Below the pieces are notes generated by a model, which saw only the letters and a list, made by a program, of their open reading frames with translations, was not told the origin of the DNA and made no database searches. Below, piece after piece: positions 1 through 64,000 of a stretch of DNA of 64,000 nt. Origin of the DNA: Hyphomicrobiales bacterium (lineage in GTDB: Bacteria > Pseudomonadota > Alphaproteobacteria > Rhizobiales > Beijerinckiaceae); assembly GCA_947455025.1 (NCBI GenBank), contig CANGLU010000007.1:1-64000 (forward strand). Direction: 5' to 3'. Both the position numbers and the translations under genes were made by a program. Within the stretch, counting starts at the first letter, position 1, and each line of letters begins with the position of its first letter.

Positions 1-84
1 CCATGGTTTCCAGGGGTGAATGGCTATTCGCTCAACGATCACATCTTGCCAGCTGTTTCGCAGCTGACATCGATGTTCTCGTAA
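1..84 (+). CDS. pufB: LH1 light-harvesting beta subunit, C-terminal end
   Basis: The last 27 codons of a gene that begins before the window. The reading frame ending at the TAA at 82-84 opens with [10 protein letters not shown], which matches the C-terminal end of LH1 beta polypeptides just after the bacteriochlorophyll-binding helix (usually preceded by Arg). It sits 13 bases before pufA with a GGAGG ribosome binding site between them, the normal pufB-pufA arrangement. LH1 beta pairs with PufA to form the B875-type core antenna ring in the membrane. The C-terminal tail is longer than in Rhodobacter. The identification rests on position and the short motif. Confidence 0.85.
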
Positions 85-97
85 GGAGGATCGAATC

Positions 98-277
98 ATG
101 TGGCGTATTTGGCTGATGTTCGATCCACGCAGGACCTTGATTGCCCTAGCGGTATTTCTAGCTGTTCTTGCATTCACCATCCACTTCATCCTTCTCTCGA
201 CGAGCCGGTTCAACTGGATCGAAGGACCAAAGAAGGCAGCTGCTTTGGATGTGACGATCAGCGAGATGATCAGCTAA
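98..277 (+). CDS. pufA: LH1 light-harvesting alpha subunit
   Basis: A 59-residue protein that starts [12 protein letters not shown], the standard LH1 alpha opening. One membrane helix spans about residues 13-35 and carries the bacteriochlorophyll ligand His29, followed by the FILLST-RFNW stretch (residues 30-40) shared by core antenna alpha chains. A GGAGG site lies at about 85-89, eight bases before the ATG. With PufB it builds the core antenna around the reaction centre. The C-terminal tail after residue 43 is short and charged. It is followed by an intergenic hairpin before pufL. Confidence 0.95.
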
Positions 278-299
278 CGCTGATGATCTTGGCTAACTT

Positions 300-336
300 G
301 TGGACGGAGTATTCCCGCGCGGTCTGCTCCGTCCAC
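300..336 (+). promoter_or_regulatory. pufA-pufL intercistronic mRNA hairpin
   Basis: A perfect 10-bp inverted repeat, GTGGACGGAG at 300-309 and CTCCGTCCAC at 327-336, encloses a 17-base loop. It has no T-run, so it is not a classic terminator. In other purple bacteria a hairpin at this spot protects the pufBA segment of the transcript from 3' exonucleases and gives an excess of antenna over reaction-centre protein; the same role is inferred here. Confidence 0.85.
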
Positions 337-385
337 TAACGACCCTGCTTTTACTAACTGCTCTGGCTGAGATGGAGAAACCCGG

Positions 386-1210
386 ATGGCAATGCTCAGT
401 TTCGAAAAAAAGTATCGCGTCCGTGGCGGTACCTTGATCGGTGGAGACCTGTTCGATTTTTGGATGGGTCCGTTTTATGTGGGCTTTTTCGGCGTTCTGA
501 CGATCTTCTTCGCAGCGCTTGGAACCGCATTGATTATTTATGCCGCGTCTCAAGGACCGACTTGGAATATTTTCCAAATCAATATCGCGCCGCCCGATCT
601 TAAATATGGATTAGGTATGGCACCACTGAAAGAAGGCGGCTTCTGGCAAGTCATTACCGTTTGTGCCATCGGTTCTTTCGTTTCATGGGCGCTGCGCGAG
701 GTGGAAATTTGCCGCAAGCTCGGCATTGGGTATCACGTTCCATTCGCGTTCAGCTTTGCCATTGGTGCGTATGTCACCCTTGTTGTCGTCCGGCCGATTT
801 TGTTGGGCGCATGGGGACACGGATTTCCATACGGGATCATCAGCCATCTCGATTGGGTTTCGAATGTCGGTTACCAGTACCTGCATTTCCACTATAACCC
901 AGCGCATATGATTGCTGTGTCCTTGTTCTTCACAACGACCATGGCGCTTGGCTTGCACGGCTCTCTCGTTTTATCGGCGACGAACCCGCAAAAGGGTGAA
1001 CCCGTTAAAACGGCCGAGCATGAAAACAGCTTTTTCCGTGACACGATTGGCTACTCGATCGGTACGCTTGGTATTCACCGCCTCGGCCTGTTTCTGGCCT
1101 TGGGTGCGGTGTTCTTCAGTGCCGTTTGTATCGTCATCAGTGGACCGCTTTGGACCAAAGGTTGGCCGGAGTGGTGGAACTGGTGGCTTGACCTCCCGAT
1201 CTGGTCCTAA
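386..1210 (+). CDS. pufL: Photosynthetic reaction centre L subunit
   Basis: A 274-residue five-helix membrane protein that binds the special pair, accessory pigments and the secondary quinone site. The ligand histidines are visible: His154 (accessory BChl), His174 (special pair, in NPAHM), His191 and His231 (iron). These are one higher than textbook numbers because Met1 is counted. The QB proton-path segment reads HEN (residues 212-214), so the classic L212 Glu is kept while L213 is Asn, as in Blastochloris viridis, rather than Asp as in Rhodobacter. The C-terminus [16 protein letters not shown] is also viridis-like. It lies between the puf hairpin and pufM. Confidence 0.98.
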
Positions 1211-1219
1211 GCGAGGACA

Positions 1220-2200
1220 ATGACAATGATCGAATATCAAAATATTTTTACCCGGACGCAGATCCATGGACCTGCCGATATGGGTGTTCCGCTCCCGAAC
1301 GGGGGTAACCGGGAACGGGTTGGCAAGCCCATTTTCGTGCATCTGTTCGGCCTGTTGGGGGACGCGCAAGTTGGCCCGATCTATCTCGGTTGGCTTGGCA
1401 TTTTATCGATCCTTTGCGGTGTAATTGCCTTTGAGATTATCGGTCTCAACATGTGGGCATCGGTTAACTGGAATCCGATACAATTTGTGCGGCAATTGTT
1501 CTGGCTGGCGCTTGAGCCGCCACCCGCAAAATATGGCCTTCACTTCCCGCCAATGGCGGAGGGCGGATGGTGGCTTCTCGCCGGTTTCTTCTTAACCGCG
1601 AGCATTATTTTGTGGTGGGTGCGGACCTATCGCCGGGCCATCGCATTGGGCATGGGCACGCATGTGGCGTGGGCATTTGCCGCTGCCATTTGGCTCTATC
1701 TGGTGCTGGGCTTTATCCGTCCATTGCTGATGGGCAATTTCGGTGAGGCGGTTCCTTTTGGCATTTTCCCGCATCTCGATTGGACGGCGGCATTCTCGAT
1801 CCGCTACGGCAATCTGTTCTACAATCCGTTCCACATGCTCTCGATTGCCTTCCTTTATGGCTCGGCTTTGTTGTTCGCGATGCATGCGGCAACCATTCTG
1901 GCCGTATCTCGGCTGGGTGGTGAGCGTGAAATCGAACAGATTGTTGATCGCGGTACGGCATCTGAGCGCGCGGCCTTGTTCTGGCGTTGGACGATGGGCT
2001 TTAACGCAACGATGGAATCCATCCATCGCTGGGCGTGGTGGTTTGCGGTGCTGTGTCCGCTGGCAGGCGGCATCGGCATTCTTCTAACCGGAACCGTTGT
2101 CGATAATTGGTATCTCTGGGGTATCAAGCACGGCTTCGCGCCTGAATATGCGTATGACATGTGGGCGCCGGTCCTCGATCCTGCCCTAGCGGCCAAGTAA
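1220..2200 (+). CDS. pufM: Photosynthetic reaction centre M subunit
   Basis: A 326-residue partner of PufL in the reaction-centre core. It opens [10 protein letters not shown], and carries the special-pair histidine in NPFHMLS, the iron ligands in [11 protein letters not shown] and in IHRW, and the conserved Glu iron ligand in the GGEREIEQ region. The motif [11 protein letters not shown] at about residues 47-57 has Asp48 where Rhodobacter has Asn at M44; this pairs with the Asn at L213. It starts 9 bases after pufL and ends 15 bases before pufC. The C-terminal extension after NWYLWG is typical of species that carry a PufC cytochrome. Confidence 0.98.
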
Positions 2201-2215
2201 GCGGAGGACCCGATC

Positions 2216-3247
2216 ATGAATATGAAATATGGTCTCGCCTTTATCGCGGTAGCAGCCGGGGCCTTGCTGGCCATGGCCACGCTGATGCACTGGGAGCGTC
2301 CGCCTATGGCCTCGACGCAATTAGGGCCTCGCGGTGTGGGTATGGTGTGGACGCAAAACCCACGCACCGAAGCGATTGTTAAGTCGAAAAACATTGCGCC
2401 TGAGTCTGATCCTCCGGCGCAACTCTCAGGCATCAAGGTCAAAGACAGCCCTGATTACCAAAACGTCAAAGTTCTTGGCGATCTCGATGTTGAAGAGTTC
2501 AACCGTTTGATGGGTGCAATTACAAATTGGGTCGCACCGGATGAAGGCTGCACCTATTGCCATAACCCTGAGAACATGGCGGATGACGGCCTCTATACCA
2601 AGGTCGTCGCACGCCGCATGTTGCAGATGACGCGTCAGATCAACACGATGTGGACGCCGCATGTGCAGCAAACTGGTGTAACCTGCTACACCTGCCATCG
2701 CGGCAATCCTGTGCCGGCCAATATCTGGTTCAAGAATGATGGGCCTCCGCATGCTGCTGGCATGTCGGCAAGCCGTCAGGGTGAGGGCTTGGCCTCGAAA
2801 TCGGTTGGCATGACATCGCTGCCTTATGATCCGTTCACCACGCTTTTAGCGAAGGGGGCGCAGATCCGCGTTGATGGCACAACGGCCTTGCCGACGGATA
2901 AGCCGGGGGCCAGCATCCACGACACGGAAGTCACCTATGGGCTCATGATCCATATGTCGGAAGCGTTGGGCGTGAACTGCACCTTCTGTCACAACTCGCG
3001 GCAATTCGCGAGCTGGTCGGAAAGCCGTCCGCAACGCGTGCCGGCATGGCACGGGCTTCGGATGGTCACCGACCTCAACGAAACCTTCATGGCATCGCTG
3101 CAAGGCACCTTCCCGAAGAACCGGTTAGGCCCGTCGGGCGATGTTGCTAAAATTAACTGCGCAACCTGCCACCAAGGCGTCAACAAGCCCCTCTACGGTG
3201 TGAGCATGGCGAAGGATTATCCTGAATTGCGCGTCGCTAATCCCTGA
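2216..3247 (+). CDS. pufC: Reaction-centre tetraheme cytochrome c subunit
   Basis: A 343-residue periplasmic protein that re-reduces the photo-oxidised special pair. Four CxxCH haem sites are present at residues 112-116, 157-161, 255-259 and 315-319, the expected two pairs. Residues 5-22 form an N-terminal hydrophobic segment without a lipobox cysteine, so the protein is probably held by an uncleaved helix rather than by a lipid as in Blastochloris. GGAGG lies just upstream of the start. Two in-frame ATGs two codons apart are possible starts. It is the last gene of the puf operon, followed by a strong terminator. Confidence 0.97.
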   Translation: MNMKYGLAFIAVAAGALLAMATLMHWERPPMASTQLGPRGVGMVWTQNPRTEAIVKSKNIAPESDPPAQLSGIKVKDSPDYQNVKVLGDLDVEEFNRLMGAITNWVAPDEGCTYCHNPENMADDGLYTKVVARRMLQMTRQINTMWTPHVQQTGVTCYTCHRGNPVPANIWFKNDGPPHAAGMSASRQGEGLASKSVGMTSLPYDPFTTLLAKGAQIRVDGTTALPTDKPGASIHDTEVTYGLMIHMSEALGVNCTFCHNSRQFASWSESRPQRVPAWHGLRMVTDLNETFMASLQGTFPKNRLGPSGDVAKINCATCHQGVNKPLYGVSMAKDYPELRVANP

Positions 3248-3271
3248 GCGGTTGTTCCACCCAGGCAACTT

Positions 3272-3302
3272 AACGCCGGAACGCAAGTTCCGGCGTTTTT
3301 TT
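3272..3302 (+). terminator. Rho-independent terminator of the puf operon
   Basis: An 11-bp perfect stem (AACGCCGGAAC at 3272-3282, GTTCCGGCGTT at 3287-3297) with a GCAA tetraloop runs into a T-tract at 3296-3302, 25 bases after the pufC stop. The next gene is on the opposite strand and convergent. Confidence 0.95.
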
Positions 3303-3321
3303 ATGGCAGGTGTAAAGGAGA

Positions 3322-4341
3322 TTAACCGCGTAAGGGCGCGTGCCGCAATTGGTCGAGCGAGGCGGAACCTGTGACGAAGCAAGCGATCTTGAGCGCGCGC
3401 GCAAAGGTTTCGACATGGGCGATCACCGCTTCCGTGCTTTGGGTGGCCGCAGGCAGCAAGGCCGCAGCTTGACCCACCAATCCTGCCCCGAGGCGGATGG
3501 CTTTTGCCGCATCAAGCCCGTGGCGAATGCCGCCTGAGGCGATCAAAGGAAGGGTCGGATGGGCTGAGTGGATTTCGTCCAAGCATTGCGCCGTCGGAAT
3601 ACCCCAATCGCGGAAGATTTCGCCGAGCGATTGATCGGCGGTCTCGGCCGATCGTTTGCCTTCAACCGCGGCCCAGCTGGTACCGCCAGCGCCCGCGACA
3701 TCAACCGCCGCTACCCCGCATTCAATCAGCCGCTTAGCGACCGCTGCCGATATGCCGCTGCCCACTTCCTTGACGATAATCGGGACGCCGATGCGCGGTA
3801 CAAGCTGCTCAATCGCCTGCGTGACGCCTTTGAAATTGATATCGCCGCCCTTTTGCAAGGCTTCTTGCAAGGGGTTAAGATGCAGGATGAGGGCATTGGC
3901 CTCAATCGCGTCAACCGCACGGCGGGCATCGTCAATCCCCATGCCATTGACGAGCTGAACGGCGCCGAGATTACCGAAGATCGGGATATCGGGTGCCAAG
4001 CGGCGCAATTCCCGCCCCAGCCCATGCGTCTCATCGGTGGTGAGCGCAATCCGTTGCGAGCCGACGCCCATCGCAAAGCCGCATTGCTGCGCGGCCTCGG
4101 CCAGCGCGCGGTTGATGGTGACGGATTCCACCGGCCCGCCCGTCATCGAGGAAGCAAGGAAGGGGATACGCAGCGCAAAGCCGAGAAACTGGGAGGAAAG
4201 ATCGATCTGATCGAAATCTACTTCGGGCAAGGCATTGTGCTCGAAGGATAAACCGTCGAAACCGGCCGGCATCGAATGGGACGCCGTACCGGAAAGAACG
4301 ATATCTAAATGATCGCGCTTACGCCGCTCAATATCAGTCAT
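3322..4341 (-). CDS. fni: Type 2 isopentenyl-diphosphate delta-isomerase
   Basis: FMN-dependent enzyme that interconverts isopentenyl and dimethylallyl diphosphate, feeding the phytyl/geranylgeranyl tail of bacteriochlorophyll and carotenoids. From the chosen start MTDIERRKRDHL the protein has 339 residues, usual for the family. The N-terminal RKxxHL motif, the SSMTGG motif, GVGSQR and the FMN-phosphate loop near SGGIRHG and GLVGQA all match type 2 isomerases. An upstream ATG ten codons earlier is possible but lacks a better ribosome binding site. It sits between pufC and cycA, a common place for an isoprenoid gene in phototrophic alphaproteobacteria. Confidence 0.92.
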   Translation of the reverse strand: MTDIERRKRDHLDIVLSGTASHSMPAGFDGLSFEHNALPEVDFDQIDLSSQFLGFALRIPFLASSMTGGPVESVTINRALAEAAQQCGFAMGVGSQRIALTTDETHGLGRELRRLAPDIPIFGNLGAVQLVNGMGIDDARRAVDAIEANALILHLNPLQEALQKGGDINFKGVTQAIEQLVPRIGVPIIVKEVGSGISAAVAKRLIECGVAAVDVAGAGGTSWAAVEGKRSAETADQSLGEIFRDWGIPTAQCLDEIHSAHPTLPLIASGGIRHGLDAAKAIRLGAGLVGQAAALLPAATQSTEAVIAHVETFARALKIACFVTGSASLDQLRHAPLRG

Positions 4342-4390
4342 AAGCGCGATCTTAATAGAGCAAACCGGCAATAGCCAGCTTGGCTGACGC

Positions 4391-4771
4391 TTATGGCTTG
4401 GATTTTAGATAGGCGATAACGTCGGCCACTTCTTGCGGGTTCTTGAGGCCGGCGAAGGCCATCTTCGTGCCGGGTACATAGGCTTTCGGATCTGGAAGAT
4501 AGGCAGCAAGCGTTGCCTCGTCCCACACCTGGCCTTCGGCACCCTTGGCGGCCATGGCGTCCGAATATTTGTAATCGGCGATGGAGGCCGTCTTCCGGCC
4601 AACGACGCCTTTCAGCGTTGGGCCGATCTTGTTTACGCCCTGCTCGTTCTCGTGGCAGGCCTTGCACTTGACGAATACGGTCGCGCCAGCTGCTGCGTCG
4701 CCATCGGCAAAAGCAGGGGTTGCAAGGAGCATTGCTGCGGCGATCGAGGAGAAAATAAAGTTCTTGGACAT
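4391..4771 (-). CDS. cycA: Cytochrome c2
   Basis: A 126-residue soluble periplasmic electron carrier. Residues 1-22 form a signal peptide ending AFA. The haem site is C36-K-A-C39-H40 and the distal ligand is Met104 in GTKMAFAGL. The compact size and PTLKGVVGRK motif place it in the class I, mitochondrial-like c2 group. In phototrophs it shuttles electrons from the bc1 complex to the reaction centre, here presumably to PufC. An AGGGAT site lies about 8 bases before the ATG. It is probably transcribed on its own, divergent from nothing and 48 bases downstream of the small membrane gene at 4819-5118. Confidence 0.93.
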   Translation of the reverse strand: MSKNFIFSSIAAAMLLATPAFADGDAAAGATVFVKCKACHENEQGVNKIGPTLKGVVGRKTASIADYKYSDAMAAKGAEGQVWDEATLAAYLPDPKAYVPGTKMAFAGLKNPQEVADVIAYLKSKP

Positions 4772-4818
4772 TATGACTGATCCCTTTTGGAGTCAGCCGC
4801 ATTTGCGCTGACGACAAT

Positions 4819-5118
4819 CTACGTCTGACTCCCCTGATTTGGATTTGCCTTGAGACCACGAATTTTTAAGGCAAGCTCACCCAGATGCGCAAGGAGGCTC
4901 AGACCAAGAAATACAGCAATCTCGCCAAGGCTCGATCCGGTAAGTGCCGTATGCAGGGCCAAAACAAGGCAGGCTCCTGCCAAAAGCGCCGCCAAAAACC
5001 CCGGAATCGATGAATTTTGCCCCGCGTGACGCAGATAAAGCGTCACGATGATGGCCTCCACCGCCATGACCAGGAGAACAATCTCCGTGATCGTGCCGCT
5101 CTTAATCCATTCATCCAT
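4819..5118 (-). CDS. Unrecognised small membrane protein
   Basis: A 99-residue protein with three predicted membrane helices at roughly residues 10-30, 38-58 and 63-85, a short acidic N-terminus and a polar C-terminus. I do not recognise the family. It lies 41 bases downstream of the repeat protein gene and 47 bases upstream of cycA on the same strand, so all three may be cotranscribed. The coding call rests on length, hydrophobic pattern and tight packing. A role around the membrane photosynthetic apparatus is suggested only by location. Confidence 0.7.
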   Translation of the reverse strand: MDEWIKSGTITEIVLLVMAVEAIIVTLYLRHAGQNSSIPGFLAALLAGACLVLALHTALTGSSLGEIAVFLGLSLLAHLGELALKIRGLKANPNQGSQT

Positions 5119-5159
5119 GCTGTTTCCCGCCTATGCGCGGGCCCGCTGAACGAGGCGCC

Positions 5160-6098
5160 TCAATCGGCGGCCTTGCGGGGCTTTGTCAGCATTGGAAGGC
5201 CTAACAGACCGGATAGGGTCCAGCTCGATTTGGTAACCGTTGGCATGCCCAGCATTGAGGATAGCGGGGCCGCCACGCGGCTTAAGCGACTGACGCCGCC
5301 CGTTGGAAAGGTGGTCTCATCGGATTTGGATAAAACATTAATCCCGAGAAACGTCGAAAACGGGGTCGAGGTATGGGTCAGTTTTGGCCACCCCTGAACC
5401 TGCGCATCCCATCCTCTTTGATTGATCAAAGAGGGCACCCGAAAAAAGGCCGAGAATGGCGTTGCAATACGGGTAAGCTCCGGCATCCGGAAAAATTCCG
5501 AGAAGGGTCGGGCGGATTTCGTCAGCAGGGGAAGATTATACCAAGATGAAAGGCTTTGCTTGGTGCGAAGGAGTTTTGGCATTCCGAACAAAGAGGTTTC
5601 GGACGACGGCTGCCGCCAGATCGCAGGAATTCCAATCCAGTTGGAAAAGGGCGTTGATGATTTAACAACCGACGGCATGTTCCAGAAAGTCGCAAACGGA
5701 GTCGGGTCTTTTGATAAAAGCGGAATGTCAAAAAACCGCGAAAACGGCGTGCCGTCGAGAAAACTTGGCGATTCGTATTTCTTGGTCGCAGCAGCAATTT
5801 TTTCAGGCGAAAACTTATCCACGATGATCGCGGCATTGCGCGACTCGCCCCAAGGCGCATGAACGGCAACCAGTGAATAGCCTTGATTGATATAGTCGAT
5901 AAAGCCCGCCGCATCGCTCGCAGGGATGCCCGCCTTTGTGAGCCGATCTTGAAGCGTCGCATCGGGTTCGGAAGACTGATTTTCGGCGTTCGAGATCAGG
6001 AAGACGAAATTTTTATCGAACTTCTTTTTATGCAACCGATTGACCGCGCTAACGGCGTCACCATAGGCTCTGTAGATCCGCGTATTGAGTGTGCTCAT
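5160..6098 (-). CDS. Protein with twelve 16-residue tandem repeats; function unknown
   Basis: A 312-residue protein in two parts. Residues 1-116 form a globular-looking domain rich in Lys and Asp, with a segment (about 60-95) reminiscent of the DUF1269/general-stress fold; that likeness is weak. Residues 117-308 are exactly twelve units of 16 residues with no insertions or deletions. The consensus is T-P-F-S-x-F-F-x-x-P-x-L-x-K-S-x: aromatic/hydrophobic at 3, 6 and 7, Pro at 10, hydrophobic at 12 and often Lys/Arg at 14. No signal peptide or membrane helix is seen, but the units look amphipathic. It heads a three-gene run ending at cycA and is divergent from 6330-6698. I do not recognise the repeat family and assign no function. 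Confidence 0.85.
   Translation of the reverse strand: MSTLNTRIYRAYGDAVSAVNRLHKKKFDKNFVFLISNAENQSSEPDATLQDRLTKAGIPASDAAGFIDYINQGYSLVAVHAPWGESRNAAIIVDKFSPEKIAAATKKYESPSFLDGTPFSRFFDIPLLSKDPTPFATFWNMPSVVKSSTPFSNWIGIPAIWRQPSSETSLFGMPKLLRTKQSLSSWYNLPLLTKSARPFSEFFRMPELTRIATPFSAFFRVPSLINQRGWDAQVQGWPKLTHTSTPFSTFLGINVLSKSDETTFPTGGVSRLSRVAAPLSSMLGMPTVTKSSWTLSGLLGLPMLTKPRKAAD
5175..5750 (-). repeat. Twelve coding tandem repeats of 48 bp
   Basis: 576 bases, exactly 12 x 48, coding residues 117-308 of the protein at 5160-6098. Unit starts fall at residues 117, 133, 149, 165, 181, 197, 213, 229, 245, 261, 277 and 293. Units 1, 2, 3, 6, 7 and 9 are closest to consensus; 4, 8 and 10 are the most diverged. 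The DNA is much less repetitive than the protein, which points to old duplication kept by selection on the protein. Confidence 0.9.
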
Positions 6099-6329
6099 GA
6101 TGTTTACGCCTGTCTGTTAGGTTGTGTTTGAGCGCCGCAAACGTCGCCCTTGGTGGTAATTGCGCCTCTACCTTTCGGTGGAATGTGCGATAGAAAGCTT
6201 ATTCTGGCAACCGGATCACGATGTCCGGCAAGGGTGATCATGGGAGGAGACACAAGCATTGCCCGAGACATGTTTTGGAGGTTATCGTGAAGGCTAACCA
6301 CTGTTGTGTCCTTTTGGCTGGGTGCTGAT

Positions 6330-6698
6330 ATGCCAATTTCTCTCTTTATCATCCTTCCCTTTGTCACCATGTTCCTTGGTTTTAGCCTTGTCTTGCTTCT
6401 CATACGTGGCAAACGAAAGTCGGTTCTCATCGGGGTGCATGTTTTATTTGGCTTAGCCACGCTTGAGATGGTGGTGATTATGCTGAAGGGCTGGCCGATT
6501 GGTGATGCGGTTCCTGCCGGTGAATTTGGCGACATCGCGGCGGGGATCTTGGCGCTTGCGGCCTTTTTCGGCCTGCTTAGGCCGGTTTTCGGGCGCGGCT
6601 CGACCTTCAAATCCAATGCCATGCTGGTGGCCCATGGAAGCGCGGGACTTGCGGGTGTTTTATTGTGCATCGCCTGGCTCTCCAAATCTCTAGGGTGA
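6330..6698 (+). CDS. Unrecognised four-helix membrane protein
   Basis: A 122-residue protein from the ATG at 6330; a GTG eight codons upstream is the alternative start. Four hydrophobic helices lie at about residues 2-22, 32-52, 67-86 and 99-117 with short polar loops. I do not recognise the family. It is divergent from the repeat-protein gene and its stop overlaps the end of pucC tail to tail by 9 bases. Cotranscription with any neighbour is impossible on this strand, so it should have its own promoter in 6099-6329. Confidence 0.65.
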   Translation: MPISLFIILPFVTMFLGFSLVLLLIRGKRKSVLIGVHVLFGLATLEMVVIMLKGWPIGDAVPAGEFGDIAAGILALAAFFGLLRPVFGRGSTFKSNAMLVAHGSAGLAGVLLCIAWLSKSLG

Positions 6699-8102
6699 GC
6701 CCAATTGGCTTTGGGCATTCGCTTGACGGTCAGGTCGAATAAGCGGTGCCATAGCGGCCAAGGTAAAGATCAATAAAATAATTTCGAGCGCATAGACGTA
6801 CATATATCCGGTTGCGGCGCCGAACTCGCCGCGGAGCGGCATCGCAGCAACACTATCTCGTAGAATTCCACCGATTGCGATGGCAAGTCCGGCCGCAACC
6901 GCCTGCGACGCCCCCCATGCACCAAGTGCTAATCCAACCTGATTGCGGGGCGCAAGATTCATGGTCGCCGTCAGAGTTCCATGTCCGAAAAGCCCTGCAC
7001 CAAACCCTACCATCAAGGTACCAACCGCGAAAAAGAGCGGCTCATTCGCAGGCGAAGCGGCAATGACCAAGATAAAAGCGGGAACCCCTGTTAGTGCGCC
7101 GTAGCTTGCCATTCGAAAGGGATCTGCGCCGCGGCTTAAGACGCGGGATGCCAAAGCAAGACCAATCAAGCCGCCCGCTGCAAGGGTTGCGGTGAGGCTC
7201 GTTGTTGCACCCACACTGAGATGGAGAACTTGCCCGCCATAAGGCTCGAGCAGCACATCCGCCATGCTAAACCCCATCGTGCCAAGGCCAACCGATAAAA
7301 GGCGGCGGACCGCATGTCCGCCTTGGGCAAAGGATTGCCAGGATTCACGAAAGGACGGCGGTTGTTTGGCCGGATTACGGCGGCCCGCGTTGCGACCTTC
7401 TTGTTTCCACGATGCGATCGTATTGAAAACAAGTGTGATAATCGCGCATCCCTGAATCACTTGGATCAGACGGAGCGGGCTAAAATTCGCTAACAGCGCG
7501 CCAAAAATGACGGCGCTGATGATCATGCCGACAAGCAACATGACATACATTAAACCGACAACCTTCGGCTGCGATTCACTGGGTGCCAAATCCGTTGCTA
7601 GTGCAAGCCCAATGGTTTGCACCGTGTGTAAACCTGCCCCTACAAGTAAAAACGCGATGCCTGCACCAAATTGTCCAACCCATATCGGATAACGCGCTGA
7701 TTCACCGCCACCAGAAAGCACAAGCAATGCAAAAGGCATGATGGCAAGGCCGCCAAATTGAATCATCGTACCGCGAAAAATAAATGGTACTCTTCGCCAT
7801 CCCAATGCCGATTGATGAATGTCTGATTTAAAACCGATAAAGGCTCGGAAAGGCGCAAAAATCAGAGGCAGTGAAATCATCACACCAACAAGGGATGCCG
7901 GGACATCCAATTCGACAATCATCACGCGGTTTAGGGTGCCGACGAGTAATACAAGCGCCATGCCGACAGTGACTTGGAAAAGGGATAATCGGAGTAAGCG
8001 GCTCAGTGGCAAATCGGGCGTGGCCACATCGGCAAAAGGCAAGAATCGAGGCCCAAAGCTTGCCCAAGTTTGAATGAGTTTCAGGCTGACGCGGGTCATC
8101 AT
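6690..8102 (-). CDS. pucC: LH2 assembly protein / bacteriochlorophyll delivery, MFS-like
   Basis: A member of the BCH2/PucC/LhaA branch of the major facilitator fold, with 12 predicted helices, needed for LH2 accumulation. The opening PRFLPFADVATPDLPLSRLLRLSLFQV region matches the start of lhaA in this same window, as do the TLNRVMIVEL and FRAFIGFKSD segments. The start at 8102 has an AAAGGA site 9 bases upstream; an ATG at 8162 would add 20 residues with no homologue in LhaA. It follows pucB and pucA on the same strand after a hairpin, so it is the third gene of a pucBAC operon. Confidence 0.92.
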   Translation of the reverse strand: MMTRVSLKLIQTWASFGPRFLPFADVATPDLPLSRLLRLSLFQVTVGMALVLLVGTLNRVMIVELDVPASLVGVMISLPLIFAPFRAFIGFKSDIHQSALGWRRVPFIFRGTMIQFGGLAIMPFALLVLSGGGESARYPIWVGQFGAGIAFLLVGAGLHTVQTIGLALATDLAPSESQPKVVGLMYVMLLVGMIISAVIFGALLANFSPLRLIQVIQGCAIITLVFNTIASWKQEGRNAGRRNPAKQPPSFRESWQSFAQGGHAVRRLLSVGLGTMGFSMADVLLEPYGGQVLHLSVGATTSLTATLAAGGLIGLALASRVLSRGADPFRMASYGALTGVPAFILVIAASPANEPLFFAVGTLMVGFGAGLFGHGTLTATMNLAPRNQVGLALGAWGASQAVAAGLAIAIGGILRDSVAAMPLRGEFGAATGYMYVYALEIILLIFTLAAMAPLIRPDRQANAQSQLGSP

Positions 8103-8223
8103 GTGAGCCAGTCCTTTTCCGCCCCATGGATACGGGTTCAAGCCCGCCCTCAATCTCTTCATACCCCATGCCGATCAGTGCCGTGGAGGATGTATCAATT
8201 TTATAAAATAGTGCAGGATGAAA

Positions 8224-8249
8224 GGGTCGGAACCGTGCGATCCCGACCC
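8224..8249 (-). promoter_or_regulatory. pucA-pucC intercistronic hairpin
   Basis: GGGTCGG and CCGACCC form a perfect 7-bp stem around a 12-base loop between pucA and pucC. There is no strong T-run, so partial termination or 3'-end protection of the abundant pucBA message is more likely than full termination. Confidence 0.7.
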
Positions 8250-8272
8250 ATTACTCGCGAAAAAATCCTGAA

Positions 8273-8497
8273 TTAGGAATTCAAGATCGCTACGTTTTTA
8301 AGATTAAGAGCCGCCGGAGCGGTTGTCTGAATCTCCATCGAGACCTTCTTGTGGCCGCCTTCTAAGAAAGCAGGGAACCACGTCGTGTGGGTCAGGATGG
8401 CGTAGTGCACAATCAACGAAGTCACCGCCACGGCGCCCAGAAATACTGGAATCCCAACGGTTGGCTTAACTACCGTCCACATTCTTCCTTGGTTCAT
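8273..8497 (-). CDS. pucA: LH2 light-harvesting alpha subunit, B800-820-like
   Basis: A 74-residue alpha chain that starts [10 protein letters not shown], as LH2 alpha chains do (Met1 region binds B800). The helix spans about residues 14-36, with the B850-type ligand His31. After HTTWFPA the residues at 44 and 45 are Phe and Leu. In B800-850 complexes these are Tyr and Trp/Tyr, which hydrogen-bond the pigment acetyl groups; Phe-Leu is the pair found in B800-820 (LH3) complexes. The tail after GGHKK is about 25 residues longer than in Rhodoblastus acidophilus. It is 12 bases downstream of pucB. Confidence 0.95.
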
Positions 8498-8509
8498 GTC
8501 CGTTCTCCC

Positions 8510-8665
8510 TCAGTGAAGCCAGGGTGAATAAACATAAGCAAGGAAATGCGCGAACAGCGCGATAGCACCGAAAACACGGGCGCCATCGATGATATGCTTG
8601 TGCAGTTCCTCAGATTCCGCGTGTGTTAGGCCGGTTGGCCAGACGCGGTGTGCATCATCGCTCAT
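8510..8665 (-). CDS. pucB: LH2 light-harvesting beta subunit
   Basis: A 51-residue beta chain: polar N-terminus, the [11 protein letters not shown] motif whose His is near B800, one helix, and the B850-type ligand His in FAHFLAY, ending SPWLH as LH2 beta chains do. A GGAGGT site lies 6 bases upstream of the ATG at 8665. It is the first gene of the puc operon; two PpsR boxes lie about 120-165 bases upstream of the start codon. Confidence 0.95.
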
Positions 8666-8786
8666 ATCGCTACCTCCATGGAGTAATGCGATCATTCTCG
8701 TGCTGAACCCGCACGCGGGTTGCGACAAAGTTGCCTCCCGAGCAAAAGCCCGGACGACCCCATTCCCACTGTCGTACGACGACAAG

Positions 8787-8804
8787 TGTAATGATATTAT
8801 GACA
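8787..8804 (-). promoter_or_regulatory. PpsR/CrtJ box, puc-proximal
   Basis: TGTAATGATATTATGACA is a perfect TGT-N12-ACA palindrome with AT-rich spacer, upstream of pucB. It is one of a pair spaced 8 bp apart, the classic arrangement for cooperative PpsR binding and repression under oxygen. Confidence 0.88.
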
Positions 8805-8812
8805 GTTAAGAT

Positions 8813-8830
8813 TGTCAATTCGTTTTGACA
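8813..8830 (-). promoter_or_regulatory. PpsR/CrtJ box, puc-distal
   Basis: TGTCAATTCGTTTTGACA, a second perfect TGT-N12-ACA site, starts 8 bp after the first ends. The pair lies between the puc operon and the methyltransferase gene, which is transcribed in the same direction and ends at 8987. Confidence 0.88.
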
Positions 8831-8986
8831 TTAATACTATCAAGCGGCTGATAGGGTTGAATTAACCCTTTGTTTTTAATGGGAAATCTCGGAAACTTGC
8901 CGATTCGGCAGTCGCCAGAGGCCGGATCAGGCAGGCTTCGCCTCACCGCTGCGGTTCGGTTGGATGACGGGACAGCTGACGAGCGA

Positions 8987-9622
8987 TTATTCGGCCAGAA
9001 GCCGCTCCCGGATCGATTGGCTACCCGGAATATGCTGCATGACGAGATCAACCACTTTCACGCGGTTTTGCTCGGTTTTTGTCGCCAGCGCCCATAATTC
9101 GAAACGGGCAGGCTTTTCGAAGGTCATGATCGAGCCATATCCGCATTGTGACAGGGCCTTTTGGAGCGTCGTTCTCGTAAAGGCGGTACGATGCGCCATG
9201 TAGACATTGCCATTTCGAATGGAGGCGTTGTGGCCAAAGACCATATCGAGCGGTGTAATAGGCCCCATGCCCGACATATAGGCGACCGAATCGAGCCCGT
9301 TATTGGCGATATAGGCGGCAATCGACGCCATATCGGGGCAGGTGATGACGACAAACCCGTCATCTTTCAGAACGCGGTGAAACTCCCCAAGCGCGACCGG
9401 CGCTTCATGGGGATAAAGATGCTCAATATTATGGGATGAGAAAACCGCATCCAGGGAGGCCGGCTCAATCGGGCTCAGATTGGTGATTGAGGCGATAACA
9501 TCGGGGTTAACCGACGCGTCGATATCAAGCCGAATTTCGGCCCATTCATCGCTATCAAAACCCGGCGTTCGTGGCCCCTTTTTGGCCGGACCACAGCCGA
9601 CATGCAGAAATCGCTTCGTCAT
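8987..9622 (-). CDS. SAM-dependent methyltransferase, class I-like
   Basis: A 211-residue protein with the glycine-rich SAM motif LHVGCG at about residues 6-11, an acidic second motif (RLDIDASVNPD) and a SSHNIEHLY segment of the kind seen in sugar- or cell-surface-associated methyltransferases. A TTG two codons upstream is an alternative start. It lies 116 bases after the start of tspO's downstream end and is probably the last gene of the bchG-bchP-tspO run. The substrate is not evident; there is no sign that it is a bacteriochlorophyll enzyme. Confidence 0.75.
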   Translation of the reverse strand: MTKRFLHVGCGPAKKGPRTPGFDSDEWAEIRLDIDASVNPDVIASITNLSPIEPASLDAVFSSHNIEHLYPHEAPVALGEFHRVLKDDGFVVITCPDMASIAAYIANNGLDSVAYMSGMGPITPLDMVFGHNASIRNGNVYMAHRTAFTRTTLQKALSQCGYGSIMTFEKPARFELWALATKTEQNRVKVVDLVMQHIPGSQSIRERLLAE

Positions 9623-9744
9623 CGTCAATCGCTCACGCCCAATGGAATGCTACCCGACGGTTGACGAGTAGCACATCATTGATGACGTAACGTCACTTAA
9701 ATTGGTGTTAACGGTGAGCGGCAATACGGCAGGATGAGTTGATT

Positions 9745-10257
9745 TCAGCTGCCTTGCGGATCGGAGCGTCCAAAAGGTTGATTGAGGAGAACAATTTGTC
9801 GGTTAAGGAGTGCAGCGATGGAGACCCACACCAGATACGGGGCGATATAAAGCGCAGCCATCGATGAAAAGGGTAGCACAACGATGATCATCGCGAGGAT
9901 CGAAAGCCATAAAAACACAACTTCCACCAGCGCCCAATCGGGACGGCGGAGTTTGAAAAAAAACAGATTCCATCCGATGTTCAAAACGGCATTGGCGGTG
10001 AACGATACAAGGATCATTAGCCGCGCCGTATCATCGGACGCAGCTTCCCAAGCCATTGCGGCGCCAATGGTGGTGAGCGCCAAAATGATCGTCCAGATGG
10101 GACCGAACGCCCAATCCGGCGGCTTCCACCAAGGATTACGCAGGCTGCGATACCACGGGCCAATCTCGGTCAAAAAACCGCCAACGCCACCAACGATGAT
10201 GGCACCGGCTGCGGCGACTTTAAGCGCAAGAAGATAGGTGTCGGAATAATCCATCAT
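9745..10257 (-). CDS. tspO: TspO/MBR family outer-membrane/tryptophan-rich sensory protein
   Basis: A 170-residue five-helix protein with the family's tryptophan-rich marks: GPWYRSLRNPWWKPPDWAFGPIWTI at residues 33-57 region and NIGWNLFFFKLRRPDWALVEV further on. TspO (CrtK) binds porphyrins and in Rhodobacter tunes pigment gene expression to oxygen. Its start overlaps the bchP stop by 4 bases (ATGA), so it is translationally coupled to bchP. Confidence 0.92.
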   Translation of the reverse strand: MMDYSDTYLLALKVAAAGAIIVGGVGGFLTEIGPWYRSLRNPWWKPPDWAFGPIWTIILALTTIGAAMAWEAASDDTARLMILVSFTANAVLNIGWNLFFFKLRRPDWALVEVVFLWLSILAMIIVVLPFSSMAALYIAPYLVWVSIAALLNRQIVLLNQPFGRSDPQGS

Positions 10258-11444
10258 GCGACGCGTGCGATGCCAAGCAGATGCGCCATATCTTTGATAA
10301 AGATTTTAACGTGAGCGAGGGGATCTTTCCGAACGAGTTTTTTCTCGGTGTAGGATTCCCATGTCAAACGCTGCACATCTTTATCATCGCACATTTTAAC
10401 AAAGCGCTCGCGCATTGCATCGCTGCCATACCAGAAGCGCTGCATGATGCCTAAAATGAAGAAGACCGTTCCATGGTCTTTCATAAACCGTTTACGCGCG
10501 GTGGCGAGGGCTTTGGCATCTCCCGTTTTCAGGCAAAGATCAACGGCATCGGCGGCAAGGCGGCCGCCAAGCATGGCGTAATAAATGCCCTCGCCGGATG
10601 CGGGCGCAACAACGCCAGCGGCATCGCCTGCCAAGACAACATCGCGGCCATTATCCCATTTTTTGAGCGGTTTTAAGGGGATGGGTGCGCCTTCTTTGCG
10701 GATCGTCTCGACCTTATCAAGGCCGGTTATTTTTCTTAAATCCGCAACCGATCCTTTTAAGGAGAAGCCTTTATTGGCGCTGCCCGTTCCGATGCTCATC
10801 GTATCGCCATGCGGAAAGACCCAGGAATAAAAATCAGGCGAGAGCGTGCCACGATAATACACATCGCAACGCGCAGGCGAAAAATCGGCGGTACCGGGCT
10901 CAGGCGATTTGACGATTTCGTGATAGGCGAAAACATAGGGCATTTTATCGCCGCCGCGTACCGTATCACGCGCCACTTTTGATAGGGCGCCATCTGCTCC
11001 GATGACGTATCGCGCGTGCACCCGCTCCTCAATTCCTTCGGCGTCTTTATAAGTGATGATGGCGGTGCCATCAGCATCCCGCTCAAACTTTTCATAGGTG
11101 CCAACGCGACGCTCGGCTCCCGATTGATGCGCGCGGTTCCGCAGCCATTCGTCGAAAACATCGCGATCCACCATACCGACATAGCTGCCTTCAACTGGCA
11201 TATCGACGCGTCGATCTTTGGGTGAAACGATCATCGCACAATTGATTTTGGCCACTACCAATTCATCAGGAATTTCGAAATCACGAATCGCACGAGGCGG
11301 AATGGCGCCGCCGCAGGGCTTGATGCGTCCAGCGCGATCCAGCATCAAGACGCTATGTCCGATCCGCGCCAAATCATTGGCAGCCGTTGCACCCGATGGA
11401 CCACCGCCGACAACAACGACATCGTAAAGACTACGATCAAGCAT
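10254..11444 (-). CDS. bchP: Geranylgeranyl reductase
   Basis: A 396-residue flavoprotein that reduces geranylgeranyl to phytyl on bacteriochlorophyll or on the diphosphate. The N-terminal dinucleotide-binding motif is VVVGGGPSGATAAND (residues 9-23), followed by the CGGAIPPRA segment typical of ChlP/BchP and a second FAD motif VLAGDAAGVVAPASGEGI. It starts 3 bases after the PucC-family gene and overlaps tspO, forming bchG-orf-bchP-tspO. Confidence 0.95.
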   Translation of the reverse strand: MLDRSLYDVVVVGGGPSGATAANDLARIGHSVLMLDRAGRIKPCGGAIPPRAIRDFEIPDELVVAKINCAMIVSPKDRRVDMPVEGSYVGMVDRDVFDEWLRNRAHQSGAERRVGTYEKFERDADGTAIITYKDAEGIEERVHARYVIGADGALSKVARDTVRGGDKMPYVFAYHEIVKSPEPGTADFSPARCDVYYRGTLSPDFYSWVFPHGDTMSIGTGSANKGFSLKGSVADLRKITGLDKVETIRKEGAPIPLKPLKKWDNGRDVVLAGDAAGVVAPASGEGIYYAMLGGRLAADAVDLCLKTGDAKALATARKRFMKDHGTVFFILGIMQRFWYGSDAMRERFVKMCDDKDVQRLTWESYTEKKLVRKDPLAHVKIFIKDMAHLLGIARVA

Positions 11445-11447
11445 AGG

Positions 11448-12797
11448 CTATCCTCCGCTGATGCCCAGTTGGGCTTTTTGTGGATGGGGAAAGGCGATCC
11501 TATCGCCGCGCGTTTCGTTGGTTTGGCCGATATGTGCGGCTAAAAACGTAGCGCTAAAAAACAGAAGGGCTTCGACGCCAAAGACAATCGAATAGGCTCC
11601 AACGGGCGAGCCCAACCAGAGGCGCATGAGATCCGACAGGCCCGAGCCGGCAAACCCGCCAATGCCGAAGGCTACCCCTTGTGCGGCGCCGAATAATCCC
11701 ATGCGCAGGCCTTCGCGCGCTTCGCCCCCGCTCGCGGCCAAATTAAACATCGAGCCGATGGCGGCTACCGCATAAATGCCATTGGCAAGACCCAGCGCAA
11801 AGATCGAAGGCACGAGCGGCCAAGCCGGTCCAATGCGCGATGCTGCTACCAAGCCCATCAGCGCCAGCGCAGATCCGGCGCAGCCCAGCATGATCCAATT
11901 GCGAAGCGCCATGAAACGCGATTTGCTAAACACGGTCGCAAGCGTGCCAACCAGAATCATTCCTGCCAAAGCGCCGCCATGTTGAGCGCCACCCAATAAG
12001 GCCGTCTCCGACGGGCTCATGCCGAACACAAGCGCGCCGAAAGGCTCCAGCACCAATTCCTGCGCGCTATAGGCGAGCATCGAAACGAAAATAAAAATCG
12101 CAAAGCGCCGCGCCGTTTGATCTTGCCACACTTCGCGTAACGCGACTTTAAAATCAGGCTTGTTCTCGACCTGCCTTGTTGCTGCTTCGATGAGAGCCTT
12201 CGTCTCAAGCCGGAACAGGGAAATGGATGAAAGTACAAAGCCACCAAGGCAAATAATGGCAGCGATTAGGATCAACCGATCGGCCGAAAACGGGTTTAGA
12301 AATTTACCGACAAATCCCGCCGTCATCACAAAGCCGGCGATCATCATAATCCAGACAATGGTTGCCGCCGCCGCGCGCCTCTCTTTTTTGACGCTTTTGG
12401 CTAGGAGCACGAGGAGCGATGTGCCTGCGGCACCAACGCCAGCACCAATCAAGGTAAAAGCGAAAGCGGCCACCAAAAGACCAAGCGATGTGTCATAGGC
12501 CATAACGCGAATTGAAAGGGCCGAAATAAAACCGCCCAACGCCAGCACCGCCATGCCGCCAATAATCCATGGCGTTCGACGGCCACCAATATCGGATCCA
12601 TGCCCCCAACGCGGGCGCATGATTTGCATGAGATAGTGCCATGTCACCAATAGGCCCGGCACCAAAGCGGGCAGGGCGAATTCCACCACCATCAGACGGT
12701 TAATCGTCGATGTGCTCAAAACAACAATGGCCCCGATGGAGGTTTGCACGAGTCCCAGGCGAACAATGCCAAACCAGCTAAGGCCGTTCTTCTCCAT
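11448..12797 (-). CDS. PucC-family MFS protein of the bchG-bchP operon
   Basis: A 449-residue, 12-helix protein of the BCH2/PucC family, equivalent in position to the orf428/bch2 gene between bchG and bchP in Rhodobacter. Shared marks are STINRLMVVEFALPA and VLEPFGALVFGMSP. It is clearly more distant from PucC (6690-8102) and LhaA (21445-22911) than those two are from each other. It probably moves or presents bacteriochlorophyll between synthesis and antenna assembly. The start overlaps the bchG stop (TGATG). Confidence 0.88.
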   Translation of the reverse strand: MEKNGLSWFGIVRLGLVQTSIGAIVVLSTSTINRLMVVEFALPALVPGLLVTWHYLMQIMRPRWGHGSDIGGRRTPWIIGGMAVLALGGFISALSIRVMAYDTSLGLLVAAFAFTLIGAGVGAAGTSLLVLLAKSVKKERRAAAATIVWIMMIAGFVMTAGFVGKFLNPFSADRLILIAAIICLGGFVLSSISLFRLETKALIEAATRQVENKPDFKVALREVWQDQTARRFAIFIFVSMLAYSAQELVLEPFGALVFGMSPSETALLGGAQHGGALAGMILVGTLATVFSKSRFMALRNWIMLGCAGSALALMGLVAASRIGPAWPLVPSIFALGLANGIYAVAAIGSMFNLAASGGEAREGLRMGLFGAAQGVAFGIGGFAGSGLSDLMRLWLGSPVGAYSIVFGVEALLFFSATFLAAHIGQTNETRGDRIAFPHPQKAQLGISGG

Positions 12798-13708
12798 CAG
12801 AGCGCTCCGGCTACCGTTCGCACGGCAAAGGCGCTGACGAGCATGCCGATCACATAAAGTGTCGTGCCCGTCGCATTATAAAATGCCGCTTCTTTGTTTG
12901 GATCTTTCAGCAATCGACGCATCAAGAAAAACTGCGCTCCCAAAAGGGCTACGACGCCCAAGGCATGAAGCGGTTTATCCCAACGGATCAGGAGGCCAAT
13001 CACCACGATTTGCGGCACGGCCATGACGACACAAGCGAGGCGTGCTGCATTTGTGACGCCGAGGTGCACGGGAAGCGAAAGCAGCCCCATTTCGCGATCG
13101 CCATCAACAGACTTAAAATCATTCAGCGTCATAATGCCATGCGCACCAAAGCTATAAAGCAGGGCTAGTGCTAAAATCGCTGGCGAAGGGACGCCATGAA
13201 CCATAATGGCCGCGCCCGTAAACCACGGCAGACCCTCATAGCAAAGCGCAACGGCGCTATTGCCCCACCAGCCATTTTTTTTGAGCCGAAGCGGAGGAGC
13301 GCTATAGGCCCAAGCGGCCGCAACGCCGAAGACCGCAGCAAAGAAAACGGTCGGTCCGATGGCGGCTGCAACAAGCAAAGAGAAACCCGACCAGATGATG
13401 CCGATATTGAGCCCCCACCGACCGGGGATACGCCCCGAAGGAATAGGGCGATTGGGTTCATTCAAGGCATCAACATGCCGGTCATACCAATCATTCACAG
13501 CTTGGCTCGTGCCACACACGAGAGGTCCCGATAAAAGAACGCCCAATAAGAGCATTCCAAGATTGTCCAGGACCGGCGCACCGGACGAAACAATGCCGCA
13601 GCCAAAGGCCCACATCGGAGCAAACCAGGTAATCGGCTTCAGCAATTCGATGACTGAAGCGATAGCTGGAATCTGAACCGCGGGACGGTGGGTTATGGAA
13701 GTCGTCAT
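12797..13708 (-). CDS. bchG: Bacteriochlorophyll synthase (esterifying prenyltransferase)
   Basis: A 303-residue UbiA-fold membrane enzyme that attaches the geranylgeranyl/phytyl chain to bacteriochlorophyllide a. The two metal-diphosphate motifs are visible: DWYDRHVDALNEPNRPIPSG (about residues 72-91) and NDFKSVDGDREMG (about 196-208). No good ribosome binding site precedes the ATG. A PpsR box and the ppsR 3' hairpin lie 30-65 bases upstream, so the gene probably has its own regulated promoter as well as read-through from ppsR. Confidence 0.96.
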   Translation of the reverse strand: MTTSITHRPAVQIPAIASVIELLKPITWFAPMWAFGCGIVSSGAPVLDNLGMLLLGVLLSGPLVCGTSQAVNDWYDRHVDALNEPNRPIPSGRIPGRWGLNIGIIWSGFSLLVAAAIGPTVFFAAVFGVAAAWAYSAPPLRLKKNGWWGNSAVALCYEGLPWFTGAAIMVHGVPSPAILALALLYSFGAHGIMTLNDFKSVDGDREMGLLSLPVHLGVTNAARLACVVMAVPQIVVIGLLIRWDKPLHALGVVALLGAQFFLMRRLLKDPNKEAAFYNATGTTLYVIGMLVSAFAVRTVAGAL

Positions 13709-13737
13709 GCAAGGAAACTAGGCATGACGAAAATTGA

Positions 13738-13755
13738 TGTCAATCTAGATTTACA
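13738..13755 (-). promoter_or_regulatory. PpsR/CrtJ box upstream of bchG
   Basis: TGTCAATCTAGATTTACA is a perfect TGT-N12-ACA site 30 bases before the bchG start codon, in the 64-base gap after ppsR. It predicts that PpsR represses the bchG-bchP-tspO operon directly. Confidence 0.8.
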
Positions 13756-13773
13756 CTTTAAAAAGCAAAGTGT
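13753..13773 (-). terminator. Hairpin at the end of ppsR
   Basis: ACACTTT and AAAGTGT form a perfect 7-bp stem with a 7-base loop (GCTTTTT on the coding strand), starting on the last base of the ppsR stop codon and sharing three bases with the PpsR box. A run of Ts sits in the loop, not after the stem, so it is at best a weak terminator. Confidence 0.5.
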
Positions 13774-15233
13774 CAGCCTTTCTCACCAAAGCCCTTGTCT
13801 TCAATGCCGTGTCTATGCAGCTTGACATAGAGGCTTTGACGCGACAGGCCGAGCATATCGGCCGAGCTTGCCCGATTATTGTCATTGAGCTGCAAGGCGG
13901 CTTCGATGCAGAGGCGCTCAATAATATCGGTTGTCTCGCGAACAAGGTCTTTAAGCGGCACTTTTCCGACCAGTTTGGTCATTTCATCGACCGAGCGGAG
14001 CAGGCTGCGCTTGCTTTGATCTTCCGTCACTTGGCGACGGGCCACGCGCCGAAGCGTAAACCCAATGGTCGGTGGATCGGTGTCTTTTGCGGCAAAGCCG
14101 GATACTTCAACGTCCTCAACGGTGCCAAACTGGCCGCGCATGACGGTTGCGAATTGCCGCACCATCCCGTTCTCGATGACATTGGAATAGAGAAGGCCGG
14201 TGTCGACGCCGACACGCCCCAACCAGCGGTCGATTGGTTCGCCGCGGGCCTGTTCTTCGGTGCCCAATTGGGCACTTTCGAGGAAAGAGGCGTTGGCGGA
14301 TAGGATTTTCCGGTCAAAATCGGTCAAGACAAACCCGTCCGGCATGCCTTGGAAAACCTGGATCGCCGCCGATTGATGCCGCGAAACGACCGTTCCGCCC
14401 GTGCTGACGGCCAAGGGGAACAGTCGGACAAGGTAGTAAATGGCATTGTCTTCGCGGAAAACCGTAGCGCTCGCAACGGCTTGCTGCTCGCCTTCCAAGG
14501 ATAGGGCTACTTCGTCCATCCGCCCGGATGAGCGGAGGGTAACGACCATGTCCTCGATTTTTCCAATATCGGAACCGGAGAAATTATCCGAGAAAACCGA
14601 ACCGATCAGGCGCTTTAACGGACGGTTTAACAGAGTAGCCGCGGACGGATTGGCTTCCACGACGCGCCCCGAGCGGCCATCCACCAGCAAAATCGCCTCG
14701 GTCGAGACCTGCATTAATAGCCTGTAGCGGGTTTCGGCGTGCCGTAAGCGGGCATATTCCTGCTCAATGGACAATTCGGCCGCCACCAAGCGCTGCTGCA
14801 TGTCGGCAACCGTGCGCATATCCCGGCCAACGGCCACGGCATGGCCCTCGGCGCCCACTTTCACCAAGATATAGCGAACGGGGAAATCGGTGCCCGAAGG
14901 GGTTGTGTGGTTGACTTGGCGCCAGCGGGCGGCCTGCCCGGATGCGAGATCCTGCAGCATTTCCTTGATTTTTTGCCGGCTTTCGATCGTAACCGTATCA
15001 AGCCACGACTTGCCGACCCAATCTTTAAAGATTTCGGACGAGTATTCTGAAGAATAAAGTGCTTTATCGGAAATAATGCCTTCCGAATTAATAACAAAAA
15101 CAATGTCCGCCGATGCCGATAAAAGCTTTGCAGCGGCATTCGGGTCAATATTTGCAAATAAAATACCAAGATCTGATCCAGGATTATCGCCGGATCCTTG
15201 CTGTTTTACACGCATGGTTTCTTTATTGATCAC
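13773..15233 (-). CDS. ppsR: Photosynthesis gene repressor PpsR/CrtJ
   Basis: A 486-residue regulator: N-terminal domain, PAS domains at about residues 40-140, 170-270 and 295-395, a coiled-coil linker (about 142-170) and a Fis-type helix-turn-helix at the C-terminus (SSADMLGLSRQSLYVKLHRHG, about 456-476). It represses bch, puc and related genes under oxygen by binding TGT-N12-ACA, and such boxes are present in this window. The protein has only one cysteine, Cys442, in the position just before the DNA-binding helix. Rhodobacter PpsR has an additional PAS-domain cysteine (Cys251) with which it forms a disulfide; that is absent here. It lies 20 bases after ppaA. Confidence 0.96.
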   Translation of the reverse strand: MINKETMRVKQQGSGDNPGSDLGILFANIDPNAAAKLLSASADIVFVINSEGIISDKALYSSEYSSEIFKDWVGKSWLDTVTIESRQKIKEMLQDLASGQAARWRQVNHTTPSGTDFPVRYILVKVGAEGHAVAVGRDMRTVADMQQRLVAAELSIEQEYARLRHAETRYRLLMQVSTEAILLVDGRSGRVVEANPSAATLLNRPLKRLIGSVFSDNFSGSDIGKIEDMVVTLRSSGRMDEVALSLEGEQQAVASATVFREDNAIYYLVRLFPLAVSTGGTVVSRHQSAAIQVFQGMPDGFVLTDFDRKILSANASFLESAQLGTEEQARGEPIDRWLGRVGVDTGLLYSNVIENGMVRQFATVMRGQFGTVEDVEVSGFAAKDTDPPTIGFTLRRVARRQVTEDQSKRSLLRSVDEMTKLVGKVPLKDLVRETTDIIERLCIEAALQLNDNNRASSADMLGLSRQSLYVKLHRHGIEDKGFGEKG

Positions 15234-15253
15234 TGTAATTACTTTACTTTAAT

Positions 15254-16288
15254 TCAAGAACGAATGTTAAGGCTTCGCGACAGCGCATTGACCGTATCCA
15301 ATACATCCCGCGCATCGCTCGATATCGAATCCGAATCGATCAACGTTGCTAATTCAGGTTTATCCCTAAATACCGCACCACCTACAATAATTTGTATCGA
15401 TCGGTTCAAAGAATGATGCCGGATGAGTTTAATAATGGAGTGCAACGGTTCTAAAAGGCGCTCGCCGCTGATGGATAGTCCGATGACTTCATAAGGAGAG
15501 TCGCTGACCATCTGGATAATGTCATCGACGCTTGCCCGGAGATTGCTGGTGACTTCCCACCCGTCCCGCATGAGCATTTCTTCAATGACCCTGAGACCAA
15601 AGGTATGCTGCTCGCCGGGGACTGGAACGAGCAAAATATGGCCCCGAATCGTCGATTTTGCGGTTAATCCGACATCAAATTGCCGGCATTGCCGCAAAAT
15701 TTGCTGAATTCTGGTCATTCCGAGCGTGACGTCGACGAAGCTACAGCTGTCCGACACCCATAAATGATCCATGTAGCGGGCGGCCGGCACCATCAGATCC
15801 AGCAGAATGGATTCAAGCGAGATATTCCACTCGAAAAGACGCTCGACAAACCGGAATGCCTCCCGGTTGTCATGCGACATCACCAATTTGGCAAAGCTTT
15901 CCACAATTTCTGTGCCGATCCCGATCTCGGAAATGGCGGCTTCACGCGCCGGAAGGCCGCTGACGCCCAAATTGACGCGTAAACGGGGGATAATCACATT
16001 TTCGATCGTGCCGGCTAATTCGTGTAAATGACCATCAAAAGGGGAGCGTCTCGCATTGGCCGCGCTCTCGATGGGGTCGGACGGGTAAATGCTGCCGTAA
16101 TCGGCGCTTTGAGGATCGCTGGCCGTCGCCGTGTTTTCTCCACGATCGGATGTCGTCAAAGCCTGCCTCCCCCCTTTGTTCTTGTGATCCCGACCATCCT
16201 CTTGCCCAAAATCCTTTAGATCGCCGGGATTCGGAACCGTTTCGACACAAAAAGTGTCGTCTTTTCGTGACACAAGCCTTAGCTTCAA
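15254..16288 (-). CDS. ppaA: PpsR antirepressor, B12-binding PpaA/AerR
   Basis: A light- and oxygen-responsive partner of PpsR. From the first ATG it has 344 residues. Residues 85-205 form a helical domain, and 215-335 a cobalamin-binding Rossmann domain with the VPGEQHTFGL segment (His228) and SISGER and IVGGAVF turns; the classic DxHxxG is replaced. The first ~75 residues look disordered, and a perfect PpsR box lies over codons 6-11, so the true start may be further downstream at a GTG or TTG, with the box in the promoter. It is the first gene of ppaA-ppsR and is divergent from bchF. Confidence 0.88.
   Translation of the reverse strand: MKLRLVSRKDDTFCVETVPNPGDLKDFGQEDGRDHKNKGGRQALTTSDRGENTATASDPQSADYGSIYPSDPIESAANARRSPFDGHLHELAGTIENVIIPRLRVNLGVSGLPAREAAISEIGIGTEIVESFAKLVMSHDNREAFRFVERLFEWNISLESILLDLMVPAARYMDHLWVSDSCSFVDVTLGMTRIQQILRQCRQFDVGLTAKSTIRGHILLVPVPGEQHTFGLRVIEEMLMRDGWEVTSNLRASVDDIIQMVSDSPYEVIGLSISGERLLEPLHSIIKLIRHHSLNRSIQIIVGGAVFRDKPELATLIDSDSISSDARDVLDTVNALSRSLNIRS
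16243..16272. promoter_or_regulatory. PpsR box and overlapping palindrome at ppaA/bchF
   Basis: TGT-N12-ACA at 16255-16272 (TGTCGTCTTTTCGTGACA) is perfect. Overlapping it, CGACAC-AAAAA-GTGTCG at 16243-16259 is a perfect 6-bp inverted repeat. Both lie inside the first codons of the longest ppaA reading frame, between it and the divergent bchF. Confidence 0.7.
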
Positions 16289-16336
16289 TGACCTAATTGG
16301 AGCCAGTGCGCCTATTTATAATCGCTCGATCATAAA

Positions 16337-16354
16337 TGTCACTTATTAATTACG
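16337..16354 (+). promoter_or_regulatory. Imperfect PpsR-like box before bchF
   Basis: TGTCACTTATTAATTACG differs from the TGT-N12-ACA consensus only in the last base and has the usual AT-rich centre. It lies 104 bases before the bchF start, and is 64 bp (about six helical turns) from the perfect box at 16255. Confidence 0.5.
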
Positions 16355-16457
16355 TCAAGATTGCTTGACACTTTATGTCCGCAAAGGTTAGCCTCTGATG
16401 GAGGGTTGGCTTTCCCCATTTCCGGTTTACGGAAGAGGAGCTGCCCGGGAGGGATCG

Positions 16458-18259
<1,802 letters not shown>

Positions 18260-18260
18260 C

Positions 18261-19805
18261 ATGCAGCTGACGCTTTGGACCTATGAAGGCCCCCCTCATG
18301 TCGGCGCGATGCGCATCGCCACCGCGATGAAGGGTTTGCATTATGTGTTGCATGCCCCCCAAGGCGATACCTATGCCGACCTTCTTTTCACGATGATTGA
18401 ACGTCGCAATGTTCGTCCGCCTGTCACCTATACGACGTTTCAGGCGCGCGATTTGGGTGGTGATACGGCGGAGCTGTTCAAGAATGCGTGCTTTGAGGCC
18501 TATGAGCGTTTCAAGCCTGAGGCGATGATTGTTGGTGCGTCTTGCACGGCTGAACTTATTCAAGATGATCCGGGTGGATTGGCACAGGCGCTTGCCTTGC
18601 CGATACCCGTTGTACCGCTCGAATTACCTTCTTATCAGAAGAAGGAAAATTGGGGTGCGTCTGAAACCTTCTACCGGATTGTTCGCGCGCTTTGCCCGGC
18701 GAATTCGAACCCATCGAATCGCAATCCGAAAAGCTGCAATATTTTGGGCCCAACAGCGCTCGGCTTCCGCCATCGCGACGATTTAAACGAGATCCGGCGC
18801 TTGCTGGAACGCATGGGCGTTACCGTCAATGTGGTTGCGCCATTTGATGCCCGCCCTTCCGATATTGCGAGGCTGGGTGACGCGGCGTTCAACGTGATCC
18901 TCTATCCGGAAATCGCGGAAAATGCGGGTCGCTGGTTGGAGAAAAATTGCGCGCAGCCGATGACCAGTATCGTTCCGATCGGCATTGGCGGGACGCGTGA
19001 TTTTATTGCCGAAGTCGGCCGTCTTTCCGGCATTGATACGGCGGAAATTTTAGCTGAAGAAACGAGCCGTTTGCCCTGGTATTCGAAATCGGTCGACTCG
19101 ACCTATTTGACAGGCAAGCGCGTCTTTATCTTTGGTGATGCTACCCATGTGTTGGCAGCCGAGCGGATGGCACGGACCGAATTCGGATTTGATGTTGTGG
19201 GCATCGGCACCTATTCGCGAGAATATGCCCGCCAAGTGCGCGAAGCCGCCGCACGGCTCGGCATTGAGGCGTTGATTACCGATGATTATCTGGATGTCGA
19301 GGCGCGCATTGCGGAGCTTCATCCGGAGTTGATTTTAGGCACGCAGATGGAGCGCCATATCGCCAAGCGGCTCGGTTTGCCATGTGCCGTGATTTCAGCG
19401 CCCGTGCATGTGCAGGATTTTCCGGCCCGCTATTCGCCGCAAATGGGCTTTGAAGGCGCGAATGTCATTTTCGATACCTGGGTTCATCCTCTGATGATGG
19501 GCCTTGAGGAACATCTGATCCATATGTTCCGCGACGATGCCGAGTTTCATGACGGCGCATCATCGCATCTGAGCCATGCCACCAAAAAAGCCCCGATGCC
19601 CGATCCTGTTGCTGAGCTGCATCCGGTGGCTGCCGTTCCTCTCGAAGCGGGATGGGCACCAGAGGCTGAAAAAGAACTCAAAAAAATTCCGTTTTTTGTA
19701 CGCGGCAAAGCCAAGCGCAACACCGAACGCTATGCTCATGATTTGGGGCTGGCCATGATCACGATTGAAACCCTCTATGACGCCAAAGCCCATTTTAGCC
19801 GATAG
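18261..19805 (+). CDS. bchB: Dark-operative protochlorophyllide reductase subunit B
   Basis: A 514-residue partner of BchN. The [10 protein letters not shown] segment at the expected place carries the unusual Asp ligand of the shared 4Fe-4S cluster, and [13 protein letters not shown] provides a cluster cysteine. The C-terminal ~50 residues ([16 protein letters not shown]...) form the small DNA-repair-like helical domain typical of BchB/ChlB. In most purple bacteria bchH follows directly; here bchL follows 36 bases later and bchH is at 28332. Confidence 0.97.
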
Positions 19806-20749
<944 letters not shown>

Positions 20750-20750
<1 letters not shown>

Positions 20751-21448
20751 TGTCTTCGACCTATATCGAACGCCGCAGCAAGATTGAAACCTATTTCGAC
20801 CGTACAGCGGCCGCAGCTTGGTCGCGTTTGACGTCGGACGCGCCTGTGAGCGGCATCCGTGCCACCGTGCGCGCGGGACGCGACCGGATGCGGAACACGC
20901 TACTCTCGTTTTTACCCGATGACTTAACAGGCTGCCGATTGCTCGATGCCGGATGCGGCACGGGTGCCTTGGCCGTTGAAGCCGCCATGCGTGGCGCGGA
21001 TGTGACGGCGATTGATCTCTCGCCCACTTTGATCGAGCTCGCCAAAGAGCGCCTTCCTGACACGCTCGGCAAAGGCAAGATTACCTTCATTGCCGGCGAC
21101 ATGATTGATGACAAGCTTGGCATGTTTGATCACGTCGTGGCGATGGATTCGGTGATCCATTACACCTATCCCGATATGGTCAACATGTTGGCGCGCTTTA
21201 CGGCCATGAGCCGTTCGGGCGTTCATTTCACCTATGCGCCTTGGACGCCTGTGTTGGGCGCCATGCAGGCGGTCGGCAAGCTTTTCCCTTGCGGCAATCG
21301 CTCCCCTTGGATCGTGCCGCATCGTACAAACCGGATCGCGATCACGGTTCACCGCGATCAACGGTTTGAAGGGTGGGAACTCGGACGCGAGCATCAGGTT
21401 ACGAGCGGCTTTTATCACTCCAAAGCACAGGAGCTGAAGAAGCAATGA
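20750..21448 (+). CDS. bchM: Mg-protoporphyrin IX O-methyltransferase
   Basis: A 232-residue SAM enzyme that methylates the C13 propionate of Mg-protoporphyrin IX, the product of the BchHID chelatase, giving the substrate of AcsF. The SAM site is LLDAGCGTGALAVEAA at about residues 64-79, followed by VTAIDLS. It overlaps bchL at its start and lhaA at its stop (ATGA). Confidence 0.97.
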
Positions 21449-22911
21449 ACCCCTTCGACCGTATCAACGGAAAACTCGCCCGTGGTTGGCAAAAGGTAGG
21501 AACGCAATTCCTGCCCTTTGCTGATGCGGCGACGAAGGAATTGCCGTTAAGCAAATTATTGCGCTTGGCCTTGTTCCAGATTTCTGTCGGTATGGCGACC
21601 GTATTGCTCACGGGCACCTTAAACCGCATCATGATTGTCGAATTGAATGTGTCGGCCTGGCTTGTCGGGTTGATGGTTTCGCTGCCGGTCGTGTTCGCCC
21701 CCTTCCGCGCTTTGATTGGTTATAAATCGGACACGTATAAATCGGTGCTCGGCTGGAAGCGTGTGCCCTATATTTGGTTTGGCAGCATCATGCAGTTCGG
21801 CGGATTTGCGATCATGCCTTTTGCCCTGCTGATCCTTTCGGGCGATACAACTGGGCCGATGCTCTATGGCCAATTGGGCGCGGGTCTTGCCTTTTTACTG
21901 GTGGGTGCGGGCCTTAATACAACGCAAACGGCAGGCCTTGCGCTGGCCAATGACCTCGCTCCTGAAGCGGTTCGCCCACGGGTTGTTGCGCTGCTGTTTA
22001 CAATGTTGCTGATCGGTATGGTTGGCAGCGCTGTTGCCTATAGTTTCATCTTAAAGACCTTCAATGAAATTCGCCTCATCCAGCTCATTCAAGGTGTGGC
22101 ACTGCTGACCATGGTCTTTAACGGCATTGCGCTTTGGAAAATGGAGCCACGCCGCAGCCGCGTCGAAACGGCGGCGGTAGAAAAGCCCGTCGATTTCCGG
22201 GATGCTTGGTCAAAGCTCGGTCGCTTGCCCGGCTTTACGCGGTTGATGCTTGTGGTTGGTTTCGGAACGGCGGCCTTCAATATGCAGGATATTCTGCTTG
22301 AGCCATTTGCCGGACAGATTTTTGGCCTTCCTGTCGGACAAACAACCATGCTCATGGCCGTCTTGGCGGGCGGAATGTTGATCGGCTTTATGCTGTCCGA
22401 GCAGCTTCTCAACCAACGGATTGCGCCGTTGAAAGTATCATCTATCGGTCTCTTGATCGGCATCATCGCTTTTGGTGTTGTGGTCTTCTCGCCGCTTGCA
22501 GGTTCGATTGGCCTGTTTAGAAGCGGTACTTTTGGCGTTGGCATTGGTGCAGGTTTGTTTGCTGTCGGCACGCTAACCGAAACCATGGGGCTCGCCCATC
22601 ATGGCATGAGCGGCCTTTTGCTCGGCACATGGGGCGGCGTGCAAGCAACCTGCGCTGGCGTAAGCATCGCCTTTAGCGGTGCTGCACGGGATCTCATTTC
22701 GCGCGCCGCATTATCGGGCACATTCGGCGTCGAATTGATCGGCAAGTCCACCGGCTATATCGCCGTCTTCGTTCTCGAAATCATTTTGCTTTTTGTAACA
22801 CTCATCATCGTCAGTCCGTTACTGGGCTCAGATCATAGCCGCGCAATGCGGCGAGCCGGACCTAATCCCAAATGGGACGAAGGCCGGGTGGAAGGATATA
22901 GGGAGGCCTAA
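21445..22911 (+). CDS. lhaA: LH1 assembly protein, PucC family
   Basis: A 488-residue, 12-helix member of the BCH2/PucC family that supports LH1 assembly. The start at 21445 (MNPFDRINGK) sits inside the bchM stop; the longer open frame upstream is the bchM shadow. The QFLPFADAATKELPLSKLLRL opening and TLNRIMIVELN segment are shared with pucC in this window. Position between bchM and puhA is the standard one for lhaA. Confidence 0.94.
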   Translation: MNPFDRINGKLARGWQKVGTQFLPFADAATKELPLSKLLRLALFQISVGMATVLLTGTLNRIMIVELNVSAWLVGLMVSLPVVFAPFRALIGYKSDTYKSVLGWKRVPYIWFGSIMQFGGFAIMPFALLILSGDTTGPMLYGQLGAGLAFLLVGAGLNTTQTAGLALANDLAPEAVRPRVVALLFTMLLIGMVGSAVAYSFILKTFNEIRLIQLIQGVALLTMVFNGIALWKMEPRRSRVETAAVEKPVDFRDAWSKLGRLPGFTRLMLVVGFGTAAFNMQDILLEPFAGQIFGLPVGQTTMLMAVLAGGMLIGFMLSEQLLNQRIAPLKVSSIGLLIGIIAFGVVVFSPLAGSIGLFRSGTFGVGIGAGLFAVGTLTETMGLAHHGMSGLLLGTWGGVQATCAGVSIAFSGAARDLISRAALSGTFGVELIGKSTGYIAVFVLEIILLFVTLIIVSPLLGSDHSRAMRRAGPNPKWDEGRVEGYREA

Positions 22912-22912
22912 C

Positions 22913-23677
22913 ATGCACGCGGCAATCACCAGCTATTTCGACGTTGCGCAAATCACTCTGTACTTATTTTTAGGGTTTTTCGCAGGTGTGGCTTATTACC
23001 TTCACCGCGAGGACAAACGCGAGGGATATCCGCTTGAATCGGAGCGTACAGGCGTTGTGGTTCAGGGCTTCCCTGCCATCCCTTCACCAAAGACCTTTTT
23101 ATTGGCCGATGGCTCCGAGGTTGAAGCGCCTCGCGAACATCCCCATGATTCGCGCCCGATCAAAGCATCGCCTATTGCCGGATTTCTTGGCGCACCGTTA
23201 AAGCCGGATGGTGACCCGATGGTTGATGGCGTTGGCCCTGCAGCCTATGCCGAACGTGCCGATATTCCAGATGTAACCCTTCATGGAACGCCGAAGATTG
23301 TCCCGCTCCGGACGGTGCCTGATTGGCATATCGATCACAATGATCCCGATCCACGCGGCATGTCGGTTGTGGGTGCAGATGGTAAAGTCGGCGGCACCGT
23401 AAAAGACGTGTGGCTTGACCGCTCCGAAGCCATCATCCGCTATTTCGAGATCGAAGTAGCAGGCGCGCGTCACGTGCTCTTGCCAACAACGATGACGCGG
23501 ATCAGCCATTCAAAGCGGTTGGTTAAAGTCAGATCGATTCTTGGATCGCAATTCGCCAAAGTTCCGGGCCATAAGAATACAGATTTTGTGACGCGTCTCG
23601 AGGAAGACAAGATCTGCGCCTATTACGCCGGTGGTCATCTCTACGCTACGCCAGAGCGCTCGGAACCGCTGCTATGA
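22913..23677 (+). CDS. puhA: Photosynthetic reaction centre H subunit
   Basis: A 254-residue protein with one N-terminal membrane helix (about residues 11-29) and a cytoplasmic domain that caps the quinone sites of L and M. The post-helix HREDKREGYPLE segment, the PSPKTF motif and the C-terminal YYAGGHLYATPERSEPLL are typical of PuhA. It is one base after lhaA and overlaps puhB by four bases. Confidence 0.97.
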   Translation: MHAAITSYFDVAQITLYLFLGFFAGVAYYLHREDKREGYPLESERTGVVVQGFPAIPSPKTFLLADGSEVEAPREHPHDSRPIKASPIAGFLGAPLKPDGDPMVDGVGPAAYAERADIPDVTLHGTPKIVPLRTVPDWHIDHNDPDPRGMSVVGADGKVGGTVKDVWLDRSEAIIRYFEIEVAGARHVLLPTTMTRISHSKRLVKVRSILGSQFAKVPGHKNTDFVTRLEEDKICAYYAGGHLYATPERSEPLL

Positions 23678-24318
23678 GCCATGATGATTTCGACTTTGAT
23701 CCTGTAAGGGGTCTGCCGGAAGTCTTACCAGCGGGCGAGCGGATGCTTTGGCAAGGCTCGCCCCGGTGGCAAGACATGGCGCTGCACGCGTTCCATGTCC
23801 GCAAGGTCGCGGTCTATTTTGCCGTCATCACGTTCTGTGTCGTCGTTCTCCGTCTTGCGGATGGATTGAGCCTGCTGGATGCCCTTAAGCCTGTGCTTTG
23901 GTATTTGCCTCTGACGCTTGTTTCCGTTGGACTTCTCTCAGGCCTCGCATGGGCAAGTGCCAAGACCACGATCTATACCATCACAACGAAACGCATTGTT
24001 CTGCGAATTGGCATTGCGCTGCCTATGTCGTTGAACGTGCCTTTTAGCCTGATCGAGAATGCGGGCTTGAGAACTTATGCCTCGGGTGCAGGTGATATTC
24101 CTGTCGAATTAAAAGGGGATGATCGCGTCGCATGGCTGATTTTGTGGCCGCATGCCCGTCCGTTCCACTTAAAGAACCCACAACCGATGTTGCGGGCCGT
24201 ACCTAATGCGGAAACAGTGGCCCATCTTTTGGGCGATGCTCTGCAAGGCAAAGCGACGATCGCCCTTCCATCGGAGCGCAAAGCGGTTCGTTTCGCATCC
24301 AACATCGTGACGGCATGA
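23674..24318 (+). CDS. puhB: Photosynthetic complex assembly protein PuhB
   Basis: A 214-residue protein with a short soluble start (LPAGERMLWQGSPRW), two or three membrane helices at about residues 45-62 and 68-92, and a PH-like region from TIYTITTKRIVLRIG. PuhB helps reaction-centre assembly. Start overlaps the puhA stop (ATGA) and it is followed by puhC after 7 bases. Confidence 0.93.
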   Translation: MSHDDFDFDPVRGLPEVLPAGERMLWQGSPRWQDMALHAFHVRKVAVYFAVITFCVVVLRLADGLSLLDALKPVLWYLPLTLVSVGLLSGLAWASAKTTIYTITTKRIVLRIGIALPMSLNVPFSLIENAGLRTYASGAGDIPVELKGDDRVAWLILWPHARPFHLKNPQPMLRAVPNAETVAHLLGDALQGKATIALPSERKAVRFASNIVTA

Positions 24319-24325
24319 GGATAGG

Positions 24326-24802
24326 ATGGCACAGAAGATCGACATTCATTTTCCCCGGGCACCGCTTTTTGGAGCGGGGATTTTGATTGTGGCGACGATT
24401 GTCTCTGTTGGAATCGCCCGGATGTCGCCGGCCCCAGCATTGACGGATCTTGTTAAGACCGAAGTGGCGGAAAGCCGCAGCCTGCGCTTTGAAGATGCGG
24501 CCGATGGAAGTGTGCATATTTATGACGCACAAACCGAGGAAACAGTCGCCATTGCAGCGCCCGGCACAAACGGATTTTTGCGTGGCATGATACGCGGGAT
24601 GATGCGGACGCGAAAGCAATATGGTGCCTCGCTAACCGCGCCTATGCTGTTGGAGCGTCTCTCGAACGGCATGGTTTTGCTGATCGATGAGGAAGACAAA
24701 ATTACGCTCGATTTGGATGCCTACGGCCATACCAATGCCGATGTCTTCAAAGCGTTTCTTAAAAGCCAATCCAATCTTTCGAACCAAGGAGGGCAGGGAT
24801 GA
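24326..24802 (+). CDS. puhC: Photosynthetic complex assembly protein PuhC
   Basis: A 158-residue protein with one membrane helix at about residues 13-31 and a periplasmic domain (SRSLRFEDAADGSVHIYDAQT). In Rhodobacter PuhC affects the organisation of reaction centre and antenna. An AGGAT site precedes the ATG. The stop overlaps the next gene (ATGATG). Confidence 0.9.
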   Translation: MAQKIDIHFPRAPLFGAGILIVATIVSVGIARMSPAPALTDLVKTEVAESRSLRFEDAADGSVHIYDAQTEETVAIAAPGTNGFLRGMIRGMMRTRKQYGASLTAPMLLERLSNGMVLLIDEEDKITLDLDAYGHTNADVFKAFLKSQSNLSNQGGQG

Positions 24803-25101
24803 TGCTCAATCCATTTATGAAAGAAATCCGCGAGGACGTGATGTGCACGGTCCATGTGGTCAACACATTCGAGAGCCTTGCGGCCCATGTCGAGTTGGAT
24901 GGTGACGTTAAAGTTCGCCCGGGGGACGAGGTTCTCGTCCATGGCAAAGAAATTCGTGTGCCTTATGGCGAAAGCCGCATGGAGCGCCGTCAGGCGACGA
25001 TCCGCCGCGCTGGTTGGGTTGAACAACAATGGGTAAAGTTAACCGGTGGCCTTGAGTTTATGGAATTACTCGAATTCAGCTTCTCGGGAGAAGAGCTATG
25101 A
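24799..25101 (+). CDS. Small soluble protein between puhC and acsF, unknown function
   Basis: A 100-residue hydrophilic protein with no membrane helix or signal. The middle ([23 protein letters not shown]) reads like a short beta-rich barrel. It is coupled at both ends, overlapping puhC (ATGATG) and acsF (ATGA), so it is certainly translated with them. Similar small ORFs occur in this place in other alphaproteobacterial photosynthesis clusters, from memory, but I know of no assigned function. One can infer only a role tied to reaction-centre assembly or the cyclase; the coding call itself is firm. Confidence 0.85.
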
Positions 25102-26165
25102 CGATTGAACGCTTAGGAATTTCTTCGCGCGACACGAACCTTATGGCACAAGAAAGCACCGTTCTTAGCCCGCGCTTTTATACAACCGATTTTGATGCGC
25201 TTGATCGTATTGATGTCTCGCCCGTCCGCGAAGAATGGGACAAGCTGATTGGTGAAATGCGATCGGATCCTAACAAGACGCACTTTAAGCGCTCCGAAGA
25301 ATGGGATGACGTATCACTCGCCGATCTTCCTGAAGGGTTGCGCAAGGAATTTGTTGATTTTCTTGTATCCTCGCTAACGTCTGAATTTTCAGGCTGCATC
25401 CTTTATTCCGAAATGCGCAAGCGCGGTACCAATCCCGATATCTGCGAGCTTTTCAAATTCATGGCCCGCGATGAATCACGCCATGCCGGCTTTATCAATG
25501 ATACGCTAAAGGATTTTGATATCGGTATTGATCTTGGCTTTTTGACGAAGGCCAAAAAATACACCTATTTCCAGCCAAAATTCATCTTCTATGCGACCTA
25601 TTTGTCGGAGAAGATTGGTTACGCGCGTTACATTACGATTTTCCGCCAATTGCAAGCCAATCCGGATCGTCGCTTCCATCCGATTTTCAAATGGTTTGAA
25701 AAATGGTGCAACGATGAATTCCGTCATGGCGAAGCTTTCGCGCTTTTGATGCGCGCCAATCCACATCTGTTGGAAGGCATCAATAAATATTGGGTGAAAT
25801 TCTTCCTCTTGGCCGTATTTGCCACGATGTATGTGCGCGATCACCAGCGGCCCTATTTCCATGACGCCTTGGGTATAAGCATCAAGGATTATGACGATAA
25901 AGTCTTCCGTATTACGACAGAAATTTCGCGGCAGACTTTCCCGCTTGAGCTCGATCTCGACCATCCTGCTTTTTATGCTGGGCTTGATCGTTTGCTCGCC
26001 ATCAGCGAGCGGGCCGCGAAGATCCAAGCCAAAGGCGGGATTGCTGCAAAACTCAACAAGCTTACCACGGCTGCGGCTGCGGGGTTCACCTTCCTTCGCC
26101 TCTATATGATTCCGGCCAAGAAAAAGGGCCTCAACGCCGATATTCGTTTGGCACCAACTTGGTAA
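25098..26165 (+). CDS. acsF: Aerobic Mg-protoporphyrin IX monomethyl ester cyclase
   Basis: A 355-residue di-iron enzyme that uses O2 to close the isocyclic ring of the bacteriochlorophyll precursor. The metal ligands are visible: Glu96, Glu126 and His129 (DESRH), Glu171 and Glu207 with His210 (NDEFRH). A second ATG at codon 16 is an alternative start. Its presence, with no bchE here, means pigment can be made in the presence of oxygen. Alphaproteobacterial AcsF usually needs the accessory subunit BciE, which I do not identify in this window. Confidence 0.97.
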
Positions 26166-26181
26166 AGCAAGCGGAAAAGCA

Positions 26182-27033
26182 ATGATGCATTATGCCATTC
26201 CCGTCTTAGCTGCTCTTTTCATCTGGTGGTTCACCACCGGCACGATTTTCTATTTGGATAATCTGCCGGCGCGGACCTTCAAATGGAGCATGCTGGGCGC
26301 GACCGGACTATTGTTCATCGCTCTTGTGGTGATCTGCGAGACCGCTACATCAAGCGATACGCTATCGGTCTATTTGGCCTTTACGGCGGGCCTTTTGGCG
26401 TGGGGATGGCAGGAGATCAGCCTTTATCTCGGCTTTGTAACCGGCATCCGCAAGCATCGGTGCGAGGAAGGCTGCTCAGGCCTCAAACATTTCTGGCATG
26501 CCATTGAAGCCAATCTCTGGCATGAAATAGCCATTATTGTGGTCGCTATTGCGATTGCAATGATCACCTATGGTACCGAAAATCAGATGGCGCTTTGGAC
26601 CTATGGATTGCTCTGGAGCATGAATTTAAGCGCGCGGCTCAATGTCTTTTTAGGAGTCCGTAACGTATCCGAGGAATTCGTTCCCGCCCATATGGAAGTG
26701 CTGAAGAGCTTTCTCAACAAGCAACCGATGAATTTGCTTTTCCCGCTCTCGGTTACCCTTGCCACAACGGGCACTGTTTTTCTGGTGGGCAAAGTATCGG
26801 ATGCGGGCACGGAAGCCGAAAGCTTGGGCTTTATCCTGCTCGCCACGATGATGGCGCTCGCCCTTGTCGAACATTGGATGCTGGTCTTGCCGCTTCCTTT
26901 TGAAAAGCTCTGGAATTGGAGCTTGCCAAAACGCTCTAACCGGACGCTGTCACGCTTCCGTGCCGAGCAACCGGTGGAATTTGCGACGATTAAAACCTCA
27001 CTAACGCCTAAACCCGATCTTCCTTGCTGTTAA
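26182..27033 (+). CDS. puhE: Photosynthetic complex assembly protein PuhE (DUF3623)
   Basis: A 283-residue membrane protein with seven or so helices spread over its length. The features CEEGCSGLKHFWHAIEANLWHE in the middle and the SARLNVFLGVRNVSEEFVP segment are typical of the PuhE family found after acsF. Loss of PuhE in Rhodobacter changes antenna synthesis. It starts 16 bases after acsF and is followed after 26 bases by hemA. Confidence 0.93.
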   Translation: MMHYAIPVLAALFIWWFTTGTIFYLDNLPARTFKWSMLGATGLLFIALVVICETATSSDTLSVYLAFTAGLLAWGWQEISLYLGFVTGIRKHRCEEGCSGLKHFWHAIEANLWHEIAIIVVAIAIAMITYGTENQMALWTYGLLWSMNLSARLNVFLGVRNVSEEFVPAHMEVLKSFLNKQPMNLLFPLSVTLATTGTVFLVGKVSDAGTEAESLGFILLATMMALALVEHWMLVLPLPFEKLWNWSLPKRSNRTLSRFRAEQPVEFATIKTSLTPKPDLPCC

Positions 27034-27059
27034 ACTGATTATTTCTTGGGATTCTAGCG

Positions 27060-28274
27060 ATGAATTACGAAGCCTTTTTCAAGAACGAACTCGATACGCT
27101 CCGCAACGATGGGCGCTATCGCGTCTTCGCCAATTTAGAGCGCAAAGCAGGTGGCTTCCCGTCCGCCATTCATCGCTCGGAAAAGGGTGAAAGCGATATC
27201 AGGGTTTGGTGCTCGAATGATTATCTCGGCATGGGCCAGAACCCAAAAGTGCTGAAAGCCATGCACGAGACGATTGATTTATGTGGTGCCGGTGCAGGCG
27301 GCACGCGCAATATATCGGGAACCAACCGGTTCCATGTTGAGCTTGAAAAGGAACTCGCCGATTTGCACGGCAAAGAAAGCGCGCTGCTTTTCACCTCGGG
27401 TTACGTGTCGAACTGGGCAGCCCTTGGCACGCTTGGTGCGCTTATTCCGAACTGCATCATTTTGTCGGATGCCGGTAACCATGCCTCGATGATTGAGGGG
27501 ATCAAGCACAGCCGTGCGGAGCGTCATATTTTCAAACACAATGATGTCGCCGATTTGGAGCGCATCCTGAAGACGCTGGATCCAGATCGTCCGAAGCTGA
27601 TCGCGTTTGAATCGGTCTATTCGATGGATGGCGATATTGGACCAATCAAGGAAATTTGTGATCTCGCGGACCGCTATGGGGCGATGACCTATCTCGATGA
27701 GGTTCATGCGGTTGGCATGTATGGCCCGCGCGGGGGCGGCATTGCCGAGCGTGAAGGCTTGATGGATCGCATCACCGTGATCGAAGGCACGCTTGGTAAA
27801 GCGATTGGTGTAGTAGGTGGCTATATTGCCGCATCCGAAGCGCTGTGTGATTTTGTGCGCAGCTTTGCATCGGGCTTCATTTTCACAACCGCGCTTCCTC
27901 CGGCCGTCGCTGCCGCAGCAACGGCTTCGATCCGTCATTTGAAGACATCGCATAGCGAGCGGACAGGGCAGCGCGATCGTGTGCAGCGCTTGCGCATGAA
28001 GCTCGACGCGGCAGGCGTTCCCTATATGCGCAACGATAGCCATATCGTTCCGGTGATGGTGGGCGATGCCAAGAAATGCAAATGGATCAGCGATCTTCTG
28101 ATGGACCGCTACGGCATCTATATTCAGCCAATCAATTATCCAACCGTGCCGCGTGGAACCGAACGGTTACGCATCACACCAACGCCGCTTCATTCGGACG
28201 CCGATATCGATCATCTCGTCGGCGCACTATCAGAACTATGGTCGCACTGCGCTCTTAATCGGGCGGTTGCATAA
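27060..28274 (+). CDS. hemA: 5-aminolevulinate synthase
   Basis: A 404-residue PLP enzyme that condenses glycine and succinyl-CoA, the committed step of tetrapyrrole synthesis in alphaproteobacteria. Lys247 in TLGKAIG binds PLP; the [17 protein letters not shown] and [15 protein letters not shown] segments are diagnostic. As the hemA copy in the photosynthesis cluster it should supply the extra flux for bacteriochlorophyll. It is 57 bases before bchH. Confidence 0.97.
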
Positions 28275-28331
28275 GAAGCTCAATTCACTGGGCGTTGATC
28301 ACACGCGATCGACGCAATAAAGGCGAAGAGT

Positions 28332-31300
28332 ATGGGAAATGCTAAAGTGTCAGACATAACCATTCCGATAAAGATGGTTATTGTATCCATGGACACCAAC
28401 ATGGCGAGCGCTGCCATGCGTGCGTTTCAAAGCCTGCGCCGCGATTATCCGGGTTTAACGCTCACGCTTCATGGCGCATCCGAATGGATTGATCGGCCAG
28501 AGAAGCTCGAACGGTGTCGCGCCGATATTTTATCGGCCGATATCGTTGTGGCCGCCATGCTGTTCATGGAAGATCATTTCAAGCCCATCATCAATGAATT
28601 GATCGCACGGCGCGATTCGGCTGACGCGATGCTATGCCTTTTATCCGCCGGCGATGTGATGAAAATGACCCGCATGGGCCATTTCAAAATGGATGGTGAG
28701 CCAGGCGGCATTGCGGGTCTGCTCAAAAGGCTGCGGGGCGGCTCGAAGGACCAGCCGGCATCGGCTGGCGCGCAACAAATGAAAATGTTGAAGCGTCTGC
28801 CGCAGATTTTGCGCTTCATTCCCGGCACCGCGCAAGATGTACGGACCTATTTTCTGGCGCTGCAATATTGGCTCGCCGGATCGGATGATAACATCGCCAA
28901 TCTCGTTCGCATGATCATTGATCGCTATGCCGCAGGGCCTCGTAAAGCCTTGCGTGGACGGGTCAAAGTCAACCCGCCGATCGAATATCCAGAGACGGGC
29001 ATCTATCATCCCAAAATGGCTGGCCGCATGGGAACGGACGCGAGCAAATTGCCGCGCGTTGCCGGGCGTCGCGGAACGGTTGGTCTTCTGGGTCTTCGGT
29101 CCTATATGCTGGCGGGCAACAGCAAGCATTATGACGGCGTGATCGAAGCGCTTGAGGCACGCGGATTGAATGTGATTTTGGCCTTTGCCTCGGGCCTTGA
29201 TAATCGCCCGGCCGTTGAAACCTATTTTATGAAAGATGGCCGAGCAACGGTTGATGCCGTTGTCTCGCTTACAGGCTTCTCGCTCGTCGGTGGCCCGGCC
29301 TATAATGATGCGCAAGCCGCCGATGATCTGTTGGCGAAACTTGATGTGCCCTATATCGCTGCGCATCCGGCCGAAATTCAAACGCTTGAACAATGGGGCG
29401 CTTCTGATCGTGGTTTGCTGCCTGTTGAATCGACCATCATGGTGGCTATTCCGGAATTAGATGGCGCAACCGGCCCAATCGTTTTTGGTGGACGGTCGGA
29501 TAATTCGGGCCTTGCATGCAAAGGCTGCCATCGCGGCTGCGTGTTTCCCGCAGGCGACAATGAACGCAACATGCAAAGTTGCATCGAGCGCACGGAAATG
29601 TTGGCCGCTCGCGTTGACCGTCTGGTATCGCTGCGGCAAACGCCGATTGCGGAGCGAAAAATCGCTCTCGTCATTTTCAACTTCCCGCCCAATGCCGGCA
29701 ATACGGGAACGGCTGCCTATCTCTCCGTTTTCGAGTCGCTTCATAAAACGCTTCTGGCGATGAAGGCCGAGGGTTACACGGTTGAGGTTCCTGCCTCGCC
29801 GGAAGTTTTACGCGAAGCTGTCGTCAATGGTAACCGCGAACGGTATGGCGCGGATGCGAATGTGCATTTTCGTATCCCCGTTGATAACCATGTTCGGCGG
29901 GAGCGTTGGTTGTCGGAGATTGAAGCGCAATGGGGCCCGGCCCCCGGTAAGCAACAAAGCGATGGCGGGTCGATTTTTGTGCTCGGTCTTGAGCTCGGCA
30001 ATGTCTTTATCGGCATTCAACCCGCCTTCGGCTATGAAGGCGATCCGATGCGCCTCTTGTTTGAAAAAGGGTTTTCGCCAACCCATGCTTTTTCGGCGTT
30101 TTATCGCTGGCTGCGCGAGGATTTCGGGGCCAATGCGGCGCTTCATTTTGGCACCCATGGCGCGCTCGAATTTATGCCCGGAAAGCAGACAGGGCTGACG
30201 GCCAAAGATTGGCCAGACCGCATGATCGGGGATCTCCCGAATTTTTATCTTTATGCGGCGAATAACCCGTCCGAAGGTGCGATTGCAAAGCGCCGTAGCG
30301 CGGCTACCTTGATCAGCTATATGACGCCGCCGATTGCCCATTCGGGCCTTTATCGCGGTCTGCTTGATCTTAAAGGATCGATTGAAAGCTATCGCACGGT
30401 CTTGGCCGATGGCGCGGAGCCCGATCAGGATTTGATTGCGCTTGTGCAAAGCCAAGCGGTCCTTGTCGATTTGGCAACCGCCGAGCCTGTATGGGGCAGC
30501 GAGGCAGGCGCTAAAATCGATGAACTTGGTAAAACCATTCTCGAACTTGAATATACGCTTATTCCGCATGGGCTGCATGTGGTCGGTGAGCCTTTATCGG
30601 CTGAGCAGCGCGTTGAAATGCTGGAAGCCGTAGCCGATGCCTCGCACGGGATTCGCTTCGAGCGTTCAATTGTTGAGGCGATTGCCAAGGGAGCATCGCC
30701 AGAGTCATTGTCAGACCAGCTCGATCAAGCGCACCACAGCACGCAATTGGAGGCGTTGAAAACCTTATCGGATACCAATCGTTGGTTGTCGGATGATCAT
30801 GAAATACCTGCCATGATGCGGGCGCTTGATGCGCGCTTTATCCGCCCCGCTCCGGGTGGCGACGTGTTGCACAATCCTGCGGTGATGCCGACAGGCCGTA
30901 ACCTGCACGGGCACGATCCTTTCCGGTTACCAAGCGCTTACGCCATGAAGGATGGCGCACGGCAGGCTGAAAAAATATTGGCCCGTCACATCGAAGATAC
31001 GCAAAACATGCCAGAAACCGTGGCCATCGTTTTATGGGGTACGGATAATTTGAAAAATGAAGGCGCCCCTATTGCCCAAGCGCTAGCGCTTATGGGCGCA
31101 GAGCCTCGGTTTGATGGCTATGGTCGTTTGGTGGGTGCACAGCTAACCCCGCTCGCTCAATTGGGCCGTCCTCGCATCGATGTGATGTGCACGTTATCGG
31201 GCATCTTCCGCGATCTCTTGCCGCTGCAAATCAAACTCTTGGCGGAGGCCGCTTATTTTGCCGCTATTGCCGATGAGCCCTTGGAGCAAAACTTTATTCG

Positions 31301-32090
31301 CAAACACGCGCTCGCCCATCAGGCCGAGCATGGCTGCGATATGGAAACGGCCAGCCTGCGCGTCTTTGGCAATGCCGACGGTGCTTATGGCTCCAACGTC
31401 AATCATTTGGTTGAAAACAGCCGCTGGGATGAGGAAGACGAGCTGGCCGAAACCTATACCCGCCGAAAGAGTTTTGCGTATGGCGTGAATGGTAGGCCAA
31501 CCCAGCAAACAGCCTTACTGAATGGCATTTTATCGAAGGTTGATTTTGCCTATCAGAATCTCGATTCGGTTGAGTTGGGTGTCACGACGGTTGATCATTA
31601 TTTCGATACGTTGGGCGGCATCAGCCGCGCGGTGCGTCGTGCAAAAGGCGGCGAGACAGCGGCTGTCTATATCAGCGATCAAACGCGTGGCGATGGTGTG
31701 GTGCGCACCTTGTCGGAACAAGTTTCGCTTGAAACCCGCACCCGCATGCTCAACCCGAAATGGTATGATGGCATGTTAAGCCATGGCTATGAGGGCGTTC
31801 GGCAGATTGAAGAACACATCGCCAATACGGTTGGCTGGTCAGCGACCACAGGTGAAGTGCAGCCATGGGTTTATCAGCAACTCACCCAAACCTTTATGCT
31901 TGATCCGGAAATGCGCGAGCGGTTAGCGGCCCTTAATCCGACGGCATCCGCCAATATGGCCAATCGGTTGCTCGAAGCGCATCGCCGAAATTATTGGAAC
32001 CCGGATGACGCGACGCTTGAGGCGCTCAAAAACGCCAGCGAAGACCTCGAGGATATTTTAGAAGGCGTCCGCGAAAGTGCCGCTGCGTGA
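28332..32090 (+). CDS. bchH: Magnesium chelatase subunit H
   Basis: A 1252-residue porphyrin-binding subunit that, with BchI and BchD, inserts Mg2+ into protoporphyrin IX. It has the N-terminal BchH/DUF3479-type region (about residues 10-170) and then the long CobN/Mg-chelatase domain. Length matches BchH rather than CobN, and the genetic setting (hemA, acsF, puhE) supports that. It is placed after hemA instead of between bchB and bchL. bchI and bchD are not in this window. Confidence 0.96.
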   Translation: MGNAKVSDITIPIKMVIVSMDTNMASAAMRAFQSLRRDYPGLTLTLHGASEWIDRPEKLERCRADILSADIVVAAMLFMEDHFKPIINELIARRDSADAMLCLLSAGDVMKMTRMGHFKMDGEPGGIAGLLKRLRGGSKDQPASAGAQQMKMLKRLPQILRFIPGTAQDVRTYFLALQYWLAGSDDNIANLVRMIIDRYAAGPRKALRGRVKVNPPIEYPETGIYHPKMAGRMGTDASKLPRVAGRRGTVGLLGLRSYMLAGNSKHYDGVIEALEARGLNVILAFASGLDNRPAVETYFMKDGRATVDAVVSLTGFSLVGGPAYNDAQAADDLLAKLDVPYIAAHPAEIQTLEQWGASDRGLLPVESTIMVAIPELDGATGPIVFGGRSDNSGLACKGCHRGCVFPAGDNERNMQSCIERTEMLAARVDRLVSLRQTPIAERKIALVIFNFPPNAGNTGTAAYLSVFESLHKTLLAMKAEGYTVEVPASPEVLREAVVNGNRERYGADANVHFRIPVDNHVRRERWLSEIEAQWGPAPGKQQSDGGSIFVLGLELGNVFIGIQPAFGYEGDPMRLLFEKGFSPTHAFSAFYRWLREDFGANAALHFGTHGALEFMPGKQTGLTAKDWPDRMIGDLPNFYLYAANNPSEGAIAKRRSAATLISYMTPPIAHSGLYRGLLDLKGSIESYRTVLADGAEPDQDLIALVQSQAVLVDLATAEPVWGSEAGAKIDELGKTILELEYTLIPHGLHVVGEPLSAEQRVEMLEAVADASHGIRFERSIVEAIAKGASPESLSDQLDQAHHSTQLEALKTLSDTNRWLSDDHEIPAMMRALDARFIRPAPGGDVLHNPAVMPTGRNLHGHDPFRLPSAYAMKDGARQAEKILARHIEDTQNMPETVAIVLWGTDNLKNEGAPIAQALALMGAEPRFDGYGRLVGAQLTPLAQLGRPRIDVMCTLSGIFRDLLPLQIKLLAEAAYFAAIADEPLEQNFIRKHALAHQAEHGCDMETASLRVFGNADGAYGSNVNHLVENSRWDEEDELAETYTRRKSFAYGVNGRPTQQTALLNGILSKVDFAYQNLDSVELGVTTVDHYFDTLGGISRAVRRAKGGETAAVYISDQTRGDGVVRTLSEQVSLETRTRMLNPKWYDGMLSHGYEGVRQIEEHIANTVGWSATTGEVQPWVYQQLTQTFMLDPEMRERLAALNPTASANMANRLLEAHRRNYWNPDDATLEALKNASEDLEDILEGVRESAAA

Positions 32091-32108
32091 TGGCATGATC
32101 CTGAAAGC

Positions 32109-32555
32109 ATGGAGCCGCGTATAAAGCCCATGCAACAGGAAAAACGCACAATGGTCGTCTGGCTAGGCATTTGGGCAATCGCTGCAACACTCATGATCGC
32201 CGTTGACATGGTGTGGCTAACTTGGCTCGGCCGTGGCTTTTACTTGCAGGAAATTGGCGATCTTTTGCTGGATACGCCCAATTTGCCTGCGGCGCTCGCG
32301 TTTTATGGGCTTTATAGCGTGGGCGTCGTGGTCATCATCATCGCGCCCGCCCTTGAGGCTCAATCCGTATTGCGCGCTTTGCTCGTAGGCATTTTATTTG
32401 GGCTTGTTGCCTATGGCACCTATGATTTGACGAATCTCGCCGTGATGAAGGGTTTTACCACCAAGATCGCCTTGATCGATATGGCGTGGGGTGGCGTGGT
32501 AACCGGCTTTGTCAGCGCTGTAACGGTGAAAATCGCGACTTCGCTTGGATGGTAG
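32109..32555 (+). CDS. DUF2177-like membrane protein
   Basis: A 148-residue protein with four hydrophobic helices, about residues 14-34, 53-78, 84-103 and 118-140. The FGLVAYGTYDLTNLAVMKGF segment and MAWGG are features of the DUF2177 family, whose function is unknown. An internal ATG nine codons in is an alternative start. It follows bchH by 18 bases and may be the last gene of that transcript. Confidence 0.75.
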   Translation: MEPRIKPMQQEKRTMVVWLGIWAIAATLMIAVDMVWLTWLGRGFYLQEIGDLLLDTPNLPAALAFYGLYSVGVVVIIIAPALEAQSVLRALLVGILFGLVAYGTYDLTNLAVMKGFTTKIALIDMAWGGVVTGFVSAVTVKIATSLGW

Positions 32556-32682
32556 CCTAAAAGACCACGGGATATGCGCTTCATCTTGAGGTCGCATACT
32601 TGACCCGTATCGCCTGAAGCGGGCAAACACACTTTCTATACACGGTACCTTTGGTTCGTTCCCTGTCGAAAGAGTGGTTCCC

Positions 32683-33354
32683 ATGTCTCGCACCCTGATT
32701 GCTCCCTCGGTTCTCTCCGCTGATTTCTCGAAACTCGGCGACGAGGTTGAAGCCGTTGTTCAAGCGGGCGCGGATTGGATCCATCTCGATGTGATGGACG
32801 GCCATTTCGTGCCGAACATCACTTTCGGCCCGCCCGTAATCAAAGCCATTCGCAACCGCACGGACAAGATTTTCGATTGCCATTTGATGATCGCTCCGGC
32901 TGATCCCTATCTCGCCGCCTTCGCGGATGCCGGGTGTGATTACATTACCGTTCATGCCGAAGCGGGGCCGCATCTCGACCGCTCGCTGCAAACCATCCGC
33001 GCTTTGGGTAAGAAGGCAGGCGTGTCGCTTAATCCGTCGACGCATGAAAGCGTCATTGAATATGTGCTGGATCGGCTTGATCTCGTGCTGCTGATGACGG
33101 TCAATCCGGGCTTTGGCGGGCAGGCCTTTATTCCCTCGGTCATCGAGAAAGTCGCGCGGGTGAAGAAGATGATCGGCACGCGCGATATAAGGATTGAAAT
33201 CGACGGCGGCGTCACAGCTGAAACAGCGCCATTGCTAACGGCTGCAGGCGCCGATGTGCTGGTGGCGGGTTCAGCAGTCTTTAAGGGCGGGCCGTCGGCC
33301 TATGTGTCAAACATCACGGCTATTCGTAACGTGGCGGATGCTGCTGCGCGATAA
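32683..33354 (+). CDS. rpe: Ribulose-phosphate 3-epimerase
   Basis: A 223-residue TIM-barrel enzyme that interconverts ribulose 5-phosphate and xylulose 5-phosphate in the pentose phosphate and Calvin cycles. Marks: [13 protein letters not shown] at the start, [21 protein letters not shown] and the phosphate loop at DGGVTAET and AGSAVFKG. The ATG at 32683 is preferred over a GTG three codons earlier. It also connects to the pentitol pathways coded at the other end of the window. Confidence 0.95.
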
Positions 33355-33376
33355 AGGATAGTGCAGTAATCTATCC

Positions 33377-33546
33377 GTCATTGCGAGGTGAGGAGCGCTT
33401 CGCGAAGCGAACAAAACGATCCTGTGAATCGTTTTGAGTGACGAACGCGAAGCAACCCAGTTGATGATGAAAGAAAAAGCGCAGTGGCAACACCGCGCTT
33501 TTTTTCATTCTGTTAGCTGGGTTGCTTCGCGTTCGCTAGCAATGAC
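33377..33546. repeat. 170-bp palindromic repeat element
   Basis: The outer arms are GTCATTGC (33377-33384) with GCAATGAC (33539-33546), and an inner 19-bp perfect pair, CGAACGCGAAGCAACCCAG (33442-33460) with CTGGGTTGCTTCGCGTTCG (33517-33535). Within the left half there is a further 9-bp stem, CAAAACGAT/ATCGTTTTG (33412-33436), and a GCTTCGCGAAGC palindrome. Short elements with GTCATTGCGAG ends are widespread repeats in many bacteria; this looks like one copy, in the gap between convergent genes. Confidence 0.85.
33474..33505. terminator. Two-way terminator between rpe and fhs
   Basis: AAAAAGCGC (33474-33482) and GCGCTTTTT (33495-33503) pair around GTG-gcaa-CAC, with A-tract on one side and T-tract on the other, so it can stop transcription from rpe and from the convergent fhs. 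It forms the loop of the palindromic element 33377-33546. Confidence 0.85.
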
Positions 33547-33558
33547 GAAAGCAGTTGC

Positions 33559-35235
33559 TCAGAACAGCCCTTCAACCTCACCTGCATCGTTCAACCGAAT
33601 GACTTCGGCGGAAGGCACGCGTGGCAGGCCTGGCATGGTCATGATCTCGCCGCAGATGGCGACGATGAAGCCCGCGCCGGCTGAAAGCCTTACTTCGCGC
33701 ACAGGCACCGAGTGGCCGGTGGGCGCGCCGCGCACATTCGGATCGGTGGTGAAGGAATATTGCGTCTTCGCCATGCAAACCGGTAGATGGCCATAACCCG
33801 CTGCTTCCCACACTTTTAGTTGATCGCGGATTGATTTATCGGCCAGCACTTCGTCCGCATGATAGATGCGTTTGGCAATGGTTTCGATCTTCTGGAACAA
33901 AGGCATTTCATCCGGATAAAGCGGAGCGAAATTAGCCGCGCCCGATTCAGCGAGGGATACAACCTTATGCGCCAATTCTTCGATGCCAGCAGAACCATGC
34001 GCCCAATGCTTGCACAAGATTGCTTCCGAGCCTTGGCTCGCGACATAATCCTTCACGGCTTGGATTTCAGCATCCGTATCCGAGAAGAAATGGTTGATGG
34101 CTACCACAACGGGCACGCCGAAGCCCTTGGTATTGGCGATGTGGCGACCCAAATTGGCGCAGCCCTTTTTGACGGCTTCGACATTCTCGGCACCGAGATC
34201 AGCCTTCGCCACGCCGCCATTCATCTTCATAGCGCGAACGGTGGCGACAATCACAGCGGCCGATGGCTTCAAGCCCGCTTTGCGGCACTTGATGTCGAAG
34301 AACTTTTCAGCGCCAAGATCCGCGCCGAAGCCTGCTTCGGTCACAACATAATCGCCGAGCTTTAAAGCGGCGGTCGTTGCGATCACCGAGTTGCAGCCAT
34401 GCGCGATATTGGCGAACGGGCCGCCATGCACGAAAGCAGGATTGTTCTCGAGCGTCTGTACGAGGTTTGGCTGCATCGCGTCCTTCAAAAGAACGGCCAT
34501 GGCGCTGTCGGCCTTGATGTCGCGGCAATAGACGGGTGTCTTGTCGCGGCGATAGGCCACGACGATGTCACCCAAGCGCTTTTGCAGATCCATCAGATCT
34601 TTGGACAGGCAGAGAATGGCCATCACTTCGGAGGCAACCGTAATGTCAAAGCCGGTCTGGCGCGGGAAGCCGTTCGACACGCCGCCAAGCGACACGACAA
34701 TGTCGCGCAGTGCGCGGTCGTTCATGTCCATCACGCGGCGCCACACCACGCGGCGCTCGTCGATGCCGAGTTCGTTGCCCCAATAGATGTGATTGTCGAT
34801 CATGGCCGATAAAAGATTATGCGCCGAGGTGATGGCGTGGAAATCGCCCGTGAAATGCAGGTTCATTTCTTCCATCGGGACAACTTGAGCGTAACCGCCA
34901 CCAGCCGCACCACCCTTCATGCCGAAATTCGGGCCGAGCGAGGCTTCGCGGATACAGACAATCGCCTTTTTGCCGATGCGGTTGAGGCCATCGCCCAAGC
35001 CGACCGTGGTGGTCGTCTTACCTTCGCCCGCAGGCGTCGGGTTAATGGCGGTGACGAGGATCAACTTGCCGTCTTTGCGGCTCTCGAGCGACTTCAAAAA
35101 GCTCTGGCTGACTTTTGCTTTGTCATGACCATAGGGGAGAAGATCTTCTGCGGGGATGCCAAGCTTGGCACCAATCTCCATGATTGGCTTTTTCTTGGCT
35201 TCGCGTGCAATTTCAATATCTGTCTTAACCGCCAT
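33559..35235 (-). CDS. fhs: Formate-tetrahydrofolate ligase
   Basis: A 558-residue ATP-dependent enzyme that loads formate onto tetrahydrofolate. The nucleotide loop [19 protein letters not shown] lies at about residues 66-84, and the [10 protein letters not shown] and [14 protein letters not shown] segments are family marks. Fhs links C1 units to serine and purine synthesis; with the aminotransferase at 39795 it suggests an active glycine/serine/C1 exchange. Convergent with rpe. Confidence 0.97.
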
Positions 35236-35414
35236 TTTCTGCTCCCATCTTGATCAAGCTTAGGCTTGAAGTGTCTGTTCTGGTTTTGCCGGAAGGAAGT
35301 GGCTAAATCTAGCCGAATTCCGTCAGATACTTGCTCATGATAGGCAAATCTTGGCTTTCGACCGTTTGCGATATCTTGTTTGCGCCATCACATGGCGGCT
35401 TTTAGACATCGCGA

Positions 35415-36356
35415 TCAAGCCGATGAGGATGGTTCCAACAAATCGGTTTGTTTCATATTTTCGGCAAGGGCGAGAGACGTTTCTCTGAGATAGGCGAGAA
35501 AAACGGTCGCGATGGGGCTTAATTTTTTACCCCGTACCGTCACCGTGAACCAGTGCGATTGGATCGGGAATCCTTCGACGGGAAGAAGCGCGAAGGATGC
35601 GTCCGGTGCCATAGTCCCGATGGCGTGGTGGGAAAGAATGGCGCAGCCTAAGCCCCCCGCGACCGCTTCTTTAATGGCTTCATTGGAGCCTAGACTTAAG
35701 CGAATACGGGGATTGATGGCATGCGATTGAAAGAATTTCTCCGCCATCTTACGGGTGCCGGACCCTTGCTCCCGCAGGATCAAGGCTTCTTGCGCAAAGA
35801 GCGATAAGGGAATTTTTTTTCGCTGCACAAGCGGATGCGATTTCGGCGCAATTACAACCAGCGGATTGTGCAGAAACATTTCGCTTTCGACATCAAGATC
35901 AGATGGCGGCACCGACATAATGGCGATATCGACTCGATTGTCGCGCAACAACTGGATAACGCCATCGCGGTTAAACACATCGAGTTTAATATCGATATCG
36001 GGATAGGTTTGGAAAAAGCGGCCGAGCATGCGGGGAATAAAATATTTTGCTGTGCTCACCACGGCCACCCGCAACTCACCGCGGGAGAGGCCTTTGGCGC
36101 GATCAACCGTTTGGATAAAGGCGTTCCATTCCCCCATCATCGCGCGCGAGGATTGGGCCAATTCCTGGCCGATATCGGTGAGATAGATTTTTTTCCCGAC
36201 CACCTCATAGAGCGGCAAACCGATCGATAGCGATAATTCGCGCAACTGCATGGACGCCGTTGGCTGGGTCACGTTGCAGCGTCGGGCAGCCCGCGTCATG
36301 CTGCCCTCATCGGCCAGCGCAAGAAAGAGGCGCAATTGTCGAAACGTCACATTCAT
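35415..36356 (-). CDS. LysR-type regulator, CbbR/CmpR-like
   Basis: A 313-residue regulator from the start MNVTFRQLRLF; the longer frame upstream crosses the shared promoter and is not likely. Residues 1-60 form the winged helix-turn-helix (MTRAARRCNVTQPTASMQLRELS) and 90-295 the substrate-binding domain (ELRVAVVSTAKYFIP). It is divergent from an SbtA-type bicarbonate transporter with a perfect palindrome between them. CbbR/CmpR relatives sense carbon-fixation metabolites; that it controls the transporter is an inference from the layout. Confidence 0.88.
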   Translation of the reverse strand: MNVTFRQLRLFLALADEGSMTRAARRCNVTQPTASMQLRELSLSIGLPLYEVVGKKIYLTDIGQELAQSSRAMMGEWNAFIQTVDRAKGLSRGELRVAVVSTAKYFIPRMLGRFFQTYPDIDIKLDVFNRDGVIQLLRDNRVDIAIMSVPPSDLDVESEMFLHNPLVVIAPKSHPLVQRKKIPLSLFAQEALILREQGSGTRKMAEKFFQSHAINPRIRLSLGSNEAIKEAVAGGLGCAILSHHAIGTMAPDASFALLPVEGFPIQSHWFTVTVRGKKLSPIATVFLAYLRETSLALAENMKQTDLLEPSSSA

Positions 36357-36374
36357 AGATAAAACTCTATCATT

Positions 36375-36392
36375 ATTGATTATAAAATCAAT
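36375..36392. promoter_or_regulatory. LysR-type operator between the regulator and the transporter
   Basis: ATTGATTATAAAATCAAT is a perfect palindrome with 7-base arms and a 4-base centre and contains the T-N11-A core. It sits 19 bases from the LysR start and 57 from the transporter start, the usual place for autoregulation and activation. Confidence 0.75.
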
Positions 36393-36448
36393 TTTTATCG
36401 ATGCTTTTGATCTGCTAGGCGCTCTTTTGAAACAAAGGAGTATCTGCA

Positions 36449-37408
36449 ATGTCCAATTTCATGGATCCCGCTATTCTGTTCTTCATTTTTGGCGTCTTCG
36501 CCGGGGCCGTTAAATCAAATCTCGAAATCCCGCAGCCCATTTCAAGGTTTTTAGCCCTTTACCTTCTAATGTCGCTCGGGCTCAGAGGCGGCTTTGAACT
36601 GGCCCATTCGGGCCTTACCCCAACCGTCGTCAGCGGGCTGGTGGTTGCCCTTTCTTTGGCGGTTATTGTTCCAACCATCGGGCATCTGCTCTTAAAGCGG
36701 GTCGTTAGCGGCTTCGATGCCGCGGCCATTGCCGCCACTTACGGGTCGGTGAGCGCTGTTACCTTCATCACCGCTACCCGTTATCTTGATGATCAGGGTA
36801 TCGCCTTTGGTGGCCATATGGCAGCTGCTATGGCTTTCATGGAATCGCCTGCGATTGTCATGGCCATTCTCTTTGCCAATCAGCTCCGCAAGGCACAATC
36901 GGGTGCAGCAAAGACGTCCTCGCCCTTCCACATTCTAAAAGAATCGCTCACCGATGGAGCCCAAATTTTGCTGATGGGTTCAGTTGTCGTCGGCATTTTT
37001 TCGGGCGAAGTCGGCAAAGCCGCAATGCAACCCTTCTCGGGCGATCTCTTCAAAGGCATGCTCGCGCTCTTCCTCCTCGATATGGGCTTGATGACCGCCC
37101 GTAATTTTCCCTCGCTCCGGACGCTGTCGCCCTGGTTATTGGCGTATGCGGTGATAGGTCCCGTGCTGCACGCCCTTCTGGCGCTTGCTCTATCGGCGGT
37201 TTTCCGCTTGTCAGCAGGCGATGCCGGGTTGCTGATGGTTCTGGCCGCCAGTGCGTCCTACATCGCGGTACCTGCCGCGCTTCGCTTTGCGCTGCCGGAA
37301 GCCAATGCCTCGCTCTATTTTGGTCTATCGTTGGGGATCACGTTTCCGATCAATATTTTGGTTGGAATTCCCATCTATATCGGCATCGCCCAACGCGTCT
37401 TGGCTTGA
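36449..37408 (+). CDS. SbtA-type sodium-dependent bicarbonate transporter
   Basis: A 319-residue membrane protein with about ten helices in two inverted halves, matching the DUF897/SbtA family by its FIFGVFAGAVKSNLEIP opening, the LYLLMSLGLRGG segment and the AATYGSVSAVTFITA region. The opening conserves the pore-facing pattern of cyanobacterial SbtA. An AAAGGAG site lies 11 bases before the ATG. No SbtB-like PII protein follows it. Bicarbonate uptake fits Calvin-cycle or anaplerotic needs in phototrophic growth; function is inferred from family. Confidence 0.82.
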   Translation: MSNFMDPAILFFIFGVFAGAVKSNLEIPQPISRFLALYLLMSLGLRGGFELAHSGLTPTVVSGLVVALSLAVIVPTIGHLLLKRVVSGFDAAAIAATYGSVSAVTFITATRYLDDQGIAFGGHMAAAMAFMESPAIVMAILFANQLRKAQSGAAKTSSPFHILKESLTDGAQILLMGSVVVGIFSGEVGKAAMQPFSGDLFKGMLALFLLDMGLMTARNFPSLRTLSPWLLAYAVIGPVLHALLALALSAVFRLSAGDAGLLMVLAASASYIAVPAALRFALPEANASLYFGLSLGITFPINILVGIPIYIGIAQRVLA

Positions 37409-37410
37409 CA

Positions 37411-37439
37411 GGGGCGGCATTTTTGCCGCCCCATCTTTT
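37411..37439 (+). terminator. Hairpin after the bicarbonate transporter
   Basis: GGGGCGGC/GCCGCCCC forms a perfect 8-bp stem with a 6-base loop three bases after the stop codon, followed by ATCTTTT. The T-tract is short, so read-through to the next gene is possible. Confidence 0.75.
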
Positions 37440-37467
37440 ACCAAGACGACATTGAAAGAGGCTGTTG

Positions 37468-38406
37468 ATGGCAATCCCAAACGCGTTGCAGAATAAACTG
37501 CGCATTCCCGCTATTGCAGCGCCCCTATTTTTGGCCTCTAGTCCTGATCTCGTTGTTGAAACCTGCCGGGCTGGAATGGTTGGCACCTTTCCCGCGCTTA
37601 ATCAGCGAACAACCGAAGGCTTTGAGGAATGGCTTCACGAGATCGAGGAGCGATTATCGACAGAGCCAAAGGCTGCCCCCTTCGGCGTTAATCTGATCGT
37701 TCATAAAACGAATACGCGTCTTGCTCAGGATCTGGATTGTGTCGTCAAACATCGCGTGCCGATTGTCATTACATCGCTTGGCGCGGTCCGCGATGTGGTT
37801 GATGCCGTCCATTCCTATGGCGGTTTGGTCTTTCACGACATTATCAGCCGTCGCCATGCGGAGAAAGCAAGCGAGGCGGGCGTAGATGGCCTGATTGCGG
37901 TATGCGCGGGTGCCGGCGGGCATGCGGGCAATCTCAATCCATTTGCGCTTCTTCACGAAGTGAAATCGGTTTTCTCCGGTACGGTGATTTTGTCGGGTTC
38001 GCTCAGCACCGGTCGCGATATCGCCGCCGCACGGTTGATGGGCGCCGATTTAGCCTATCTCGGCACGCGCTTTCTTGCGACCAAAGAGGCGTTGGTTGAG
38101 AAAGCCTATCAACAGATGATCCTTGATTCACGCGCTGCCGATATCATCTACACGCCCAATATATCGGGCGTGAATGCCAATTTCATGCGCGAAAGCATCA
38201 AGGCTGCGGGGCTAGATCCCGATGACCTTCCACCCCATGGCAAGCTCGATATGGGATCGGAAGCGAAAGTTTGGAAAACAATCTGGTCCGCGGGCCAAGG
38301 GGTAGGTGCCATCTCGGAAGTGCTGAGCGTGGCCGAGCTATGCGACCAATTTTTGAACGATTACCGCGTAGCGATGCGTGAAGCCGCACATGATCCGTTT
38401 ATCTGA
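37468..38406 (+). CDS. Nitronate monooxygenase-like flavoprotein
   Basis: A 312-residue TIM-barrel FMN protein of the 2-nitropropane dioxygenase/nitronate monooxygenase family: IPAIAAPLFLASSPDLV at the start, the FMN segment GAGGHAG (about residues 149-155), then SGSLSTGRD and ADLAYLGTRFLATKEA. The ATG at 37468 has AAAGAGG upstream. The family also contains enoyl-ACP-reductase-like and other oxidoreductases, so the substrate is open. It lies 59 bases after the transporter gene. Confidence 0.85.
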   Translation: MAIPNALQNKLRIPAIAAPLFLASSPDLVVETCRAGMVGTFPALNQRTTEGFEEWLHEIEERLSTEPKAAPFGVNLIVHKTNTRLAQDLDCVVKHRVPIVITSLGAVRDVVDAVHSYGGLVFHDIISRRHAEKASEAGVDGLIAVCAGAGGHAGNLNPFALLHEVKSVFSGTVILSGSLSTGRDIAAARLMGADLAYLGTRFLATKEALVEKAYQQMILDSRAADIIYTPNISGVNANFMRESIKAAGLDPDDLPPHGKLDMGSEAKVWKTIWSAGQGVGAISEVLSVAELCDQFLNDYRVAMREAAHDPFI

Positions 38407-38415
38407 TCGCTGCTC

Positions 38416-39723
38416 TTAATGTAATTTCAGCTTTGGGCGTACAACTTGATTAACATGCCCGATCACGATCAGCAGCACGCCTTTAAACCATCCATGAATG
38501 CCAATAAGATGCATGCGGTAGAGTGAAATATAAGCAACGCGCGCAATATATCCTTCAATCGCCATACGGCCGCCGACGAGATTACCCATCAAGCTACCAA
38601 CCGTTGAAAATCGGCTCAGCGAGATCAGTGAGCCACGGTCTTGATAGACAAAATCCTCAAGCGGTTTCTTTTCGATTAAACCAACGAGATTCCGAAATAC
38701 GGTTTTCGACATTTGCGCCGCCGATTGCGCGCGCGGCGGAACGGGCCTGCCGGTTTCCGGCATAATGCAATTGCAACAATCGCCGATAGCAAAAACGTGA
38801 TCATCCACCGTGGTCTGTAAGGTTTGCCGCACCTTAATCTGATTGTTGGGTGTCATCTCCAAACCATCAAGCCCACCAATAATCGCCGGACCACGCACAC
38901 CTGCCGCCCACAAAATCAGATCGGCTTTCACGGTCTCACCGGAACGCGTAACAAGTTGACCTTCCTCCGCGCGGGTGACTTGCGTATTGGTCTGGACCTC
39001 CACACCGAGCGCTTCCAATTCGGACCTTGCTGATTCTGCTAATTTCTCTGGTAAGGCCGGTAAAATGCGCGGCCCTGCTTCAATAAGGGTCACACGCAAA
39101 CGGCTTTCATCGAACACTTCAAGACCATAATGGCGCAAGGCCGAGGCGGAATTATATAATTCCGCCGCCAGTTCCACTCCCGTTGCGCCGCCGCCCACAA
39201 TCGCAATATCAACGGTCGCGTTTGAAGTAGGATCAACGCTCAAGGTTCGCGACACACGCAGGCAATGGTTCAGCAATTTTGTGCGGAACCGATCGGCTTG
39301 CGTGCGGTCCTCAAGAAACAAACAATGTTCTTTAACGCCCGGTGTACCAAAATCATTCGAGACCGCGCCGAAGGCCAAGACAAGATAATCGTAACGAATA
39401 CGGTGTCGGGCAATGATTTCTTTGCCCGCCTCATCCGAAATCGGTGCGATAACCACGTGTCGATTGGCGCGATCTATCGTCTCTAAGCTGCCATAAAAAA
39501 AGCGATAGCCCCATCGGTGACCGTGGCTCCGATAGCCCACTTCGTCGAGATTGGCATCAAGGGATCCGGCGGCTACTTCATGCAATAAGGGCTTCCAAAT
39601 ATGCGTTTGGTTGCGCTCCACGAGAATAATATCATAGTGCTCGCGCCCAAATTTATCGCCGAGACGCCGGACCAATTCCAATCCACCGGCGCCACCACCG
39701 ATAACAACAATTTGGGTTTTCAT
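38416..39723 (-). CDS. ndh: Type II NADH:quinone oxidoreductase
   Basis: A 435-residue single-subunit, non-proton-pumping dehydrogenase. The FAD motif VVIGGGAGGLELV is at residues 5-17, the NADH motif AIVGGGATGVELAAELY is near residue 177, and the C-terminal membrane-binding part carries FSTVGSLMGN and hydrophobic helices. It oxidises NADH into the quinone pool, useful when the pool is poised by photosynthesis. It is convergent with the gene before it, with only a 9-base gap. Confidence 0.92.
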   Translation of the reverse strand: MKTQIVVIGGGAGGLELVRRLGDKFGREHYDIILVERNQTHIWKPLLHEVAAGSLDANLDEVGYRSHGHRWGYRFFYGSLETIDRANRHVVIAPISDEAGKEIIARHRIRYDYLVLAFGAVSNDFGTPGVKEHCLFLEDRTQADRFRTKLLNHCLRVSRTLSVDPTSNATVDIAIVGGGATGVELAAELYNSASALRHYGLEVFDESRLRVTLIEAGPRILPALPEKLAESARSELEALGVEVQTNTQVTRAEEGQLVTRSGETVKADLILWAAGVRGPAIIGGLDGLEMTPNNQIKVRQTLQTTVDDHVFAIGDCCNCIMPETGRPVPPRAQSAAQMSKTVFRNLVGLIEKKPLEDFVYQDRGSLISLSRFSTVGSLMGNLVGGRMAIEGYIARVAYISLYRMHLIGIHGWFKGVLLIVIGHVNQVVRPKLKLH

Positions 39724-39794
39724 GGCTTAATTGCCTCTCATCGATATTGCATTGGCGTATATTCAAAAAAGATCGAGTGTTCCTCGTTTGAGCA

Positions 39795-40955
39795 TCAGCT
39801 TGCCAAGGAAAGCACCTCATTGCCTTGTCGACTCATGATCACATCAAGCGCCTGAAGCAAGCGATCGACATTTTCTATCCTAGCACCTTCACCCATCAAA
39901 CCGACACGCCATATTTTTCCGGCAAGCGGACCAAGACCTGCCCCGATTTCAATATTAAAATCATTCAGCAAGGATGCCCTCAGCGGCGCATCCTGGATGG
40001 TTGCCGGAATTTTAATGGCGTTTAGTTGCGGCAATCGGTGCGGCTCGTCGACCAAAAGTTCAAGCCCACGCGCAGTTAGACCTTTCAAGAGATGCAGATG
40101 GGCCGCACGATGTCGCGCATAGGAAGCCTCAAGCCCTTCCAAATGCAGCCTCCGCAGGGATTCATGCAGCGCATAAAGGCTGTTGACCGGCGCGGTGTGG
40201 TGATAAGCGCGCGCTTTGTCGCCACCCCAATAGGCCATCACTTGAGTAATATCCAAAAACCACGAGAGAACCGGAGTCTTACGCTGTTTAACATGCTCGA
40301 CAGCGCGCGGACTAAACGAGACAGGCGATAGGCCGGGCGGGCAGCTCAGACATTTTTGGCTACCTGAATAGACCGCATCAATACCCCATTCATCGAGCTT
40401 GATCGGGATGCCGGCCAGCGATGTGACGGCGTCCATAATGGTTAAGGCTCCATGCTTGCGAGCGATTGCGGCGATGGCTTTCGCGTCCGACTGTACCCCG
40501 GTCGATGTTTCAGCGTGAACGAAGCCTACAAATTTGATGTCCTTGTGCTGTTGCAGGGCTTCCTCGATAGCCTGAGGATCCACCGGTGTGCCCCACACAA
40601 AATCAATCGGGATGACTTGCGCACCACCGCGCAGCGCCACTTCACACATGCGGGTGCCGAATACCCCGTTCCGCGCGATCAGAATTTTATCGCCGGGTTC
40701 AATTAAATTCAGCAGGCACGCATCCATTCCAAGACTACCGGGGCCTGCCACCGCGAATGTGGCTTCATTGGCCGTGCCAAAGGCCATTTGGAGCATGGTC
40801 TTGATTTCAGACATGAGGCCGATGAAAGACGGATCCAAATGTCCAATGGTCGGTCCGGCCATGGCCATAAGAACTTCAGAAGCAACCGGAGAGGGCCCCG
40901 GACCCAATAAAAGGCGCGAAGGCGGCAAAAAAGATTCACGATAAGTACGATTCAT
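39795..40955 (-). CDS. Serine/alanine-glyoxylate-type aminotransferase
   Basis: A 386-residue class V aminotransferase. Lys201 in the SGSQKCLSCPPG motif binds PLP, and the PGPSPVASEVL start and ARNGVFG segment match the serine-glyoxylate and alanine-glyoxylate transaminases (SgaA/AGXT). It converts glyoxylate and serine or alanine into glycine and hydroxypyruvate or pyruvate, in photorespiration or the serine cycle. No hydroxypyruvate reductase or glycerate kinase is adjacent, so the exact donor is uncertain. Confidence 0.88.
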   Translation of the reverse strand: MNRTYRESFLPPSRLLLGPGPSPVASEVLMAMAGPTIGHLDPSFIGLMSEIKTMLQMAFGTANEATFAVAGPGSLGMDACLLNLIEPGDKILIARNGVFGTRMCEVALRGGAQVIPIDFVWGTPVDPQAIEEALQQHKDIKFVGFVHAETSTGVQSDAKAIAAIARKHGALTIMDAVTSLAGIPIKLDEWGIDAVYSGSQKCLSCPPGLSPVSFSPRAVEHVKQRKTPVLSWFLDITQVMAYWGGDKARAYHHTAPVNSLYALHESLRRLHLEGLEASYARHRAAHLHLLKGLTARGLELLVDEPHRLPQLNAIKIPATIQDAPLRASLLNDFNIEIGAGLGPLAGKIWRVGLMGEGARIENVDRLLQALDVIMSRQGNEVLSLAS

Positions 40956-41311
40956 GGCGATTTCCCCGAATTATGATTTTTTAAAAGCAATTAAAGCCGG
41001 GTGGCTAAGTTGAACGCGGCCAAACCGGGAATGCAACGCTATTGCCCTTTAAACGGATGAAGCGCCGGATTGGATTACAGGGAGAGGCGGGAATTTAGGA
41101 AATTAGCGTCCAAATGATTGGTCGCATCCAAATGAAGACGCCTTCGGGCCCCGGCGCCAAGTCAATCGCTGATATTGCGATGCACCATTCGAGATGTCGG
41201 GTACACTATTTCTAACTCGATTAAATCGTAACCAACCTTCTATCATGCAGAGGTCATGCAATCGGATCTGACTCCGTTAGAATGGTAAGGGTAGAATCGT
41301 AAGTTTATTGT
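40956..41311. other. Intergenic region, 356 bp
   Basis: No convincing gene, RNA or terminator seen. It must hold the promoter of the aminotransferase gene. Positions about 41088-41137 resemble 42274-42320, in the same orientation, with AAATGATTGG and TGAAGACG in common. Confidence 0.6.
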
Positions 41312-42088
41312 CTACTTTTGAACGATTAAATATTGAGGGCTGTAGGTGCCGCCACTCAAAAGACCCATTATTTTAGCTTCTAAACCGCCTCTATCGAATT
41401 GTATCGATTTTGGAGTCCACTGTTCGATTTCTTTCGCATAGGTTTCGACAAAAGCGATGTCGGCTAATGCAAGAACGCCATTCGGTTTTAGGACACGCCA
41501 AATCTCTCGCAAAGCAGTGCTCCTATCGTGCTGCTCTTCCATATTATGAATAACCCAATGGGAGACGACGACATCGAAGGAAGCATCAGCAAATGGAATT
41601 TGCCGTGCATCACCGGTTTTGATTTCTACGCGATCTGCCAGGCCTGCCATCGTGGCATTCTCGATCGGGCCTTCTGGAGTATTGTCGGAATGATCTTCGC
41701 GCTTCCAAATATCAATGCCAAAGGCTTTGCCTGATGTTAGTCTTTTAGCAGCGCCAATCAGCAATAATCCCCTACCGCAGCCAACATCCAAAACGTTCTC
41801 ATCCCCCTTCCATTGACGGACCTGATCAATTCGATTCATCAGGATTTCACAGGTGCGAAGTTTTCCAACGCGGCTAGACCAAACCATGTAAGAACCCATT
41901 CCGAGCCCATAGGCGATAGCGATCGAGGCGATGATCTCCAATCCTAAGAGAAGGGGACCGTCTGAAAAGACGGACGATAGGATAGCCACAAGAATTCCAG
42001 CTACACCGATACTGAACATGCCATAGCAAATCGCCGGCGCATCGAGACCATAATTGATTTTATCTCTTATCATTGGCAGGCCTATCAT
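41312..42088 (-). CDS. Membrane-anchored class I methyltransferase
   Basis: A 258-residue protein. Residues 14-36 and 45-68 form two membrane helices; the rest is a SAM methyltransferase with LDVGCGRGLLLIGAAKRL (about residues 100-117), GDARQIPFADASFDVVVSHWV and NGVLALADIAF, a UbiE/small-molecule-type pattern. The acceptor is unknown. Its promoter side is the 743-bp gene-free region; the codon use and sparse surroundings differ from the dense clusters on either side. Confidence 0.85.
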   Translation of the reverse strand: MIGLPMIRDKINYGLDAPAICYGMFSIGVAGILVAILSSVFSDGPLLLGLEIIASIAIAYGLGMGSYMVWSSRVGKLRTCEILMNRIDQVRQWKGDENVLDVGCGRGLLLIGAAKRLTSGKAFGIDIWKREDHSDNTPEGPIENATMAGLADRVEIKTGDARQIPFADASFDVVVSHWVIHNMEEQHDRSTALREIWRVLKPNGVLALADIAFVETYAKEIEQWTPKSIQFDRGGLEAKIMGLLSGGTYSPQYLIVQK

Positions 42089-42831
42089 CGGAGCGGCTTT
42101 AGATTAAAGTACGATGATCGACCCACGCTGGATGTTAATCGCGTATTCGTGCAGCGCTGAACACTCAATCTGTTTGTTATTCTACTTTTCAACCGGCCAC
42201 CCAGCATGGGCCACCGAACGAAAGGAAATTCATATCCGAGGACAAGTGGGAATGCGCGCTGCGCTTTCGCAAACCAATTAGGAACTTAATGCGAAATGAT
42301 TGGCGCGCCAGACAAGATGAAGACGATAGCATTTATACCATTGAAATTCCAGTATAATCTAAAATCGTCATAAAAGCTCGATTGATTTCGCTAGTCAATT
42401 GCCTTTCAATAGCTGAGCCTGTCGATCGTGCCGCGTCGGTTTCAATGTTCATATTTTAATTGGGGATCCCAGCAGGTTATGCCCTTTGTTCGCCATGTGA
42501 CAACCCATTAAAGCTGAGTTCTAATGTTGTATGAATAGGAGGCAGTTGCAAATTTTTTTTAATTTAGATGGTAGCGGTGGACGGCTACGGTCTATACAGC
42601 TGATTTTGGATTGAGTTGTCCAAAATATAATATCTTCTTATTAAGTCATTGTGATTCAGATATTTTTTGAATTTTTTTATAGAAGTAACCTTTTATACCC
42701 GTGGTCTTGGGCGGCGAGTCAAAAGAGTTATGACCGTATTATGGTAATTTATACTACTCGTTTGTAACGTGTTGCTACAGCCAAAAACATTGCAAATTTA
42801 TGGGCTATTTCAAAAGCCGTGTCGAATTGGA
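42089..42831. other. Intergenic region, 743 bp, AT-rich
   Basis: I find no reading frame worth calling and no recognised RNA. It is clearly more AT-rich than the neighbouring genes, especially 42540-42700. It contains the second copy of a diverged ~50-bp direct repeat (about 42274-42320; first copy 41088-41137). It may be an old insertion or deletion site. Confidence 0.6.
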
Positions 42832-44511
42832 TTATTTATGTTCCGCCTTGATCAGATCCGCAGCCTTTTCAGCCAGGCAATAAGTCGCTGCCACGGTATT
42901 TGCCGAAACGATTGCAGGCATCACCGACGCATCTACGACGCGCAAAGCCTTGATGCCATGGACGCGTAAATTCGTGGGATCAACAACCGCCATCATGCCG
43001 TGCCCCATGCTGCATGTCCCAACCGGATGAAATAATGTGCCTACAGTCTGACGAATAAAGGCTTCAATTGCACCGTCGCTTTGAATGTCAGGCCCCGGGC
43101 TGACCTCGCGATCAAGATGTGGCTTAAAAGCCGGCTGCGATACGATATGGCGAATAATTTTAAATCCCTCGCGCAGAGTATGCATCGTGCTCTTGTCACG
43201 AAAAAAATTAAAGATGATCGATGGCTTTTCATGAGGGTCTGCGCTTTTGAGACTAATATTGCCGATACTGTTTGGCCTCAATTCCGTTACATGAAGGAGA
43301 AAGCCGTGACCTGTGAAGCCGGCCGCATTCTGGGTGTTTGCAACGCCCGCGCAGAAAAATAGCTGCGCGTCGGGCCTGTCTGTATCGGGGCGCGTCGAAA
43401 TAAAACCGCCCGCCTCTGCTGTTGTTGACGCGAATAAGCCACGTCGGCGCAAAAACCAGTCAAGCACATGTACGATATTTCGTGGGAATGCCTTCCAGGA
43501 AATGCCATAGGGCCCCGTCGTTTTGGCTTTATATTCCAGCGTGATGTCGAGATGATCTTGGAGATTTTTGCCAACACCTGGCAAATGATTCACAACAGGG
43601 ATATCATAAGCCTCTAATTCTTTACGATCCCCGATACCCGAGAGCATTAAAAGATGTGGTGATACAAAAGAACCTGCGGATAAAATAACCTCTTTAGCCG
43701 AAATCGTTTCTTTGCGGCCCTCGCTCTCAACTTCAACACCTGTAGCGCGTCGCCCTTCTAATAATACGCGAAGCGCTTTGCAGTTGGATAGAATTACTAA
43801 ATTAGGCCGATGTCTTACCGGATCAATATAAGCCGCTTCCGCGGAATGCCGTTCACCTTTACGGTGTGTGAAGGTATAATAGCCTATGCCATTTTGGCGT
43901 TCGCCGTTAAAATCTGCGTTAAATTCAAAGCCGGCTTGCTGCGCTGCTTCTAAATACACGTTGGTCATTGTGTTGACGCTGCGCGGCGGAGCGAGATTCA
44001 ATGGCCCGTCTGTACCGTGATAGGCGGGATCGATAAATTCGCCAAGCGCTCTGCTTTTGACTTTGATTTGTTTCGCAGTCTTGGCGTCTGCCAACAATTC
44101 AAACCGCTCGACCTTTTTGAAGTAAGGGAGGAGGTCATCATAGCCCCACCCCTGATTGCCAAGATCACGCCAATGATCAAAATCCTCGCGCTGTCCGCGT
44201 ATAAAAATTTGTCCATTTACGTTGGTAGAGCCGCCAGTGCCTTTGCCACGCGGCAGTTCAATTTTACGCCCTTGGAGGCCGGGCTCTGGTTCCGACTGGA
44301 ACCATGACATGAATTTTGCGCCGCCAAAAAAGGCTAGTGCAGGTGCCATGAAGGTCACCATTGCCAATGGCATTTTGACAATCGTCTTCCGTGAATTTTG
44401 ATCAGGGCCTGCCTCAATCAACGCAACCCTAACGGCTGGGTCTTCGGTCAGACGGTTAGCCAAAACACAACCGGCCGCTCCTGCACCTACGATGATATAA
44501 TCATACTGCAT
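42832..44511 (-). CDS. GMC-family FAD oxidoreductase (choline-dehydrogenase-like)
   Basis: A 559-residue flavoenzyme. The ADP-binding motif DYIIVGAGAAGCVLANRL starts at residue 4; the PRGKGTGGSTNVNG and SGIGDRKELE segments are the two GMC signatures; the active-site His lies in FHPVGTCSMG and the C-terminal FAD segment is VVDASVMPAIVSANT. It oxidises an alcohol and passes electrons to a quinone or cytochrome. The substrate cannot be told; choline and small polyols are both possible. It is monocistronic and divergent from the SnoaL-like gene. Confidence 0.9.
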   Translation of the reverse strand: MQYDYIIVGAGAAGCVLANRLTEDPAVRVALIEAGPDQNSRKTIVKMPLAMVTFMAPALAFFGGAKFMSWFQSEPEPGLQGRKIELPRGKGTGGSTNVNGQIFIRGQREDFDHWRDLGNQGWGYDDLLPYFKKVERFELLADAKTAKQIKVKSRALGEFIDPAYHGTDGPLNLAPPRSVNTMTNVYLEAAQQAGFEFNADFNGERQNGIGYYTFTHRKGERHSAEAAYIDPVRHRPNLVILSNCKALRVLLEGRRATGVEVESEGRKETISAKEVILSAGSFVSPHLLMLSGIGDRKELEAYDIPVVNHLPGVGKNLQDHLDITLEYKAKTTGPYGISWKAFPRNIVHVLDWFLRRRGLFASTTAEAGGFISTRPDTDRPDAQLFFCAGVANTQNAAGFTGHGFLLHVTELRPNSIGNISLKSADPHEKPSIIFNFFRDKSTMHTLREGFKIIRHIVSQPAFKPHLDREVSPGPDIQSDGAIEAFIRQTVGTLFHPVGTCSMGHGMMAVVDPTNLRVHGIKALRVVDASVMPAIVSANTVAATYCLAEKAADLIKAEHK

Positions 44512-44627
44512 GTTCTGACGCCTCCCTATAAAAGGGTTAGCACGACACCATGATTGCGCAAGTAATATGCTTGATGCCCAGTTTTTAGGCCTTCATACTG
44601 ATAGGTCAAAAGGCTTCGGAGATGACA

Positions 44628-45029
44628 ATGAACACGGACGAACTTCGAAATTTATACCATGCCTATATTGATTGCCTCAATTCGACAAATCTCGATCAGC
44701 TCGGGGAGTTCGTTGACGCGGATGTCGATTATAACGGAACGCGTGTTTCACTCGCGGGATATCAAGACATGCTCAAGCGCGATTTCGAGGCCATTCCCGA
44801 TCTATATTTCAATATTACGCTCTTATGTTCCGACCCACCGATGATTGCGAGCCGTCTTGATTTTAATTGTACACCTTCAAGCACTCTCTTTGGCATCGCT
44901 GTAAATGGAACGCGGGTGCAGTTTTCTGAGAATGTATTTTACGAATTCCAATCGCGTCGAATTCGTCGCGTTTGGTCGGTGATTGACGAGGCAGCTATAG
45001 CGCGTCAGGTCAAAGAAGCTCGCTTATAA
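44628..45029 (+). CDS. SnoaL-like / ester cyclase-type protein
   Basis: A 133-residue protein of the NTF2-like superfamily: MNTDELRNLYHAYIDCLN, then DVDYNGTRVSLAGYQDMLKRD and VFYEFQSRRIRRVWSVIDE, as in SnoaL-like polyketide cyclase/ester cyclase proteins. The ATG at 44628 has GGAG seven bases upstream; an ATG two codons earlier is too close to that site. It is divergent from a GMC oxidoreductase and convergent with a mannitol-dehydrogenase-type gene. No specific function is assigned. Confidence 0.8.
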   Translation: MNTDELRNLYHAYIDCLNSTNLDQLGEFVDADVDYNGTRVSLAGYQDMLKRDFEAIPDLYFNITLLCSDPPMIASRLDFNCTPSSTLFGIAVNGTRVQFSENVFYEFQSRRIRRVWSVIDEAAIARQVKEARL

Positions 45030-45042
45030 ATCCGTAGTCCGG

Positions 45043-46518
45043 TCAGACTAGGGTATCCAGATAGGTCTTGACCGTCTTCTCGGCACCATCCTTCCAGAGA
45101 GCATTCAGATAATAGGAAAAGCGCTTCTGCATTTCCGGATGCTTGCCAACATCACCATAGATATCAGCCATTTCAAGCCAGACTTGCGGGTTCTCTTTCG
45201 CCAATCTGGCGCGGGCCTGCAACGCAACCCAATTCGGATCATTCGGCTCAATCACCGCGCCGCTATCCGTAGTGCCGAAGCAGTAACGGCACCAAAGCGC
45301 CGATTCAAGCGCTAGACCATCAATCGACTGATTGTCTTTCAAACGATCCGCAATCGGCGGTACAATGAATTTGGGTTGCCTATTTGATCCATCAAGACAA
45401 AGACGTCTGATTGTGTCACCTACTTTCGGATTGGAAAAACGGCGATCAATCAATTTTTGATAATCGACCAAATTTGTTCCAGGTACCGGATGGACGGTGG
45501 GGCGGATTTCTTCATCGGTTACCTTTTTAAGATAGGCTTTGATAAGCGGATTAAGCATTGCATCATGTACGAAATAGATATCCAGCAGGCCGCCAATATA
45601 GGCGATCACAGCATGCCCACCGTTCAAAATACGGATCTTCATATATTCCCAAGGCGTGACGTCTTTTACAAATTCCGCACCGACCTTCTCCCATTCGGGA
45701 CGGCCTAAAGGAAATTGATCTTCGACTACCCATTGCTTGAATTCTTCGCAGAACACAGGCCACTGGTCCTCAACCCCAAACTTTTCTGCACATAATGCTC
45801 GCTCGCGGTCCCCTGTCGCGGGCGTGATACGATCGACCATCGCATTCGGAAAAGCGACATTGTTCTCAATCCACGCTGCGAGCGCCGGATCAGACAATTG
45901 CGCCAAGCCTACAACTGCATGACGCGTAACAGAGCCATTATGTGGAACATTGTCACAGGACATTACCGTGAATGGCGGTATATTTTTTTCTTTGCGCGAC
46001 TTCAGACCAGCAACAATAAAACCGAAAACCGTTGCCGGATCATTGGGATGAGCGCCGTCCTGTGCGATCGCAGGATGCGTCGGATCAAATTTTTGCGTCG
46101 CAGGGTCGATAAAATACCCGCCTTCGGTAATCGTCATAGAGACAATACGGATCGCAGGGTTAACAAGCCATGCGAGTAGTAAAGCCTTATCCGACGGCGG
46201 TATAAAATCAATCATCGACCCTGTGATATGGGCAGAGGAAACTTCGTTATCCTGCTCGACCACCGTCGTAAGAAAATCCTGTGCAACAAGCTTTTGCCGC
46301 ATCGATTCATCAAAGGCCATCACGCCTGCGCCAATAATCGCCCAATCATGATTAAGCCCTTTGTTGAATAGATCATCAAGATAGACAGCTAGATGGGCGC
46401 GATGAAAATTGCCGACGCCGAAATGTAAAATGCCCGGGCTCAATTGAGCACGACTATAGGTGGGGACGTCAATTTTCTTTGCAATTTCAGGCAAATTGGC
46501 AAGAGTGAGTTTGGTCAT
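45043..46518 (-). CDS. Mannitol dehydrogenase family protein
   Basis: A 491-residue NAD-dependent polyol dehydrogenase of the long-chain mannitol/fructuronate group. The N-terminal HFGVGNFHRAHLAVYLDDLF segment and the catalytic lysine motif KIRILNGGHAVIAYIG (about residues 290-305) are present. It oxidises a polyol such as mannitol, arabitol or sorbitol to the ketose. It lies upstream in transcription order after the rpiB-like gene, 196 bases away on the same strand, and may belong to the same polyol pathway. Confidence 0.9.
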   Translation of the reverse strand: MTKLTLANLPEIAKKIDVPTYSRAQLSPGILHFGVGNFHRAHLAVYLDDLFNKGLNHDWAIIGAGVMAFDESMRQKLVAQDFLTTVVEQDNEVSSAHITGSMIDFIPPSDKALLLAWLVNPAIRIVSMTITEGGYFIDPATQKFDPTHPAIAQDGAHPNDPATVFGFIVAGLKSRKEKNIPPFTVMSCDNVPHNGSVTRHAVVGLAQLSDPALAAWIENNVAFPNAMVDRITPATGDRERALCAEKFGVEDQWPVFCEEFKQWVVEDQFPLGRPEWEKVGAEFVKDVTPWEYMKIRILNGGHAVIAYIGGLLDIYFVHDAMLNPLIKAYLKKVTDEEIRPTVHPVPGTNLVDYQKLIDRRFSNPKVGDTIRRLCLDGSNRQPKFIVPPIADRLKDNQSIDGLALESALWCRYCFGTTDSGAVIEPNDPNWVALQARARLAKENPQVWLEMADIYGDVGKHPEMQKRFSYYLNALWKDGAEKTVKTYLDTLV

Positions 46519-46714
46519 TGAAACATTCCTCTAAACTAAATGAGGGAAACGGCACGAGAGGCCAGCGCCATAACGGGGGCATTCGTGTTGCCCGACGGAA
46601 TAAAGGGCATAGCTGAGGCATATTGAGTAAGTTTTGCGTCGATGAGGGTTGAAAGCAAACTGGATTTTGAAAGTATCGGCAGACAATGACAGCCCTTGTA
46701 TGACCGCTTGAACG

Positions 46715-47167
46715 TCACGTCTTGTATTTGATATCGATCGCATTGATCGCTTGAACATTATCGGCGGAGCGGCCCTTTTCATCGAAACTCTGCGCGAGAA
46801 ACGCCTCGGCAATGGTTTTGGCAACTTCCGTGCCAATAACGCGCGCGCCCATCGTGATGATCTGGGCATTATTGGATAGCGCAGCACGCTCTGCCGAATA
46901 GGTATCATGCGTCAGTGCAGCGCGAATGCCTGGTACCTTATTGGCCGCAATGCAAACGCCGATGCCGGTGCCACACACCAGAATAGCCCGATCATATGTG
47001 CCTTTGATTACACCTGATGCAACCCGATCAGCGAGATTGGCATAAAACGCATCGGCACCCTGCTCGGTGCGGGAAAGCTCGGACACTTCGAAACGGTCTT
47101 TGAGATATTCCGCAAGCGTGTGCGCCAGACCTTCTCCGGCGCTATCTCCTGCAATGGCTAATTTCAT
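46715..47167 (-). CDS. RpiB-family sugar-phosphate isomerase (erythrulose/ribose type)
   Basis: A 150-residue LacAB/RpiB isomerase. AGGAG lies six bases before the ATG at 47167. The catalytic Cys motif [23 protein letters not shown] and the [21 protein letters not shown] segment are conserved. The first motif reads GDSAG instead of the DHAG usual in ribose-5-phosphate isomerase B. In rhizobial erythritol loci a divergent RpiB-type isomerase (EryI) follows tpiB/eryH; the remnant just upstream here looks like that gene, so an erythrulose-phosphate isomerase is more likely than a housekeeping RpiB. Confidence 0.82.
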
Positions 47168-47180
47168 TTTCATCTCCTGA

Positions 47181-47284
47181 TTAAACTGCGGCGCATTTCG
47201 CCAAGATATCGATATAGCCGTCCACATCCCACGCTGAACGACCAATGAAGATAAAATCAATATGAGCACATAACACAAGCTCCT
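47181..47284 (-). pseudogene. 3' end of a tpiB/eryH-like triosephosphate-isomerase-family gene
   Basis: Translating this strand up to the TAA at 47181-47183 gives about 34 codons ending [25 protein letters not shown]...FIGRSAW is the C-terminal part of erythritol-pathway TpiB/EryH (L-erythrulose 1-phosphate isomerase), a triosephosphate-isomerase homologue. The frame is cut exactly where the presumed end of an IS3-type element begins (TGTCCAGCCCCC at 47285). The stop lies 13 bases before the rpiB-like start, so the two genes formed an operon. Confidence 0.7.
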
Positions 47285-47847
47285 TGTCCAGCCCCCTTTT
47301 TTATGTACCAGTGATTTATGTATTTACTAATATGGTTTCAGGTACGGGCGGCCGCATGCCGAGGGCATAATGCGGTCGGATGAGGTTGTATTGTTTGAGC
47401 CACTGGTTGATGACGGTTTGGGCATGCCAGGTTGTTGCAAACCACTCGGCGTTGAGTACTTCACGACGCAGAGTTCCATTAAAGCGCTCTTTGTATCCGT
47501 TCTCCCGGGGTTAGCCGGGATAAATATTGATCGGCTTGATGCCGACCTTGGTCAACCAGTCCTTGAAGGGTTCGGATGTAACTGAGGTCCGTTATCGGAA
47601 CGCAGATATTAGGGCTTTCCCCGTTTGAGAAGCAGAGGGTAAAGCGCTTCGAGAAAGTTCGAAGAGCCCATTTTGCTGGTAATCGTCACGGCAAGGGCTT
47701 CGCGTGTGTAATCATCAAGAACGGTCAGCATTTTGTAAGGTCGGTCATTGCTGAGCTTGTCATGGACAAAATCGATCGACTAGACATGGTTCGGGAAGTG
47801 GGGTCTAAGCCGAGGGTAAAGGCAAAATCATCGGACCGCATCCGGTA
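47285..47847 (-). pseudogene. Degenerate IS3-family transposase (orfB part)
   Basis: Read on the minus strand, the sequence gives IDFVHDKLSNDRPYKMLTVLDDYTREA, SDNGPQ and, after a frameshift, ENGYKERFNGTLRREVLN and PHYALGMRPP, the DDE integrase core of IS3-family elements. It has nonsense codons (before SIDFV, in KP-stop-YLR and in YPG-stop-PREN) and a frameshift after SDNGPQ, so it is dead. TGTCCAGCCCCC at 47285-47296 looks like one terminal repeat; the other end and the N-terminal part are missing. The right border is approximate. Confidence 0.85.
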
Positions 47848-48159
47848 GACGACGCTGAGAGAGGTGGTCTTGCTGCCCTTTATGCGGCTTTTACTGCCGA
47901 TCTCTGTCTTGAAGTTCTGGGCTCGACAACACCGATTGTGGTTGATGGCAGCTTTGCAACCAATCAGGCTTTTGGGTCTCTCCTAGCAGCGTTGCGCCCC
48001 AACCAATCGTTAGAGATGAGCCGTTCCAAAGACGGCACCGCTTTAGGCGCAGGGCTATTGTGGTGGCGCTTTGCGCGTAACCATCCAGTCGATAATCTGG
48101 TTCTCGATTTTGCCGCGAAAGTCGATATTCCTGGTCTTCGCGAGGCTGCCGAAAAATAG
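47848..48159 (+). pseudogene. 3' fragment of an FGGY carbohydrate kinase gene
   Basis: An open frame with no start reads DDAERGGLAALYAAFTADLCLEVLG and continues to the stop at 48157-48159, including VVDGSFATNQAFG and KDGTALGAGLLWW. That is the last ~103 residues of an FGGY kinase, the second ATP-binding half. The 5' part was lost when the IS3 element or a deletion replaced it. It is not a copy of either of the other two FGGY kinases in the window. Confidence 0.75.
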
Positions 48160-48411
48160 CGGATGCTCAAACACTGAAGCAATTAGAGACCGATTAAGTC
48201 CGTTGAATGGCGCCTAGAATGCAGCTCTGTTAGAGGTCATGAATTTTGATGAAAACTCCTTATGATCTCTAAGAAATAGCGCTCAACTCTTCTTATATTT
48301 TACTAGCCCATTAATACGAATGCTGTGGCCGAAGGTTGCGTTCCGCTTCTGCGTCTGATCTTCTTGAGGAAAATAGAATGCTCAAAAAAATAATGATGGG
48401 GAAGAGGCTGG

Positions 48412-49935
48412 GTGATGGTACAAGTATCTCCTACTTATGATGTCGTAATTGTCGGCGCAGGTGTTGGCGGCGGTGCAATGGCTAATCGCCTTGCCAAGAA
48501 CGGTGCCAAGGTTCTCCTTATCGAGCGCGGAACCCGGCTTCCACGGGAGGCCGATAATTGGAGCGTCAAAGCGGTCTTTCATGACAAGCGGTATGCAACC
48601 ACCGAAACATGGCGCGACCGCATGGGAGCCGAATTCCGTCCGTCGACTTATTATTATGTTGGTGGAAATTCAAAATTTTTTGGCGCGGCAACGCTGCGCT
48701 TCAGGGTCGAGGATTTCGGCCCGCTTCAACATGAAGCAGGCGTTTCTCCCGCTTGGCCGATCAGTTATGCCGAGCTTGCGCCTTATTATGACATTGCTGA
48801 ACAATGGATGGGGACACATGGCACCGCCGGGCAAGACCCGTGCGAGCCACCCCGAAGCGGGCCCATGCCGCATCCAGCCATTGGGCACGAGCCGGAAATC
48901 GAAGAGATCGGCCGACGCCTGTGTGAGAAGGGTTTACGACCCTTTCCACTTCCGATTGCGGTAGATCGCCATCCCGGTGGAGGCTGTATCCGGTGTGGTA
49001 CATGCGATGGATTTGCCTGCAAACTCGGTGCGAAGAACGATGCCGAGGTTCGTCTGATCGATCCAGCATTGGCAACGGGAAATGTTGATCTGCTTCTAGA
49101 AGCAAAGGTCGAACGGATCATCACTGACATGTCCGGAAAAAGGGTGGAATCGATTGAGGTTGAGCAAAAGGGTGATCGTACATTGATAAAAATTGGCCGG
49201 TTAATAGTCAGTTCTGGGGCGGTAAATTCGGCAGCATTGCTGCTGCGCTCTGCCAATGATAAGCACCCGCGAGGGCTTGGTAACAACCAATCCGATCAGC
49301 TTGGCCGTAATTATATGGCGCATAACAATACGGCGATGATGGCTGTCAATCCGCTGCAGAAAAACCGTGTCGTGTTTCAAAAATCGATGTGTATCAATGA
49401 TTTCTATCTCGCCAATTCGGTTGCACACTATCCCCTCGGCAATGTGCAGGGACTGGGTAAATTGCAGGGCGGAATGTTGACGGCGAATATGAAACTCATG
49501 CCCGAATGGCTCATGAGTTGGTTTGCCGAACGCAGCGTCGATTGGTGGATCATGTCGGAGGATCTGCCAGATCCAAATAATCGCGTCTCAATCGATACTG
49601 ACGGCAAGATCCGGTTATCCTATAAGCCGAATAATATGGTTAGCCATCAACAGCTTGTTGCCCATTGGACATCCGTGATGCGCTCTTTGGGATATCCAAT
49701 CATTATTTCGCAAAAGATGGATATTAAGGTTGCCATGCATCAATGCGGCACGGTGCGTTTTGGTAGTGATCCGGCAACCTCGGTGCTCGATTCCCATTGT
49801 CGGGTTTGGGATATCGACAATCTTTACGTTGTTGACGCCTCCTTTATGCCGTCATCAACGGCTCTCAATCCATCTCTAACGATTGTAGCCCAAGCTATTC
49901 GGACCGCCGATCATATGATCGTGCAACGGTCCTAA
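48412..49935 (+). CDS. GMC-family oxidoreductase with a four-cysteine segment
   Basis: A 507-residue flavoenzyme. FAD motif VVIVGAGVGGGAMANRLAKNG at residues 9-29; active-site region MHQCGTVRFGSDP and C-terminal VVDASFMPSSTALNPSLT. Four cysteines fall in CIRCGTCDGFAC (about residues 193-204), the pattern seen in long-chain alcohol oxidase-type and related GMC enzymes. It has no signal peptide. GGGAAGAGG upstream of the ATG gives a plausible ribosome binding site. It probably oxidises a sugar or polyol; the substrate is unknown. Confidence 0.88.
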   Translation: MMVQVSPTYDVVIVGAGVGGGAMANRLAKNGAKVLLIERGTRLPREADNWSVKAVFHDKRYATTETWRDRMGAEFRPSTYYYVGGNSKFFGAATLRFRVEDFGPLQHEAGVSPAWPISYAELAPYYDIAEQWMGTHGTAGQDPCEPPRSGPMPHPAIGHEPEIEEIGRRLCEKGLRPFPLPIAVDRHPGGGCIRCGTCDGFACKLGAKNDAEVRLIDPALATGNVDLLLEAKVERIITDMSGKRVESIEVEQKGDRTLIKIGRLIVSSGAVNSAALLLRSANDKHPRGLGNNQSDQLGRNYMAHNNTAMMAVNPLQKNRVVFQKSMCINDFYLANSVAHYPLGNVQGLGKLQGGMLTANMKLMPEWLMSWFAERSVDWWIMSEDLPDPNNRVSIDTDGKIRLSYKPNNMVSHQQLVAHWTSVMRSLGYPIIISQKMDIKVAMHQCGTVRFGSDPATSVLDSHCRVWDIDNLYVVDASFMPSSTALNPSLTIVAQAIRTADHMIVQRS

Positions 49936-50270
49936 AGCGGCATTTAAAACTGCAGCAATCGGCAAAGGGTGTGAAATTCTTCCCCCTTTGCCTCAGTTTT
50001 TACCGGGTCAAGCCAACAATCGGCGGGTCTCGCGCTGCCTCGCATCTTGAACGTGCGGATACTCAATTGTCGACAATCCCAAATATTATTGGTCAACCAT
50101 CACATTGAATGAGCATCGCCAGTTGACATTTAAATTAGTTTGGCGAAACTCACGAAATGAAATTTTGAACCGTTGGATAACAATTGTTCAATACGGCAAA
50201 CGGTCTGGTCTATATACCCAGATCGTCAGCGTCATAAAGGCGTCGCCGTTAATGGGTGGGAGACGTGAGA
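49936..50270 (+). other. Promoter region of the polyol ABC operon
   Basis: No gene seen. After the terminator at 49961-50001 it contains TTGACA (50123-50128), an inverted repeat AGTTT-ggcg-AAACT (50137-50150), and AACAATTGTT (50179-50188) inside a wider TTGAAC...GTTCAA inverted repeat (50165-50191). These are candidates for the operator of the SorC regulator at 59652. Confidence 0.55.
49961..50001 (+). terminator. Terminator after the second GMC gene
   Basis: GGCAAAGGG (49961-49969) and CCCTTTGCC (49984-49992) form a perfect 9-bp stem with a 14-base loop, followed by TCAGTTTTT, 26 bases after the stop. Confidence 0.8.
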
Positions 50271-51188
50271 GTGGTGGTACAAGCGAGTAATCGCCAAGAA
50301 ACGCGTAAACTGTTTGCTCTTCCACGTTTTTTAACAGCGGAGCATCCGTTTCCGTGGCTGCTTCCAGCAACAGCGATGATGGTTATTTTCGGTATTTATC
50401 CGCTGGCTTATGCGATCTGGCTTTCGCTTCATAAGCGCAATGTGGTTACGCGAGCCAATGTGTTCGACCCTGCCTATAATTGGTTTAAAGTTTTGCATGA
50501 TGAGCGTGTATGGAATGCGCTTGGAAATACGCTGCTCTATACGGTTATAGCGCTTACTATTCAACTCGTGCTTGGGCTTTTAATTGCCCTTCTCCTCGAC
50601 TCCGACCGGAAGGGATACAGCATTCTTCGCGCCTTGATGACGTTGCCACTCGTGGTGCCGCCTGCCGTTACAGCGATGATGTTTTTATTGATGTTGGATG
50701 GCTCATTTGGTGTTTTGAGCCGCTCGCTTTATGCGCTGAATTTGTTGTCGCCTGCCAAGCCGATTTTAGCCAATAGCTCAACGGCGCTTGCGGGCGTTTT
50801 ATTAGCTGACATTTGGCAATGGACGCCCTTTATGGTGCTCATCATGATGGCTGGTTTGCGTTCTTTACCAAAGGAGCCGTTTGAAGCCGCCGCAATCGAT
50901 GGAGCAACGGCTATTCAGGCCTTCTTCCGCCTTACTTTGCCTCTGATGTCGCGCGTCATCGCCATTGCCGTTTTAATCCGCGGCATCGACCTCTTTCGCA
51001 TTTTCGATTACGTCAAGGTAATGACGGATTCGGGGCCGGGCACGGCGACAGAAACGCTAACCTCCTACTCGGGCCGTATCTACTTCACTGGCGAGTTTAC
51101 ATATGCCTCAACGATCGCTTTATTGACACTCATTATCGTTATCGTTGTTTCGACAATCTTTATGAAGCTTTTCCGGGTGAAACTCTGA
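50271..51188 (+). CDS. Sugar/polyol ABC transporter permease, MalF type
   Basis: A 305-residue inner-membrane permease with six or seven helices and the EAA loop EAAAIDGATAIQAFFRLTLPLM (about residues 206-227) that docks the ATPase. GTG at 50271 has GGGAG eight bases upstream; earlier GTG and ATG codons are possible. First gene of the operon permease-permease-binding protein-kinase-dehydrogenase-phosphatase-ATPase-dehydrogenase. Last base overlaps the next start. Confidence 0.88.
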   Translation: MVVQASNRQETRKLFALPRFLTAEHPFPWLLPATAMMVIFGIYPLAYAIWLSLHKRNVVTRANVFDPAYNWFKVLHDERVWNALGNTLLYTVIALTIQLVLGLLIALLLDSDRKGYSILRALMTLPLVVPPAVTAMMFLLMLDGSFGVLSRSLYALNLLSPAKPILANSSTALAGVLLADIWQWTPFMVLIMMAGLRSLPKEPFEAAAIDGATAIQAFFRLTLPLMSRVIAIAVLIRGIDLFRIFDYVKVMTDSGPGTATETLTSYSGRIYFTGEFTYASTIALLTLIIVIVVSTIFMKLFRVKL

Positions 51189-52096
51189 TGGAACAGCCTG
51201 TTCATCTCCAGCGTCTGCGGGATATCGTTGCCATCCTCATTGTCGCCCTTTTTATGTTTCCAATTGCGTGGTGGGCGTTGACATCAATCAAGCCGATGAG
51301 CGCGATGTTCAACAAAGATAAAGTTGTTGTTTTTGATTTTGAACCAACATCGGTCAATTACCGAGTTGTGATGCTCGGACAATCGCGCTCGGAAATAGCG
51401 ATCGAAAGCGGTTCGACATTTGGCGTTGGTGGATCAAGCTCCTATGATTCACGGCGCACCATTTTGGACTCCTTGCTGATTGCAATTGGTTCAACGACAC
51501 TGACAACTCTAATTGCGATGCTGGCATCCTATGCTTTATCGCGTATGTCATTTCGAGGCCGCGATTCATATCTGAATTGGGTTTTAGGGCAACGCTTTAT
51601 GCCGCCCATTGCCATCATTGTTCCCTTGGTGACGATGTATAAAACAGTTGGCATGCGCGACACCGACAATCTTTATTTAGGGTATGTCGGGCTAATTTTG
51701 ATGCATGCATTGATCAATCTGCCGATCGCGATTCTCTTGATGAAAAGCTTCTTCGATGACGTTCCAAAAGACGTTGATGAAGCAGCCATGATTGATGGAG
51801 CATCACGCTGGCAGACCTTCGGTAAGGTCGTTATGCCGATGGTGCGGGGCGGAATGGCTGCAACAGCCGTGCTTTGTTTTATCTTCTCATGGACCGAATT
51901 CCTTCTATCGCTGTTTCTTACAACAACGATCCGAACGGTTCCGGTTAAAATTACGACATTCGTGACGTCAACGGGCTCGGAGTGGGGTTTCATATCGGCG
52001 CTGGGAACAGCGGCCATTGTCCCTGGCTTTATCTTTATTTTGCTCGTTCAAAAGCATCTGGTCCGCGGACTTACTCTTGGTTCGTTAAAAGAGTGA
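51188..52096 (+). CDS. Sugar/polyol ABC transporter permease, MalG type
   Basis: A 302-residue second permease with six helices and EAA loop DEAAMIDGASRWQTFGKVVMPMV. A serine/glycine-rich insert (about residues 65-90, GSTFGVGGSSSYDSRR) lies in the first periplasmic loop. The C-terminal half is strikingly like the orphan permease at 60712, sharing TAATAVLCFIFSWTEF-type sequence. Overlaps the preceding gene (TGATG). Confidence 0.88.
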   Translation: MEQPVHLQRLRDIVAILIVALFMFPIAWWALTSIKPMSAMFNKDKVVVFDFEPTSVNYRVVMLGQSRSEIAIESGSTFGVGGSSSYDSRRTILDSLLIAIGSTTLTTLIAMLASYALSRMSFRGRDSYLNWVLGQRFMPPIAIIVPLVTMYKTVGMRDTDNLYLGYVGLILMHALINLPIAILLMKSFFDDVPKDVDEAAMIDGASRWQTFGKVVMPMVRGGMAATAVLCFIFSWTEFLLSLFLTTTIRTVPVKITTFVTSTGSEWGFISALGTAAIVPGFIFILLVQKHLVRGLTLGSLKE

Positions 52097-52141
52097 AGCT
52101 TCGGACGAGGTAGAGAAGGCTCAAATCAGGGAGGCAATAAA

Positions 52142-53659
52142 ATGAGCTTCAAAGAATATGATAAAAAAACCTATCTGGCCGATACGGCCCGAGCGTTTGC
52201 AAATCGGAAGATCAGCAAGCGTGAATTTTTGAAAAAGGCCGGCTTGGCTGGTCTTGGCTTCTCGGCTTTTGGCGCGGGTATGCTCGGAAATCAACGCGTG
52301 TTCCGTGGTGATTTATCGACATCCTCGGCATATGCCGGACAGGCTGAAGATCTCACCAAATGGCTGAAAGATGTTGGCTCAAAATTTAAGGGCCAAAAGA
52401 TCCGCTACACCTCGGAAGCGACGCCACCAACCGTCGTTCTTAACCAAATCAAAAAGGAATTCACCGATCCGACTGGTATTGAAGTCGAGATCGAAATTGT
52501 TCCGCTTGAGCAGGTTTTGGCTAAGGCGCTCCAAGACGTGCAGGGCCAGCTCGGTTCCTACGATCTCTATTATCTTGATCAGTCCTGGTCAGCAACGTTT
52601 GCCAATGACGTCGTTGATCCGATCGAGCTCTATAAGAGCAAAAAGGACCTTGCGATGCCTGGCTTTGATTGGGATGACTTCTCCAAGCCACTGATGAATG
52701 GCCTCGCAATGTATAACGGAAAATGCACGGGCATTCCGTTCGATATTCCGATCTTTATAACGATGTATCGCCAGGATATCTTAGACAAGCATGGCATTAA
52801 GCCGCCATCAACGGTCGATGAATTCACCGCTGCTGTGAAAGCCATTACCGCTGCCGAAAAGGGCAATGGTATGTACGGCACGGGCCTTCAGGCTAAATCC
52901 GGCCACTATTCGCTTGAATGCGATTGGACGCAGGCAATTTGGAACGAAGGTGGTTCGATCTTCACCAAGGATAAAAAGTTTTCTGGTAACGATGAGGCCG
53001 GTATTCGTGGTCTTAAGTGGTATCAGGAAATGCTGAAGAACGCTCCGCCGCAGTCGACAGCGGCAAATTGGGACGGTCAGTTCGAAATGATGGCAGCGGG
53101 CCAGTGCGCGCTTGTTACCAGCTGGGACGAGTTCTTCCCAGGTCTCGATGCCGATGACTCGAAGGTAAAGGGTCTCTGGCAGCCTCTGAAGCCCGTAACC
53201 GGCAAGGCTTTGCGTAAGGTCGCCGATGCAGGCTTCGGTGAAATCCCGAACTATGGTCACCAGGGCGGCTCGACGTTAAGCCTCTCCAAATATGCAAAGA
53301 ATCCAGATGCTGCATGGATATTCATGCAGTGGGCTTGCTCGAAAGAGATCATGACCCGCTGCACGTTGACGGGCGGCTTTGCTCCAATGCGTCTGTCCTC
53401 CTTCGCTGACCCACGCGTCAAAGAAAAGGCTCGTGTCGGCGCAGGCACCACGCGCCATCTTGATGTTGTCAAGTGGACAATCGACAATGCCATGGCTTCC
53501 GAGCCAGACATGCCGCTCTGGGCTGGCTTTTCGACCAACGAACTTCCGATCGAACTCGGCAAGCTCGTGACCGGCCAGGACTACAACGGCGACGCGAAAA
53601 AGTGCATGGACAATGTCGCTAAACTGATCGACGCAAAGGTTAAGGAAGCGGGTCTCTGA
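52142..53659 (+). CDS. Extracellular sugar/polyol-binding protein
   Basis: A 505-residue family 1 solute-binding protein, longer than usual. Residues ~26-55 read SKREFLKKAGLAGLGFSAFGAG, a Tat-type signal in which the twin arginine is Lys-Arg. It ends near AYAGQAEDL, probably with cleavage after AYA. The mature part has the periplasmic two-lobe pattern, with DLYYLDQSW and WTQAIWNEGG. It delivers the ligand to the two permeases. A terminator-like hairpin follows. Confidence 0.9.
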   Translation: MSFKEYDKKTYLADTARAFANRKISKREFLKKAGLAGLGFSAFGAGMLGNQRVFRGDLSTSSAYAGQAEDLTKWLKDVGSKFKGQKIRYTSEATPPTVVLNQIKKEFTDPTGIEVEIEIVPLEQVLAKALQDVQGQLGSYDLYYLDQSWSATFANDVVDPIELYKSKKDLAMPGFDWDDFSKPLMNGLAMYNGKCTGIPFDIPIFITMYRQDILDKHGIKPPSTVDEFTAAVKAITAAEKGNGMYGTGLQAKSGHYSLECDWTQAIWNEGGSIFTKDKKFSGNDEAGIRGLKWYQEMLKNAPPQSTAANWDGQFEMMAAGQCALVTSWDEFFPGLDADDSKVKGLWQPLKPVTGKALRKVADAGFGEIPNYGHQGGSTLSLSKYAKNPDAAWIFMQWACSKEIMTRCTLTGGFAPMRLSSFADPRVKEKARVGAGTTRHLDVVKWTIDNAMASEPDMPLWAGFSTNELPIELGKLVTGQDYNGDAKKCMDNVAKLIDAKVKEAGL

Positions 53660-53676
53660 TCCATCCCAACCACTGA

Positions 53677-53706
53677 CGGAGGTGGCCTATGCCACCTCCG
53701 TTTTTT
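53677..53706 (+). terminator. Hairpin terminator/attenuator inside the operon
   Basis: CGGAGGTGGC (53677-53686) and GCCACCTCCG (53691-53700) form a perfect 10-bp stem with a CTAT loop and six Ts (53701-53706), 17 bases after the binding-protein stop and 18 bases before the kinase start. It probably leaves most transcripts ending after the abundant binding protein. Confidence 0.88.
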
Positions 53707-53724
53707 CCCGGAGCAGTTTCTGAA

Positions 53725-55254
53725 ATGTTGAAGGATATCGTCATCGGGGTCGACTCGTCGACCACCGCTACCAAGGCGATTGCGTGGGACCGGCATGGTC
53801 ACGCCATGGCGGAGGGCCGTGCGTCCGTGCCGTTGTCTAACCCGCATCCCGGCTTTTTTGAACAGGATGCGACTGACTGGTGGTCTGCGGCAGCGACGGC
53901 GATCAGCCAAGTGGTTGCCAAAGTGGGAGCCGACAGAATTGCCGCTGTTGCGATATCGAACCAACGTGAAAGTTTTGTTGCCCTTGATGAAGTGGGTGAA
54001 CCGGTTCGCCCCGGTACCTTATGGCTGGATGAGCGGGCAAAAATTGAAGTCAAAGAATTAGCCGAACGTTTTGGTGGTGATCGTATTCATCAAGTGACGG
54101 GCAAGCCGTGCGATGTGACGCCGGGCATTTACCGTCTGGTCTGGATGAAAAAGCACGAGCCTGAAAAGTTTGCGCGCTTTCGGACCATAACTGAGGTTCA
54201 CGCCTATCTAACCCATAAACTGACGGGAAGATTTATAACCTCAACGGCTTCTGCCGATCCGCCTGGATTTCTCGATATGGCGTCAATGGATCACGCCCGT
54301 GACTTGATGGCCGAAATCGGGCTTAACGAAACGCAATTTCCTGCCATCGTCCGTCCCGGCGAAGTGATGGGCGAGGTCACAGAAACGGCCTCCAAAATAA
54401 CAGGGCTTAAGGCGGGAACACCCGTCATTGCAGGTGGTGGTGATGGGCAATGCGCCGGTACGGGTGTCAATGTGTTCGCACCCGGCCGCGCTTATGTGAA
54501 TATGGGTACTGCCCTTGTCTCAGGCACCTATTCCCGCACCTATGGTACCAACCGTGCTTTTCGGACGATGGGGGCGGTGTCAGACGAAGGTTATATTTTT
54601 GAGAGCGTTAATCGCACCGGTACGTTTCTGGTGGATTGGATCTTGCGTGAATTGTTCAATACCGATCCTCGCTTGGAGACGACCCTTTTCAAGACATTGG
54701 AGAGCGAGGCAGCGTTGGCCGGCGTAGGTGCTGGCGGCATGGTGCTTGTCCCTTATTGGTCGGGCGTGATGACGCCTTACTGGCGCTCAGAAGCGCGAGG
54801 CATTATCGCAGGTCTCAATGCTTCCCATAAACGCGGGCATATCTACCGCGCAATGTTGGATGGCTTGTCACTTGAGCAAGCGCTGTCCACCGATAAAGCT
54901 GCCGCCGCCGTTGGATCGCCAATTGATCATTATGTAGCGATCGGTGGTGGCTCCACATCCGATCTTTGGTGTTCGATTTTAGCCGATGCCTCTGGCCGAA
55001 CTGTTGTGCGCTCATCAACCATTGAGGCCTCTTCACTCGGTGCTGCAATGGCTGCTGCTAAAGGTGCCGGTTGGTATACGACGATTGAGAAGGCTGCAGC
55101 TTCAATGGCGGGCGAGGAAACGCGCCGCTTCATGCCTGAGGAGAAGACCGCCAAACGCTATCGTGCATTGATGGCAATTTATGCCGACCTCTGGCCGCTG
55201 CTTTCGGACTGGAATGCCCGCCTTGCGGCGTTTGCCGATGAAAGTGGCGAATGA
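53725..55254 (+). CDS. FGGY-family carbohydrate/polyol kinase
   Basis: A 509-residue ATP-dependent kinase. The longer frame from 53689 would start inside the terminator stem, so the ATG at 53725 is preferred. The N-terminal phosphate loop is IGVDSSTTATKAIAWD, with the TLWLDERA and GGGDGQCAGTG segments and ATP-binding IGGGSTSDLWCSILAD typical of pentulose/polyol kinases. Overlaps the next gene (ATGATG). The substrate is not evident; in context it makes a phosphorylated polyol or ketose for the dehydrogenases downstream. Confidence 0.88.
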   Translation: MLKDIVIGVDSSTTATKAIAWDRHGHAMAEGRASVPLSNPHPGFFEQDATDWWSAAATAISQVVAKVGADRIAAVAISNQRESFVALDEVGEPVRPGTLWLDERAKIEVKELAERFGGDRIHQVTGKPCDVTPGIYRLVWMKKHEPEKFARFRTITEVHAYLTHKLTGRFITSTASADPPGFLDMASMDHARDLMAEIGLNETQFPAIVRPGEVMGEVTETASKITGLKAGTPVIAGGGDGQCAGTGVNVFAPGRAYVNMGTALVSGTYSRTYGTNRAFRTMGAVSDEGYIFESVNRTGTFLVDWILRELFNTDPRLETTLFKTLESEAALAGVGAGGMVLVPYWSGVMTPYWRSEARGIIAGLNASHKRGHIYRAMLDGLSLEQALSTDKAAAAVGSPIDHYVAIGGGSTSDLWCSILADASGRTVVRSSTIEASSLGAAMAAAKGAGWYTTIEKAAASMAGEETRRFMPEEKTAKRYRALMAIYADLWPLLSDWNARLAAFADESGE

Positions 55255-56594
55255 TGACCTTATCCGCCTCCCCCCAAACCAATTGGAATGCTCTGCTTGA
55301 GGATATTATCTCCGGCGTATGGAAAGATCCTACGACGGGTAAATCAGCCATTATTCCGTTTGAAACAATCCTAATCGAGGACAATTTAGACGGTCGCGAG
55401 GCTGATCTGGTCGCCCATTTGCGGTTGGGGAAGAGATTAGCCGTTGTGTCCGACACAAACACGTTTGAGGCCATGGGCAGGCGCGTTGGCCAGGCGCTCA
55501 AAAAAATAGCGACCATCGATGAGATCGTGCTGCCAAGCGATATCAGCTGCGATGCGCCAACCATTGCAAATATTCAGGACTTAACGCGCCACGCCGATGG
55601 CGTTGTTTCGGTTGGATCTGGCGTGTTATCGGATAGCTGTAAATATGCGACCTTTAAAGACGGTCGTCCGTTTGCCGTTTTCGGAACAGCTGCTTCCATG
55701 AACGGATATGCCGCCTCAACGGCATCGGTTACCTTGTCGAATGGCTTTAAAGTCTCCCTGCCTGCCCATGCGCCGAGAGGTATTTTTCTTGACCTTGCGG
55801 TTACGGCGGCTTCACCCACCTATCTCAGCGCATCAGGTCTTGGCGATAGTCTTTGCCGGCCAACGGCGCAAGTGGATTGGTGGACATCTCATCGGCTCTT
55901 TGGAACGCTTTATTCGGATACGCCTTATCTTTTGCAACGTGCTGATGAAGCGGCCATGCTGGCATCCGCGGCAGGTTTGGCAACCGGAGACCGAAACGCG
56001 GCTGGTCATTTACAACGTGTTCTGACGCTGTGCGGCCTAGGCGTTTGTTTTACCGGCGTGTCCAACCACGGTTCAATGGGCGAGCATCAGGTATCGCATT
56101 GGGTCGATATGTTTGCCGGAGATGCGCATCCCAGTTCCACCCATGGCCAACAGGTCGGAGTGGCGTCCCTAGCCATTGCTCGGTTGCAACATCGCTTCCT
56201 TGCCATGGAGACACCGCCCGAAATTGGCCCCACCCGTCTTGATGAGGCGGGGATGATTCGACGCTACGGATCAGAGATCGGTCTGATGTGCATCGCTGAA
56301 GCCCGCAAGAAAGCGATGAACGCGGACGATGCAAGGGCGTTCAATCGCAGGCTTGCTTCCATTTGGCCGACCTTGCGTTCGGAATTGGCACCGATGCTGC
56401 TGCCGGTTGAAACCATGACATCCGCGCTGGTGGCTGCCAAAGGACCGATCGACGCCGACACCCTCGGCTTGCCACGTCCGGTATGGCGCGATGCGCTTAA
56501 ATATGCGCGCGAGATTCGCAATCGCTGGTCCTTTCTCGATTTGGCAGACGATGCCGGTTTGCTTGACGATTTTTTAGATGAGGAGCAGCTATGA
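55251..56594 (+). CDS. AraM/glycerol-1-phosphate-dehydrogenase-like enzyme
   Basis: A 447-residue member of the sn-glycerol-1-phosphate dehydrogenase (EgsA/AraM) branch of iron/zinc alcohol dehydrogenases. The metal ligands are visible as Asp199 (SGLGDSL), His279 (GEHQVSH) and His298 (STHGQQV); nucleotide segments are VVSDTNT, VSVGSGVLSD and FGTAASMNGYA. It should interconvert a polyol phosphate and a keto-phosphate with NAD(P). Its start and stop both overlap neighbours. The actual substrate is unknown. Confidence 0.85.
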   Translation: MMTLSASPQTNWNALLEDIISGVWKDPTTGKSAIIPFETILIEDNLDGREADLVAHLRLGKRLAVVSDTNTFEAMGRRVGQALKKIATIDEIVLPSDISCDAPTIANIQDLTRHADGVVSVGSGVLSDSCKYATFKDGRPFAVFGTAASMNGYAASTASVTLSNGFKVSLPAHAPRGIFLDLAVTAASPTYLSASGLGDSLCRPTAQVDWWTSHRLFGTLYSDTPYLLQRADEAAMLASAAGLATGDRNAAGHLQRVLTLCGLGVCFTGVSNHGSMGEHQVSHWVDMFAGDAHPSSTHGQQVGVASLAIARLQHRFLAMETPPEIGPTRLDEAGMIRRYGSEIGLMCIAEARKKAMNADDARAFNRRLASIWPTLRSELAPMLLPVETMTSALVAAKGPIDADTLGLPRPVWRDALKYAREIRNRWSFLDLADDAGLLDDFLDEEQL

Positions 56595-57403
56595 AACCGC
56601 TCTCCGCAATGTCGGTTCAGACTCGCCGTGCCATCGAAGGCGTTTTTACCGATATCGACGACACGATAACCACTGATGGTCGCTTGTACGCCGACGCCTA
56701 TGCAGCGATCGAAAATCTCTCAAACGCTGGTTTTGCGGTGGTGCCTATAACCGGGCGTCCGGCTGGCTGGTGTGACATGGTCGCGCGTTTTTGGCCGGTT
56801 GCCGGTGTGATTGGCGAAAATGGCGCGTTCTATTTCCGCTATCATTCTGAGACCAATACGATGGTTCGTCGCTTTATGCAGAGTGTCGATGAACGCACGG
56901 AGGGACGGCGGAAGCTGGAAAAGGTCAAGCAACGCGTTTTGGCAGAAGTTCCGGGTGCAGCTGTGTCTGCTGATCAAGTTTACCGCGAGAGCGATTTGGC
57001 AATCGACTTCTGTGAAGATGTCCCACCTTTGACAGCAGAAGCTGTTGACCGAATTGCAGCTATATTTTCGGAAGAGGGTGCGGCTGCTAAAATCTCATCC
57101 ATTCATGTGAATGGATGGTATGGATCTTACAATAAATTGTCTATGACGCGACTTTTTGCGGCGGAAGTTTTAGACACCGACCTTGAGACCAATAAATCCC
57201 TTTATGTTTATTGTGGCGACAGCCCCAATGACGCCCCCATGTTCGGCTTTTTTCCGAATGCGTGTGGGGTCGCCAATGTTAACGACTTCATTGGTCGCAT
57301 CGAAGCGCTGCCTGCCTATGTTGCAGAGGGCCGCGGCGGCGCTGGATTTGTCGAAATCGCCAATGCTCTTTTAACCGCCCGTACAGCTCAAATTAGATCA
57401 TAA
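56591..57403 (+). CDS. HAD-superfamily phosphatase (IIB type)
   Basis: A 270-residue phosphatase. Motif I is VFTDIDDT with Asp21 and Asp23, the conserved T/S motif in VVPITGRPAGW and motif IV in YCGDSPNDAPMFG. The cap insertion is of the Cof/SPP/mannosylglycerate-phosphatase type. Start overlaps the AraM-like stop (ATGA). It is likely to remove phosphate from an intermediate, either as pathway step or to relieve toxic sugar phosphate, as proposed for AraL in Bacillus. Confidence 0.85.
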   Translation: MKPLSAMSVQTRRAIEGVFTDIDDTITTDGRLYADAYAAIENLSNAGFAVVPITGRPAGWCDMVARFWPVAGVIGENGAFYFRYHSETNTMVRRFMQSVDERTEGRRKLEKVKQRVLAEVPGAAVSADQVYRESDLAIDFCEDVPPLTAEAVDRIAAIFSEEGAAAKISSIHVNGWYGSYNKLSMTRLFAAEVLDTDLETNKSLYVYCGDSPNDAPMFGFFPNACGVANVNDFIGRIEALPAYVAEGRGGAGFVEIANALLTARTAQIRS

Positions 57404-57419
57404 AGGACAGTGAAATATC

Positions 57420-58493
57420 ATGGCTCCCGTCACAATCCGTAAAATCCATAAAGCCTATGGCGAAGTCGAAGTCATTCATGGCGTCGACCTAGATATTGAT
57501 GATGGCTCATTCGTCGTCCTTCTCGGCCCTTCCGGCTGCGGAAAATCAACGCTGCTCCGCATGATTGCAGGGCTGGAAAGCGTCACCGCCGGCGACGTGA
57601 TGATCGACGATCAAATCGTTAATAATGTTCATCCGAAAGATCGAAACATTGCGATGGTGTTCCAAAACTATGCGCTCTACGCGCATATGAATGTTTTCGA
57701 CAATATGGCGTTCTCCATGCAGCTCCGTAAATTGCCGAAGGACGAGATAAAAGCCAAAGTTACCTGGGCGGCATCCATTCTTAATCTGACGCCTTATCTT
57801 GAACGCTTCCCCCGGCAATTATCCGGCGGTCAGCGCCAGCGTGTGGCGATGGGACGAGCCATTGTTCGTGATCCGGCTGTGTTCTTGTTCGACGAGCCGT
57901 TATCAAATCTTGATGCCAAATTGCGCGTTCAAATGCGGACGGAAATCAAAGAGCTTCATGAACGTTTAAAAACCACAACGGTTTACGTCACGCATGATCA
58001 AATCGAAGCGATGACGATGGCCGATAAGATCGTCATTTTGCGCGATGGTTTGATTGAACAGCAAGGCAGCCCGCTCGACGTTTATGATCGGCCTAACAAT
58101 CTCTTCGTGGCAGAGTTCATCGGATCACCCACAATGAATATGTTACCCGCTCGCATTGAAGCAGCGGCAACAGGTGGCATGGGCGCACGGATTGCCAACG
58201 GCGATTTTATCGATCTAAGCCTCACCACCGGTATCTCAATCGGCCAAGAGGTGATTATCGGTATTCGCCCTGAGCACCTCAAGCTGTCATCGGAAAAGGG
58301 CATCAATGCCACAATCATAACGATCGAACCTACGGGGCCGGAAATTCATATTTACGCCGATATCGCAGGCAAGGAAGTTTGCGCCATTACGTCGGATCGC
58401 GTGTCGGTCGCGCGGGGTGATCAGATTACAGTTTCTCCGTTAGCAGATCGTATCCACGTCTTTGATGCCCTCTCCGGCAATCGGGTTGGGTAA
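57420..58493 (+). CDS. ABC transporter ATPase, MalK/UgpC type
   Basis: A 357-residue ATPase. Walker A GPSGCGKST at about residues 36-44, signature LSGGQRQRVAMGRA, Walker B VFLFDEP, and a C-terminal regulatory/OB region from about 240. It powers the two permeases coded at 50271 and 51188. It is 16 bases after the phosphatase gene. Confidence 0.92.
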   Translation: MAPVTIRKIHKAYGEVEVIHGVDLDIDDGSFVVLLGPSGCGKSTLLRMIAGLESVTAGDVMIDDQIVNNVHPKDRNIAMVFQNYALYAHMNVFDNMAFSMQLRKLPKDEIKAKVTWAASILNLTPYLERFPRQLSGGQRQRVAMGRAIVRDPAVFLFDEPLSNLDAKLRVQMRTEIKELHERLKTTTVYVTHDQIEAMTMADKIVILRDGLIEQQGSPLDVYDRPNNLFVAEFIGSPTMNMLPARIEAAATGGMGARIANGDFIDLSLTTGISIGQEVIIGIRPEHLKLSSEKGINATIITIEPTGPEIHIYADIAGKEVCAITSDRVSVARGDQITVSPLADRIHVFDALSGNRVG

Positions 58494-58517
58494 GGGTTTT
58501 AAGCGGGGTTAGAGCTT

Positions 58518-59570
58518 ATGGCACGGATTGTAATTCTGGGCGCCGGTGTGATGGGTTCGGCTATGGCCGTTCCATCGGCAGCCAAGTTGCATGATATTGA
58601 TCTTATTGGCACGCATCTCGATGATGCGATCATCCGTTCGGTGCAGGGCAATGGCCTTCATCCCAAGCTCAACATCAAACTGCCATCGCGGGTCAAGGCA
58701 CGGTTCTGGACCGACCTTCCAGCAGTGGATATCAGCGATGCGGATCTGATTATCCTCGGCGTCTCATCGGCGGGGGTTCAATGGGCGATTGATCGGCTGG
58801 TTGAAACGCTCAAGCGGCCCGTGCCGATGCTGATGATTACGAAAGGGCTATCGCCTCACCCGCATGGCATCAACACGCTCCCTGCACTGGTGTCGCATCA
58901 CTTAAAAACACGCTTGGGCTTCGATGTTCCTGTATTAGCCGTTGGAGGCCCGTGCATTGCAGGTGAACTCGCAGCCGAGCGGGATACGATGGTGGTGATC
59001 ACGGGACACGATCACGCCTTGCTTCATCGTATCATAGGCCTGTTGGACGCTCCTTTTTACCATGCCCGAGCTTCGTCGGATGTCACAGGCGTTGAAATCT
59101 GCGCGGCGTTTAAGAACTTTTTTGCCCTTGGTGTCGGTTGGGCGGCGGGCCATTTTGAGCAGACTGATCCGGTGGCCAATAATGCAAAAATGTTTAATCT
59201 AGCTGCTGGCCTCTTTACCCAGTCGGTTCGTGAATTGCAGGTGTTATCGGTGGCACTCGGCGGCACATCCAAAAGTGCTGAAGGGCTGCCAGGTGTCGGC
59301 GATCTCTATGTCACGAGCCTAGCAGGGCGAAATTCAAGGATGGGGCGTCTGCTCGGACTTGGTCATTCATATACCGATGCAAAAGTGCATCACATGCCCG
59401 GTGATACGGTTGAGGGAGCCGAACTTGCACTGGCGGTCGGGCCCACACTCGAAGCCATGTGGGCGGATGGTCGCTTAAATCCACAAGCCATGCCTTTGGC
59501 CCGCGCCATTGTTGATGCCATATGCCATGGGGCAATTATGAAGATCGATTGGGCGAAGTTTATGCTATAA
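58518..59570 (+). CDS. GpsA-like NAD-dependent glycerol-3-phosphate-type dehydrogenase
   Basis: A 350-residue dehydrogenase of the GpsA family. The nucleotide motif is VILGAGVMGSAMA (residues 4-16), where canonical GpsA has GAGSWGTALA; LMITKGLSPHPHG gives the first catalytic lysine region, AAFKNFFALGVGWAAG the second and GVGDLYVTSLAGRNSRMG the phosphate-binding segment. GpsA is normally a housekeeping lipid enzyme, and a divergent copy in a catabolic operon suggests a modified polyol-phosphate or keto-phosphate substrate. Confidence 0.82.
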   Translation: MARIVILGAGVMGSAMAVPSAAKLHDIDLIGTHLDDAIIRSVQGNGLHPKLNIKLPSRVKARFWTDLPAVDISDADLIILGVSSAGVQWAIDRLVETLKRPVPMLMITKGLSPHPHGINTLPALVSHHLKTRLGFDVPVLAVGGPCIAGELAAERDTMVVITGHDHALLHRIIGLLDAPFYHARASSDVTGVEICAAFKNFFALGVGWAAGHFEQTDPVANNAKMFNLAAGLFTQSVRELQVLSVALGGTSKSAEGLPGVGDLYVTSLAGRNSRMGRLLGLGHSYTDAKVHHMPGDTVEGAELALAVGPTLEAMWADGRLNPQAMPLARAIVDAICHGAIMKIDWAKFML

Positions 59571-59651
59571 GACTGAGATTCGCGTCGCGGTTTGACAGTT
59601 TAATATCGAATTTAGATCTTTACCGAAAATGAGCATAATGGGTCCAAATTC

Positions 59652-60632
59652 ATGCCAGTAAAGCCACAAGCCAATCGCTTTCGGCTTCTTGAGACCACAG
59701 AAACTCCGGCCGATGAAGCAATGATGGCCCGCGCTGCGTGGTCCTATTATGTCGAGGGGCTGACACAAAACGACATTGCGCGAAAGCTTGGCATTAATCG
59801 TATCCGGGTTAACCGCATTTTGGCACAAGCTCTTGAGCGTGGCATCGTTCAGGTTCGGATCAATACCCAACTTTCGGTTGCCACGGAGGCTGCCCTTGCA
59901 AACCGATATGGATTGGATCAGGCCATCGTTGTGCCAACCCCATCCGATCCAAAGCTGATCCCTCATGCCATCGCGTCCGCCGCGGGAGCCTTGCTGTCGG
60001 ATCGATTGCAAGATGGAATGTCGGTGGGTGTGGGTTGGGGAAGAACGCTCAGGCTATCCGTTCGTGCTATGGAACGGCGACCCATTCGTGATTTTTCGGT
60101 TGTCTCGCTTTTGGGTGGTTTGACGCGTGGTTCCGTGATGAACACCTATGAAACAGCTTCGCGCCTTGCCGATATTTATGGCGCTGATTGTTTTTATATC
60201 GCCGCACCGGCTTATGCCGATAGCGAATCGTCGGCAAAGGTTCTTCGGGCGCAGTCCTCCGTGCAGGATGCTTTTGAGCGGGCGCGACAGATCGATATTG
60301 CGTTTTTATCGGTTGGATCCTTGACCGAAGATTCGACGATGCATCGGCTCGGCTTAATCAATGAAGGCGACATGGCGTCGCTGCAAGCGGTCGGTGCCGT
60401 TGGTGATTTTTGCGCCCATCTGATCGATGCCGAAGGGCAATTGGTCAATCACTCGGTCAATCGCTGCGTCTTGGCCCTTGGGATCGATGATTTAAGGCGG
60501 GTGCCCACGGTCATATTGGCGTCTGGCGGGCGGGATAAATTGCAAGTTTTGCATGCCGCATTATCCCTGAAAACGGTATCAATTCTCATCACCGATGAAG
60601 ACACCGCAGAGTCCCTGTTGGCCAATCCTTGA
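59652..60632 (+). CDS. SorC-family sugar-responsive regulator
   Basis: A 326-residue protein with a sigma70-region-4-like helix-turn-helix (AWSYYVEGLTQNDIARKLGINRIRVNRI, about residues 27-56) and a C-terminal sugar-phosphate-binding domain with GVGWGRTL and LGLIN...GDFCAHLID. Relatives include EryD of erythritol catabolism and DeoR/SorC repressors. It lies 81 bases after the operon's last gene, same strand, and probably controls it through the promoter region at 50101-50270. Confidence 0.88.
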   Translation: MPVKPQANRFRLLETTETPADEAMMARAAWSYYVEGLTQNDIARKLGINRIRVNRILAQALERGIVQVRINTQLSVATEAALANRYGLDQAIVVPTPSDPKLIPHAIASAAGALLSDRLQDGMSVGVGWGRTLRLSVRAMERRPIRDFSVVSLLGGLTRGSVMNTYETASRLADIYGADCFYIAAPAYADSESSAKVLRAQSSVQDAFERARQIDIAFLSVGSLTEDSTMHRLGLINEGDMASLQAVGAVGDFCAHLIDAEGQLVNHSVNRCVLALGIDDLRRVPTVILASGGRDKLQVLHAALSLKTVSILITDEDTAESLLANP

Positions 60633-60711
60633 TTAAGAAGGCCTGATACCCTTTGGAATTTCGTTTCGGGTTATGAAGGACAACATTCGCGATGAAAAAT
60701 GCAACGTTGTT

Positions 60712-61542
60712 TTATTTATGAAGGCCCATCGATAAGCCTCGGATGAGGTGTTTTTGCATCGCCAAGATAAAGGCAAATCCTGGCAGCATAGCCGCCGTTC
60801 CGAGCGCTGCGAGAGGGCCCCACATGCCCATGGCCAAAATGCTGAGCAGAATCGGAAGGGTGCGAAACGAGACGGATAGAAACAGCGACATGAGAAATTC
60901 GGTCCATGAGAAAATAAAGCAAAGTATACCGGTTGCTGCCACCCCTCCCCGGATCATGGGTACCGCAATTCGCGTTATGAATTGAAAAACAGTCGCCCCA
61001 TCGAGCTTGGAAGCCTCATCCAATTCTTTAGGTAGATCGTCAAAAAAAGACATCAGCATCAGCGTTGCAACAGGGAGGGTGAAGACGGTGTGTATTAAAA
61101 TCACCCCGATCCGCGTGTCGAACAAGCCGAAACCATGGAAAAGAGTGACCACGGGAATGATCACCGCAATCGGTGGAATTATTCGAAAAAAGATAAAGAG
61201 CGTTGCACCCGCTATCCGCGCGCGGCCCTTCAATCGCGAAAGGGCAAAGCCAGCAAAGATGGCGAGTGGTATGGTCAAAAATGTAACGAGCAAAGCGATG
61301 AGGGTTGAATCAATGAACGCCTGCCTAGCCGAAAGTGCATCCGGACCATTGCCACCCAGTGTTATTTTATAATTGTCCAGCGTTGCGACAAAGTCGAAGA
61401 ACACGGGCCTGTCTTTGTCAAAGATCGCAGAATTTGGTTTGATCGATGTGAGAGCCCACCAGAAAAAGGGAGCCATAAAAAGGCCGGTTACAGTCCAGGC
61501 TGTTACATCGCGAATAAAACCACGGGTGATATTTTTTATCAT
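60712..61542 (-). CDS. Orphan MalG-type ABC permease
   Basis: A 276-residue permease with six helices and EAA loop DEASKLDGATVFQFITRIAVPMI. It has no partner permease, binding protein or ATPase beside it: the next gene on its upstream side is on the other strand. It is a paralogue of the permease at 51188, most obviously in FIFSWTEFLMSLFLS. It may replace that subunit under some condition, or be left over from a second transporter. Convergent with the SorC regulator. Confidence 0.85.
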   Translation of the reverse strand: MIKNITRGFIRDVTAWTVTGLFMAPFFWWALTSIKPNSAIFDKDRPVFFDFVATLDNYKITLGGNGPDALSARQAFIDSTLIALLVTFLTIPLAIFAGFALSRLKGRARIAGATLFIFFRIIPPIAVIIPVVTLFHGFGLFDTRIGVILIHTVFTLPVATLMLMSFFDDLPKELDEASKLDGATVFQFITRIAVPMIRGGVAATGILCFIFSWTEFLMSLFLSVSFRTLPILLSILAMGMWGPLAALGTAAMLPGFAFILAMQKHLIRGLSMGLHK

Positions 61543-61657
61543 GAACCCAACATATTGCTTTGATACGACGTTTTTCGCCGATGAACCGCCTCGTTAACTT
61601 TGCATATCGCGAAAGGTCGCGATAGTTTTCGAAAAGAAGAAAAGAAAGGTTTAGACG

Positions 61658-62689
61658 ATGGAAGCGTTATTTCTGCACAAGGCATTTGATGCACGGGTGG
61701 CACCCTTCAATTTGCGTGAACGCCATGAAGGCGAGCACTTGATCAAGGTTGCAGCCGTAGGGCTGTGCGGCAGTGATTTTCACTACTACAAAGATGGGGG
61801 AATTGGTTCCGCCAAGATAACCCGCCCCTTCGTTCCCGGCCATGAGTTTGCGGGCTGGGTTGAAGAGGACATTCCGGCGCTTGGCTTGAAGCGCGGCGCA
61901 TTGGTCGCTGTTGATCCCAACAAAGCGTGTGGACAATGTCCTCATTGCGAAGCGGGATTTGAAAATTTGTGCCCGAAGGTAGAGTTTATCGGAGCCCCGC
62001 CTTTTGACGGTGCCATGACCGGCCATCTCTGGGTTCCTGAATCACAAATTGTTTGCATACCAGAGGGCATGTCGCCCGTTGAGGCGGTTATGCTCGAGCC
62101 CTTGGGGGTTGCTATCCATGCGGTTGATCTGGCCAAACCGCGATTGCTTGAAACAATTATTCTGCTGGGCTGCGGGCCGGTTGGTTTGTTGATCCTCGAG
62201 GTTTTGAAAGCCAGCGGAGCAGGCGATATTTTTGTGGTTGAGCCGCTTGAGCACCGTCGGGCAATGGCGCTAAAGCTCGGCGCTCGCAAAGCTTCAGCCA
62301 GCCTCCATGATGCGGTTGCTTGGACCGGCACATCGGGGGCGCCTCTTGTTATTGAAGCCACCAATTCACCAGACGGCATGCGGGATGCGGTTCTTGCGGC
62401 GCGGATTGGTGGCCGTGTGGTGCTGGTCGGTATTCCGGATGGTGATATCTACACGCTGCCCGCTGCTGAAGCGCGGCGGCGGGGCCTGAAAATCAAATTT
62501 TCGCGACGCATGGGCCATGTCTATCCACGCGCCATCGAACTGGTATCACGCGGCTTGGTTGATGTTAATGTCATGGTTAGCCATCGTTTCGAATTGAAAG
62601 ATGCGCCGCGAGCGTTTCAGCTCCATGCCGAGAATGCACCCGGCATGATGAAGAGCATGATTTTTCCGAATGGCATCGAATTGGCCTAG
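61658..62689 (+). CDS. Zinc-dependent polyol dehydrogenase (sorbitol/xylitol type)
   Basis: A 343-residue medium-chain dehydrogenase. Catalytic zinc site: Cys37 (GLCGSD) and His61-Glu62 (PGHEFAG). Structural zinc: Cys91, 94, 97 and 105. NAD site LLGCGPVGLLILEV at about residues 168-181. The pattern is that of sorbitol, xylitol or threonine dehydrogenases; xylitol is attractive because a xylulokinase gene follows 78 bases downstream. Divergent from the orphan permease. Confidence 0.88.
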   Translation: MEALFLHKAFDARVAPFNLRERHEGEHLIKVAAVGLCGSDFHYYKDGGIGSAKITRPFVPGHEFAGWVEEDIPALGLKRGALVAVDPNKACGQCPHCEAGFENLCPKVEFIGAPPFDGAMTGHLWVPESQIVCIPEGMSPVEAVMLEPLGVAIHAVDLAKPRLLETIILLGCGPVGLLILEVLKASGAGDIFVVEPLEHRRAMALKLGARKASASLHDAVAWTGTSGAPLVIEATNSPDGMRDAVLAARIGGRVVLVGIPDGDIYTLPAAEARRRGLKIKFSRRMGHVYPRAIELVSRGLVDVNVMVSHRFELKDAPRAFQLHAENAPGMMKSMIFPNGIELA

Positions 62690-62767
62690 GGATCGATTGT
62701 GGTAAAAATCTGCATCGCTCCGGTTTGATAGGGAATGATGAAAGTACCAATGGTTTGGGGGGATGAC

Positions 62768-64000
62768 ATGAAGGCGACATTTCTTGGACTTGATATCGGC
62801 ACCTCATCCATCAAGGCATTGCTGATTGATGAACGACAAACGGTTGTTGCGGAGGCTTCTGTTGCGGTTTCTATTTCCCGACCGCACCCCCTTTGGTCCG
62901 AACAAGATCCGGAAGAATGGTGGCAGGTGTGCATGACGGCTATTGCGCAGGTGCGTCAGTCCACTCCTGAAGCCTTTGCGGCGCTGCGTGGCATTGGTCT
63001 GTCAGGCCAGCAACATGGTGCCGTCTTTCTTGATGGCGAGGGTAAGGTATTGCGTCCGGCCATTTTGTGGAATGACGGGCGGTGTGGCCGCGAGGCTGAA
63101 GAATTGCAAGCCAGCCTTCCTGATTTCGTAGCGCGGGCTTCAAATATCGCGATGGTCGGCTTTACCGCCCCTAAAGTTTTATGGGTGCGCCGCCATGAGC
63201 CGGAAGTGTTCAAGAAAACGAGAAAAATTCTTTTGCCGAAAGATTATATTCGGTTCCGGCTTTCCGGTGCCTATATCACCGAAATGTCTGATGCAGGTGG
63301 CACGCTTTGGCATGATATTGCGGGCCGTCAATGGGATGATACCCTGCTTGCCGCCGGCGGTATTGACCGATCCTATGTGGGTGACCTTGTTGAGGGTTCG
63401 GCGGCATCCGCCATGCTTAGCGATGAACTGTCAAACGCATGGGGGCTTGCGAAAAACGCAGTAGTGATTGCCGGTGGTGCCGGAGACAATGCCGCGGCGG
63501 CGGTGGGAATTGGAGCGGTTAAAGGCGGCGAAGGGCTGCTCTCGATGGGGACATCCGGAGTATTGTTTGCGGTAACGGATCGCCTTTTAACCAAACCTGA
63601 CCGGGCGTTGAATGCGATGTGCCATGCACTGCCTGGCCGATGGCATGTGATGGGCGTCACTTTATCAGCCGCGTCGGCATTGTCGTGGTTTGCCGATGTG
63701 ATCGGCAAGGGAGACAAGGTTGGCGAACTCATTGCCGAAGTGGAGGCCTTTGCTGCCAATCCGGCTGAGTTGAGCAATGCGCCTGTTTTTGTGCCCTATC
63801 TGACGGGCGAGCGAACGCCCCATAATGATCCCGAAGCGAATGGCATCTTCTCAGGCTTAAGAGCCCAGCACAGCCACGCCGCAATGGCCTATGCGGTAAT
63901 GGAGGGCGTCGCTTTTTGCTTTGCTGATGATTTCGATGTTCTGGCCGATTCGGGCGCGGAGCTTACAAGCTGCTTTTTGGTGGGCGGCGGAGCGCGTAGC
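62768..64000 (+). CDS. xylB: Xylulokinase, cut by the window end
   Basis: The first 411 codons of an FGGY kinase. N-terminal phosphate loop LGLDIGTSSIKALLID, the substrate segment GLSGQQHGAVFLD, catalytic-base region AGGAGDNAAAAVGIG and VGGGARS all match xylulokinase. The ATG at 62768 is the only start near the beginning of homology. With the dehydrogenase upstream and Rpe elsewhere it gives a route from a pentitol to xylulose 5-phosphate. Confidence 0.92.
   Translation, partial: MKATFLGLDIGTSSIKALLIDERQTVVAEASVAVSISRPHPLWSEQDPEEWWQVCMTAIAQVRQSTPEAFAALRGIGLSGQQHGAVFLDGEGKVLRPAILWNDGRCGREAEELQASLPDFVARASNIAMVGFTAPKVLWVRRHEPEVFKKTRKILLPKDYIRFRLSGAYITEMSDAGGTLWHDIAGRQWDDTLLAAGGIDRSYVGDLVEGSAASAMLSDELSNAWGLAKNAVVIAGGAGDNAAAAVGIGAVKGGEGLLSMGTSGVLFAVTDRLLTKPDRALNAMCHALPGRWHVMGVTLSAASALSWFADVIGKGDKVGELIAEVEAFAANPAELSNAPVFVPYLTGERTPHNDPEANGIFSGLRAQHSHAAMAYAVMEGVAFCFADDFDVLADSGAELTSCFLVGGGARS

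Follow-up and report, generated by a model that had tools for sequence, protein, structure and literature searches.

A twelve-unit repeat protein encoded near the puc genes of a Hyphomicrobiales bacterium is probably a long relative of the LH2 gamma polypeptide

The analysed window, a 64,000-nucleotide stretch of a Hyphomicrobiales bacterium contig (CANGLU010000007.1), carries a gene for a 312-residue repeat protein (5160-6098, reverse strand, ATG start, frame open). The pucC, pucA and pucB genes of LH2, a textbook antenna, lie within 2.5 kb of it on the same strand. The features of this locus are as follows.

4819..5118 (-): 99-residue hydrophobic protein, directly downstream of the repeat gene, between it and cycA
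5160..5174 (-): four-residue tail and stop codon of the repeat protein
5175..5750 (-): twelve 16-residue units (residues 117-308), consensus [TA]-P-[FL]-S-x-F-F-G-x-P-x-L-x-[KR]-S-x
5751..6098 (-): N-terminal domain (N-domain; residues 1-116), ferredoxin-like alpha/beta fold as predicted by AF2
6306..6698 (+): 130-residue hydrophobic protein, between pucC and the repeat gene, on the opposite strand
6690..8162 (-): pucC-like LH2 protein, about 590 bp from the repeat gene; similar genes adjoin the repeat gene in related loci
8273..8497 (-): pucA, LH2 alpha polypeptide; matches PDB B800-820/B800-850 alpha chains (best E 6.7e-21), PF00556 at 8375-8488
8510..8665 (-): pucB, LH2 beta polypeptide, by its place beside pucA; start taken at MSDDAHR

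We take the product of 6690..8162 to be PucC, and the frame at 8510..8665 shows LH2 beta sequence features; the listed open reading frame of pucB starts upstream of MSDDAHR, which we adopted as its start. The nearest PDB relatives of the LH2 alpha polypeptide include alpha chains of nonameric Rps. palustris complexes, which suggests that the LH2 ring is a nonamer here as well. Neither small hydrophobic protein matched a Pfam or NCBIfam entry. The 130-residue protein was found in all eight close relatives of the locus at 53-91% identity, and relatives of the 99-residue protein (35-37% identity) adjoin cycA in two other loci (L036 and L043). Given the gap of about 590 bp and the opposite-strand gene, the repeat gene of the window clade is not simply part of the puc transcript. 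TGT-N12-ACA, which we take to be a PpsR-like motif, occurs 12 times in the window against 7.5 expected, a count reached by 6 of 100 shuffles. Tandem sites lie upstream of pucB (8787-8804 and 8813-8830), and the 207 bp preceding the repeat gene hold none.

The first-pass annotation had described a domain of about 116 residues followed by twelve 16-residue units without gaps, and quantification bore this out. The BLOSUM62 self-similarity of the protein at lag 16 was 0.98, compared with a mean of -0.88 (sd 0.16, z = 11.8) and a maximum of -0.31 in 2000 shuffles, and the four best lags in the range 2-64 were 64, 32, 16 and 48. Tandem Repeats Finder reported no DNA repeat in the twelve-unit region, so the periodicity is confined to the protein level. 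Higher-order periods of 32 (odd/even) and 64 residues gave permutation p values of 0.06 and 0.03, and we make no claim for them. The source genome holds one match to the repeat protein, and a plasmid collection searched with it gave no match. The view that the protein belongs to no named family holds for Pfam (no family at E up to 1) and for NCBIfam (a chance-level match only, E 0.05, far below cut-off), but a solved structural relative exists, namely the LH2 gamma polypeptide discussed below.

A scan of genome contigs yielded eight close loci, in records labelled Beijerinckiaceae, Rhizobiales, Hyphomicrobiales or Rhizobium, with proteins of 310-312 residues that are 56-89% identical to the window protein. 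All nine sequences consist of the N-domain and exactly 192 ungapped repeat residues; conservation differs from position to position, with unit 2 starting with TPFATFWNMPS in each of them and units 4-8 likewise well conserved. The repeats are conserved at least as well as the N-domain (mean majority identity 0.79 versus 0.69). Comparison with three of the eight relatives gave whole-protein dN/dS values of 0.103 (L033), 0.112 (L026) and 0.086 (L031), and 0.075-0.112 for the repeat region of the same genes. The repeat protein is thus under purifying selection, as had been proposed for its periodic part.

The units follow the consensus to different degrees. Units 4, 8 and 10 depart from it at positions 3-4 in all nine sequences, whereas nine units (1-3, 5-7, 9, 11 and 12) are canonical or nearly so by these two positions, the near-canonical exceptions being unit 2 with Ala 4 and unit 6 with Asn 4 in three of the nine sequences. 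Pro 10 is missing from unit 9 in eight of the nine. Unit 10 is the least similar to the others, and a profile scan trained without it recognised 11 of the 12 units of the window protein. Ser 4 is frequent (70 of 108 window-type units) and could be an alternative BChl ligand or merely structural.

AF2, run on the whole repeat protein with the nine sequences, gave ten-residue pLDDT means of 67-90 across residues 1-110 and values below 50, mostly near 30, for residues 115-312. The ferredoxin-like N-domain was therefore predicted with confidence, but the repeat tail showed no confident structure, and the solenoid that had been suggested for it found no backing. Foldseek of the AF2 model returned no row at E 0.001 or better. 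Among fold neighbours of the N-domain, PII and CutA reached a best Z of 8.2 (93 residues, rmsd 3.1); the VIA rows, with PII, CutA and other proteins at Z 7-8, reflect an arrangement that is widespread. As none of these PII/CutA-like and other ferredoxin-like rows was clearly ahead, we adopted no function from them, and PII-like sensing by the N-domain is speculation.

We searched 397 genomes of the order with the repeat protein, and 19 matched at E up to 0.001. One match (G151, locus L052) was spurious, with four internal stops and no profile hit. The 18 confirmed positives comprise the window genome and 17 others with an N-domain and two to seven recognisable units, and all 18 adjoin pucBA. 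Reaction-centre (RC) genes were present in 76 of the 397 genomes and in 17 of the 19 matched ones. Taking at least three LHC matches as the mark of an LH2-bearing genome gave 23 genomes, to which we added G184 as the 24th because pucB and pucA adjoin its repeat gene. Every confirmed positive falls within these 24 (hypergeometric 2e-26, a value that ignores kinship and includes one genome added after its locus was seen). Profile re-search of the six remaining LH2-bearing genomes revealed full-length relatives beside pucBA and pucC in G049 and G024, so that both searches together place the repeat gene in 20 of 24; G030, G073, G139 and G190 gave partial profile hits only, which in G030 and G139 were N-domain-only proteins. 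Since the single-sequence search had missed two divergent cases, further misses are possible among the remaining genomes. G184 itself, rated 99% complete, carries pucBAC and the repeat gene (L044) with two LHC matches and no reaction-centre match, which may reflect a missing contig or a real loss.

Profile searches matched 36 of 89 genomes of the family, with G000, G512, G547 and G557 repeat-bearing, and 15 of 162 genomes of the class, seven of them besides G000 at E below 1e-20; all seven adjoin pucBA. None of the weaker matches examined (seven from the family, five from the class) has repeats. In the final scan, profile hits were obtained in 49 of 52 loci (the others being L052 of G151, L054 and L055), and 46 of these 49, from 45 genomes of Alphaproteobacteria, also contain a pucA, pucB or pucC match, the nearest at most 681 bp away and 39 on the same strand; the criterion for picking loci was resemblance to the repeat protein, its profile or gamma, puc playing no part in the choice, and several loci are themselves profile members. 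In nine of the 46 puc-linked loci, pucA and pucC flank the repeat gene; it follows pucC by 22-255 bp in 21 (22-103 bp in 20) and by about 580-680 bp in the nine of the window clade (584-681 bp, same strand, in the eight relatives), and it is on the opposite strand in seven. Among the three profile-hit loci without puc, L127 and L128 encode N-domain-only proteins, and L108 is a repeat-bearing second copy in G557 with no puc gene in its 16 kb. At the other G557 locus (L107), five pucBA pairs and pucC stand in a row (3264-8996) on the strand opposite to the repeat protein, whose open frame of 336 residues contains irregular and in part duplicated units. Unit spacing is irregular in many distant relatives, the most divergent of which have two or three recognisable units. 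The repeat-bearing form is nearly restricted to puc loci, with L108 as the exception.

In several genomes puf is far away or on another contig while the repeat gene still adjoins pucBA or pucC, which identifies LH2 (puc), and not the puf/RC core, as the antenna to which the gene is linked. Of the photosynthetic-membrane connection suggested earlier, the antenna link is therefore strongly supported, but the tie is to puc. This distinction bears on whether the protein could instead be an RC-LH1 subunit that wraps 12 of the 16-17 LH1 protomers. Twelve units would suit an LH1 ring better than a nonamer, and pufM lies about 3 kb away in the window and in seven relatives' loci. However, beyond the puc linkage where puf is elsewhere, single-sequence search gave no hit in the 53 order genomes with RC genes and exactly two LHC matches, and profile re-search of three such genomes (G246, G280 and G322) gave no full-length hit, with a partial one in G280 (E 2.4e-4). 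We consider an RC-LH1 role very improbable.

The N-domain is homologous across the repeat family (hhalign profile probabilities 98.8 and 99.3), and the family profile also matches proteins that consist of the N-domain only. From their sequences, these N-domain kin look like YflT/17M-type proteins. The name draws on one weak Pfam match, of PF11181 (YflT) at E 0.034 to the N-domain of one of nine relatives, with general stress protein 17M as our assumed name for them. The window protein did not match PF11181 in Pfam at E up to 1, and the Pfam cut-off was not reached. A stress protein of this kind might have been recruited to the photosynthesis cluster, with the tail as a general membrane anchor. 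In agreement with such an origin, N-domain-only relatives exist, most of them (10 of 12 examined from the family and class scans) with a glycine-rich insert, and none has puc in 12 loci of about 3 kb and two of 16 kb. They differ from the repeat protein in exactly these traits and in having no repeats, though, and three observations leave such a recruited stress protein hardly credible: repeat-bearing proteins are almost all encoded at puc loci, the unit length is exact across divergent orthologues, and LH2 gamma and the repeat protein have a common unit register (below).

Among PDB sequences, with matches accepted up to E 10, the window protein matched only the LH2 gamma polypeptide of Rps. 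palustris (PucA-LH2-gamma; E 0.015). The passages of PMC9618040 considered here portray gamma as an extended ribbon that undulates within the plane of the membrane, close to its cytoplasmic side, encloses six of the nine LH2 protomers and holds six Ser-liganded BChls spaced about 27.6 A. The same passages leave the partial ring coverage without explanation, assign the extra LH2 density to gamma alone with no mention of an N-domain-bearing neighbour and state, based on BLASTp, that gamma occurs only in Rhodopseudomonas. The gamma sequence also appears among the polypeptides of another Rps. palustris antenna preparation (PMC9897067), and the passages considered of PMC9897067, PMC10214105 and PMC12817894 do not extend the gamma/repeat family. 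The earlier idea of membrane- or antenna-contacting hooks fits this solved relative, as far as the ribbon is described in those passages (PMC9618040).

Gamma (RPA1495; PDB 7zcu, 7zdi, 7ze3, 7ze8), as presented in these parts of PMC9618040, resembles the repeat protein in having 16-residue units that are extended rather than folded. Both have an aromatic residue at position 3 and mostly at 6, Gly 8, Pro 10, a hydrophobic residue at 12 and commonly a basic one at 14, and both are encoded within the puc cluster, in gamma genomes as in the window. In contrast to the 312-residue window protein with its twelve units and N-domain, gamma has 97 residues, six units and no N-domain, and it carries Ser at position 7, where window-type units mostly have Phe, Leu, Trp or Tyr. 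This Mg-ligating Ser (S-G-x-P) is present in all 25 gamma units compared; among 108 window-type units it occurs three times, each time in the divergent unit 10. A wider scan, of the window protein together with 17 distant relatives, showed it in 4 of 80 recognised units, and the window protein's units shown include none of these four. As the BChl-ligating Ser 7 is nearly absent, we do not class the repeat protein as gamma proper. Outside gamma genomes, Ser7-Gly8 occurs in the second unit of L044, L045, L047 and L049, all from one genus, in which a gamma-kind pigment site may therefore exist; a gamma query gave no match in the genomes of these four loci.

Direct similarity between the two unit types was weak. 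A repeat profile of the nine close sequences scored gamma at E 1.8e-5 to 0.82, while shuffled decoys reached E 5 at best and one period-preserving decoy 1.2e-5, better than any gamma. In PDB searches, the close-relative profile returned gamma as the sole row at E 0.84, and a profile free of gamma-type members returned it at E 0.37, second of six rows and behind an aspartokinase at E 0.15; a value of E 7.7e-7 is partly circular, because the profile behind it holds two members with gamma-type units. The argument for kinship therefore rests on a bridge protein. Gamma was present in 7 of 110 genomes of one family, and in all seven the order is a pucC match, a 215-222-residue protein starting 22-64 bp after it, and then gamma (loci L066-L073; a second copy of the bridge protein in L069 is listed as 249 residues, from an upstream start). 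Like the window protein, the bridge protein has the N-domain (the same one, hhalign 98.8%) followed by 16-residue units, of which the first, of TPFSNM type with variants in L066 and L072, and the last, such as TPFSSWLGLPVL or TPLSSWLGLPVLSK, are of window type. It differs in having about seven units by eye, some only 13 residues long, and in its middle units of GPYKSFSGTPLLLDSS type, that is, the gamma type with Ser 7. In sequence terms, window-type and gamma units are thus linked by a protein that joins both types in one chain. The register agrees: aligning window-type and gamma unit profiles with Pro 10 on Pro 10 gave 0.67, none of the other 15 shifts exceeded -0.63, and 1 of 3000 column permutations (best of 16 shifts) reached 0.67.

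Two further chains of 145 residues and nine units are encoded at second loci of gamma genomes (L069 11165-11602 (-) and L073 7998-8435 (-)). They comprise eight gamma-type units and a last one of window type, a total that would correspond to all protomers of an LH2 nonamer. Both chains matched the profile built from the repeats of the nine close sequences, at E 1.5e-11 and 2.2e-10. Two gamma homologues (L072 7995-8249 (+) and L071 7986-8264 (-)) have several units cut to 13 residues, such as NKFFSGTPLLIDS, which retain the aromatic-Ser-Gly-x-Pro core. In the order sample, the gamma query matched 2 of 397 genomes, and it gave no match among 15 genomes of the family of G230. Neither of the two matched genomes has RC genes or, in the stretch examined, a profile hit. 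RPA1494, which we guess to be the gene upstream of gamma in Rps. palustris, had no mention in the open-access full texts searched, where RPA1495 appears in one paper, PMC9618040. Nor did searches of these open-access texts list a report of the wider repeat family.

Homology, a common register, puc linkage and purifying selection, all read from the sequences, argue that the repeat protein is probably an LH2-associated ribbon subunit and a long relative of Rps. palustris LH2 gamma. By analogy with gamma, we infer that it binds LH2, with a similar topology and one unit per protomer. The ferredoxin-like N-domain would stay cytoplasmic, and the 192-residue tail, having no fold of its own, would run as an extended strap that undulates through the head-group layer and circles the cytoplasmic rim of the LH2 ring with roughly one 16-residue unit per alpha/beta protomer. 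Aromatic positions 3, 6 and 7 would face the ring and basic position 14 the head groups. Such a strap would lend LH2 rings stability or set their spacing, and it may position additional pigments. The absence of an autonomous AF2 fold, the fixed unit length in the clade and the relatives of the LH2 alpha polypeptide are consistent with rim binding. Against a ribbon on LH2 stand the twelve units, which exceed nine protomers, the near absence of Ser 7, the weak direct similarity to gamma with a period-preserving decoy outscoring it, the distance of about 590 bp to pucC in the window clade, the puc-free L108, the irregular units of distant relatives and, in the passages considered of PMC9618040, an extra LH2 density filled by gamma and not by its N-domain-bearing neighbour. 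As described in the passages considered of PMC10214105, LH1 gamma of Blastochloris viridis is likewise an accessory polypeptide outside a bacterial antenna ring, but there sixteen separate polypeptides serve a 17-subunit ring in place of one long chain.

The same repeats could alternatively gather alpha/beta protomers during insertion and then leave, making the protein a factor for LH2 assembly, or a template for ring size, that works with PucC and is absent from the finished complex. The short distance of 22-103 bp to pucC in 20 of the 46 puc-linked loci would suit this role, as would the assignment of the extra density to gamma alone, with the N-domain-bearing relative unmentioned, in the passages considered (PMC9618040). 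By the same passages, however, the solved repeat-only relative belongs to mature LH2 (PMC9618040), and in nine of the 46 loci the gene lies between pucA and pucC, beside structural genes. We therefore regard a transient factor as unlikely, if less so than the RC-LH1 and stress-protein alternatives.

The LH2 ribbon can be extended to a fuller scheme, which as a whole we find doubtful and put forward tentatively: a strap built into the LH2 of many Alphaproteobacteria, with gamma as a late derivative. In the window clade, units 1-3, 5-7, 9, 11 and 12 would clamp the nine protomers of one ring, a pairing of canonical units with protomers that is a guess, and the divergent units 4, 8 and 10 would loop out or contact a neighbouring complex. 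The cytoplasmic N-domain would link or sense rings, and the acquisition of Ser 7 would have turned an ancestral, perhaps pigment-free, strap into the BChl-binding antenna subunit of Rhodopseudomonas.

LH2 gamma was already known; judged by sequence, the new element is a longer and wider variant of LH2 ribbon proteins with about twice the repeats. The published Rhodopseudomonas-only view of gamma needs widening, and our findings suggest that LH2-type straps are far more widespread than reported. The puc-linked repeat family spans 45 alphaproteobacterial genomes, in forms of two to twelve recognisable units with a second domain. With it, questions of how far a ring is covered, of additional B800 pigments and of how LH2 assembles become testable, and it provides a natural, modular ruler with which a membrane ring can be wrapped.
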